A stretch of DNA of 43,624 bases from a bacterium (GTDB lineage Bacteria > BMS3Abin14). The stretch spans positions 1-43,624 of the forward strand of contig CP070719.1 in assembly GCA_020350725.1 (NCBI GenBank), read 5' to 3'. The notes under the pieces are model-generated. The model was not told the DNA's origin, did no database searches, and was given only the letters and a program-made list of their open reading frames with translations. Shown here piece after piece: positions 1-43,624 of this stretch (its first letter is position 1; every line of letters starts with the position of its first letter). Both the position numbers and the translations under genes were made by a program.

Positions 1-885
1 CAGGCCGACGGCGAACACGACGTGAAGCGTCGTGGAGCTGAGGGCATACAGCGGAGCCAGCCGATTGAGCAGAAAACCGCCTGCATTGATGATGCCTGCA
101 TGCAGCAGCGCATGGATTGGAGTGGGCGCGTAGAGTGAATCCGGCAACCACATGTGTAGCGGAACCTGGGCCGATTTACTCATCGCTCCGATGAAGATGA
201 GCAGAGCAACCGCGGTCGCGCCGCTCATCTTAAGGCCGCCAAGCAATGCCAATTGCATTGGATCTGCCACGGCCCGTTCGAACAGCGGTGCGAATTGGAC
301 GGTTCCATACAGGTGATAGGCCAGCACGATCCCGGCGAGGAACGCAATGTCCCCGGCCCGCAGCATAATGAAAGTTCGAAAGGAGGCCTGTGCTGTTGGA
401 GCATGGGAATAGTTGTGCGAAAGCAGGGACAGAAGCCAGCTCAGCAGCTGCCACGAGATAAAGAGGGTCACGAGATCGGCGCTCGAGACCATGAAGAGCA
501 GCGACGAAACGGCGAGCGCCAACAGAGTCTGGTACAGGGGCTGCCCGTCGTCCTGCTGCAGGTACCGGGTAGAATAGCGATAGAGCAGTGTCCCGATTGC
601 CGAGATGACCACCATCAGGATGGCAGCCAACCGATCGATGGAGAGTTCCACCACCGGCAAGACCTTCCATGGCCACGCAAACAGAACAATGCGAATGGGA
701 TCTGCGCTATGGGCCACCTGCCAAAGAACCGGGAGGGAAGCTATGAAGCCAGCAACAAACGCCCACCAGCCCATCGTGTAGCGACGGTCGCTCATATCTC
801 GGCGAGGAAGCGCAGCGAGGGCCGCCGCGACGAGCGGGGCCAGAGGGATTAGCAGTGGATAGTAGTACGACAGGACTGTGATCAA
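1..885 (-). CDS. NuoL/DabB-like proton-conducting membrane subunit (partial, C-terminus beyond window edge)
   Basis: This is the N-terminal 295 codons of a polytopic membrane protein that runs off the window at base 1. Translation gives hydrophobic segments and the antiporter-family core, with PLHMWLPDSLYAPTPIHALL followed by HAGIINAGGFLLNRLAPLY. That signature is shared by NuoL and by DabB, the membrane partner of DabA in bicarbonate-accumulating DAB complexes. The HAGIINAGGFLLNR form is the one I associate with DabB-type proteins; the dabA test gene would lie beyond the left edge. The start is a TTG at 883-885 preceded by GGGAGG at 896-901. No ATG start fits the whole conserved region. Base composition looks somewhat lower in GC than the rest of the window, which may indicate transfer. 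NuoL superfamily membership is firm; the DabB role is an inference. Confidence 0.75.
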   Translation of the reverse strand, partial: MITVLSYYYPLLIPLAPLVAAALAALPRRDMSDRRYTMGWWAFVAGFIASLPVLWQVAHSADPIRIVLFAWPWKVLPVVELSIDRLAAILMVVISAIGTLLYRYSTRYLQQDDGQPLYQTLLALAVSSLLFMVSSADLVTLFISWQLLSWLLSLLSHNYSHAPTAQASFRTFIMLRAGDIAFLAGIVLAYHLYGTVQFAPLFERAVADPMQLALLGGLKMSGATAVALLIFIGAMSKSAQVPLHMWLPDSLYAPTPIHALLHAGIINAGGFLLNRLAPLYALSSTTLHVVFAVGL

Positions 886-911
886 AACCGCGTTACCTCC
901 CTTGCTTACCT

Positions 912-960
912 GGAACAGGAGCGATCCGGTCCGTAAGGAACAGGAGCGATCCGGTCCGTA
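912..960. repeat. 24-bp direct repeat, two copies
   Basis: Two identical 24-base copies lie at 912-935 and 937-960, separated by one base. They start with GGAACAGGAGCGATCC and end in GGTCCGTA. They sit immediately upstream of the NuoL/DabB-like gene start, at the border with the transporter remnant. They could be a slippage duplication, a regulatory repeat or a scar of insertion. Confidence 0.85.
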
Positions 961-1054
961 TTAAACTGTCAAAACAGGGTTTTATGGCCAGCCGCTTCGC
1001 TAATACCATATTAAGGGAAAAAGAACAACATGAACGATACGGTCTCTGACACCG

Positions 1055-1470
1055 GGGACAGCACAGCTCGGTGTGTATGTTATAGCTTGCCTGTTCGTCC
1101 TCGGGAATGCTACCGGATTCATTCAGGTTCTCATCGGCCTGTGCCTGGTCGGGTTCTGCTGCGGCGGATATCTGGTCATGATGCCCCCCTTCACAGCGGA
1201 CTACTATGGTGCCAGGAACGTGGGCGGCAACTGCGGCATCGTGTTCACCGCATGGGGTGTCTGCGGGTTCACCGTGCCGAAGTACTTCGCCGGTATTATG
1301 ATGACCGCCAAGGAGGTGGGCAATCTCGCTGCCGGATAAAACAAGGTCTACTTCACCCTGGCCGTCTTCTGTGGCGTGGGTATCGCTCTCGTCCTGATCG
1401 TCAAGGGGCCCATGCAGGAGGCAGGAGCCAGCACCGAGAAACATGAGGGTGAAGACACGTTACGCCTGAA
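1055..1470 (+). pseudogene. Remnant of an OFA-family MFS transporter (oxalate/formate antiporter type)
   Basis: Only the last third of a roughly 400-residue major-facilitator protein is present. The reading frame gives a membrane segment, then PPFTADYYGARNVGGNCG and VFTAWGVCGFTVPKY, which resemble the OFA signature F-T-A-D-Y-(F/Y)-G-x-(K/R)-N-V-G and following helix. An in-frame TAA at 1337-1339 interrupts it. The same frame then continues with another hydrophobic helix (VYFTLAVFCGVGIALVLIV) and a short charged tail. No N-terminal half is visible upstream, where the sequence becomes non-coding. A fragment with an internal stop just before a strong terminator is best read as a decaying gene. 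Family assignment is by motif memory only. Confidence 0.65.
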
Positions 1471-1472
1471 AG

Positions 1473-1506
1473 AAAAGGGCGGCCCTTTCGGGGCCGCCCT
1501 TTTTTC
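1473..1506. terminator. Strong bidirectional intrinsic terminator
   Basis: A perfect 13-bp stem (1473-1485 with 1491-1503, GC-rich core GGGCGGCCC) encloses the loop TTTCG and is followed by a T-run on the plus strand. The mirrored A-run gives a T-run on the minus strand, so it can end both the transporter remnant and the PxxKW gene read toward it. Confidence 0.85.
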
Positions 1507-1523
1507 CGGAAGTAACTCGAATA

Positions 1524-1811
1524 TCACCGACCCGCAGCGGCCCTCTTGGCGGCCTTGAGCGGGTTGATTTTAGCCTGGGCAACGACAGGGGACTCTTTCT
1601 CCACGTGGGTGGCGTAGTTGCAGAGACCGATGTTCCACTTGGCTGCGGGATTGGCGCTGGTGGTGCAGTAATAGTCGCCGTCCACCTCTTTGATGTGACT
1701 GCATCCTTCACAGGCTTCCACCACCGGATCACAGTGGCCCCCGTTGTAGGTGCACCCCTGCCTGGTCATGAACACGCAGTCGATCTCCTCCTTGAGAATA
1801 GTACAGACCAT
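1524..1811 (-). CDS. PxxKW family cysteine-rich protein
   Basis: A 95-residue protein with eight or so cysteines and the motif NPAAKW that gives the PxxKW family its name. N-terminal part: MVCTILKEEIDCVF, then GCTYNGGHCDPVVEACEGC and YYCTT, then LCNYATHV and a lysine/alanine-rich tail (KINPLKAAKRAAAGR). The cysteine spacing suggests a metal or Fe-S site, but no function is established for the family as far as I know; it is common in sulfate- and metal-reducing deltaproteobacteria. The start at 1811 is chosen over an upstream in-frame ATG because GAGGAGG lies just before it and family members begin with M-V-C. It is transcribed alone, divergently from queH. Confidence 0.8.
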   Translation of the reverse strand: MVCTILKEEIDCVFMTRQGCTYNGGHCDPVVEACEGCSHIKEVDGDYYCTTSANPAAKWNIGLCNYATHVEKESPVVAQAKINPLKAAKRAAAGR

Positions 1812-1878
1812 CTTCTTTCCTCCTCTTCTTATGGTTACCGCGTCCCATGGGGACACCTTTACACAAAACGCTGCGGTA

Positions 1879-1905
1879 TTTATACTTTTTGGGGGAAAAA
1901 GGCAA
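1879..1905 (-). promoter_or_regulatory. Possible promoter of the PxxKW gene
   Basis: On the minus strand a TATAAA-like -10 (1879-1884) lies in an AT-rich tract, with a TTGCCT-like -35 at 1900-1905. The spacing is 15 bases (17 if the -10 is shifted by two), so the match is only fair. Confidence 0.35.
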
Positions 1906-1956
1906 GAAGAAAATTCATGTCCGCGGTGACTTTCCTGCCGCCACGGGAGGACGGCT

Positions 1957-2532
1957 TTGAGTAAACCACGTCTCCTTCTCCATGTCTGCTGCGCACCGGA
2001 CGCGACGGTGGCCTTCGAAAGGCTGAATTCCGAGTTCGATGCGGAGGGCTTTTTCTACAACCCGAACATCCACCCGGAGGAGGAATACCTGCGCCGGCTG
2101 AATGCTCTTGAGGCCCTCTCCCGGGTCATCGATCTGCCCTTTACCGAGGGGCCGTATGAGACAGGCATATGGCACGCGGCCGTCCGGGGTCTCGAGGGTG
2201 AGCGGGAAGGGGGCAGGAGGTGTGAGGAATGCATCCGCCTTCGCATCAGGAGGACGGCAGAGGCCGCCAAAGACGGGGGGTTCGACGCCTTTGCCGCCGT
2301 TTTTTCCGTCAGCCCCCACAAGAGCCCTTCCCTGGTGGACCGGATCGGAGGGGAGGCCGCCAGGGACTTTGGAACAACCTACCTGGCCACCGACCTGAAG
2401 AAAAAGAACGGATTCAAAAGAAGCGTCGAGCTGAGCAGGACCTACGGGATCTACCGGCAGGACTACTGCGGCTGCGTGTACAGCCGGCGGTCCATCCGGT
2501 TTGACCGGGAGAAAGAGAGCGGGGGGAGCTGA
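1957..2532 (+). CDS. queH: Epoxyqueuosine reductase QueH
   Basis: A 191-residue protein of the QueH (former DUF208) family, which reduces epoxyqueuosine to queuosine in tRNA in bacteria lacking QueG. Visible signatures are the N-terminal Cys pair in LLLHVCCAPDA, the CEECIRLR motif near residue 90, SVSPHKS near residue 118, and DYCGCVYS near the C-terminus. These cysteines bind the Fe-S cluster and nearby metal in characterised members. The start is a TTG at 1957 preceded by GGGAGG at 1945-1950; no closer ATG exists. It is a single gene, convergent with the seven-cysteine protein. Length matches the family. Confidence 0.9.
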   Translation: MSKPRLLLHVCCAPDATVAFERLNSEFDAEGFFYNPNIHPEEEYLRRLNALEALSRVIDLPFTEGPYETGIWHAAVRGLEGEREGGRRCEECIRLRIRRTAEAAKDGGFDAFAAVFSVSPHKSPSLVDRIGGEAARDFGTTYLATDLKKKNGFKRSVELSRTYGIYRQDYCGCVYSRRSIRFDREKESGGS

Positions 2533-2585
2533 GTCATCCCTTTTTCCCCCATACGTTACCGTGAAGTGTTAAGTGGTCGTCTCAC

Positions 2586-2617
2586 TTATCCACAGCTGTG
2601 GATAGGTCTGTGGATTG
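2586..2617. promoter_or_regulatory. Cluster of three DnaA-box-like sites
   Basis: TTATCCACA (2586-2594) matches the DnaA box consensus exactly. It is followed two bases later by an inverted copy TGTGGATAG (2597-2605), together an 18-bp palindrome, and by a third inverted near-match TGTGGATTG (2609-2617). The cluster lies in the 120-base gap between two convergent genes. There is no T-run, so it is a poor terminator. Binding by DnaA is inferred. Confidence 0.5.
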
Positions 2618-2652
2618 GAGCAAGGGAATCCTGATGTGGGGGAAAGGGGCGC

Positions 2653-3075
2653 CTAGAAAACAGTCTGGAGGTCTTCCGTGGTCAGGGACTCCGCCTCCAG
2701 GAGGCCGAGGAGGAGACGGTAGCCGCCGCACGGGCTGGAGCCCCTGACCGGTACAGGGGCCATATAATCGCAACCGTCGGCCAGGTAGGAGCAGTTTCGG
2801 CACAGCCGGTCGACGAGGAAAGAGGAGCGCCGGGCCGGGCCGGGAACGATCCCCACCAACTGGCGGAGATTGCCGACGCTGATGGTCCCGATCTCGACTC
2901 CCCGGACGACCGCTGCGAAGCCGGCGCACTGGTCCTCCCCTCCCAGACCCTCGCGATAGTACTCGCAGAAGCCCCGGCAGACAAGGTCCAGTGCCAGAAC
3001 TCTCTGATCCATGAGGGATTCTGAAAACCGATCGGCCACCGATCGGACGATGCCCATCGGTCTGTTCTTCTTCAT
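2653..3075 (-). CDS. Uncharacterised seven-cysteine protein
   Basis: A 140-residue soluble protein that I do not recognise as a named family. Seven cysteines fall at residues 33, 37, 50, 92, 95, 102 and 116, in local contexts CRGFCEYY, EDQCAGF, LCRNC, GCDYM and SPCGGY. The CxxxC and CxxC pairs suggest an Fe-S cluster or zinc site. There is no signal peptide or clear membrane segment. Its ATG overlaps the stop of the CorC-like gene by four bases (ATGA), so the two are translationally coupled, with the LOG-family gene upstream on the same strand. No function is assigned. Confidence 0.7.
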   Translation of the reverse strand: MKKNRPMGIVRSVADRFSESLMDQRVLALDLVCRGFCEYYREGLGGEDQCAGFAAVVRGVEIGTISVGNLRQLVGIVPGPARRSSFLVDRLCRNCSYLADGCDYMAPVPVRGSSPCGGYRLLLGLLEAESLTTEDLQTVF

Positions 3076-4346
3076 TGCTGTCCCTCCCCGTTTTCTGGAA
3101 CTGCGGTGACCCTGATCCTCTTGATCCTTCTCTCGTCGGATCTTACCACGGTGAACCTCAGGCCGAAACTCTCTATTGTCTCGCCCGGTTCCGGGACCCG
3201 CCCCGTCAACTCCATGATCAGCCCGCCGACGGTCTTCGAGGGAACTTCCTCCTTCCAGGCGGGGAATATCCTCTGCAGATCCGAGACAAGGGTCCTTCCC
3301 GAGACCTCAAGGGCCCCGGAAGGAAGCCTCCGCATCATGACCACATCTCTGTCGAACTCATCGTGGATCTCGCCGACGAGCTCCTCCAGGATGTCCTCCA
3401 GGGTCACCAGGCCTTCCGTCCCTCCGAATTCGTCCACCACCAGGGCGAGATGGATCCGGCGCCTCTGGAACTCCTTGAGGGCCCCTCCCACCTGTGCGCT
3501 CTCGGGGACGAAATAGGGCGGATGGAGATGTTCGGCCAGACGGAACAGCTCCCTCTCGCCGGGTGTCATCAGAAGGAGATCCTTGACGTGAAAGACACCC
3601 ACGATGTCGTCCATGTTATCCCTGAACACAGGAAGCCTGCTGTGGCCGCTGCCGACAGCCGTCTCCACGATGGTCTGCGCATCCTGGGAGAGCTCCAGGG
3701 CGACCATCTCCATGCGGGGGACCATTATGTCCTTGATCGCCTTCTCCTCGAATTTGAGGACCCTGCCGATGATATCCGCCGGATGCTGCTCGATGCTCCC
3801 CTCCCGGGCGCCCAGGGAAACGATGAGCTCCAGTTCATCCGCCTGAATGGATGAGAACTCCTGGTCGGGATCGCCCCCGGTCAGCCTGATCAGAATGTGG
3901 GAAAACCACGTGAAAAACCAGGTCGCCGGCCAGGTTATCAGGTAGAAGATCGCCAGGGTCTGGGCCACGGAGAGGACGAACCGCTCGGCGTACCTCCGGG
4001 CCATGACCTTCGGCGTGATCTCTCCAAAGACCAGGATCACCAGGGTAGTGGCCCCGACGGCCACGGCGATCCCGCGGTTGCGGAACATTCTGGAAGCGAT
4101 ATCGGTGGCGAGAGCGGAGGCCCCGATGTTGACCAGGTTGTTGCCGATGAGGATGGCCGTCAGGAGGGCGCTGGGCTTTTTCAGCCAGATCCTGAGGGGG
4201 TCCCTTTTTTTCCCCCTTCGCTCGAGAAGGGCGTGGACCTTGGCCCTGGAAAGACTGACGAAGGCGGTTTCCGACCCGGAAAAGTAGCCGGAAAGCAGGA
4301 CACAGACGATAATTGTCACCCACTCCCAGGTGGGAACATCTACCAT
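3072..4346 (-). CDS. CorC/HlyC-family CNNM-type membrane protein (DUF21-CBS pair-CorC_HlyC)
   Basis: A 424-residue protein with the domain order of the bacterial CNNM/CorC (hemolysin C-like) family, linked to Mg2+ or Co2+ export and resistance. Residues about 1-190 form the DUF21 membrane domain, with GYFSGSETAFVSLSR and FGEITPKVMARR. Residues about 205-330 form the CBS pair, with IMVPRMEMVALE, SRLPVFRDNMDDIVG and VVDEFGGTEGLVTLEDILEE. The C-terminal CorC_HlyC domain follows. All landmarks are intact and length is typical. It lies 13 bases downstream of the LOG-family gene and overlaps the seven-cysteine gene, forming a likely three-gene operon. Substrate specificity cannot be read from sequence. 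Confidence 0.9.
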   Translation of the reverse strand: MVDVPTWEWVTIIVCVLLSGYFSGSETAFVSLSRAKVHALLERRGKKRDPLRIWLKKPSALLTAILIGNNLVNIGASALATDIASRMFRNRGIAVAVGATTLVILVFGEITPKVMARRYAERFVLSVAQTLAIFYLITWPATWFFTWFSHILIRLTGGDPDQEFSSIQADELELIVSLGAREGSIEQHPADIIGRVLKFEEKAIKDIMVPRMEMVALELSQDAQTIVETAVGSGHSRLPVFRDNMDDIVGVFHVKDLLLMTPGERELFRLAEHLHPPYFVPESAQVGGALKEFQRRRIHLALVVDEFGGTEGLVTLEDILEELVGEIHDEFDRDVVMMRRLPSGALEVSGRTLVSDLQRIFPAWKEEVPSKTVGGLIMELTGRVPEPGETIESFGLRFTVVRSDERRIKRIRVTAVPENGEGQQ

Positions 4347-4359
4347 TGCCGGCTTCCCG

Positions 4360-5127
4360 TTACAGCCTCTCGGTGAACTCTTCCGGTTCGAGGTATGTCA
4401 CGTAAGGTTTCTCCTGAGCTCGGCAGAATTGGGCCACCTGTTTGACGGCCTCCTCGGGATCGTTGCAGATCGTCATGAGGTCCAGCTCGTCCTCCTCGAG
4501 GTAGCCCCTCGTCACCATCTGTGTCCGGAGCCAGTCGTAGAGGCCGCCCCAGTAGGACCCGTCGTACAGGATGATGGGGAACATCTGCATCTTTCCCGTC
4601 TGCTTCAGGGTAAGCGACTCGAAGAGCTCATCCATGGTGCCGAATCCCCCCGGCATGCAGATCAACGCCTTGGCATATTTTACGAACATCACTTTCCGGA
4701 TGAAGAAATACCTGAAGTTCAAGAGGTTGGTTATGTACTTGTTCGGTTTCTGCTCCCTGGGGAGGATGATGTTGAGTCCTACGGAGACGCCTCCGGCGTC
4801 CATGGCCCCCCGGTTGACCGCTTCCATGAGCCCCGGTCCGCCGCCGGTGATCACGGCGTAGCCCTCCTCCGCAAACCGGCGCCCGATCTTCCTCGCAATA
4901 CCGTAAATATCGTCCCGCGGCTTTGACCGGGACGAGCCGAAGATGGTCACCGCATCCGGGATCTTCTGCATCAACTCCAGGCCGCTGACCATCTCCGCCA
5001 TAATGCGAAACACCCTCCTGTTGTCCAGCTCCGCCTGGCGCAGGCTCTCCAGAACGGGACGAATGTCCTTGTGGAGGACATCCTCGAGCAGGGTTCTGAT
5101 GATCGTTCTCGCTTCCTCGTCGCCCAT
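4360..5127 (-). CDS. LOG-family protein (TIGR00730 type, Rossmann fold)
   Basis: A 255-residue member of the LOG / lysine-decarboxylase-like family; characterised members are cytokinin-type nucleoside 5'-monophosphate phosphoribohydrolases. The diagnostic motifs are VITGGGPGLMEAVNRGA near the middle and MPGGFGTMDELFE about 80 residues later, i.e. the PGGxGTxxE catalytic motif. IFGSSR marks the start of the fold, after an N-terminal helical extension of about 60 residues. The start at 5127 (MGDEEART) is preferred to an in-frame upstream ATG at 5163 because an AAAGGAG site sits five bases before it and because 5163 falls in the -10 region of the promoter. First gene of the probable operon with the CorC-like and seven-cysteine genes. 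Confidence 0.88.
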   Translation of the reverse strand: MGDEEARTIIRTLLEDVLHKDIRPVLESLRQAELDNRRVFRIMAEMVSGLELMQKIPDAVTIFGSSRSKPRDDIYGIARKIGRRFAEEGYAVITGGGPGLMEAVNRGAMDAGGVSVGLNIILPREQKPNKYITNLLNFRYFFIRKVMFVKYAKALICMPGGFGTMDELFESLTLKQTGKMQMFPIILYDGSYWGGLYDWLRTQMVTRGYLEEDELDLMTICNDPEEAVKQVAQFCRAQEKPYVTYLEPEEFTERL

Positions 5128-5162
5128 TCCATCTCCTTTCGATCCCCGAGCCGGGATTGCCA

Positions 5163-5191
5163 AGTATGTTATGTTTATGGCAAATCGTCAA
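5163..5191 (-). promoter_or_regulatory. Sigma-70 type promoter of the LOG-family operon
   Basis: Minus-strand TTGACG (5186-5191), a 17-base spacer and CATACT (5163-5168). The -35 matches at 5 of 6 positions and the -10 at 4 of 6. The predicted start is about 30 bases upstream of the LOG-family ATG. Confidence 0.55.
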
Positions 5192-5228
5192 CTGAGAGAG
5201 GGCTGGAGCCGGCAGGAGAGATCAGGCA

Positions 5229-5284
5229 TTTGACATTGGAGAATAGAGGTTAGATTAGACACCGGATGTTGGATCTTGGCGATC
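5229..5284 (+). repeat. Degenerate heptad repeat (TTGGANN type)
   Basis: A 7-base periodic run with units such as TTTGACA, TTGGAGA, TTAGATT, CCGGATG and TTGGATC. It is weaker than the arrays near 23 kb and 38.1 kb but of the same type. It lies in the gap between the LOG-family promoter and the heme genes. Confidence 0.45.
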
Positions 5285-5432
5285 AGGGATGGTATTCGAG
5301 CCGTGACCTCCCGGATATCGGCCCGGACAGCGGGCCTGGGCGGTCTGCCCCGTAGCGTGGGCTGTCATCCGGTGTCGGTCTCCGATGGAGTACCTTTTCC
5401 TTTTCCCTCATATGTGTTAGCTTAATTGCCTT

Positions 5433-5445
5433 TGACTGGCAGTCA
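5433..5445. promoter_or_regulatory. Perfect 13-bp palindrome, candidate operator
   Basis: TGACTGGCAGTCA is a perfect inverted repeat around a central G, 75 bases before the radical SAM gene start and just downstream of an AT-rich tract. It is the right size for a dimeric regulator site. No regulator can be named. Confidence 0.35.
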
Positions 5446-5479
5446 GCACAGGCGGCAAGGTCGAGGGGAGAACATTACG

Positions 5480-5503
5480 GGGGGGCTTGAGGCGCCCCTT
5501 TTT
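5480..5503 (+). terminator. Weak terminator- or attenuator-like hairpin
   Basis: A G-run (5480-5485) plus C pairs with GCGCCCC (5492-5498) around a five-base loop, with one G-G mismatch, and is followed by TTTTT (5499-5503). It ends only 17 bases before the radical SAM start, so it may attenuate the heme cluster. Stem quality is moderate. Confidence 0.3.
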
Positions 5504-5519
5504 CGGGAGGCACACGGAA

Positions 5520-6638
5520 TTGGCACAGACAGAACCTCGGACCAAGCAGGACAGGATCTTCGAGCCCAAGTGGCTCGCGTGGGAGATCACCGGCAGGTGT
5601 AACCTGAACTGCATCCACTGTCGCTCTTCATCCTCTATGGGTTCGGACGAAGGAGATTTTACCCTTCAGGAGGCCAAGGCCCTCATCGACGAGATCACCT
5701 CATTCGCAAAGCCCGTTGTTGTCCTGTCCGGAGGAGAACCGCTCCTCCGCAGGGATGTGTTCGAGATAGCCTCGTACGGGACGGGGAAAGGCCTGAGGAT
5801 GGCTCTCGCCACCAACGGCGACCTCGTCAACGACGACATCTGCCGCAACATCAAGGAGTCGGGAATCCGGATCGTCAGCCTGAGCCTCGATGGGTCCACC
5901 GCCGAGATCCACGATGACTTTCGCAAACAGCCCGGGGCATTCGAAGCCACTCTCCGGGCGGCTTCGTTCTTCCGCAAACACGGCATCGAGTTTCTCATCA
6001 ACTCCTCCTTCACGAAGCGAAACCAGGACGATATCCCCAACGTCTACCGGCTGGCCAAGAAGATCGGGGCCGTCGCCTGGTATATGTTCATGATCGTGCC
6101 CATGGGGCGGGGCGAGGACCTCATGGCCGAACTCATCTCCAAAGAGGACTATGAGGACATCCTCAAGTGGCATTTCGAGATGGAGCTTCAGGAGAAGGAG
6201 ATGCTGGTCCGACCCACCTGCGCTCCCCACTACTACAGGATCGTCCAGCAGGAGGCCAAGGCGAAGGGTATCGATTTTCAGCGTCGCAACCTCAAATTCG
6301 GCACGGGGGGGGCGAAAGGATGCATCGCCGCCCAGTCCATCGCCTTCATCGGAAGCAAGGGAGAGGTTCAACCCTGCAGCTACTTTCCCCAGGCGGCCGG
6401 AAACGTCAAAGAGCAGAGTTTCAGGGAGATCTGGGAAAACTCGAAGATCTTTCAGGATATGCGCAGCTTCAAGGATTACAAAGGACGGTGCGGCTCATGC
6501 GAATACCTCGGTGTCTGCGGAGGTTGTCGGGCCAGGGCCTTTGCCGTTTCGGACGATTATATGGAAGAGGAGCCCTTCTGCAGCCACATTCCGAGGAAGG
6601 TCCTCCGTGAGATGGAAAAGGAGCGGAACAACCCATGA
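5520..6638 (+). CDS. ahbD: Radical SAM/SPASM protein, AhbD-like (Fe-coproporphyrin III decarboxylase)
   Basis: A 372-residue radical SAM protein. The N-terminal CNLNCIHC motif binds the SAM cluster; [14 protein letters not shown] is the GGE region. The C-terminal half has the SPASM cysteines in [35 protein letters not shown] and EEPFCSHIP. The wording throughout ([17 protein letters not shown]-x-EEE-PxC) is that of the AhbD/NirJ group; AhbD removes the two propionate carboxyls of Fe-coproporphyrin III to give heme b. The start is TTG 5520 with GGGAGG nine bases upstream, rather than TTG 5487, which has no good ribosome site. Its stop overlaps hemE (ATGA). Placement beside hemE, hemH and hemY supports a heme role; AhbC or another SPASM maturase is the alternative. 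Confidence 0.75.
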
Positions 6639-7660
6639 CCACCTATCCCTATCTGGAGGCCTGCTATCGTCGTCCTACTCCCCATACCCCGATATGGATC
6701 ATGAGACAGGCGGGACGCTATATGCCCCAGTATCAGGCTGTTCGCGGCGAAGTCGATTTTCTCACGCTCTGCAAGACGCCCGAGCTGGCGACCAAAGTCA
6801 CCCTTCTCCCCATCGACCTCCTGGGAGTCGATGCGGCGATCCTGTTCTCCGACATCCTCATTCCTCTCGAACCCATGGGGATCTCGGTGGCGTTTGAGGA
6901 CAAAATCGGTCCGGTTCTCTCACCGGTCAGGAACGAGGAGCAGATCCGGCGTCTGCGGAGGATCGAGGCAGACCAGGATGTACCCTTTGTCATGGAAGCC
7001 ATCCGGATGATACGCCGCGAACTGGAGGGCCGCGTTCCCCTCATAGGTTTTTCCGGGGCACCTTTCACCCTTGCCACATACGCCGTCGAGGGTGGAACCA
7101 CCAAGAGCTTCCACAACATCAAGGGTCTTATCTATGCCCGGCCCGAGCTTGCCGATGCCCTCATGGACCTTCTCGCTGACGTGGTAACGTCCTATCTCAA
7201 CTCCCAGATAGCGGCGGGGGCACAGGCTGTACAGATCTTCGACACATGGGGGGGCATCCTGGATGATCCGGAGTATGTGCGTTTTGCCCTCAATCCCACC
7301 AAGAAAGTGATTGCCGGCCTGAACCGGGAGAGTGTCCCCGTGATCTACTACCTCAACAACGGCTCCTATCTGGCCCACCACATGGATGGCCTGGACGTTG
7401 AGGTCATCGGCATCGATTGGCGTCAGGATATCCAGCAGGCACGGCGGACCTTCGGCAGATCCAAAGCCGTCCAGGGGAATCTGGATCCCACCGTCCTTTT
7501 CGCCTCCCCCGAGGAGATCCGCCGTCGGGCCCATGGCGTCATGGAAAAGGCGGGTTCCGAGCCGGGGCACATCTTCAACCTGGGGCACGGCATCCTTCCC
7601 CAGACTCCCATGGATAATGCCATCGCTCTTGTGGAGGCCGTCCACCAATACAGACGGTAA
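6635..7660 (+). CDS. hemE: Uroporphyrinogen decarboxylase
   Basis: A 341-residue, full-length HemE, which converts uroporphyrinogen III to coproporphyrinogen III in the cytoplasm. Signatures: [15 protein letters not shown] (residues 19-33) with the substrate-binding arginines, ILFSDIL with the catalytic Asp at residue 73, [12 protein letters not shown], and IFDTWGG. The C-terminal [12 protein letters not shown] motif is intact. Its ATG overlaps the radical SAM stop and the gene ends five bases before hemH, so the three genes form a tight operon. Confidence 0.96.
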
Positions 7661-7665
7661 GGGGG

Positions 7666-8649
7666 ATGTCCTCCCTGGATCGAAGAACCGCGGTGCTTCT
7701 CCTGAACATGGGGGGGCCCGATTCCCTCGGGGCCGTTCAGCCGTTCCTGACCCGTCTGTTCTCGGACCCGGCGATCGTTCCCTTGCCGGGCTTCTTCCGT
7801 CTTCCCCTGGCCCGGGTCCTGGGCCGCCGGAGGGCAAGGAAGGTCAGGCCCCGGTATTCCCTTATCGGCGGACGCAGCCCCATCGGCGAGATCACAGACC
7901 AGCAGGCAAAGGCCCTCAGGGAGATCCTGACGGAAGAGGCGATCGATCCGGCCGGCGTCTTTCCGGCTTTTTCCTACTGGCATCCCCTCATCGCCGAGGC
8001 CGTCCGGGCCGCCGTCCTGGCGGGAGCCGAACATCTGACGGCCCTGTCTCTCTACCCCCAGTACTGCAGCGCGACGACGGGAGCCTGCGTCAGCGACCTG
8101 AGCCGCAGCCTGCCCGAAACCCCGTTCGAGACGAGCACCACCATCATCGATTCCTGGCCTGATCACCCAGGCTATCTGGACGCCCTCGCCGGAACGGTTG
8201 TGGAGGCTCTGGGGCGGATCCCGGTTGAGGAGAGGGACGATGCGGTCATCCTGTTCTCGGCCCACGGCGTTCCCGAGTCACTCGTCAGGAGAGGGGACCC
8301 CTATGTCGAGGAAACAGCCAGAACCGTGGCGGGGGTCATGGAGAGGGTGGGGGACAGGCCTCATGTCCTGGCTTTCCAGAGTCGCCTGGGCCCTGTTCGA
8401 TGGACGGAACCCAATCTGCAGACTGCCCTCAGGGATCTGTCGCTTCAGGGATCCCCTCCCCTGGTCGTGGTGCCGGTCTCCTTCGTCTCGGACCACATCG
8501 AGACCCTGTACGAACTGGACATCCAGCATCGCGACCTGGCTCTCGACCTGGGGTTTACCCGGTACGAGCGGGCCCCTGCCCTCAATACCCGTCCGGACTT
8601 TATCAGGGCCCTTGCCGACCTGATTTTGGACAGGCTGACACCATCCTGA
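7666..8649 (+). CDS. hemH: Ferrochelatase (proto- or coproporphyrin type)
   Basis: A 327-residue ferrochelatase that inserts Fe2+ into a porphyrin. N-terminal VLLLNMGGPDSL; the active-site His is H200 in LFSAHGVP and the active-site acid is E279 in SDHIETLYELD, preceded by FQSRLGPVRW. There is no extra C-terminal cysteine cluster or membrane anchor. AAGGGGG lies just before the ATG. Whether it uses protoporphyrin IX (PpfC) or coproporphyrin III (CpfC) cannot be settled by eye. Its neighbour, an AhbD-like enzyme that works on Fe-coproporphyrin III, favours the latter. Last gene of the radical SAM-hemE-hemH unit. Confidence 0.94.
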   Translation: MSSLDRRTAVLLLNMGGPDSLGAVQPFLTRLFSDPAIVPLPGFFRLPLARVLGRRRARKVRPRYSLIGGRSPIGEITDQQAKALREILTEEAIDPAGVFPAFSYWHPLIAEAVRAAVLAGAEHLTALSLYPQYCSATTGACVSDLSRSLPETPFETSTTIIDSWPDHPGYLDALAGTVVEALGRIPVEERDDAVILFSAHGVPESLVRRGDPYVEETARTVAGVMERVGDRPHVLAFQSRLGPVRWTEPNLQTALRDLSLQGSPPLVVVPVSFVSDHIETLYELDIQHRDLALDLGFTRYERAPALNTRPDFIRALADLILDRLTPS

Positions 8650-8797
8650 CCAACCGGGGCACGGGATCCCCGCCCACGGGGAGGTTACCCGAGACCTTCC
8701 CGCTTTGCCGTCTCCCCGGCCGGCCCTTACGGCCTCTTTTCCGGTCGGCGTCCTCCCGGAGGGCGGCGTCGGGAACAACTGCTCCGGCACAGCCCTC

Positions 8798-8847
8798 TTG
8801 ACAAACCAGCTTAGGCGCCCTAATATTTAGATGTCCTAATTTTTAGG
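8798..8847 (+). promoter_or_regulatory. marR-hemY promoter with two palindromic operators
   Basis: TTGACA (8798-8803), a 17-base spacer and TAATAT (8821-8826) form a near-ideal sigma-70 promoter. TTAGGCGCCCTAA (8811-8823) is a perfect inverted repeat overlapping the spacer and -10. CCTAATTTTTAGG (8835-8847) is a second palindrome just downstream of the expected start point. The half-sites are the same (TTAGG/CCTAA), with arm order reversed. This fits autorepression by the adjacent MarR-type protein. Confidence 0.8.
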
Positions 8848-8871
8848 CCACCTCAATCAACAGGGTCCGCC

Positions 8872-9327
8872 ATGGAAAATGACCCGATCCACACCATTGC
8901 CCTCCTCTACCCCAGGTTGATGAGGGCCATGAGCCACCTTAGGGGAGTGGTCGATGGGGGTATGGACCTGTCCTACAATCAGTACAAGGCCCTTCTGTCC
9001 CTATCGGACATCGGTCCCTGCACCCTTAACGCCCTGAGCCGGGACCTCGGCGTGGCGACAAGCTCGGCCAGTCAGATGATCGACCGCCTGCTGATCATGG
9101 GCCTCGTCCGACGCGGTCCGGGGGATGGGGACAGGCGGCAGGTCGAGTTGAGGACCACCGAGGACGGCGAGGCTCTCCTCAAGAGTGTCGGGGAGGGGAT
9201 CCTGCTGCGATATCGGGAGCTCTTCGAGCACCTGTCACCTTCTGAGCAGGCCAATCTGGCCGGAGCCATTCACACCCTCGTCCGTATCCTTGAGAGGGCC
9301 TCTCGGGACAGGGAAGAGGGAGGATAG
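8872..9327 (+). CDS. MarR-family transcriptional regulator
   Basis: A 151-residue MarR-type regulator. Helices at the N-terminus (residues 1-40) form the dimer part, and the winged helix covers about residues 45-110: TLNALSRDLGVATSSASQMI (recognition helix) then DRLLIMGLVRRGPGDGDRRQ (wing), with the conserved D-x-R-R. Dimerisation helices follow. It is expressed from its own promoter, which carries two TTAGG/CCTAA palindromes likely to be its operators, and it ends two bases before hemY. It therefore probably controls hemY and itself. The ligand is unknown; heme, a porphyrin or an oxidant are possible guesses. Confidence 0.88.
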   Translation: MENDPIHTIALLYPRLMRAMSHLRGVVDGGMDLSYNQYKALLSLSDIGPCTLNALSRDLGVATSSASQMIDRLLIMGLVRRGPGDGDRRQVELRTTEDGEALLKSVGEGILLRYRELFEHLSPSEQANLAGAIHTLVRILERASRDREEGG

Positions 9328-9329
9328 CC

Positions 9330-10757
9330 ATGCCATCGTCCCCCGGAACGAGAAGGGTCGTCGTCATCGGCGGCGGCATTTCGGGGCTCTCTGCCGCCTA
9401 TTACATACGGCAGTTGGCCCGCACCTCGGATCTGCCCGTCGAGGTGATCCTCCTTGAGAAGGAGCGACGGGTGGGCGGCAAATTCATCGCCCGACGGGAG
9501 GACGGCTACCTTGTGGAGGGGGGGCCGAACGGTTTTCTTGACAGCAAGCCCTGGACCCTTGACCTGGTCCGCGACATGGGGATGGAGAGCAGCCTGCTGC
9601 CGAGCGACCAGGCCGCGGCCAGAAGGTTTATCTTCTCCCGGGGCAAGCTCCACGAATTGAAGGCCTCCCCTCTGTCCTTCTTTCTTTCGGACCTCCTCTC
9701 ACTCCGCGGCCGCCTTCGTATTTTCGGTGAACTGGTCGCCCCGACCACCCCCCCGGGTGAGGACACCTCCCTCGCCGAATTCGCCCGCCGACGTCTCGGC
9801 AAAGAGGCCCTCGAGAGGATGCTGGACCCCATGGTGTCGGGCATCTTCGCCGGCGACCCGGAGAGGATGAGCCTCAGGGCCTGCTTTCCCCGGATTGCGG
9901 AGCTGGAGGAGGATTACGGGGGACTGGTCCGGGCGATGGTCAAGATCGCCGCCGAGAGAAAGCGGGCGAAAAGGGCGGGCGAGCAGGTACCCGCTTCATC
10001 GGGACCGTCGGGGCCCGGGGGCGTGCTTACCTCGTTTCGGGGAGGCGTCTCCGAGCTGTCCGACAGGCTCGCCGAAAGTCTGGGAGAGGGTGTCCGGACA
10101 GCCGTTGGAGTCAGCTCCGTGGCAACGGCCGGCGGCGGCTGGCACATTGGCACCGACAGGGGCGACATCTCCTCGGACGCGGTGATCCTCGCCACGCCCG
10201 CCGACGCGGCAGCAGCCATCCTGGCCGGGGCGGCTCCCCGGAGCGCCGCGGTCCTGGCCGAGATCCCCTACAGCCCCATGGCCGTCATCGGCCTGGGATA
10301 CTCCCTGGCAAACGTGGACGATCCACCCCATGGTTTCGGCTATCTCATTCCCGGCATCGAGAGAAGAAAGATCCTCGGCGCCCTGTGGACATCGAGCATC
10401 TTCCCCGGCAACAGGTCCCCTGAGAGACATTTTCTCATTCGGGCGATGGTGGGTGGAGCCAAGGATCATGACACCCCTTTCCTCGATGACGAGACCCTGG
10501 TCGCCGTGGTCCGAAGGGAGCTGGCCGCCACGATGGGCCTCGTTGCCGAGCCGAGCTTCGTCACCGTCTTCCGGTGGGAAAAGGCCATTCCCCTGTACAC
10601 CGTAGGTCATCTGGAGAGGCTCGCCAGAGCTGAATCTCTCCTGCCTCCCGGCCTTGTCCTGACCGGCAACGCCTACCGGGGAGTCGGGATCAACGATTGT
10701 GTCAGGGAATCGAAGGTGTCGGCCCAAAGAGTTCTGGATCATCTGTTTCCCGCCTAG
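9330..10757 (+). CDS. hemY: HemY/CgoX-family porphyrinogen oxidase (FAD)
   Basis: A 475-residue FAD-dependent oxidase of the HemY family, which oxidises protoporphyrinogen IX or, in the coproporphyrin pathway, coproporphyrinogen III. The dinucleotide-binding motif VVVIGGGISGLSAAYY is at residues 10-25, followed by EKERRVGGKF and EGGPNGFLDSKPW. The C-terminal FAD motif is TGNAYRGVGINDCV. There is no signal peptide. GGGAGG overlapping the marR end serves as ribosome site. No hemF, hemN or hemQ is in the window, so the substrate cannot be fixed from context alone. Co-expression with marR sets it apart from the hemE-hemH unit. Confidence 0.93.
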   Translation: MPSSPGTRRVVVIGGGISGLSAAYYIRQLARTSDLPVEVILLEKERRVGGKFIARREDGYLVEGGPNGFLDSKPWTLDLVRDMGMESSLLPSDQAAARRFIFSRGKLHELKASPLSFFLSDLLSLRGRLRIFGELVAPTTPPGEDTSLAEFARRRLGKEALERMLDPMVSGIFAGDPERMSLRACFPRIAELEEDYGGLVRAMVKIAAERKRAKRAGEQVPASSGPSGPGGVLTSFRGGVSELSDRLAESLGEGVRTAVGVSSVATAGGGWHIGTDRGDISSDAVILATPADAAAAILAGAAPRSAAVLAEIPYSPMAVIGLGYSLANVDDPPHGFGYLIPGIERRKILGALWTSSIFPGNRSPERHFLIRAMVGGAKDHDTPFLDDETLVAVVRRELAATMGLVAEPSFVTVFRWEKAIPLYTVGHLERLARAESLLPPGLVLTGNAYRGVGINDCVRESKVSAQRVLDHLFPA

Positions 10758-10845
10758 CCTGGCCGACGCGGGGCATGCCGCCTGTCCGTCCCGCTGGGCA
10801 CAGGATGGAAGGCTGGAATGGCCTGCCGGGAAAACCGCTATCGGC

Positions 10846-11541
10846 TCACTCACCCCTCTCCCAGAAACGCCTCAGCCTCTCCTTGGTCTCCTGGTGGATG
10901 ATGATGAAATTCACACCGCTCTGGTAGCCTCCTTCGGCCTCCCGGCAGTGAACCACCTGGGCGCCGACGGAGACCGGTTCCGCCTCCCTGGGCAGCACGA
11001 AGGCCAGCTTGACGATATCACCTTTGACGAGGGGCGCGCTGAGGAGAAAACCAGCCCCTCCTTCACTCAGCTCCAGAAGTTCTCCAGTGTGCTGGTCGTG
11101 TCCCGTGTTGACTTCCACCACAACGTGGCATGGCACCCTTCCGTAATTCCTCGGATTGGGTTCCAGGAGGTTCTGCAGCCTCTGATAGAGCAGCCGCGTG
11201 TCGATCGGCTTTACCAGGTAATCATCCGCCCCCGCCCTGAGGCACTCGCCGACCGTCCCGATGGTGTCGGTGTCCGTGAGGACGAGGATCGGGACGGTCT
11301 CGAACGGTACCGCGCCCCGGATTCGGGCGATGGCGGCCGGTCCATCCACGGCCGGGCCCGCCGCATCGAGGATCACGAGATCCACGGTCCGCTCGGGGGC
11401 GATCTCCCCTGGGCCGCCAGCCTCGCCGTCCGCCGTCAGGACATGGTAACCGAACGCTTCCATCTGGGCGGCCAAACCGCCCCGGCTGTCTTCCGAAGGA
11501 TCGATCAGCAGGACCGCCTTAACCCTTGCCTCTTTCCCCAC
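10846..11541 (-). CDS. Response-regulator receiver fused to a PilZ domain
   Basis: A 231-residue protein. Residues about 8-125 are a CheY-like receiver with acidic residues D14, E17 and D18, the predicted phosphorylation Asp D59 in VDLVILDA, T in ILVLTDTD and the lysine in DDYLVKPID. Residues about 130-230 resemble a PilZ domain: N-x-R-x-x-x-R-V is represented by NPRNYGRVPC, followed by ELSEGGAGFLL, equivalent to D/NxSxxG. The N-terminal PilZ arginines are reduced, so c-di-GMP binding is uncertain. The start is a GTG with GGAG upstream and overlaps the nth 3' end by 23 bases. No DNA-binding domain; output is probably protein-protein. Confidence 0.78.
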   Translation of the reverse strand: MGKEARVKAVLLIDPSEDSRGGLAAQMEAFGYHVLTADGEAGGPGEIAPERTVDLVILDAAGPAVDGPAAIARIRGAVPFETVPILVLTDTDTIGTVGECLRAGADDYLVKPIDTRLLYQRLQNLLEPNPRNYGRVPCHVVVEVNTGHDQHTGELLELSEGGAGFLLSAPLVKGDIVKLAFVLPREAEPVSVGAQVVHCREAEGGYQSGVNFIIIHQETKERLRRFWERGE

Positions 11542-12214
11542 CTTGATTCTCCTCTTCCTCCCTGTAGGAGGGACAGTATTCGCCCAGCGGACACTCGGGA
11601 CATCGGGGTGAACGGGGCCTGCAGATGCGGCGGCCCAGGGTGATCAGGTTGAGATGGACCTCAAGGTAATCCTCCGGCCGGAAATACTCCTCCAGAACAG
11701 AGTGTGCCTTGACCCGGTCCTCATTGTTGACCAGGATCTTCAGCCTCCGGGCAACCCGGTAAATGTGGGTGTCCACAGGGAACGCCGCCACGCCGCAGGA
11801 GAACAGAAGGACACAGGCGGCGGTCTTCGGTCCGACACCCTCCAGGTCCATCAGGCGGCGAAAGGCCTCCTCCCTGTCGAGCCGGCACAGTCTCTCCAGA
11901 TAGCCCTCCTCCCGGTCGGCCAGGACCTGGAGAATGTTCCTTATCCGCCTGCTCTTGGTGGGCCCGAGGCCCGCCACGGAGATCGCAGCCTCCAGTTCCT
12001 CTCTGGATGAGTCAAGGATCCGGTCCCAGGTGGGGTAGCGGTCTCTCAGGGACGTGTATGCCCTGTCCCGGTTCCGATCGTTGGTATTCTGGGACAGGAT
12101 GGTGAGGATGAGCTCGTCCAGTGGGGGGCGCTGCTGCGGAGGTGGCGGAACTCCGAAGCGCTCCCTCAGCTTTCGGACGATCACGGGTGATGTCAGGTCC
12201 TGATGGGGCCGCAT
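11519..12214 (-). CDS. nth: Endonuclease III-like DNA glycosylase/AP lyase
   Basis: A 231-residue base-excision repair glycosylase that removes oxidised pyrimidines. The helix-hairpin-helix LEGVGPKTAACVLL carries the catalytic lysine, AAFPVDTHIYRVARRL the catalytic aspartate, and the C-terminal C-x6-C-x2-C-x5-C (CRPRSPRCPECPLGEYC) binds the 4Fe-4S cluster. ILTILSQNTND matches the family's LSAQTTD-like motif with small changes. The start at 12214 has GAGG five bases upstream; an in-frame ATG at 12229 is possible. A TTGACA promoter lies 40-70 bases upstream. Confidence 0.9.
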   Translation of the reverse strand: MRPHQDLTSPVIVRKLRERFGVPPPPQQRPPLDELILTILSQNTNDRNRDRAYTSLRDRYPTWDRILDSSREELEAAISVAGLGPTKSRRIRNILQVLADREEGYLERLCRLDREEAFRRLMDLEGVGPKTAACVLLFSCGVAAFPVDTHIYRVARRLKILVNNEDRVKAHSVLEEYFRPEDYLEVHLNLITLGRRICRPRSPRCPECPLGEYCPSYREEEENQGGERGKG

Positions 12215-12255
12215 CCTGTCCTCTGACATGGCATTGTCCGGGAAAGCCTGCCGGG

Positions 12256-12284
12256 CTTTAACCTGTGCGCTCCAGGGGTGTCAA
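12256..12284 (-). promoter_or_regulatory. Probable promoter of nth
   Basis: Minus-strand TTGACA (12279-12284) is a perfect -35; after 17 bases comes TTAAAG (12256-12261), a weak -10 with 3 of 6 matches. It sits between the RNase P RNA end and nth. Confidence 0.45.
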
Positions 12285-12567
12285 CATCGGGAATGGCGGC
12301 CCCGGGAGAAAATAGCGGAGCGGCCCTGTAAGCCGAGTTCTGTATCCACCGCAGCCTTGGCGACGATGGACGGTGGCCATTCATCTTGGACCGACGTTGC
12401 CGACGGCCTCCAGCGGCCTACCCGGGAGCAATCGGACGGGCCGCCCTCGAACGCTCCCCTATTTGGCCTTGCACCGGATGGGGTTTGCCTAGCTACCGCC
12501 GTCACCGGCGGCACTGGTGAGCTCTTACCTCACCCTTTCACCCTTACCCGCCTGCGCCCCTCGACCC

Positions 12568-12600
12568 TTCGATTTTACTCAGGGTGGTGAGCTTGTCGAA
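12568..12600 (-). repeat. Palindromic repeat unit inside rnpB P12
   Basis: A 33-base imperfect palindrome bounded by TTCGA and TCGAA with inner arms CTCA/TGAG. On the rnpB strand it reads TTCGACAAGCTCACC, then ACCCTGAGTAAAATCGAA. The adjoining 12600-12610 adds a second hairpin, GAGCTTGT with ACAAGCTC. It lies at the tip of P12, between the arms at 12550-12560 and 12611-12621. The TTCGACAAGCTCA...TGAG...TCGAA pattern resembles dispersed intergenic palindromes of other bacterial genomes. Confidence 0.6.
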
Positions 12601-12709
12601 CCACAAGCTCGGGGCAACGGCGGGCGGTCTGCTCTCTGTGGCACTTTCCCTGGGGTCACCCCCGGTCCGCGTTACGGACCATCCTGCCCTGCGGTGCTCG
12701 GACTTTCCT

Positions 12710-12776
12710 CCCTTCGACCTTGCTCAGGGCAGGCTCCCCACTTTTGAGGAAGCCCGGTCCCGAGCTTGTCGAGGGG
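12710..12776 (-). repeat. Palindromic repeat-like extension of rnpB P3
   Basis: The P3 position holds a long hairpin. Its arms on the rnpB strand are CCCCTCGACAAGCTCGGGAC and, after an apical loop, CCTGAGCAAGGTCGAAGGG. The motif CTCGACAAGCTC is shared with the P12 insert (TTCGACAAGCTC), which suggests the same repeat family in both helices. Confidence 0.6.
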
Positions 12777-12803
12777 CGGCCACCCGGGCCACTCCGCAAG
12801 GAC

Positions 12804-12809
12804 ATTTTA
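12804..12809 (-). promoter_or_regulatory. -10 element of rnpB
   Basis: TAAAAT on the minus strand ends seven bases before the first P1 base, matching a start at the mature 5' end. The -35 equivalent (TTTCCT at 12827-12832, 17-base spacer) is weak. Confidence 0.5.
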
Positions 12810-12910
12810 ACGCAAATGGCAGGGTGAGGAAAGGGGAGGGGGGAAGGTGAAGAGAGTCGTTGCGGCAGCCAAGGGCAACTCACAGCCGGCGGAGGGGGAC
12901 CGATGTCGCC

Positions 12911-13471
12911 CTAAAGAGACACGGGACCCTCGGCATCGATGGCCATGTTGGCCAAACGGTCCGCCTCTTTGTTCTCCTCCCTGGGAATGTGGCTGTAGGT
13001 AACGTCCTTCAGGTTCGACGCCATCCTCTGGGCCCGCATGAAGAGGTCTTTGAGTCGGGGATTTTTAACCCGATATTCCCCCGTCATCTGCTTGACCAGC
13101 AATTCGCTGTCGGAGCATATTCTGACCCTGACCGCGCCCGCTTTAACGGCCTCTTCCAGGCCAAAAAGGAGGGCCTGATACTCGGCAACGTTGTTGGTTG
13201 CCTCACCCAGGTACTCCCCCCTTCTGACGGTTGTCCACCCGCGGCCCATGACCAGGAATCCCGCTCCGGCAGGGCCCGGGTTCCCTCTGGCCGCACCGTC
13301 GACCATCACCACGACCTCTTCCTCCGGGGAGGCGGTCAACCCGGCGGCCTCCTTGAGGATCTCCGACAGGCTTTCCCGGGTCAGCCCCGGGAACCTGGAG
13401 ATCGTCCTCCCGACATCGAGGCTTCCGGCCAGCTCCAGGAGGACGCTCGTCGGGTCAATTTTCCTCGACAT
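12911..13471 (-). CDS. RNase HI-family protein with N-terminal extension
   Basis: A 186-residue protein. Its last 135 residues form an RNase HI fold with the four acidic catalytic residues visible: D58 in VVVMVDGAARGNPGPAG, Glu in TNNVAEYQALLFGL, Asp in ICSDSELLVKQM, and Asp in ENKEADRLANMAID. It should cleave RNA in RNA-DNA hybrids. The first 50 residues are not a classical hybrid-binding domain and I do not recognise them. It overlaps the zinc-ribbon gene by 17 bases and follows it in the transcript, a pairing frequent in deltaproteobacteria. Confidence 0.85.
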   Translation of the reverse strand: MSRKIDPTSVLLELAGSLDVGRTISRFPGLTRESLSEILKEAAGLTASPEEEVVVMVDGAARGNPGPAGAGFLVMGRGWTTVRRGEYLGEATNNVAEYQALLFGLEEAVKAGAVRVRICSDSELLVKQMTGEYRVKNPRLKDLFMRAQRMASNLKDVTYSHIPREENKEADRLANMAIDAEGPVSL

Positions 13472-14171
13472 ATATGATCCTGCCGCAGTTCGGACAGCTG
13501 TGGACGGTTCCCTTGGCCAGGACCTGGTTGTAAAGCTGGGGAGGAACCGTCATGAAACATCCGTAGCAGACACCGCCGACCACCTTGACCACTCCCTGGC
13601 CCTTGTAACGCTCAAAGACCTTCTGGTAGCGGGCAAGGAGCTCGGGATCGTTTTGGCCTATCAGACCGGCCTCCACTTCCCTGGTCTTCTCCAGATCCTC
13701 CCTCTCCTTCCTGATGGTCTTGAGCGCCTTCCCCATCTCCGTTCGCTGTTTCTCGAGGGAGGCCCTCTCTTCCTCGATGGCCTGTTCCGTCTCCCTCATC
13801 TGGCTCTCGACGCCTTGCATCTCCTCCCGGAGCTCTTTTATCTGCCCGTCCAGTTCTCCCCGCTTCTTTCTGGCCGCCTCCCCCTCCCTCTGCACCGCCT
13901 GGTATTCCCTCTGGGTCTTGACGACCAGAAGGCGGGACTGGAATCTTCTCGTACTTTCCTTAACGGCCTCCAGCTCCCTGTCCAGGTCGGCCAGCTGCTG
14001 GTTGAAATGGGCGAGCTCCTCCTCAATGCCCTTTCTCTGCTCCTCCAGGTCCTGGAGCTTCCTTTCCCTTGTTTCCAGCTCCTTGGGGAGCTTGTCTTCC
14101 TCTCTCTGGTACGCAACGATCTTTTCGTCGGTGTTCTGAAGATCAACCAACCGGTCGAGCATGTCCTTCAC
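13455..14171 (-). CDS. Coiled-coil protein with C4 zinc ribbon (DUF164/CdsZ-like)
   Basis: A 238-residue protein. Residues about 5-165 are a continuous charged coiled coil rich in Glu, Lys, Arg and Gln. Residues 195-235 form a C4 zinc ribbon, with VCYGCFMTVPPQLYNQV and HSCPNCGRIIYVEEN supplying the two CxxC pairs. This matches the C4-type zinc ribbon family (zf-RING_7, former DUF164), whose chlamydial member CdsZ binds secretion components. No such system is nearby, and the role here is unknown. It lies between Nif3-like and RNase H-like genes, an arrangement seen in related bacteria. Confidence 0.85.
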   Translation of the reverse strand: MKDMLDRLVDLQNTDEKIVAYQREEDKLPKELETRERKLQDLEEQRKGIEEELAHFNQQLADLDRELEAVKESTRRFQSRLLVVKTQREYQAVQREGEAARKKRGELDGQIKELREEMQGVESQMRETEQAIEEERASLEKQRTEMGKALKTIRKEREDLEKTREVEAGLIGQNDPELLARYQKVFERYKGQGVVKVVGGVCYGCFMTVPPQLYNQVLAKGTVHSCPNCGRIIYVEEN

Positions 14172-14204
14172 CTCTTCCTCCTTGGGACCAATCTCTTCAG
14201 AGCG

Positions 14205-15341
14205 TCACAGCTCCGATAGCGTCATGTCCCTTTCGATCTCCCTGAAAGGGTCCTCCTCCTCGGCAAATAAAACCTCAATCCGGTGGCCGGTTTCCGCAAG
14301 GGTGCTCCTGAGAAGTTCACCGAACCTCTCGATCCCCAATCTCTCGGGACCGAAGTGGCCCACATCCAGGACGGTCAGCCCCGCGTGCTGAGCCAGCCGC
14401 GCATCGTGATACTTCATGTCTCCCGTCACATAGAGACCCGCACCGCGTTCGATGGCCGCCTTCATCAGTGACCCCCCGCTCCCGGCACAGAGGGCCACAC
14501 GCGTCACCGAGGCTTCAGGGTCCCCGATGAGCCTTGCACATCGGCCCCTCAACGGCTCCAGGATTCTGGGAACAAGGCTTTTTACGGAGACCTCGCCGGG
14601 GAGATCGCCGATGAGCCCGATGCCCGCACCACCGCCGGGGCATACCATGGAATAAACATCCACGACGGGTTCTTCATATGGGTGGCTGGCGAGGAGGGAC
14701 GCCACGGCGAGGGGAAGGTCAGCCCTTCGGAAGACCACTTCAAGGCGAACCTCATGTACCCTCTCGAAGCGCCCCGGCACACCGGCCTGCGGTTTCGTCC
14801 CCTGGCCGCCCAGGAAGGTCCCTTCTCCAGGTGTGGTGAAAGAACATCGGGAATAAGCTCCAATCCGGCCTCCTCCGGACCTGAACAGCGCCTCTCTGAC
14901 ATCCTCAAGGGAATCCAGGGGCACGAAGGTCACGACCTTGACCCGATCAGGGTTCGTCGGCAGGAGCACGTCACCGCCGCTGAGGCCAACGGCCTCCGCC
15001 AGGGCGGCATTCATCCCCTGGCTTGCCGCATCCAGATTCGTGTGGGCGCTGTAGACGGCTATCCGTTTTTTAAGGCAGAGGTCGATGGCCCTTCCGGTCT
15101 CGGTCTGCAGATCGACCCTTTGAAGGGGCTTGTGGATCAGGGGGTGGTGGGTAAGGAGCAAGCCGGCACCGCTTTCGGCGGCCTGTCTTGCCGTCCCGTA
15201 GTCGGCATCCACCGCCATCATGATCCTCTCCACCCGCCAGTCGGGGCTGCCGACCTGAAGGCCTATGGTATCATCGGGCAGAGCGATGTCAGGCGGAGCG
15301 ATCCTCTCTATCTCTTCGGCGATCCTTGTGACGGTCAGCAC
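14205..15341 (-). CDS. Nif3-like dinuclear metal-centre protein
   Basis: A 378-residue member of the NIF3/DUF34 (YqfO-type) family: two NIF3 halves flanking an inserted domain (about residues 130-240). Metal-ligand motifs are LLLTHHPLI near residue 65, YSAHTNLD near residue 100, and the C-terminal TGDMKYHDAR and VLDVGHFGPE. Family members form hexameric toroids with a di-metal site; the physiological reaction is still unclear (GTP cyclohydrolase I regulation and metal insertion have been proposed). It starts the small run with the zinc-ribbon and RNase H-like genes, 33 bases before the former. Confidence 0.92.
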   Translation of the reverse strand: MLTVTRIAEEIERIAPPDIALPDDTIGLQVGSPDWRVERIMMAVDADYGTARQAAESGAGLLLTHHPLIHKPLQRVDLQTETGRAIDLCLKKRIAVYSAHTNLDAASQGMNAALAEAVGLSGGDVLLPTNPDRVKVVTFVPLDSLEDVREALFRSGGGRIGAYSRCSFTTPGEGTFLGGQGTKPQAGVPGRFERVHEVRLEVVFRRADLPLAVASLLASHPYEEPVVDVYSMVCPGGGAGIGLIGDLPGEVSVKSLVPRILEPLRGRCARLIGDPEASVTRVALCAGSGGSLMKAAIERGAGLYVTGDMKYHDARLAQHAGLTVLDVGHFGPERLGIERFGELLRSTLAETGHRIEVLFAEEEDPFREIERDMTLSEL

Positions 15342-15373
15342 TGTTTACTGCCACCTGCGTTTGTCGCGGCAAC

Positions 15374-15407
15374 AAAAAAATCGGGTGCGCTCTCGAGAGT
15401 GCACCCG
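15374..15407 (-). terminator. Intrinsic terminator downstream of the CAT tRNA
   Basis: On the minus strand a hairpin with arms CGGGTGCACTCT and AGAGCGCACCCG (one G-T wobble) is followed by ATTTTTTT. It ends transcripts coming through the tRNA before the Nif3-like gene. Confidence 0.85.
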
Positions 15408-15557
15408 TATCGTTTGCCTAAGAAGTCGGTCCGGTTTTGGGGCCCTTGACCGGCCTCTTCATGGTCCGCCCCGCCGTGGGCCGCGATCGCCTCCGCCGGT
15501 GCGCCCTTCGAAACCGTCAATGTCCGCTCTCAAACGGTCCGCCTCCCTGGATAGTCT

Positions 15558-15634
15558 TGGTGGGCCCACTCCGACTCGAACGGAGGACCTACCGGTTATG
15601 AGCCGGTGGCTCTAACCAACTGAGCTATGGGCCC
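15558..15634 (-). tRNA. tRNA with CAT anticodon, probably tRNA-Ile2 (lysidine) rather than elongator Met
   Basis: A 77-nt cloverleaf with encoded CCA: acceptor GGGCCCA/TGGGCCC, D arm TAGCTCAGTTGGTTAGAGC, anticodon loop CTCATAA, and T arm CTCCGTTCGAGTCGGAG. The CAT anticodon is read as Met or, if modified by TilS, as Ile (AUA). The pairs C4-G69 and C5-G68 in the acceptor stem are features recognised by TilS, which favours Ile2. The gene has its own promoter directly upstream, lying just after rpoD. Confidence 0.9.
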
Positions 15635-15640
15635 GCACTT

Positions 15641-15669
15641 TAAGTAGCTCTTTTGACTCCTTATGTCAA
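15641..15669 (-). promoter_or_regulatory. Promoter of the CAT tRNA
   Basis: Minus-strand TTGACA (15664-15669), a 17-base spacer, then TACTTA (15641-15646), placed six bases before the mature tRNA 5' end. The -35 is perfect and the -10 is weak. Confidence 0.55.
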
Positions 15670-15738
15670 CCGATGCCTTGGTCCGGTGACGATGCCCTTG
15701 AATTCCGGTCGCCGCCTGCCTACCCTTGGCGGTTCGGC

Positions 15739-17613
15739 TCAGTCCTCATAGAACGGCTTGAGTCTCTTGCACCGGCTCGGATGCCTCAGCTTCCTCAACG
15801 CCTTGGCCTCGATCTGCCGGATACGCTCCCTGGTCACGGAGAAATTCTGCCCGACCTCTTCAAGGGTGTGATCGGTCCTCTCGTCGATACCGAAGCGCAT
15901 CTTCAGGACCTTTTCCTCCCGTGGGGTCAGGGTCTGGAGGATCCCGCGGACCTGATCCCTGAGGTTGCTGTGCACCACCGCGTCCCCCGGCGAGATGACC
16001 TTTTTGTCCTCGATGAAGTCGCCGAGATGGCTGTCCTCCTCTTCTCCTATGGGCGTCTCCAGGGAGATGGGTTCCTTGGCGATCTTAAGGACCTTCCTGA
16101 CCTTGTCCAGGGGAAGGTCCATCTTTTCGGCGATCTCCTCGGGCGTGGGTTCCCTTCCCAGCTCCTGGACCAGCTGCCTGGACGTTCGGATCAACTTGTT
16201 GATCGTCTCGATCATATGGACCGGGATCCTGATGGTTCGGGCCTGGTCCGCGATGGCCCTCGTGATCGCCTGCCGTATCCACCAGGTGGCGTATGTGGAG
16301 AACTTGTAGCCGCGTCGATACTCGAACTTGTCCACCGCCTTCATCAGTCCTATATTGCCCTCCTGGATCAGGTCCAGGAACTGGAGCCCCCGGTTGGTAT
16401 ATTTTTTGGCGATACTGACGACAAGCCTCAAGTTCGCCTCGACCAGCTCCTGTTTGGCGTCCCGGGCTTTCCTCTCGGCGGCACGGATGAGGTACCCGTC
16501 CCTGACGATATCGCCACAGCACATTGCCGTTTCGATCTCGATCTCCTTCAACCGTTTCTTGCATTCCCGCACGTGCCTCCTGTAGGCCTCCAGTTGAGCG
16601 ATGCTCATCCCTGCTTCACGGGCGGCCGACTTGGCCTCGCCCTTCCTGGCCCGCCGGAGGAGGGTCGTCATCTTCCACTCGGAAAGGCCCGTGCGGTCCG
16701 TCACGGCGGCGACCCGCCCCTGGTAGTGATGGACCTTTTCGCTGAACGCCGTGACCCTGGATGCCAGACGCATGATCTGGCGGGGATTCAGGCTGAGGCT
16801 CTCGACATCTTTTCCAATATCCCTCCTGAGCCTGCTTCTCTTCTTCTCGAGGGTTTCCCTGGCCTCGGGGGTCGCCTCGGAGATCTGCCTGTCAAGGTCC
16901 GCGAGACGATCGAACCTTTTCCCGATCCGGTTGAAAACCTTGATGGCCTCCCTGTGGATCTCCGCATCCCTCTCTTCCCCGTTGACGACCTTGTCCACGA
17001 CTTCAACGAGCTGGCCTCCGCCCTCGGTTTCCTCGGCCTCCTCCGAGTCCTCTGCAACCTCCTCGGGCTCGCCGTTCTCTTCCATCCCCTCCTCGCTGTC
17101 GAAGAGGATCTCCTTGATCTTGACCTCGCCCCCCTTGAGCCTTTCGCCGAGCGTCGTCAGCTCTCTTATGCAGATGGAGTTGCAGGCGACCGTCTCCAGG
17201 ATCTCCTGTTCGCCTTTCTCGATCCTCTTGGCGATCTCAACCTCCCCCTCTCGAGTGAGAAGGTTGATCTGGCCCATCTCCTTCAGATAGAGTCTTACCG
17301 GATCGTCCGTCCTTCCGGCCAGGGTGGGGCCTGCGGCAACTTTGGCGACACTTTTCTTCTCCAGGTCTTCCTCCTCCCTCTCTTCATCGTCTTCGTCAAT
17401 GTCGGCTTTTGTATCCTTTATCTGAATGCCGCGCTCGAAATCGACGATCTCGATATCCATCTCTCCGAACATCCCCATGACCTCATCCAGCTGATCGGAT
17501 GAGACCAGGTTGTCGGGCAGGGCATTGTTGACCTCATCGTAGGTCAGATAACCCTGTTTCTTCCCCTTGGTGATCAGTTCTTTGATCTGTTTGGGTTCAC
17601 CGTGCTCCTTCAT
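15739..17613 (-). CDS. rpoD: RNA polymerase primary sigma factor RpoD (sigma-70)
   Basis: A 624-residue housekeeping sigma factor. Region 1.1 starts at [20 protein letters not shown], region 1.2 follows a highly acidic linker with [20 protein letters not shown], and an acidic non-conserved domain occupies about residues 130-330. Region 2 has [36 protein letters not shown] and [15 protein letters not shown]; region 3 has [20 protein letters not shown]; region 4.2 ends with [17 protein letters not shown]. Length and order are typical for a proteobacterial RpoD. It overlaps dnaG by four bases, the classical dnaG-rpoD arrangement, and is followed by the CAT tRNA. Confidence 0.98.
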
Positions 17614-19403
17614 TCGTCGTTTTCTCCTCCAGAGGTAGGGATTACGGCGCCATCAGCGCTCGGCCTGCGGGATCTCAGGCCATCCAGCTCCCGTGTCAGC
17701 CGCTGCCATTCTCCTGCCAGCTCCTGGACCTTCTCCTCGAGTCCTTGCTCCACCGCCACAGCCCACTTCCGCTTCTTTTCCTGGATATTGCGCTCCAGCT
17801 TCTTCTGGGCAAACCACCGAAGGCAGCTGTCCAGGGACTCGTCCACTCCCTCTACGGGGTCTTCCAGGGCCCACCTCGTCAGGGCATTCTTGAGATTGTC
17901 GTCCACAGCATCCACAAGGGAGTTTAAATTAACACCGGCGTAGAGCTTTTCAACCAGTCCGGACATGCCCGGGCCGGTGAAATCCTCCGGTGTTAGTGTT
18001 TCTCTGATCCTGGAAACAGTTGACGGGTTTCTGATCATTATGTGCACAAGCAGCTCCTCCCTTCTCGGAATGAACCCCTGCGGGCCCTCCGGAGGGGAGG
18101 ATGCTTGTTTTCTAACCTTAAGTGAAGAGAGTTTCGCCCTCAGGTCATGCTGCTCTATTTTAAGCTCTTCAGCAACTTCCTTCAAGTAAACTCCCTGCTT
18201 TGCCCTATCCCCTATTTTAGCCAAATAGGGGACAATTGCATCAAGAACTTTAACCCTGCTGTCGGCATTCCCGCCGGGAAAGAGCCTTCTGGCCTCTTCG
18301 AGGGCGAAGGTGATGATCGGTTGAGCCCGGGATATTTTCCGGGTGAGCATTTCCCGGCCCTTGTCCCTCAGGTAGCTGTCCGGATCCTGTCCAGGTTCCA
18401 GCGGGGCAACCTGGCACTGAAACCCCGCCTCGAGGAGGATCATCCCGCTCCTCAGAGCGGCCTTTGTGCCCGCCTCGTCTCCGTCGAAGAGGAGGACGCA
18501 GCTGTCGGTCAGACGCCTGATCCGCCTCGCCTGGTCACCGGTCAGGGCCGTTCCCAAAACACCTACAACGTTCCGGATGCCCCCCTGATGGAGGGATATC
18601 ACATCCAGATACCCCTCCGTGAGGATGACGGATCCCTCATCTCTGATATGGGATGCGGCGACATCCATCCCGAAGAGGGAGTCCCCCTTTCGGTAGATGG
18701 GAGTCTCAGGCGTGTTGATATACTTGGGCAGCTGGTCATCCAGCACCCTCCCTCCAAACCCGAGGACCCTGCCGCTCAGGTCCCTGATGGGGAAGACGAC
18801 CCTGTCCCTGAACCTGTCGTAGGGCTCCTTCGGTCCATCTCCCTGGACGGCCAGGCCGCATTCGACGGCCAGCCCGTGATCGATACCCTCCTCCTTCAAT
18901 CTCTCCAGGAGATTCCTCCATCCCTTGGGGGCGTAACCCAGGCCGAAGACCCTGCTGACGTCCGAGTGGATGCCCCTGGCCTGGAGATAGTCCCTGGCCC
19001 TTCGTCCTTCGTCGGTCCTCATCAGGTGGGCCGAGAAAAACTCGAAGGCGATCCGGTTGGCCCGGTAAAGAAGATCCTTCCGATCCCTCCTCGGTCCGCT
19101 GTCGAACTCCCTCTCAGGCAGATCGATGCCCGCCCTGCCGGCCAGTTTCCTCAGGGCATCGGCGAAGGGAAGGCCGTCATGGAGCATGACGAAACGGATG
19201 ACATCACCTCCGGTGTTGCAGCCGAAACAGTGAAAGATCTGCTTGGAAGCATTCACCGTGAAGGAGGGAGTCTTCTCCTGGTGGAAGGGGCAGAGACCCT
19301 TGAAGTTGGCCCCTGATTTCTTGAGGCTGACGTGTTGGCCCACAACGTCCACCACGTCACTGGCCTCCTTGACCCTCTCTATGATGTTTTCGTCCCACCG
19401 CAT
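17610..19403 (-). CDS. dnaG: DNA primase
   Basis: A 597-residue primase that makes RNA primers at the replication fork. The N-terminal CHC2 zinc finger is visible in [12 protein letters not shown] and [10 protein letters not shown]. The catalytic core follows, with the TOPRIM motifs EGYLDVISL (Glu) and [15 protein letters not shown] (DxD). The C-terminal third should contain the DnaB-interaction domain. Full length and intact. Its stop overlaps the rpoD start (ATGA), and it follows mutS2 after a gap of about 60 bases. Confidence 0.97.
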
Positions 19404-19463
19404 GGAATCAGCTGATCTCTAATATTCCCACTTTTCCGCGCCGCTCATCCGGGCTGCCGCAGG

Positions 19464-21815
19464 TCATTCCTTCAGCTCAACGATAGTGACCCCTGCCCCT
19501 CCCTGCTCCGGGGGGGCCTGATGGCAGGCCTGGACCCTGGGGTCTCCGTCCAGGGTCTCCAGGATGGCTCTGCGGAGAGCCCCGGTACCCTTTCCATGGA
19601 CGATCCTCAGGCTCCTGTGCGGACCGATGAATGATCGATCGAGGACCCGGTCCACCGAACGGAGAGCCTCCTCGACGGTGCATCCGAGGACGCTGATCTC
19701 TGCGGGGGATGCCCCTTCACCCTGATAGTTGACGGAGGGATGCCCCGCCGCTTTCGGGCATGTCTTCTCCCCGCCGTTCTCGATGGCGGTCAGGTGGTCC
19801 ACAGGAAGCCTCATCCTGATGCCACCGGCCTGGACTTCCGCCTCGTGCCCTTCCCCGGTCAGGGAAAGGACGGTGCCGGTGACCCCAAGTGGCGCCACCT
19901 CGACAGTCTGACCCTTCCTGACTGGCCCGCCCCGCCCCCTTTTCACAGGTGACGGCGGCATCCTTGTCGAAATCTCCTCCGCCATAAGAGCGACCTCTTC
20001 GTTCAGCCGGGCGGTTCCTGTTTCCGGCCGCGCCCTGATCTCCTTCAGGAGCGCTTTGCCTCTTTTGGCCAGATCCCTGATCAGAGCGCCGGCCTCCCTT
20101 CTGGCCTCGGCCCTGATCTTTCCTGCCTCCTCGCGGGCCCTCTCCTGGCGGATCCGGAGCCGCTCCCTCTCGACCTCGAGACGGCCAGCGACCTCTTCAG
20201 CCCGCGTGCGCGCCCTCGTTTCCCGGTCCAGCTCCTGGCTGAGCCTTCCGAGAAGTTCATCCACCCTGACGGCCCCGGTACCCATGATCTCCTTCGCCCT
20301 GCCGGTGATCTCCTGCCCGATACCGAGCTTCTCGGCGATCTCGAGAGCGTGGCTGCGTCCGGGCATGTCCATGCGTATCTCATAGGTCGGGCGCAGGGTT
20401 TCCGGGTCGAAAACAGCCGAGGCATTCCTTGCATAGGGCGCCCTGAAGGCGAACTCCTTCAGCAGGTTGTGGTGGGTGGTCACCGCAGTCCAGGCGCCCG
20501 CCTCGTGCAGAACCTCCAGGAGGGCTACTCCGAGGGCCGAGCCCTCCTGGGGATCGGTTCCCGCTCCCAGCTCGTCAAGGAGGACGAGAGTGTCTCCATG
20601 GGCCTGCCTCAGGATATCCGAGATCACGGAGATGTGGGCCGAGAAGGTGCTCAGGCTCTGGGCCAGGCTCTGTTCGTCCCCTATGTCGGCGAATATCCTC
20701 CCGAAGACCCGCATCCGGCTCGACCCGTCCACAGGCACCGGTATCCCGGTCTGCACCATGAGGGTCAGAAGGCCCAGGGTCTTGAGGGCAACCGTCTTGC
20801 CTCCCGTGTTGGGGCCGGTTATGACAAGGGTGCGTGACCCTGTGTCCAGACCGAGATCGATGGGAACACAGCCGCCGTCAGGTCTGAGTTCCAGCAGTGG
20901 ATGCCGGGCCTTTCTGAGCGCGATCCTGTCGTCGTCAACGGCGGGGAGAACGCCCTTGATCTTCCGCCCGAATCGGGCCTTGGCAAGGACCACGTCCAGT
21001 CGTGACAGGAGGTCAAGGTTGGCCGCCAGCCCGTGGCGGATGTCCCTTGCCGCCGAACTCATCCGCGCCAATGCCTTTCTGGCCTCCTCCTCGGCCTGAG
21101 CCTGCGCCTTGACGAGCCGGTTGTTCAGATCCACGGCGAAGAGCGGTTCGACAAAGACGGTCTGGCCGCTCTGCGAGGTGTCCTGGACGACGGCTTCGAA
21201 GGCGCGGTGATATTCCGGTTTTGCCGGGACCACATATCGCCCGTTCCTCTGGGTGACATAGACGTCCTGCAGGACCTTTTTCGTCGAAGGCTTTCCGGCA
21301 AAATCCTCCAGCCTGCGCACGATGCTGTCCCGGGCGGACCGGAGTTCCTTTCTGCATCTGGCCAGCTCGCTGCTTGCGGCATCGAGGACCTCTCCCGAAT
21401 CGGCAACAGCTCCCCGGACCCAGTTCTCCCAGTCCCCGTACGAGACCATTCCCGCCACGATCTCCGACAGGAGCGGGGCATCCCGGCCCGCCTCCCGGAA
21501 AAGCTTCTTGATCCTGCGAACCACCGCCTGGTTGCCGACAAGGGCCAGGAGGTCGTCCGGAGTGAGGACGATGCCCTCTATGCTCAGTCTCCTCAGTACG
21601 GGGTCGGTGTCCCTGACGGAGGCGAGATCGGGCTCGGCGTTCTCCAGGAGGCGCATGGCCTCCCTTGTCAGGTCAAGGTCGTACCCTGTCCTCTCGGCAT
21701 CATCTCCGGGACGGAGCCTTTTGACGAGCTCGGCACCGGGGTGTGATTGGGCACACTGGGCGACGTGAGACAGGAGCTCGGGGAACTCGAGGACTGTAAG
21801 AGCGTGATGGTCCAT
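19464..21815 (-). CDS. mutS2: MutS2 (endonuclease/ribosome-rescue ATPase)
   Basis: A 783-residue MutS2. A helical clamp region precedes the ATPase, with Walker A VITGPNTGGKTVALKTLG and Walker B LVLLDELGAGTDPQEGSA, then a long coiled coil (about residues 520-620). The C-terminal Smr nuclease domain has LGCTVEEALRSVDRVLD and the RIVHGKGTGALRRAI motif. Such proteins lack the mismatch-recognition domain of MutS. They are linked to suppression of recombination and, in Bacillus, to splitting of collided ribosomes. Placement between yqeY and dnaG is conserved in related genomes. Confidence 0.96.
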   Translation of the reverse strand: MDHHALTVLEFPELLSHVAQCAQSHPGAELVKRLRPGDDAERTGYDLDLTREAMRLLENAEPDLASVRDTDPVLRRLSIEGIVLTPDDLLALVGNQAVVRRIKKLFREAGRDAPLLSEIVAGMVSYGDWENWVRGAVADSGEVLDAASSELARCRKELRSARDSIVRRLEDFAGKPSTKKVLQDVYVTQRNGRYVVPAKPEYHRAFEAVVQDTSQSGQTVFVEPLFAVDLNNRLVKAQAQAEEEARKALARMSSAARDIRHGLAANLDLLSRLDVVLAKARFGRKIKGVLPAVDDDRIALRKARHPLLELRPDGGCVPIDLGLDTGSRTLVITGPNTGGKTVALKTLGLLTLMVQTGIPVPVDGSSRMRVFGRIFADIGDEQSLAQSLSTFSAHISVISDILRQAHGDTLVLLDELGAGTDPQEGSALGVALLEVLHEAGAWTAVTTHHNLLKEFAFRAPYARNASAVFDPETLRPTYEIRMDMPGRSHALEIAEKLGIGQEITGRAKEIMGTGAVRVDELLGRLSQELDRETRARTRAEEVAGRLEVERERLRIRQERAREEAGKIRAEARREAGALIRDLAKRGKALLKEIRARPETGTARLNEEVALMAEEISTRMPPSPVKRGRGGPVRKGQTVEVAPLGVTGTVLSLTGEGHEAEVQAGGIRMRLPVDHLTAIENGGEKTCPKAAGHPSVNYQGEGASPAEISVLGCTVEEALRSVDRVLDRSFIGPHRSLRIVHGKGTGALRRAILETLDGDPRVQACHQAPPEQGGAGVTIVELKE

Positions 21816-21884
21816 CTCGCCTCGTGGTTGAGACAGGTGGGTGTTCCTCTTCGGGGATGCCTGCCGGGTTGTCTCAGCGCGCCC

Positions 21885-22331
21885 TCAGACCGAGAGGAGC
21901 TCCCGGACGATCTGGTTCACCAGCTTTCCATCCGCCTGGCCGCGCACCTTTGGCATCACTTCCTTCATCACCGCTCCAAGATCAGCGGACGAGGTGGCCC
22001 CCGTGGCCGATATCACCTGCCGGACCAGAGAGCGGATGTCGTCCTCGGACAACTGTTCGGGCATGTATTCTGAGAGGATCGCCAGTTCGGCTTCCTCCTT
22101 GTCCACCAGGTCCTGGCGGCCGCCCTCCCGGAAAGCGTCGATGCTCTCCCTGCGACGCTTGGCAGCGGACGTGATCTCCTGGAGGACCTGATCCTCATCC
22201 AGGGAGGCCATGTTGTCGATCTCGCGGTTCCTGATGGACGCCAGAAGGAAGCGAAGGACGGAAACCCTTGTTCCGTCCTTCGCTTTCAGTGATCTTTTCA
22301 GGTCTTCCTGTATTCTTTCCAGAAGTTTCAA
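21885..22331 (-). CDS. yqeY: GatB/YqeY domain protein
   Basis: A 148-residue protein equal to the free-standing YqeY family, which resembles the C-terminal tail of the GatB amidotransferase subunit. Visible landmarks: LKRSLKAKDGTRVSVLRFLL at the N-terminus, KRRRESIDAFREGGRQDLVDK in the middle, LSEYMPEQLSEDDI, and the C-terminal NQIVRELL. It probably binds tRNA, but no enzymatic role is proven. It starts one base after the rpsU stop, so the two are co-translated. Confidence 0.93.
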   Translation of the reverse strand: MKLLERIQEDLKRSLKAKDGTRVSVLRFLLASIRNREIDNMASLDEDQVLQEITSAAKRRRESIDAFREGGRQDLVDKEEAELAILSEYMPEQLSEDDIRSLVRQVISATGATSSADLGAVMKEVMPKVRGQADGKLVNQIVRELLSV

Positions 22332-22332
22332 C

Positions 22333-22527
22333 TCAGCGCTGCCTCCTGGCCATCTTGGCCATCTTCTTGCGCGCGGCGATCATCTTGCGTTTTCTCTGAA
22401 TGCTTGGCTTCTCGTAGTATTCCCTTTTCCTGATCTCGGAAAGAATTCCGGACTTCTCGCACTGTTTCTTAAAACGGCGAAGGGCACCCTCGAAGCTTTC
22501 ATTTTCTCTGACCCTTACACCCGGCAT
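22333..22527 (-). CDS. rpsU: Ribosomal protein bS21
   Basis: A 64-residue basic protein: [19 protein letters not shown], then [15 protein letters not shown] and a tail rich in Lys, Arg and Met. This is bS21 of the 30S subunit, which helps initiate translation near the anti-Shine-Dalgarno end of 16S rRNA. It is the first gene of the macromolecular-synthesis cluster leading to dnaG and rpoD. A strong ribosome site (GGAGAGGAGGG) precedes the ATG. Confidence 0.97.
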
Positions 22528-22624
22528 TCACAACCCTCCTCTCCACGGAGCATATTACGAATATCTTCGTCAAATACTGTAGTTTAATAAAATTCCAAAT
22601 TAATTCAAGGTTTTTATCCGACGC
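22528..22624 (-). promoter_or_regulatory. AT-rich probable promoter region of the rpsU cluster
   Basis: The gap upstream of rpsU is sharply AT-rich compared with its surroundings. It contains candidates such as TTGAAT with TAAACT 16 bases later on the minus strand. No single match is decisive. As the only AT-rich gap between the his genes and rpsU, it is the likely start of the cluster's main transcript. Confidence 0.4.
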
Positions 22625-22966
22625 TCAGGCCATGGGGCCCAGTTTCCTGCCGCCGATGAGGTGAAGGTGAAGGTGAAAGACCTCCTGGCCGCCGTCAGGG
22701 TTACAGTTCACCAGGACTCGGTAACCGCTTTCGGCCACACCGCGCTCTTTGGCGATCAGGGCCGCTCTCGTCATCATCCGGCCAAGAAGCCCCTCCTGTT
22801 CCGGACCAGGGTCATTGAGGGTCGCCAGGTGCTCCCTGGGGATAATGAGGACGTGGACGGGCGCCTTCGGACTGATGTCGTCGAAGGCGATCATCTCCTC
22901 GTCCCGGTAGGAGACCTTGGCGGGGATCTCCCCGCCGGCGATCTTACAGAAGATACAGTCGCTCAT
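22625..22966 (-). CDS. HIT-family nucleotide-binding protein
   Basis: A 113-residue histidine-triad protein of the HinT type. It begins CIFCKIAGGEIPAKV, has FDDISPKAPVHVLIIP in the middle, and ends with the catalytic triad in VFHLHLHLIGGRKLGPMA. Such enzymes hydrolyse purine nucleoside phosphoramidates and aminoacyl-adenylates. The start at 22966 follows AGGGAGGG. An upstream in-frame GTG at 23044 is rejected because the added residues are encoded by the heptad repeat. It follows hisIE in the same direction. Confidence 0.95.
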   Translation of the reverse strand: MSDCIFCKIAGGEIPAKVSYRDEEMIAFDDISPKAPVHVLIIPREHLATLNDPGPEQEGLLGRMMTRAALIAKERGVAESGYRVLVNCNPDGGQEVFHLHLHLIGGRKLGPMA

Positions 22967-22992
22967 GAAGATCCCTCCCTCTCTTACTACAA

Positions 22993-23020
22993 AATCCAAT
23001 GTGCAAAGTCCAAAATGAAA
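22993..23020 (-). repeat. Heptad repeat array, minus orientation
   Basis: Four consecutive 7-base units on the minus strand: TTTCATT, TTGGACT, TTGCACA, TTGGATT. It lies between hisIE and the HIT gene and is inverted relative to the array at 23061-23095. Confidence 0.6.
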
Positions 23021-23060
23021 AGCATCGCCCCAGTTTCTCACCATGTTTGTTTTTCCAAGG

Positions 23061-23095
23061 TTTAGTTTTCGATTTTAGACCTTGGATTTTGGACT
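23061..23095 (+). repeat. Heptad repeat array, plus orientation
   Basis: Five consecutive 7-base units: TTTAGTT, TTCGATT, TTAGACC, TTGGATT, TTGGACT. The last three overlap the 3' end of hisIE and on the minus strand encode its final residues (NSPKSKV) and stop. Confidence 0.65.
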
Positions 23096-23788
23096 GTTCT
23101 TCTTCCTTTCCGCTTTCTCTGCGAGGCCGGACTTTCCGAACCTCCTCACCAGTTCGTCCTGCACCTGTTCCGGTGAGACATCCGCCATGGCGAGCAGCAC
23201 CCAGGCGTGATAGATCAGATCCGCCGCCTCATGGATGACCCTGTCGGGGCCTTGATCCATCGCTTCGACCAGTTCCCGGGCCTCCTCGAGGACCTTGTCA
23301 CCGACAGCGTCACGACCTCCCGTGAGAAGGCGGCTGGTGTAGGAATCGTCCCTCGGCGACCGTTTCCGGTCGCTGATGATCCCGAAGAGCCGGTCAAGGA
23401 CCTCCCTGCTCTCCCTGTCTTCGTAGACCTCTGCCTCGTTGAACACCTTATCGGACACCGTCTTCCCCGACAGGGTCCTGTAGAAGCAGGAACGGTGGCC
23501 CGTGTGGCAGGCAGCCACCTTCTGGTCAACCCGGATGAGAAGGGCGTCGCCGTCACAGTCGTACAGGATCTCCTCGACCGCCTGAACATGTCCCGAGGAC
23601 TCGCCCTTCTGCCAGATCTTCCGGCGTGACCGGGAGAAGAAATGCGCCAATCCGGTGGCCAGCGTCCTCTCGAGTGCCTCCCGGTTCATGTAGGCGACCA
23701 TGAGGACCTGACCGTTTTCACGGTCCTGAACGATGGCTGGGATCAGTCCGTCCGCGTCGAATTTTAATTCATCCCACTGTGTCTTCAT
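23075..23788 (-). CDS. hisIE: Bifunctional phosphoribosyl-AMP cyclohydrolase / phosphoribosyl-ATP pyrophosphatase
   Basis: A 237-residue fusion catalysing the second and third steps of histidine synthesis. Residues about 1-120 are the HisI part: [44 protein letters not shown] and [11 protein letters not shown], with the metal-binding Asp and Cys residues. Residues about 125-220 are the HisE part: [30 protein letters not shown] and [15 protein letters not shown] short Lys-rich tail is encoded by the heptad repeat. About 100 bases separate it from hisF, more than between the other his genes. Confidence 0.95.
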
Positions 23789-23892
23789 CTTTTCTTCGTG
23801 AACCGATGGCGGGGCTTTCCCCTTCTGTTTCCGGGCCTGACCCTTGTCCCTTCCCCTTCGTGTACGACCCGCAATTTTCCTCGCGACCCCTG

Positions 23893-24681
23893 TTACTCCC
23901 GTACCATGATGCCCCGGGACCGGAGATAGTCCTTCGCCTCCTGGACCGTGTATTCCCTGAAGTGAAAGATGGAAGCGGCCAGAACGGCGTCGGCCCCGCC
24001 TGTGGCGAAACCCTCGTAAAGATGATGGAGGGTCCCGGCGCCGCCCGAGGCGATGACCGGGATGGAAACGGCATCGGTTATGGCCCGGGTCAGATCAAGA
24101 TCGTAACCGTCCTTTGTCCCGTCCCTGTCCATGCTGGTCAACAGGATCTCTCCCGCACCATACTCTTCCATCCGTCTGGCCCACTGGATCGCGTCGATAC
24201 CGGTGGATTCTCTTCCCCCGTGGGTGTAGGTCTCCCAGGCCGGTCTGCGGCCCTTCCCCCCTTTTCTCTTTGCGTCTATGGCCACCACGATACACTGGGA
24301 TCCGAACCGCAGGCTTGCCTCGCGCACGAATTCCGGATTGGAAACGGCTGCGGTGTTGATGCTGACCTTGTCTGCACCGGCCTTGAGCAGCTCCCGGATG
24401 TTATCGAGGTTCCGGACACCGCCGCCGACGGTCAGTGGTATAAACACCGTCTCGGCCGTTCGTTTGACCACATCGAGCAGGATCGCCCTTCGATCCGATG
24501 AGGCCGTTATGTCCAGGAAGGTGATCTCGTCCGCTCCCTGCTCGTCGTAGGCGGTAGCCACCTCGACGGGGTCTCCCGCGTCAATGAGGTTGACAAACTG
24601 CACTCCCTTGACCACCCGGCCTTCGGTGACATCCAGGCAGGGGATGATCCTCTTGGCCAGCTCAGCCCTCCCCCTCTTCAA
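23893..24681 (-). CDS. hisF: Imidazole glycerol phosphate synthase cyclase subunit
   Basis: A 262-residue (beta-alpha)8 barrel that, with HisH, turns PRFAR plus ammonia into imidazole glycerol phosphate and AICAR. Signatures: [20 protein letters not shown] with the catalytic Asp, [38 protein letters not shown] with the second catalytic Asp, and [13 protein letters not shown]. Length is usual. Its ATG overlaps the hisA stop (ATGA). Confidence 0.97.
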
Positions 24682-25418
24682 AGGCGGTCTCCCTCTCTCT
24701 GAACCGCCTCGATAGCCCTCGTGAGATCGATGGTCCCCTCGTAGAGGGATCTGCCGAGGATGACGGCACGCACTCCCTTGTCCTCGAGTTCGGCCACGGC
24801 GAGGATGTCGTCATGGCTGTGCATGCCTCCGGACAGGACTATGGGGATGTCTATCGCCTCGGCCAGTTCCGTCGTCGCTTCGAGGTTGGGACCCGTGAGG
24901 GCTCCGTCCCTGACGATATCGGTGTAAATAATATGGCTGACGCCGATCCTTTCCAGTTCCAGGGAGAGGTCAACGGCCCTCTTTTCGGTGATCTCCTGCC
25001 AGCCTTGCACAGCTACAAACCCCCCCTTGGCATCGATTCCAACCGCCACGCGTCCCGGGAATTTTTCGCACGCCGAGGCCACGAGGTCGATATTCTGGTG
25101 GGCGGCCGTTCCCATGATGACCCGGTCGACACCCAGTTGGAGGTAATCCTCCACAACCTCGAGGGATCGGATGCCCCCGCCCAGTTCCAGGGGGATGTCA
25201 ACAGCGTCCAGGATCCTCGCGATGGCCCCGAGGTTGCGGGGCTCTCCTGCAACAGCCCCGTCCAGGTCCACCAGGTGCAGCATCCGGGCCCCGAGGGATT
25301 GCCACTTCTCGGCCATCTCTTCGGGATGTTCTGAATAGACCTTTGCTGTGTCCATCTCTCCCTGATAGAGCCGGACACACTTTCCCTCCTTCAGGTCTAT
25401 GGCGGGCAGAATGAGCAT
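24678..25418 (-). CDS. hisA: ProFAR isomerase (HisA)
   Basis: A 246-residue (beta-alpha)8 barrel for the fourth step of histidine synthesis, opening the ribose of ProFAR. It begins [19 protein letters not shown] with the catalytic Asp, continues with [35 protein letters not shown] with the second catalytic Asp, and VLSGGMHS. It lies directly after hisH with no gap and overlaps hisF by four bases. Nothing suggests the dual-function PriA form. Confidence 0.97.
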
Positions 25419-26072
25419 TCAATCCTCCTTGCGGCCACGGACAATGATGCCGAAGTTCTCAAGCACCCTCAGCCCCCAGGGTGCGCTCTTCTCCGGGTGG
25501 AATTGCGTGGCGAAGAGATTGTCCCTGGCGAAAGCGGAACAGAACCTGACGCCGTAATCGGTCCAGCCTGCCATGCTTTCCTCACTGTCCGGCAGCACAT
25601 AGTAGGAGTGGACAAAATAGAAAAAGGACCCATCGGGAATACCTGCGAAAAGTGGGTTGGGGCGGCCGATGTGGACTCTGTTCCACCCCATATGGGGAAC
25701 CTTCAGTTTCGCGTCGTGGGGAAAGCGGACAACTCTCCCGGGAATGATGTCCAGCCCCTGATGGATGCCGAACTCCTCGCTAACAGACATGAGAAGCTGC
25801 ATCCCCAGGCAGATGCCGAGAAACGGCTTTCCCTCCATTATGGCCTCCCTGACGGGCTCGACCATTCGGGCCTGTGTCAGGTTCCCCATGCAGTCCCTGA
25901 AAGCTCCCACCCCGGGGAGCACCACCCCGTCGGCTGAGGAGATGTCGGCCGGATCGCTGGAGACGATCGCCTGCACACCGGCCCTCTCCAGGCCCTTCTG
26001 GGCGCTCCTGAGGTTTCCCATGCCGTAGTCCACGACGATCACTGTAGGCGGTCCGGACGCCAGGTCCTCCAT
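25419..26072 (-). CDS. hisH: Imidazole glycerol phosphate synthase glutaminase subunit
   Basis: A 217-residue class I glutamine amidotransferase supplying ammonia to HisF. The nucleophile is C88 in PFLGICLGMQLL, and the other triad members are H192 and E194 in TQFHPEKS. VVDYGMGNLRS and LPGVGAFRD mark the N-terminal fold. The 10 residues before VIVVDYG are an extension of moderate length. The ATG overlaps the hisB stop by one base (TGATG). Confidence 0.96.
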   Translation of the reverse strand: MEDLASGPPTVIVVDYGMGNLRSAQKGLERAGVQAIVSSDPADISSADGVVLPGVGAFRDCMGNLTQARMVEPVREAIMEGKPFLGICLGMQLLMSVSEEFGIHQGLDIIPGRVVRFPHDAKLKVPHMGWNRVHIGRPNPLFAGIPDGSFFYFVHSYYVLPDSEESMAGWTDYGVRFCSAFARDNLFATQFHPEKSAPWGLRVLENFGIIVRGRKED

Positions 26073-26662
26073 CAGCTTCCGATCCTCCCCTTGGTGGAGG
26101 GCACGCCCTGCACCCTGGGATCGACGGAGGTGGCCTGATCGAGCGCCTTGGCGAAGGCCTTGAAAACAGCCTCTGCGATGTGGTGACGATTGCGGCCGTG
26201 ATCCACCCGGATGTGAAGGTTCGCCCCGGCATTGTTGCAGAAGGCCTGGAAGAACTCCGGGACCAGCTCCATGGAAAATCCCCCGACGATCCCGTCGAGG
26301 GACGGGATGGAAAAAGCCAGGTAGGGCCGTCCACCTATGTCGATGGCGACCATTGCCAGGGCCTCATCCATGGGCAGGACGGCCCACCCGTAGCGCCTGA
26401 TACCCGCCGCCTCCCCCAGGGATTCCTTCACCGCCTGGCCCAGACATATGCCCACATCCTCCACCGTGTGGTGGGCGTCGACCTCCAGATCCCCCGTTGC
26501 CCGGACCGAGAGGTCAAACAGCCCGTGCCGCGTGAACAGGTCCAGCATGTGGTCGAGGAAGGGCACTCCCGTCTCAATGTCCGCCTGCCCACTGCCGTCG
26601 AGCCCCAGGGTCAGCCCGATGCTGGTCTCTTTCGTCTCCCTTTGGATGTCCGATCGCCTCAT
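26072..26662 (-). CDS. hisB: Imidazoleglycerol-phosphate dehydratase
   Basis: A 196-residue monofunctional IGPD for the sixth histidine step. It shows [20 protein letters not shown], the metal-binding [11 protein letters not shown] motif and, later, the second site [19 protein letters not shown]. No histidinol phosphatase domain is fused. The start at 26662 (MRRSDIQ) has AAGGAGAG four bases upstream and is preferred to an ATG 13 codons earlier that lies within hisC. It overlaps hisH by one base. Confidence 0.96.
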
Positions 26663-26672
26663 GCCTCTCTCC

Positions 26673-27755
26673 TTAACAGGAAAAGGTCTTGACCCCCTCA
26701 AGGAGGGCCTTGTTCTCCTCGGCCGTGCCGACGGTTATCCTCAGAGCATCCCCTACGACGTCGAGCCGGGGGAGAAATTTTACCACAATGCCCTGCCGAT
26801 GCAAAAAGGCCGAAAGCTGGGCTTCCCTCCCCTCCGCCTGGACGAGGAGGAAATTGGCCGCGGAGGGAAAAACGGTCAGCCCTCCCTCGGCGAGGCCGGC
26901 GGCGAGGGTGTCCCTCTGGACGATGACATCTTCGATCTGTTTCTCGATCAGGTGGAAATGTTCCAGAAGGATGGTCCCCGCCTCCTGGGTTAAGGTGCCG
27001 ACATTGAAGGGTTGCCGCACCTTGTTCACCTCCTCGATGAGGTCCGGCTGAGCGACCATGAAACCGCAGCGAAGCGCCGCCCCGCCCACCTTGGAGAGCG
27101 TTCGGAGAACGACCAGGTTAGGGTATTCCTCGACGTGAGGGCACCATGTGGGCTCCCGGGAGAAGTCTCCGTACGCCTCGTCGACGACAACAACCCCCCG
27201 ACAGGCCTCCAGGACCGCCTTGACCTCAGACTGCCCGAACACGGTCCCGGTGGGATTGTTCGGATTGCTCAGAAAGAGGATGTTGGGGTCTACCCGGCGG
27301 GTCCTGCGTATCATCTCGTCGATGTCCAGCTTCAGGTCGGCTGTCAACGGAACCCTTTCCACCTCGAATCCTGCTGCCAGAGCCCCTATGACGTACATGT
27401 TGAAGGTAGGTGAGGGAACCATGACGGCGGGCGATCCGGTGCTGCTCCCCCTCCGGAAAGTCCAGAGGAGGAGGGCGATGAGCTCATCGGAGCCGTTGCC
27501 GGCCATGACGTGATCGGAACGGCAGCCGAACCGCCTGGCGAAGGCGTCCCTGAGGTTGCGACAGGAGGGATCGGGATAACGGTTGAGGGGACAGGCCCCG
27601 AGGACGGCTCGGATCTTGCCCATGACGGGTTCCGGCAGGGCAAAGGGGTTCTCGTTGGCATTCAGCCGGACGGGGTGTTTACCCTCGGGGGGCGCGTAGG
27701 CTTCAAGACCCCTTATGGCCTCCGGAACCAGCCGCTCTTTGACGGAAGCCATCAC
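26673..27755 (-). CDS. hisC: Histidinol-phosphate aminotransferase
   Basis: A 360-residue fold-type I PLP enzyme that aminates imidazole acetol phosphate. The PLP lysine is K222 in [16 protein letters not shown]. Other motifs are [35 protein letters not shown] and [11 protein letters not shown]. It begins with two consecutive ATG codons, the first overlapping the hisD stop (ATGA). Length and motifs are those of a normal HisC. Confidence 0.96.
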
Positions 27756-29044
27756 TTCCTGTTCACCCTGAAGTCGACAGCCCTTGCGTGAGCCTCCAGG
27801 CCTTCCATCCTGGCAAAACGGGCCACCTTTCCGGCCCTGCGTTCCAGGGCCTGACGGTCGTAACGGATAACGCTGCTCCTCTTGAGGAAATCGTAGGCCC
27901 CCAGAGGAGAGAAGAACCGGGCTGTTCCACCGGTGGGAAGGACATGATTGGGCCCGGCCATGTAGTCCCCCAGGGCCTCGGGGGTGTAGCTTCCGAGGAA
28001 GACGGCACCGGCGTGCGTTATCCTGTTCAGCAGACCGTCGGGATCGTCCACCATTAGTTCCAGGTGCTCGGGTGCGATGCGGTTGGACACCTCGGCTCCA
28101 AATGCAAGATCCGGCACCTGGATGAGATAGCCCCTTTCCTCCAGCGAGGCGGCCGCAATGTCCCTCCTGGGAAGGAGGGCAAGCTGGCGCTGCGTCTCCC
28201 GTTCCACACTGTCCAGCAGGCCGCCATCGTCCGTGACCAGGACGGTATAGGCAAGGGGGTCGTGTTCCGCCTGGGACAGGAGGTCCGCCGCCACCAGCCT
28301 GGGATCCGCTGTCCGGTCCGCGAGGACCAGGATCTCACTGGGGCCGGCGATCATGTCGATGTCCACCGCGCCGAAGACGATCTTCTTGGCCAGGGCCACG
28401 TAGATGTTTCCCGGGCCGACGATCTTGTCCACCCGGGGTATCGTTTCGGTGCCGTATGCCAGGGAAGCGATCGCCTGGGCGCCGCCGACACGGAAGACTC
28501 GATCCACCTGGGCCACCGCCGCCGCTGCGAGCACCGCCCCGTTGACGATCCCGCCAGGGGTGGGCACGGCCATGATGACCTCGTTGACGCCGGCCACCCG
28601 GGCGGGGACAGCGTTCATGAGGACGGAGGAAGGGTAGGCGGCGGTCCCTCCCGGAACGTAAAGGCCCACCCGGTCGATGGCCGTCACCTTCTGTCCCAGC
28701 AGGATTCCGGGCCCGGCCTCGTAGGTCCAGCTTTTCTCCAGCTGGTGAAGGTGAAACTCGCGAATGGACTCTGCCGCCTCCTCGATGAGCTGCCGGTCCG
28801 AAGGGGGAAGATCCCGGAGCGCTCTTCTGAGTTCCCCCGGTTCGATCTCCGCCCCGACTTCGGAGAGATCGAGCCGGTCGAACTCGAGGGTGTACTCTGC
28901 GACCGCGGCGTCCCCCCTTTTCCTGACATCCTCGACGATAGCGCTTACCTTTTCCTCTGTCTCCCGGGGCACCGATTCGCCGCGGGTCTCCAGGGCACGG
29001 ATAACGGCCTCGAATTCCGGTTCGGGATGCTTTACGGTCTTCAT
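27752..29044 (-). CDS. hisD: Histidinol dehydrogenase
   Basis: A 430-residue enzyme that oxidises histidinol to histidine in two NAD-dependent steps. Signatures: VGLYVPGGTAAYPSSVLMN, the HisD motif IDMIAGPSEILVLAD, LLSQAEHDPLA with the catalytic His, and APEHLELMVDDP. The start at 29044 (MKTVKHPE) overlaps the hisG stop in ATGA; the same frame stays open far upstream within hisG, but that part is a shadow. It is the second gene of the his run. Confidence 0.97.
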   Translation of the reverse strand: MKTVKHPEPEFEAVIRALETRGESVPRETEEKVSAIVEDVRKRGDAAVAEYTLEFDRLDLSEVGAEIEPGELRRALRDLPPSDRQLIEEAAESIREFHLHQLEKSWTYEAGPGILLGQKVTAIDRVGLYVPGGTAAYPSSVLMNAVPARVAGVNEVIMAVPTPGGIVNGAVLAAAAVAQVDRVFRVGGAQAIASLAYGTETIPRVDKIVGPGNIYVALAKKIVFGAVDIDMIAGPSEILVLADRTADPRLVAADLLSQAEHDPLAYTVLVTDDGGLLDSVERETQRQLALLPRRDIAAASLEERGYLIQVPDLAFGAEVSNRIAPEHLELMVDDPDGLLNRITHAGAVFLGSYTPEALGDYMAGPNHVLPTGGTARFFSPLGAYDFLKRSSVIRYDRQALERRAGKVARFARMEGLEAHARAVDFRVNRK

Positions 29045-29724
29045 CTCCCCGTCCTCGTTTGATTCACTCCCCGCTGCTCCCTTTCGGTCTCTTGCCTGAT
29101 CGCTTGGATCAGGGGAGCCAGCCGATCGGACTTGATCTTCATGCTGGCCCGGTTGACCACCAGACGAGCGGTAATGCGGGCCACTTCCTCGACTTCCGCC
29201 AGGTTGTTCTGCCGGAGGGTCTCGCCAGAGGAAACCAGGTCGACGATCCTGTCGGCCAGGCCGACGAGGGGCGCAAGCTCGATGGAGCCGTAGAGGGGGA
29301 TGATCTCCACCTGTTCCCCCCGGGAGGCGAAATGGTCGGTAGTTATCCGGGGATATTTGGTGGCTACCCTCATATGCCCCCACCCGGTGGGGTCCTCCCG
29401 CCCCGAGATCGAGGCCGGCCGGGCCACGACGATGCGGCAGAATCCGAACCCGAGGTCCGCGGGTTCCAGGAGGTCCGCACCGGATTCCATGAGGACATCC
29501 TTGCCCACAACACCCACATCGGCCGCCCCGTATTCCACGTAGGTGGGCAGGTCCTTGTCCCGCACCACCAGAATCCTGGCTGACCCGTCTTCGCTGGAGA
29601 AAAGGAGCTTTCTGGAGGTGTCGATCTCCTCGGTCGTCCTCATCCCGACAGCGGACAAGAGCCTGATGCAGTCGGGAAGAAGACGCCCCTTGGGCAGAGC
29701 GACGGTGATGGCATTCCTATCCAC
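29041..29724 (-). CDS. hisG: ATP phosphoribosyltransferase, short form
   Basis: A 227-residue HisG catalysing the first, committed step: ATP plus PRPP to phosphoribosyl-ATP. Signatures: [50 protein letters not shown] and [16 protein letters not shown]. At 227 residues it lacks the C-terminal regulatory ACT-like domain of long-form HisG (about 290 residues). Short forms need the HisZ regulatory subunit, and hisZ is not in this window. It overlaps the murA stop by eight bases. Confidence 0.95.
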
Positions 29725-30973
29725 TTGCTCTCCAGATCTTCCCGCCCAGAAGAGACAGTTTTCGGTCCAGGGAGTCGTAACCGCGGTCGAGATGGTAAAC
29801 CCGCGATATCTCCGTAATACCCTCCTCGGCCGCCAGGCCGGCCAGCACCAGAGATGCGCTCGCCCTGAGGTCGGTCGCCATGACGGGGGCGGCCGACAGG
29901 CCGGCCACGCCCCGGATGATGGCCCGCCGGTCGGAGAGGGTGATATCGGCCCCCATCCGGCAGAGCTCCGGGACGTGCATGAACCTGCCGTCGAAGATGG
30001 TCTCCGTTAACGTGGAGAGTCCGTCGGAGAGGGCCATGAGGACCATGAATTGGGCCTGCATGTCCGTGGGGAATCCGGGATAAGGATCCGTCCGCACGTC
30101 CACGGCCCTGATGCCGTCCGGACAGGCCGCCCTGAGCCAGTCGGGACCCTCCTCGACCGTGAGGCCGGCTTTCTCCAGCCTCTCGATGACAGCCCTTAGG
30201 TGGGACGGAACGCAGCCCTTGACCGTGACGTTTCCCCGGGTAACACCTGCGGCGATGAGATAGGTTCCGGCCTCGATCCGGTCCGGCATAACCCGGTAGC
30301 GCACCGGTGTCAGGGATGTGACTCCCTCGACGTGGATCACATCCGTTCCCGCCCCGGCAATTCGCGCTCCCATGGCGTTCAGGGCGTCGGCCAGATCCAC
30401 GATCTCCGGCTCCCGGGCCGCGTTGACCAGGGCCGTCCTTCCCTCGGCGAATACCGCCGCCATGATGAGGTTCTCCGTACCGGTTACGGTGGGCGCCTCG
30501 AAGACGACCTCCGCTCCGACGAGGCGTTCAGCTTCCGCAATGACGTAGCCGTGCTCCAGGCGTATGTTCGCACCCAGTGCCTCCAGGCCGGCAAGGTGGC
30601 GGTTGATCGGCCTTGTCCCGATGGCGCACCCCCCGGGCTGGGACACCTGTGCCCGGCCGAAGCGGGCGAGAAGCGGGCCAAGCGTCAGGATCGAGGCCCG
30701 CATGGTCTTAACCAGATCATACGGAGCGTCCCAGGAGGACGCCTTCGTGGAATCGAGAGTGACCGTTCCGCGGCCATCGCAGGACACACCGAGGTGGCCC
30801 AGGAGCCCGCACATGGTGGTCACGTCCCTGAGGTCGGGGACATTCTCGAGCACATACTCGCCCGGGACGAGGAGGGAGGCCGCCATGAGGGGTAAGGCCG
30901 CGTTTTTCGCTCCGCTGACCGCAACCTCTCCGTGCAGAGGAGTGCCGCCTTCTATGAGGATCCTGTCAGGCAT
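29717..30973 (-). CDS. murA: UDP-N-acetylglucosamine 1-carboxyvinyltransferase
   Basis: A 418-residue MurA, the first committed step of peptidoglycan precursor synthesis (PEP plus UDP-GlcNAc). The catalytic cysteine is C116 in [13 protein letters not shown], so fosfomycin sensitivity is expected from that residue. [13 protein letters not shown] at the N-terminus holds the conserved Lys-Asn. The start at 30973 ([10 protein letters not shown]) is standard; upstream in-frame ATGs lie inside prmC. It overlaps prmC and hisG by eight bases each, so murA is embedded in the prfA-prmC-his run. Confidence 0.97.
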
Positions 30974-31853
30974 CGTTTCTGCTCCCGGCAACGACACGGC
31001 CTGTCCCGGCCAGGTCATCAACCACCCTCAACCCGCTGAAGCCCGCCCGGGCCAGGATCTCTGCAACCCTCGGAGCCTGTCCCATGCCCACCTCCAACAG
31101 CAGGATCCCGGCCGGCCGCAGAAGGCGGAAGCTCTGCTCCGCGATGGGTTCGAACAGGCCATAGCCCTCGATCCCGGCGACGAGAGCTTCTCTCGGATCC
31201 CCCTTTCGTACCTCAGGCGACAGCCTGTCGAATTCATTCTCACCGATGTAAGGGGGGTTGGAGACGATCATATCGAAGCAGCCCCCGGCCCCAAGACCTT
31301 CGGTCCGATCCCCCCGAAACAGAAGGACCCGATCCCTGACCCCGTGTCGCCGGGCGTTGGCGTCGGCCGTCCTCACTGCGGCCCGGCTAATGTCGACCGC
31401 CACAACCCGGCAGCGGGGAACCGCTGTCGCAAGGGCGATCGCGATATTGCCTGATCCTGTTCCGATGTCGAGCACCGCAGGAGCACCTGCCATCCCTTCC
31501 AGGCACCGGATGGCCTCCTCAACGAGGGTCTCCGTCTCGGGCCTTGGGGTCAGGACGCCGGGAGCGACCCCGATCGTCAGGGAGTAGAACTCCCTGTAGC
31601 CGACAATCTGGCTCACCGGCTCCCTCCCGCACCTGCGCACGATCAGGTCCCGGTAATGCAATGCCTGCTGCGGCGCCAGCGGGCGATCCCGGTCCAAAAG
31701 CACCTTTTCGGGGGGCTCCTCCGTGACAAATCCCATGATGACGGAGGCATCAAGCTCGGGATTGGGTACGCCTGCCTGCCGCAAGGCCCGGACGGCGCGG
31801 CTGTAGACGGCCCGCCGCCGGTGCTCGGTTCCCTTTTGGTCTTCCAGATTCAT
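30966..31853 (-). CDS. prmC: Release factor N5-glutamine methyltransferase
   Basis: A 295-residue SAM-dependent methyltransferase that methylates the Gln of the GGQ motif in release factors. The catalytic motif [15 protein letters not shown] and SAM-binding [16 protein letters not shown] are both intact, with an N-terminal helical domain carrying [14 protein letters not shown]. It lies six bases after prfA, its own substrate gene, as usual, and overlaps murA. Confidence 0.96.
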
Positions 31854-31859
31854 GATCTG

Positions 31860-32942
31860 TCAGGCGACCTCCATGGATTTGAGTTGGTCGGCCTGGTCCG
31901 AGGCGATGAGGGCCTGGCAGATCTCATCCAGGTCCCCGTCCATGACTTCCTCGAGCCGGTAGAGGGTGAGATTGATCCTGTGGTCGCTGACGCTGCCCTG
32001 GGTGAAGTTATAGGTTCTGATCCTCTCACAGCGAACTCCTGAGCCGACCATGCTCCGCCGCAGGCCCTCCTGCTGGCTGCGTTGCTCTTCCTGCTTGGCT
32101 TTGAGAAGCCTGGCCTTGAGGATCTTCATGGCTTTGGCCTTGTTCTTGTGCTGGGATTTCTCGTCCTGGCAGGAGACGACCACCCCCGTGGGGATGTGGG
32201 TGATGCGGACGGCGGAATCGGTGGTGTTGACGTGCTGTCCTCCGCATCCGGATGCCCGGAAAACGTCTATCCTGATGTCCTCGGCGTTGACCTTCACCTC
32301 GACGTCCTCCGCCTCCGGCATGACCGCGACGCTCACCGCCGAGGTATGGATACGGCCGCTTGATTCCGTCTCAGGCACCCTCTGGACACGGTGCACCCCG
32401 CCTTCGAATTTCAGCATGCTGTACACACTGTCGCCCCTCAGGAGCAGGACGATCTCCTTGAATCCGCCGAGTTCGGTGGGGTTGGAGTTCAGGACCTCCA
32501 TGGTCCAGCGCTTTCGCTCGGCGTAGCGGGTGTACATCCTGGTCAGGTCCGCCACGAAAAGGGAGGCCTCCTCACCCCCGGTCCCGGCCCGGATCTCTAT
32601 GAGTATGTTCTTTTTGTCGAGGGGGTCTGCAGGCAGGAGAAGCCTTTTCAGGTGATTTTCCTGTTCCTCCATCTTCTCCATCAGGCCATCCCGCTCCTCC
32701 CTCGCGAGGCTGATCATCTCCGGATCCTTCTCCTCTCGGATCATGGCCTCCGCCTCTGCCAGCTGGCTTTCCAGGGATTTGTATCGCCTGTAGGTCTCCA
32801 CCACGGGTTGAAGTCCGGCATGCTCCTTTGAAAAACGACGCAGCCTGCCCGGGTCGGCCACGACCTCCGTGTCGCTGAGGAGCCTTTCCAGGTCGTCATA
32901 CTTCTCCTCAACCTGAATCAAACGATCCATCCACCACGTCAT
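31860..32942 (-). CDS. prfA: Peptide chain release factor 1
   Basis: A 360-residue RF1 that reads UAA and UAG. The peptidyl-hydrolysis motif GGQ is in ASGCGGQHVNTTDSAVRI, and the codon-reading tripeptide is PET in VQRVPETESSGRIHTSA, an accepted variant of PxT in RF1. No frameshift is visible. It overlaps the DUF1385 stop by four bases and precedes prmC. Confidence 0.97.
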   Translation of the reverse strand: MTWWMDRLIQVEEKYDDLERLLSDTEVVADPGRLRRFSKEHAGLQPVVETYRRYKSLESQLAEAEAMIREEKDPEMISLAREERDGLMEKMEEQENHLKRLLLPADPLDKKNILIEIRAGTGGEEASLFVADLTRMYTRYAERKRWTMEVLNSNPTELGGFKEIVLLLRGDSVYSMLKFEGGVHRVQRVPETESSGRIHTSAVSVAVMPEAEDVEVKVNAEDIRIDVFRASGCGGQHVNTTDSAVRITHIPTGVVVSCQDEKSQHKNKAKAMKILKARLLKAKQEEQRSQQEGLRRSMVGSGVRCERIRTYNFTQGSVSDHRINLTLYRLEEVMDGDLDEICQALIASDQADQLKSMEVA

Positions 32943-33841
32943 TGGGTTTTCGCTCCTTCATCCGCTATGGCTTCTTTGAGCGCGATCAGTGCCACCTCGA
33001 TCTGGTCGTCCGTGGGCTCCCTTGTCGTCAGCCTCTGGAGGAGGAGACCTGGCAGGAGGAACAGCCTCAGAGCGGCACTGTGTCTGTGTCTGTCACCGAG
33101 CTTCATCAGTTCATAGGAGGCCCCGGCAATGACCGGAACCAGCACCACCCGCGACAGGGCTTTGGCCCAGAAGGACCATGCCTGGGGGATCTGGGCGAAA
33201 ACAAGGATGGAGAGCACCATGACGATGAGCAGGAAGCTCGTTCCGCAGCGGGGATGCATGGAACTGTATTTTCTCGCGTTTTCCACCGTCAGCTCCTCGC
33301 CGGCCTCCATGGCGTAGATGGTCTTGTGCTCCGCTCCGTGGTACTGGAAGATCCTCCGGACGTCCCCCGCCAAGGTGATGGCCGCCAGGTAGAGGAAAAA
33401 CACCGCCAGCCTGAGGATGCCGTCCACCACGTTGAAGGCCCACTGCCCTCTTACCCAGTGGAAGTGGACCTCCAGATACCGGGTCAGCCACAGGGGGAGG
33501 ATGAGGAAGAGGAAGACGGCCAGCCCGAAAGCTAGGGCAATGGTCCCCGTCATCGCCAGGGGGCCGATCTCTCCCTCGTCCTCTTCCAGTGCCTGCTGAG
33601 CACTGTAGTTCAGGGCCCGTATGCCGAGGATAAGGGTCCCGAAAAGGGAGATCGTTCCCCGAAAAAGGGGCCACTGAAGAAACGGATATCGGTCAGACAT
33701 GAGATTCAGCCGATCTGCCTTGACCACGATCTCTCCTGACGGCCGTCGAACGGCGACTGCCATGACCCGCGGGGCTCTCATCATGACCCCCTCGATGACC
33801 GCCTGCCCCCCGATTTTATGGTCCTGATGATTGATCGCCAT
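32939..33841 (-). CDS. DUF1385 membrane protein
   Basis: A 300-residue multi-pass membrane protein of the DUF1385 family. It starts [20 protein letters not shown], the family hallmark, and has [19 protein letters not shown] and [14 protein letters not shown] in the middle. About six hydrophobic helices lie between and after these. The function is unknown, although it is constantly found beside rpmE and prfA. The start is uncertain: ATG 33841 is chosen as closest to the conserved region, with ATG 33862 also possible; neither has a good ribosome site. The reading frame stays open to 34087, but the added residues do not look like family sequence. Confidence 0.88.
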
Positions 33842-34188
33842 GATCCGCTGTGCCCATTGCATCACGTCGAATGGAAAGCTTCTCCTTGAGCTCTCCACGC
33901 CTCTGGTTCTGCTGGGAATAGGGGGTGAATCCGTGTCAGCCACGATCTGCGGATCATGACTCTGCGAGACACCCTCTATTCCTAATGCGAAAGAGGCGTG
34001 CTCTCGGACGCTGTGGATGGCCCGGGGAAGGTCGCTTCGCCGGGAGGAGGGTTCCGTCTGGTCCCTCGGGAGGCCGTTCCGGATCACCGATGTGCAAGGG
34101 GCAAGAAGGACGGTCCCGCGCCCACGACGTGCGCTCTGCCAGGGTCAGGAGGCTGAAAAAGAGGGTGGGCCCGGACGGCCACAGCTCA
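33842..34188. other. Gap between rpmE and the DUF1385 gene
   Basis: About 350 bases with no recognised gene. Reading frames across it are high-GC shadows without homology that I recognise. A weak GGCC hairpin with a T-rich tail at about 34155-34185 on the minus strand could end rpmE transcripts. An AAGGAG-like site near 33880-33890 hints that DUF1385 translation could start further upstream than annotated. Confidence 0.4.
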
Positions 34189-34389
34189 TCAGTTCTGCCC
34201 GTAGCGCCTCTTGAACTTCTCAACCTTTCCGGCGGCGTCGACAAGCTTCTGCTTTCCGGTGTAAAAGGGATGGCAGTTCGAGCAGATATCGATGGTTCTG
34301 TCGTCTATGGTCGATTTCGTCTTGTACTGCGCACCGCAGGCACAGGTGAATATGGTCTCTTTGTATTCAGGATGAATATCCTTCTTCAT
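34189..34389 (-). CDS. rpmE: Ribosomal protein bL31, zinc-binding form
   Basis: A 66-residue large-subunit protein: [19 protein letters not shown], then [18 protein letters not shown] and a basic tail ending in KFKRRYGQN. Cysteines in CAC and CSNC are the zinc ligands of the C+ type, so zinc is likely needed. The start at 34389 has GGAGG 12 bases upstream and matches family length; an upstream in-frame start at 34446 is rejected. It lies downstream of rho. Confidence 0.97.
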
Positions 34390-34566
34390 GTTTCCCTTTC
34401 CTCCAGGTCGAGCCCTTGTATGAAGCAAAGGGCTAATAGATAACACAAATGCTGCTCCAAGTCTAACACCCGCCGCCGAACACCCGGAGGGGAAGAGGGG
34501 CCGGGATCGTCCGTCCGCGCCAGGACCCGTGCTCCCACCTTCGGGTCCGAAGGCTTCCGCAGGCAG

Positions 34567-35820
34567 CTATTTGTCCATAATGTCGTAGAATTCCTTGTTG
34601 CTCTTGGTCCCCTGCAGCTTGTCCAGGAGGAATTCCATGCTGTCCACAGTATTCATGGCGGACAGGACCTTGTGCAACACCCAGATCCGATTGAGTTCGT
34701 CCTCGGAGACGATGAGTTCCTCCTTGCGGGTTCCTGATCTACTGATGTCAATGGCCGGGTACACCCGCTTCTCCACCAGACGCCTGTCGAGGTGGAGCTC
34801 CATGTTGCCGGTGCCTTTGAACTCCTCGAAGATGACCTCGTCCATCCTGCTCCCGGTGTCGACCAGGGCCGTGGCGATAATGGTCAGGCTGCCGCCGTCC
34901 TCTATGTTCCGGGCCGCCCCGAAAAACCGCTTCGGCCGGTGGAGGGCATTGGAGTCCACCCCTCCTGAAAGGACCTTTCCCGAAGGGGGCTGAACGGTGT
35001 TATAGGCCCGGGCAAGGCGGGTGATGCTGTCCAGGAGGATGACCACGTCCTTTTCGTGTTCGACAAGCCTTTTGGCCTTTTCAATGACCATGTCCGCAAC
35101 CTGGACGTGGCGGGTGGCGGGCTCGTCGAAAGTGGAGGATATGACTTCGCCCTTGACCGACCTCTGCATGTCGGTCACCTCCTCCGGGCGTTCATCGATA
35201 AGAAGGACGATGAGAAAGATCTCGGGATGGTTGGTGCTGATGCTGTTGGCGATGTTCTGGAGGAGCATGGTCTTTCCCGTCCGGGGAGGAGCGACTATCA
35301 GGCCCCTCTGACCCTTCCCGAAAGGGGTAATAATGTCCATGACACGCATGGAGTAGTTCTGTGGGTCCTTGGTCTCGAGATGGATCCGTTCATCGGGGTG
35401 GAGGTGAGTCAGGTTGTCAAAGAGGATCTTGTCCTTGGCCGCCTCGGTATCCTCGAAGTTAAGGCTCTCGACCTTGAGAATGGCAAAATATCTCTCTCCC
35501 TCCTTGGGAGGACGGATCTCTCCGGTAACGGTGTCTCCTGTGCGCATGCCAAAGCGCCGTATCTGGGACGGAGACACATAGATGTCGTCCGGCCCTGGAA
35601 GGTAGTTGGAGTCCGGCGACCTCAGGAAGCCGAAGCCATCGGGCAGTATCTCGAGAACACCGCTTCCGTAGATGGATTTGTTCTGCTCGGCCTGCGCCTG
35701 CAACATGGCGAAAATGAGATCCTGTTTCCGCATGTTGCTGGCATTTTCGATCTTGAATTCATTGGTCGCCATCTTTGTGAGTTCGCTGATGGACTTCTCT
35801 TTTAATTCGGTAAGATCCAT
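34567..35820 (-). CDS. rho: Transcription termination factor Rho
   Basis: A 417-residue hexameric RNA-dependent helicase. The N-terminal helix bundle starts [18 protein letters not shown]; the RNA-binding cold-shock-like domain has [20 protein letters not shown] and [18 protein letters not shown]. The ATPase has the P-loop [17 protein letters not shown] and [13 protein letters not shown], with the Q-loop/R-loop region in [20 protein letters not shown]. The start at 35820 has GGGAG upstream. The gene has a long 5' leader. Confidence 0.98.
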
Positions 35821-36113
35821 GACTTCTCCCGGTCCTCTTCCTTTCGCGCTCTCGATCGGCTGATCGGCGCGCTTCTTCCCTGAGATCCCCAAAAGGGGTG
35901 GCCGGCCGACTCCCTAATGCTGAAGGAAAGCGAATGTCTCAATTCAGAGAAATGCCTGAATAATCTTGCTTTCTAGACAGCCCGAAAAGCTCTTCGCTCA
36001 CGCGACTGTTCAAGGGTCTTCAGATGCGGGATTCCGATGCGGGATTTCCTCTTGGGATATTAATGGGCTTGGTTTTTCTGAAAAGGCTCCTGTCAAATAC
36101 GGCAGGTGCCCCA
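35821..36113 (-). other. Long 5' leader of rho
   Basis: About 290 bases between the promoter and the rho start. No gene is recognised. It holds a tandem repeat (GATGCGGGATTCC, then GATGCGGGATTTCC, plus strand 36024-36050) and a small CCCC-TTTT-GGGG hairpin at about 35889-35900. A long leader fits the autogenous attenuation known for rho in E. coli; that link is an inference. Confidence 0.4.
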
Positions 36114-36142
36114 TAATTAGCCATATAGAAGGGTGATGTCAA
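36114..36142 (-). promoter_or_regulatory. Sigma-70 type promoter upstream of rho
   Basis: Minus-strand TTGACA (36137-36142), a 17-base spacer, then TAATTA (36114-36119). The -35 is perfect and the -10 acceptable. It lies just downstream of the GGDEF-like gene stop and would drive rho and possibly rpmE. Confidence 0.65.
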
Positions 36143-36203
36143 CCCCCAATCGATCATTTCGATGACTGCAGGGAGCACCGCCGTGCCTCCCCGGGGGCGC
36201 CCC

Positions 36204-37184
36204 TCACTGGACGTGGAGGGAGTTGCCACCCTTGCGCCTGGCCTCGCTGAGGGCGTTATCCACTCTCTGGATAAGGGCCTTCTCGGCCTCCCCCTTGATG
36301 AAGGAGGAGAGGCCAATGCTTATGGACACCCTTGGCTCCGTGTCCAGGGCGAACTTCTCGAAGTCCTGAAGGATGTTTTCGGCCATCTTCCCGGCCGCGT
36401 CCCGATTCTCCCCGACGAGGAGCACGTGCCACTTGGAGCCCACCCTGCACGGGACATCGAGTTCACAGAGCCTGTTCTGGATGATCTTGGATGCCTCGTT
36501 CAGGAGCAGATCCCCTTTCACGTGTCCGTTCATGGAATTGTACTCCTTGAACTTGTTCATCCTGATGTCCATCAGGGAGAGATCAAGATCTACCTTCTCG
36601 GTCTTGACGATCTCCCGGTGCAGCTGTTCATGCCAGAATTGGTACCCGAACATGCCGGTCTTCGGATCATACTGGGACAGGGCAGTGACCTGGTCTCCCA
36701 GGCCGCCGTGGTCCAGGATGAGGGTGCACAGGTTGGCCATATCCCGCAGCATTGCCTGCTGACCGGCCCTGAAGGCATCGTCGTCGCTGCTTGACAGATA
36801 GAGGACTCCGATCCTCTTCCCCCGGATGGCCATGGGGACGGCCAGAAGAACCCTGTATGGATGCTCGAAAACATAGCTGTCCTTCTGGAAGTGGGTGCTG
36901 GTCCCGTCAACCCTCAGGGGCTCCTTCAGCTTCAGCGCATCCTCCAGAAACCCCGACAGGGAGCGGCCGTGGAACCTCTTGACGAATTCATTGCTCCACC
37001 CCTTTGATATGACCACCTTGAAGTGATCCCTGGGCGGGTCGATAATGATAATGGAGCAGGCCAGACAGTTGAAGGCATCCTTGATGCCCTGGAGAGCAAA
37101 GCTGAGGATCTCCTCGGCAGTCATGGGGGTATTCACCTTTTCGAGGATCTTTCTGATCAGGTCCAGTTCGTTCTGGGGATTCAA
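36204..37184 (-). CDS. GAF domain plus degenerate GGDEF domain protein
   Basis: A 326-residue soluble protein. Residues about 20-160 look like a GAF sensor (CLACSIIIIDPPRDHFKVVI, LAVPMAIRGKRIGVLYLSS). Residues about 170-325 follow a GGDEF fold: DPKTGMFGYQFWHEQL, then LDLSLMDIRMNKFKEYN, and at the end VSISIGLSSF and DNALSEARRKGGNSL. The active-site GG(D/E)EF is replaced by GSKWH (RVGSKWHVLLVGEN), so it is not expected to make c-di-GMP. It may act as a GTP- or protein-binding signalling module. A TATAAT promoter lies 200 bases upstream, with the leader between. Confidence 0.8.
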   Translation of the reverse strand: MNPQNELDLIRKILEKVNTPMTAEEILSFALQGIKDAFNCLACSIIIIDPPRDHFKVVISKGWSNEFVKRFHGRSLSGFLEDALKLKEPLRVDGTSTHFQKDSYVFEHPYRVLLAVPMAIRGKRIGVLYLSSSDDDAFRAGQQAMLRDMANLCTLILDHGGLGDQVTALSQYDPKTGMFGYQFWHEQLHREIVKTEKVDLDLSLMDIRMNKFKEYNSMNGHVKGDLLLNEASKIIQNRLCELDVPCRVGSKWHVLLVGENRDAAGKMAENILQDFEKFALDTEPRVSISIGLSSFIKGEAEKALIQRVDNALSEARRKGGNSLHVQ

Positions 37185-37388
37185 GCTTGCCTCCCTTCAG
37201 GCTGTGGGGAAGGGACAGAGCCCCGAATTTCAAATCGGCATTAAGACCCGTCGGTGGTTGAGTGCCCGCACCCCCGGTCATCTTCATCCCACGTCCGGAG
37301 GCGGGACCGATGCCTGGCCGAGGACCCGCCTGTCGTCCGGCGGGAGTCTCAGGAGCGGCCCCGGGGTGCCGCCGCGCCAGGTAGTTTA
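37185..37388 (-). other. Leader of the GGDEF-like gene, possibly structured
   Basis: About 200 bases between the predicted transcription start and the start codon. It contains a perfect 6-bp hairpin CCCGCC/GGCGGG around an eight-base loop (37325-37344) and a GC-rich hairpin around 37355-37375. I see no match to c-di-GMP riboswitch consensus sequences. No gene is recognised. Confidence 0.3.
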
Positions 37389-37418
37389 ATTATACCAAAG
37401 GGGTGATCATCTCAACAA
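37389..37418 (-). promoter_or_regulatory. Promoter of the GGDEF-like gene
   Basis: Minus-strand TATAAT (37389-37394), a perfect -10, with TTGTTG (37413-37418) 18 bases upstream or TTGAGA (37410-37415) 15 bases upstream as -35. Confidence 0.55.
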
Positions 37419-37454
37419 GCGAATCACCGGTTACGATCTGGGTGCCGGGCGGTA

Positions 37455-38063
37455 TCAGCGGTGAGGCTCGGGCCCTAACTGCCTCCAGATGCTTTCCAGC
37501 TGTCTCCTCGTCTCCGCCTCCGTTCCGCTGTTGTCCACCGTATAGTCGGCCATTTTGAGTCTGTCCAGGTCGGTCGCCTGACTCCGGATCCTGGCCTCGG
37601 CCTCTCGCCGGCTGTAGCGTTTCGCCTCGACCAGCCTCCGGATCCTGGTAGCCATGGTCGCCGTGACGTTGATCACCAGGTCGTAGGCCTCCCCTCTCTT
37701 TCCCTCCGCCAGCAAGGGGATTTCAACGGCTGCAGTACACTGGGGGTCGCGGGCGGCGATCTCCTGGAGAACCCTTTTCTCTTCCTCTCTTATCAGGGGG
37801 TGGAGGATCCCCTCGAGCTTTGCTCTGGCCTCCTGGTCGGAGAATACCAGCTCAGCCATGTCCTTCCGCCTGAGCCGCCCTTCGCTGTCGAAGAACCGGT
37901 CCCCGAAGGCGTCCCTGACCCGCAAGGCCCCCTCGGTACCCGGCTCGACCACCTTCCTGGCGAGCTCATCGGCGTCAACGCCCACCGCCCCCATCTCCTC
38001 GAGGATCCTGCGCACGGTGGACTTGCCTGACCCGAGGCCTCCGGTGATGGCGATGACCCGCAT
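37455..38063 (-). CDS. coaE: Dephospho-CoA kinase
   Basis: A 202-residue P-loop kinase for the last step of CoA synthesis, phosphorylating the 3'-hydroxyl of dephospho-CoA. It begins MRVIAITGGLGSGKSTVRR with the Walker A motif, then GVDADELARKVVEPGTEG, LLHP-like GILHPLIREEEKR and VEIPLLAEG. The start at 38063 follows GGAGG by seven bases; a longer frame to 38198 runs into repeat sequence and is rejected. It is transcribed alone, divergently from bioY. Confidence 0.96.
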   Translation of the reverse strand: MRVIAITGGLGSGKSTVRRILEEMGAVGVDADELARKVVEPGTEGALRVRDAFGDRFFDSEGRLRRKDMAELVFSDQEARAKLEGILHPLIREEEKRVLQEIAARDPQCTAAVEIPLLAEGKRGEAYDLVINVTATMATRIRRLVEAKRYSRREAEARIRSQATDLDRLKMADYTVDNSGTEAETRRQLESIWRQLGPEPHR

Positions 38064-38122
38064 CACAGGTCCTCCGGCGTTGCCAGCCACCCGGCAGGGC
38101 AGGCATGGGCATCGCGTACCCT

Positions 38123-38157
38123 CTGGAATCCGGACCCTGAACCCTGGACTCTGGACA
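38123..38157 (+). repeat. Heptad repeat array, five units
   Basis: Five contiguous 7-base units: CTGGAAT, CCGGACC, CTGAACC, CTGGACT, CTGGACA. It lies in the divergent coaE-bioY gap. The consensus YTGGACY matches the arrays near 23 kb. Confidence 0.65.
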
Positions 38158-38225
38158 TTTCCCCCCTCTTTGAATAGATTAGGCGGGTCGCCGTCCAATA
38201 AATTCTATATCATTAGGATGCCAAG

Positions 38226-38783
38226 ATGAAGTCCAGAACGAGGAAGATCGCCCTTGTCGCACTGACTGTCGGCCTGATGACAGCCGGTGCCTACATCAGG
38301 ATCCCCATCGGGCCCGTACCCGTGACCCTCCAGACCCTTTTTGTTCTCATCGGCGGAGCCGTCCTCGGTCCCGGCCTGGGTGCAACCGCCATGACGGCCT
38401 ACATCCTTCTCGGGCTCATGGGCCTGCCCGTCTTCTCAGCGGGAGGAGGGCCCCAGTATGTCCTTTCTCCCACCTTCGGCTACCTTCTGTCCTTCCCCCT
38501 CGCCTCCGCGGCTGCGGGGTGGATAGCGGGAAGAAGCCCATCCGGATCGGGATTGTGGAGGAATGTCCTGGCCCTGTCCGTGGGCACTGCCATCATCTAC
38601 TGTGTCGGCGTCCCCTATCTCGCTCTGAACCTGAGAAGGATCCAGGAGAAGTCCGTCGCCTTCCCGGCCGTCCTGATGATGGGAATGGTGCCCTTTCTGC
38701 CCGGGGACCTGGCAAAGATCGTTTTCGGAAGCCTCGTCATCGGCCCGGTGAGGCGGTCTCTGGATCAGATCCGTACCGGATGA
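38226..38783 (+). CDS. bioY: Biotin transporter BioY
   Basis: A 185-residue membrane protein of the BioY family, the substrate-binding S component of biotin ECF transporters. About six hydrophobic helices are visible. Family motifs are IPIGPVPVTLQTLFVLIGG, LLGLMGLPVFSAGGGPQYVLS and PTFGYLLSFPLA, and the C-terminal FLPGDLAKIVFGSLV. No energising bioM or bioN gene is adjacent, so it may use a shared ECF module elsewhere or work alone. AGGA precedes the ATG by seven bases. Its 3' end overlaps the convergent phosphorylase gene by 47 bases. Confidence 0.95.
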   Translation: MKSRTRKIALVALTVGLMTAGAYIRIPIGPVPVTLQTLFVLIGGAVLGPGLGATAMTAYILLGLMGLPVFSAGGGPQYVLSPTFGYLLSFPLASAAAGWIAGRSPSGSGLWRNVLALSVGTAIIYCVGVPYLALNLRRIQEKSVAFPAVLMMGMVPFLPGDLAKIVFGSLVIGPVRRSLDQIRTG

Positions 38784-39549
38784 GCCTTTCCGCGGCCGGC
38801 CACAACATCCCGGCCGCCCGAGAGATGTTCTCGACCACCGCCTCATGATCGACGCCGCGGGCACCCGCCCTGTTCCCCACCACCGCAAGGCAGGCCGATC
38901 TCAGCCCGGCACCGGCCGCCGTCAGCACCTCGAGGACGGTGGACATGCACACGATGTCCGCCCCGAGGCCCCTCAGGGCCCCGGCCTCGGCCGGAGTCTC
39001 GTAAGTGGGACCCCTGACGCCGGCTAAAACGCCCGCGCGCACCCCTTCTCCCTGGAGGAAAGACAGGTAATCCGGATCGTAAAGGGAGGACGCATCGTGA
39101 AACATCCCGGTCCCCCGGTGAGGATCCTCACCGGTGAGGTTGATGTGGTCCGAGACGGTCACTGCCGAACCCTCCTCCAGGCCGGGATCGAGTCCTCCGA
39201 CGGCTGTGGTGAACAGGATGCTCGTCACGCCCATGGCTGCCATGATCCGGACAGGGCGGACGACCTCGTCGACGGTCAACCCCTCATAGAGGTGCAGGCG
39301 CCCAGTGGCGGCCACCACCGGAACGCCGGCGGCCTTGCCCCCGACAAAAACTCCAGGGTGCCCCTTTGTCCCCGGCCGCCCCAGGCGGCCGACCCTGGAG
39401 TAGGGCACCTGCCCGGTCCTGGTCAGCCTCCCGGCCCAGGCGGAAAATCCGCTCCCCAGCACCAGCCCCCAGGAGGGGCGGTCGCCCTCCGGAAAGAGCT
39501 CCCCGGCGAGTTCCTCCGGGGAAAGAGCCGCCGAGCCCCGCTCTCTCAC
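38737..39549 (-). CDS. Purine-nucleoside phosphorylase, PNP/MTAP family
   Basis: A 270-residue enzyme of the trimeric PNP/MTAP type, which splits purine nucleosides with phosphate for salvage. Motifs: GLVLGSGFSAW (phosphate loop), GTKGHPGVFVG, GRLHLYEG, LFTTAVGGLDPG, VRGPTYETPAEAG and CMSTVLEVLTA. The substrate Asn/Asp region is VVGNRAGARG. The substrate (guanosine/inosine versus methylthioadenosine) cannot be set. The GTG start overlaps the small membrane protein stop (GTGA) and follows AGGAGGA. Confidence 0.9.
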   Translation of the reverse strand: MRERGSAALSPEELAGELFPEGDRPSWGLVLGSGFSAWAGRLTRTGQVPYSRVGRLGRPGTKGHPGVFVGGKAAGVPVVAATGRLHLYEGLTVDEVVRPVRIMAAMGVTSILFTTAVGGLDPGLEEGSAVTVSDHINLTGEDPHRGTGMFHDASSLYDPDYLSFLQGEGVRAGVLAGVRGPTYETPAEAGALRGLGADIVCMSTVLEVLTAAGAGLRSACLAVVGNRAGARGVDHEAVVENISRAAGMLWPAAERLIRYGSDPETASPGR

Positions 39550-39806
39550 AGAGTCCTCCTGGTGTACTTTCCGGCAAAGAAATGGTCGTCGAAGAAGTGA
39601 TAGATCTCCGCCAGAAAGCCGGTATAGTGGTTGACGAGGATGAGAAAGACCAGCGAAACGATGAGGGTGCAGTAGAAGATGATGAGCGCCTCACCCCGGC
39701 TCGCGCCGATGCGGGGAGCCAGAAAACGCCTGATAAAATGCCAGACCATCACAGACAGGAGGATAAGGTACGCTATGAAGAAACCGAAGGTCAGCAGATA
39801 GAGCAT
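39546..39806 (-). CDS. Small two-helix membrane protein of unknown function
   Basis: An 86-residue protein with two strong hydrophobic helices (MLYLLTFGFFIAYLILLSVM and ALIIFYCTLIVSLVFLILV) separated by a short basic loop, and an aromatic, histidine-containing tail. I do not recognise a family. Its stop overlaps the phosphorylase start codon (GTGA), which supports a real, coupled gene. The start is unclear: the ATG at 39806 lies in the T-run of the tRNA-Pro terminator and has no ribosome site. Confidence 0.6.
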   Translation of the reverse strand: MLYLLTFGFFIAYLILLSVMVWHFIRRFLAPRIGASRGEALIIFYCTLIVSLVFLILVNHYTGFLAEIYHFFDDHFFAGKYTRRTL

Positions 39807-39810
39807 AGAG

Positions 39811-39838
39811 AAAAAAATGGCCTGGAGTGACCAGGCCA
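39811..39838 (-). terminator. Intrinsic terminator of tRNA-Pro
   Basis: On the minus strand TGGCCTGG-TCACT-CCAGGCCA, an 8-bp perfect stem, is followed by seven T. It begins eight bases after the tRNA. Confidence 0.9.
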
Positions 39839-39845
39839 GAGGATC

Positions 39846-39922
39846 TGGTCGGGATGGCGGGATTTGAACCCGCGGCCTCATGGTCCCGAACCATGCGCGC
39901 TACCAAGCTGCGCCACATCCCG
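39846..39922 (-). tRNA. tRNA-Pro (anticodon CGG)
   Basis: A 77-nt cloverleaf with encoded CCA: acceptor CGGGATG/CATCCCG, D arm GCGCAGCTTGGTAGCGC, anticodon loop TTCGGGA (CGG, codon CCG), and T arm GCGGGTTCAAATCCCGC. It is a single gene with its own promoter and terminator. Confidence 0.96.
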
Positions 39923-39969
39923 AATGCGTTGTCTCGTAAAGGGCGGTTTTGCCGAAAAACAGTGGCCAT

Positions 39970-39997
39970 ATTATAGATGCCGAGGGAAAAAAGTCAA
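39970..39997 (-). promoter_or_regulatory. Promoter of tRNA-Pro
   Basis: Minus-strand TTGACT (39992-39997), a 16-base spacer and a perfect TATAAT (39970-39975). Transcription would start about 40 bases before the mature tRNA. Confidence 0.75.
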
Positions 39998-40084
39998 AAG
40001 GGAAAAGGGTTTAACGGACCTCCCGTTGGAGGATCGATCCTCCTGGGACCTGCGATCCCCCTGTCCGCATCCCGCCCGTCAGGC

Positions 40085-40111
40085 AAAGAAAACGCCCCGG
40101 GAGGGGCGTTT
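40085..40111 (-). terminator. Intrinsic terminator of the ATP synthase operon
   Basis: On the minus strand AAACGCCCC-TCCC-GGGGCGTTT, a 9-bp perfect stem, is followed by TCTTT. It lies 25 bases after atpC. Confidence 0.85.
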
Positions 40112-40135
40112 CGAGGTGCTTCTTGCCTTCGGGGC

Positions 40136-40552
40136 CTACCGGCGGCCGGCCACCTGAACCCGGATCACCGATTTTTCCAGCGTCACCTTGGCCCTCTCGT
40201 ATTCGGCGTCTTCCTTGCCGGCGGTGAGGATCTTCTCGGCTTCCTGTCTTGCCAGCTCGGCCCGGCTGAGATCGATCTCGGTGGCCTTTTCGGCCGTCTC
40301 GGCCAGGACCTTGACACTTTCCGCAGACACCTCCACGTACCCCCAGGACAAGGCGAGATGTTCCGATTGACCCCCCTTCCGGTAGACCATCTCGCCCACC
40401 TTCAGGGCCGTGAGGAAGGGAATGTGCCCAGGCAGGACGCCGAACTCCCCCTCGATGCCGGGCAGGATGACCTCGTCCACCTCCTCCGAGACGACCATGC
40501 GCTCGGGGGTGACGACTTCCAGGAGGATCTTGTCTTTTGTCTGTTCTGCCAT
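40136..40552 (-). CDS. atpC: F1 ATP synthase epsilon subunit
   Basis: A 138-residue central-stalk subunit. The N-terminal beta barrel shows KILLEVVTPERMVVSEEVDE and GEFGVLPGHIPFLTALK; the C-terminal two-helix hairpin is rich in Glu, Ala and Arg (EIDLSRAELARQEAEKIL) and can act as an ATPase brake. It is the last gene of the operon, nine bases after atpD, followed by a terminator. Confidence 0.97.
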   Translation of the reverse strand: MAEQTKDKILLEVVTPERMVVSEEVDEVILPGIEGEFGVLPGHIPFLTALKVGEMVYRKGGQSEHLALSWGYVEVSAESVKVLAETAEKATEIDLSRAELARQEAEKILTAGKEDAEYERAKVTLEKSVIRVQVAGRR

Positions 40553-40560
40553 AGCCTCTG

Positions 40561-42907
<2,347 letters not shown>

Positions 42908-42943
42908 GAAAAAACCTGTCCTTACAGACCTGTCTCAGGCTGA

Positions 42944-43624
42944 TTATTGATAGACGAACTCGCCCTTGAACGCGTTGAGCGCTTCCTCGAGCTTGCCCTT
43001 GACCGCGTCGTCGATCTCCTTCTTCTCGGCCAGCTCCTTCATGACCTCCGGATGTCTATTGTCCATGAAGTGGTAGAGCTCCTCCTCGTACTTCAGGAGG
43101 GCCTCCACTGGATAGCCGTCGACGAAGCCGTTGGTGGCCGCGAAGATGATCAGAACCTGTTTCTCCACGGGAAGGGGGACATACTGATCCTGCTTGAGGA
43201 TCTCCACCAGCCTCTCGCCCCGGGCCAGCTGAGCCTGGGTGGCTTTGTCCAGGTCCGAGCCGAACTGGGCAAAGGCGGCCATCTCTCGGAACTGAGCGAG
43301 GTCCAGCCGAAGCCGGCCGGCCACCTGCCGGTAGGCCCTGACCTGCGCGGCACCCCCCACCCGCGACACGGAGATGCCCACGTTGATGGCCGGTCGGACC
43401 CCCGAATAGAACAGGTCGGACTCGAGGAAGATCTGGCCGTCGGTGATGGAGATCACGTTCGTCGGAATATAGGCCGACACGTCGCCGGCCTGCGTCTCGA
43501 TGATGGGAAGGGCCGTCAGGGAGCCTCCTCCCTCCTCGTCGCTCATCTTTGCGGCCCGCTCCAGCAGCCTGGAATGAAGGTAGAAAACGTCTCCGGGGTA
43601 GGCCTCCCGGCCGGGGGGTCTCCT
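42944..43624 (-). CDS. atpA: F1 ATP synthase alpha subunit (partial, N-terminus beyond window edge)
   Basis: The last 226 residues of the alpha subunit; the frame runs off the right edge. It opens with [20 protein letters not shown], then [33 protein letters not shown] and [14 protein letters not shown]. It continues with [20 protein letters not shown], which carries the alpha-subunit signature, and ends in [11 protein letters not shown]. The P-loop part is outside the window. It starts the visible atpA-G-D-C run. Confidence 0.98.

Follow-up and report, generated by a model that had tools for sequence, protein, structure and literature searches.

The review PMC2229807, citing Ogata et al. 2002, places Rickettsia palindromic elements (RPE), 105 to 146 bp in size, in both the RNase P RNA and the tmRNA of rickettsiae. 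REP elements carry a short tag before a hairpin and form GTAG and CGTC families; in the part of their catalogue drawn on here, insertions are described in protein genes, not in RNase P RNA (PMC3733652). Candidate phyla radiation genomes have diverged RNase P RNAs whose helices are extended, as described in the part of a report drawn on here (PMC8172020). RNase P RNA is essential and usually single copy, and the wide length variation of its peripheral helices is poorly explained. In heterocyst-forming cyanobacteria, short tandemly repeated repetitive (STRR) sequences were reportedly described in rnpB by Vioque in 1997. We report an rnpB gene in a window of 43,624 bp (the whole stretch of DNA that was analyzed) whose P3 and P12 extensions are, with a probability of about 0.88, copies of a dispersed palindromic family, element A. 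This figure covers the origin of the extensions from repeats, not the enzyme involved.

The gene lies on the minus strand at 12313 to 12795 and matches the class A RNase P RNA model Rfam RF00010 end to end (model positions 1 to 367 of 367) with 296.8 bits, well above the gathering threshold of 100 bits. The full covariance-model match and the conserved core place it among bacterial class A RNAs and bear out the sequence-only reading, which had taken the core of the gene to be intact. At 483 nt, it exceeds the Rfam consensus by about 115 nt in the covariance-model alignment, and the surplus lies mainly in P3 and P12 and slightly in P19. An RNase HI-like reading frame, named by eye, is located at 12911 to 13471, with rnpB downstream of it. 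Both P3 (12710 to 12776) and P12 are enlarged and share a motif, as had been noticed from the sequence: the window has exactly two copies of TCGACAAGCTC, one per helix (12762 to 12772 in P3 and 12589 to 12599 in P12). The pattern CCCTGAGN5TCGAAGGG also has two exact sites, at 12710 to 12729 and 12565 to 12584; no third site was found in the window at up to two mismatches, a looseness at which 0.43 would be expected. Relative to shuffled sequences, folding gave z scores of −4.1 for P3 and −5.3 for P12, and none of 200 shuffles folded as well.

P3 contains one imperfect palindrome twice, in opposite orientations and head to head around 29 nt. The 5′ element, CCCCTCGACAAGCTCGGG (12759 to 12776, minus strand), was identified by sequence reading as element A in inverted orientation, and P3 of a different bacterium (L095) contains its exact reverse complement, CCCGAGCTTGTCGAGGGG. 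The 3′ element, CCCTGAGCAAGGTCGAAGGG (12710 to 12729, minus strand), is element A in direct orientation, as determined from pattern matches and sequence reading, and continues without a gap into the invariant GAGGAAAGTCCG. Between them, the 29-nt middle (12730 to 12758, minus strand), assigned from folding and sequence, forms a distal hairpin and closes with CCTG, the tag that precedes many dispersed copies of element A. The likeness of P3 to dispersed copies is confined to its two elements of 18 to 20 nt, and the middle had no match among the loci searched.

The tip of P12 is a composite palindromic element of 60 nt (12556 to 12615, minus strand) that forms a three-way junction on the native base stem. 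It consists of an outer stem (GCCCC/GGGGC), a first hairpin with a perfect 8-bp stem (GAGCTTGT/ACAAGCTC), and a second hairpin (CCCTGAG..TCGAAGGG). Of the earlier description of P12, the enlargement and the palindromic character stand, and the simple hairpin is replaced by this junction unit. Within it lie a direct unit, CCCTGAGTAAAATCGAAGGG (12565 to 12584, minus strand), recognized by pattern matches and sequence reading, and an inner inverted unit, TGGTTCGACAAGCTCACCA (12585 to 12603, minus strand), whose pattern TGGTTCGN4GCTCACCA has 12 copies in the phylum versus 0 in the control.

Siblings of the P12 tip are dispersed in other genomes and in its own. The copy at L263 in G002, a genome of a related genus, is identical at 51 of 60 positions, ungapped, with the same length and architecture and both outer arms; it lies outside rnpB, being on contig 49 of G002, where rnpB is on contig 41. 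L269 is identical at 49 of 60 positions, again ungapped, of equal length and architecture, and with both outer arms, and L265 (G007) matches with a longer second loop. The sibling in the same genome as the gene (L267, G000:C1:1696338-1696387) shares 87% identity over 47 nt and is without the right outer arm. BLAST E values of the P12 tip against these dispersed siblings, when scaled to the DNA of the phylum, lie between 1e-9 and 7e-5. In the outer stem of the four complete composites, two pairs are altered on both sides and are thus compensatory. The rnpB copy is of full length and colinear with the copies outside rnpB, and this match of P12 is the strongest and decisive evidence for a repeat origin. 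An arrangement in which CCCCGAGCTTGTCGAGGGG was split by a second element within rnpB, making P12 a nested insertion, was considered and dropped, as complete two-armed composites exist elsewhere.

Element A itself is widespread. TTCGACAAGCTCA has 29 copies in the genome of 2,777,163 bases, versus 0 for a reversed-pattern control, and CCCTGAGN5TCGAAGGG has nine exact copies genome-wide, two of them in rnpB. The number expected in rnpB is 0.0016 over all DNA, or 0.013 over non-coding DNA only, for which a share of 12% was assumed (P from 1e-6 to 8e-5). Across the phylum, which is a small one, related forms of element A gave 65 matches versus 1 in the control and occur in 11 of 12 genomes, a sample drawn from one family with no second genome of genus g1 in it. 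These counts, above control and at unrelated places, make element A a dispersed palindromic family; together with the P12 siblings, they supply the copies elsewhere in the genome that had been anticipated from the sequence alone. A copy comprises an arm of 3 to 5 bp, the core TGAGC-N2-4-(G)TCGA(A), and the opposite arm, and copies often form head-to-head pairs or 60-nt three-way-junction composites. Head-to-head dimers are present at genome positions 758180 and 1530656 as well as in P3 and P12. At 35 loci with other element copies, Rfam scans placed none of the copies inside a known RNA; one cspA-type match and two tRNAs lay near the scanned copies but outside them. The flanks of many copies (L002 to L029 and L036 to L043) contain the degenerate simple repeats gtccagagtccagagg, gggggcgagggggagataggg, gtgattcgtgattagtgattcgg, and tccaaaatccaaaatcc.

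Nine relatives, which belong to the same family but to other genera, have a different P3, P12, and P19, either short or with other palindromes. The tips are short and plain in the rnpB genes of G003 and G009. P3 of G004 contains CCTGTCCCGAGCTTGTCGAGGGA, a variant of element A, a similar variant is found in P19 of G010, and P19 of G002 contains TCGACAGGCTCAGGGCAAGCC. A second palindrome family, element B, is GCCTTGGCGAAGG with variable arms and occupies P3 and P12 of G010, P12 and P19 of G005, and P12 of both G007 and G008. It has 48 matches in 12 genomes, five of which are in rnpB, where 0.007 to 0.06 would be expected; G005 and G010 belong to the same genus and have a common P12 sequence, and the rnpB events of element B therefore number four at most. 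A further GCCTTGGCGAAGG at window positions 26145 to 26157, in an apparent coding sequence, is probably a chance match. In the gene described here, P19 is the third helix affected besides P3 and P12, and its palindrome differs from element A: the hairpin (12346 to 12369, minus strand) holds element B in degraded and inverted form, with two mismatches to GCCTTGGCGAAGG. Because P3, P12, and P19 of the relatives differ and carry variants of element A or dispersed element B, two or more families of elements have repeatedly rewritten these helices. The alignment with the nine relatives contradicts an ancient, conserved form of P3 and P12. With copies present genome-wide and a form that is not ancestral in the relatives, the earlier proposal of a dispersed palindromic element as the source of both enlargements is supported.

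Beyond the phylum, 84,980 species genomes were scanned for GTCGARGG joined to GAGGAAAGTCCG at a distance of at most three bases. The scan returned 50 places, with a fuller element in P3 at about 23 of them by eye and at 18 by a strict pattern. Element A is fused to the 3′ strand of P3 in about 20 rnpB genes, from Patescibacteria, Acidobacteria, Margulisbacteria and their relatives, Chloroflexi, and Sphingomonadales; many other matches were Burkholderiaceae-type P3 stems or lay outside rnpB, and the short pattern alone is no proof of the element. Four rnpB genes of other phyla (L120, L121, L137, and L139) have element-like palindromes both in P3 and in P12 or P19; in L139 the second site is P12, and in L120 it is P19. 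Some of the matches in Acidobacteria may be convergent, since the ordinary P3 stem in some members (L093 and L108) already resembles TTCGAC/GTCGAGGGG. Nine of 89 sampled Patescibacteria genomes (G082, G084, G118, G124, and others) had no class A RNase P RNA match. An order-wide sample of Patescibacteria, from which the genome chosen for its match was excluded and L217 (G121), just outside the model match, was set aside, gave 88 matches, three of them in rnpB (in two genomes). This excess in rnpB is clear against all DNA and weak against non-coding DNA only (P from 0.01 to 0.07). The occurrences in several phyla suggest that the P3 and P12 arms are recurrent, tolerated homes for dispersed repeats. 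More tentatively, the tips of P3, P12, and P19 may, in bacteria generally, be sites where palindromic mobile elements land or replace existing sequence, with one cross-phylum family entering repeatedly and much of the length variation arising from elements and not from gradual growth, a proposal that we regard as a distinct possibility.

The identity of the repeat, its dispersal, the absence of these P3 and P12 forms from the relatives, and the common structure are established directly. In the scheme that we propose, element A would have spread through the genome and the phylum and come to rest in rnpB, with a single entire composite in P12 and two copies head to head in P3, and the same helices of the relatives, along with P19, would hold other copies or element B. 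A self-folding copy landing in the tip of a hairpin would only lengthen a peripheral helix; because the copy folds back on itself, the catalytic core would remain intact and the insertion would be tolerated. We infer in this way both the mobility of element A and its neutrality for RNase P.

As for REP elements, a REP-associated tyrosine (Y1/HUH) transposase (RAYT) would act on element A in trans, and spread by an enzyme of this type is plausible, with odds just short of even. A short tag before a hairpin is likewise a feature of IS200/IS605 ends. YYTG, a tag defined after inspection of the copies, directly precedes 9 of 20 element A copies outside rnpB and 5 of 19 copies in P3 (by eye), including that of the gene described here; the looser YYTR precedes 8 of the 19 P3 copies. 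Copies of element B are often preceded by CTTGT or CTTGC. The tags GTAG and CGTC are absent before these hairpins, where YYTG is found instead. The genome contains two REP-type tyrosine transposase genes, which match NF047646 with 82.4 bits (cut-off, 80) and with 65.6 bits (below the cut-off). At one of them (L147, genome 1162000-1170500), the composite A element CCCTTCGACAGGCTCCGTTCGACAAGCTCACGG, at positions 5573 to 5600 of the locus, lies 37 bp before the transposase reading frame; composites of this type have roughly 20 copies in the genome. The other gene is without a nearby A element, and none was found within a few hundred bases of the six transposase loci scanned in relatives. With an A element near one of the two loci in this genome and near none of the six in relatives, the linkage is weak and a RAYT is no more than a candidate enzyme. 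The relative G008 has a gene for a REP-type tyrosine transposase about 2.1 kb from rnpB (L149, G008:C1:1979500-1988500).

A repeat origin would also hold if older tips of P3 and P12 had been replaced through template switching or gene conversion between palindromes at replication, a different mechanism that we consider possible but on balance doubtful. Every one of the palindromes occupies a hairpin tip, with no recognizable native loop sequence next to it and no evident target-site duplication. Element arms and native stems blend, since the arms end in GGG or GGAGG as native P3 does. The comparison covers relatives from other genera, and replacement of an old tip fits it as well as insertion does. 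Because no remains of the native tips were seen, template switching onto hairpin tips accounts for the data almost as well as RAYT-mediated spread. However, P12, like the dispersed copies, comprises the entire composite including an outer stem of its own, and YYTG is kept before many copies, including that of P3, which fits a defined mobile unit better.

Selection of strong GC-rich hairpins with a few favored loops in P3, P12, and P19, with only a coincidental likeness to the repeats, is very unlikely. Such convergence would account for the similar P3 stems without a clear element in Acidobacteria (L093 and L108) and for the single match of element B in an apparent coding sequence (window position 26145), but exact matches are far above controls, and the P12 match outside rnpB extends over 60 nt at equal length with its unpaired joints conserved. 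The full-length siblings of P12 largely contradict it, as joint bases that do not pair would have to converge too. Less probable still is an origin in the reverse direction, with P3 and P12 long extended in this lineage and the dispersed repeats derived from rnpB. P3, P12, and P19 are somewhat variable in all members of the phylum, as this would allow, yet the nine relatives from other genera are without this P3 and P12 and eight of the nine genomes nevertheless have dispersed repeats; moreover, the P12 siblings of G002 and G007 lie outside rnpB in genomes whose own P12 is different.

If these helices are repeatedly rebuilt from dispersed hairpins, the variation in RNase P RNA would be partly a footprint of mobile DNA. 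The length of rnpB would then be a poor phylogenetic character in P3, P12, and P19, and the gene would document, as a natural archive, the activity of very small palindromic elements whose movement otherwise tends to escape notice. It is also a clean test bed for the choice of hairpin tips by such elements. A search of the main text of open-access papers did not find the element sequences.

The analogy with Rickettsia drawn in the sequence-only reading is closer than it supposed, since RPE have been reported in RNase P RNA itself (PMC2229807). Like RPE, which occur in other conserved genes as well and are presumed to be tolerated, element A is a dispersed palindromic repeat inside RNase P RNA. 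It is set apart by size and description: RPE are specific to Rickettsia and more than 100 bp long, whereas the elements described here measure 20 to 60 nt, occupy three helices, and include one family in the rnpB genes of several phyla. The RNAs of the candidate phyla radiation resemble this one in their long or altered peripheral helices, extensions that are not attributed to repeats in the portion of the report considered here (PMC8172020). In common with REP elements and BIMEs, element A has imperfect palindromes of 20 to 40 nt, head-to-head dimers, and a genome with REP-type tyrosine transposases; unlike them, it has YYTG in place of GTAG or CGTC, a copy number below the typical one, and weak linkage to the transposase. 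STRR sequences are similar in being genome-wide repeats inside rnpB and different in being tandem heptamers, not palindromes. Palindromic elements in RNase P RNA are thus already known, and what appears to be new here is that other families are involved, that three helices are occupied, and that the occupation recurs across phyla.
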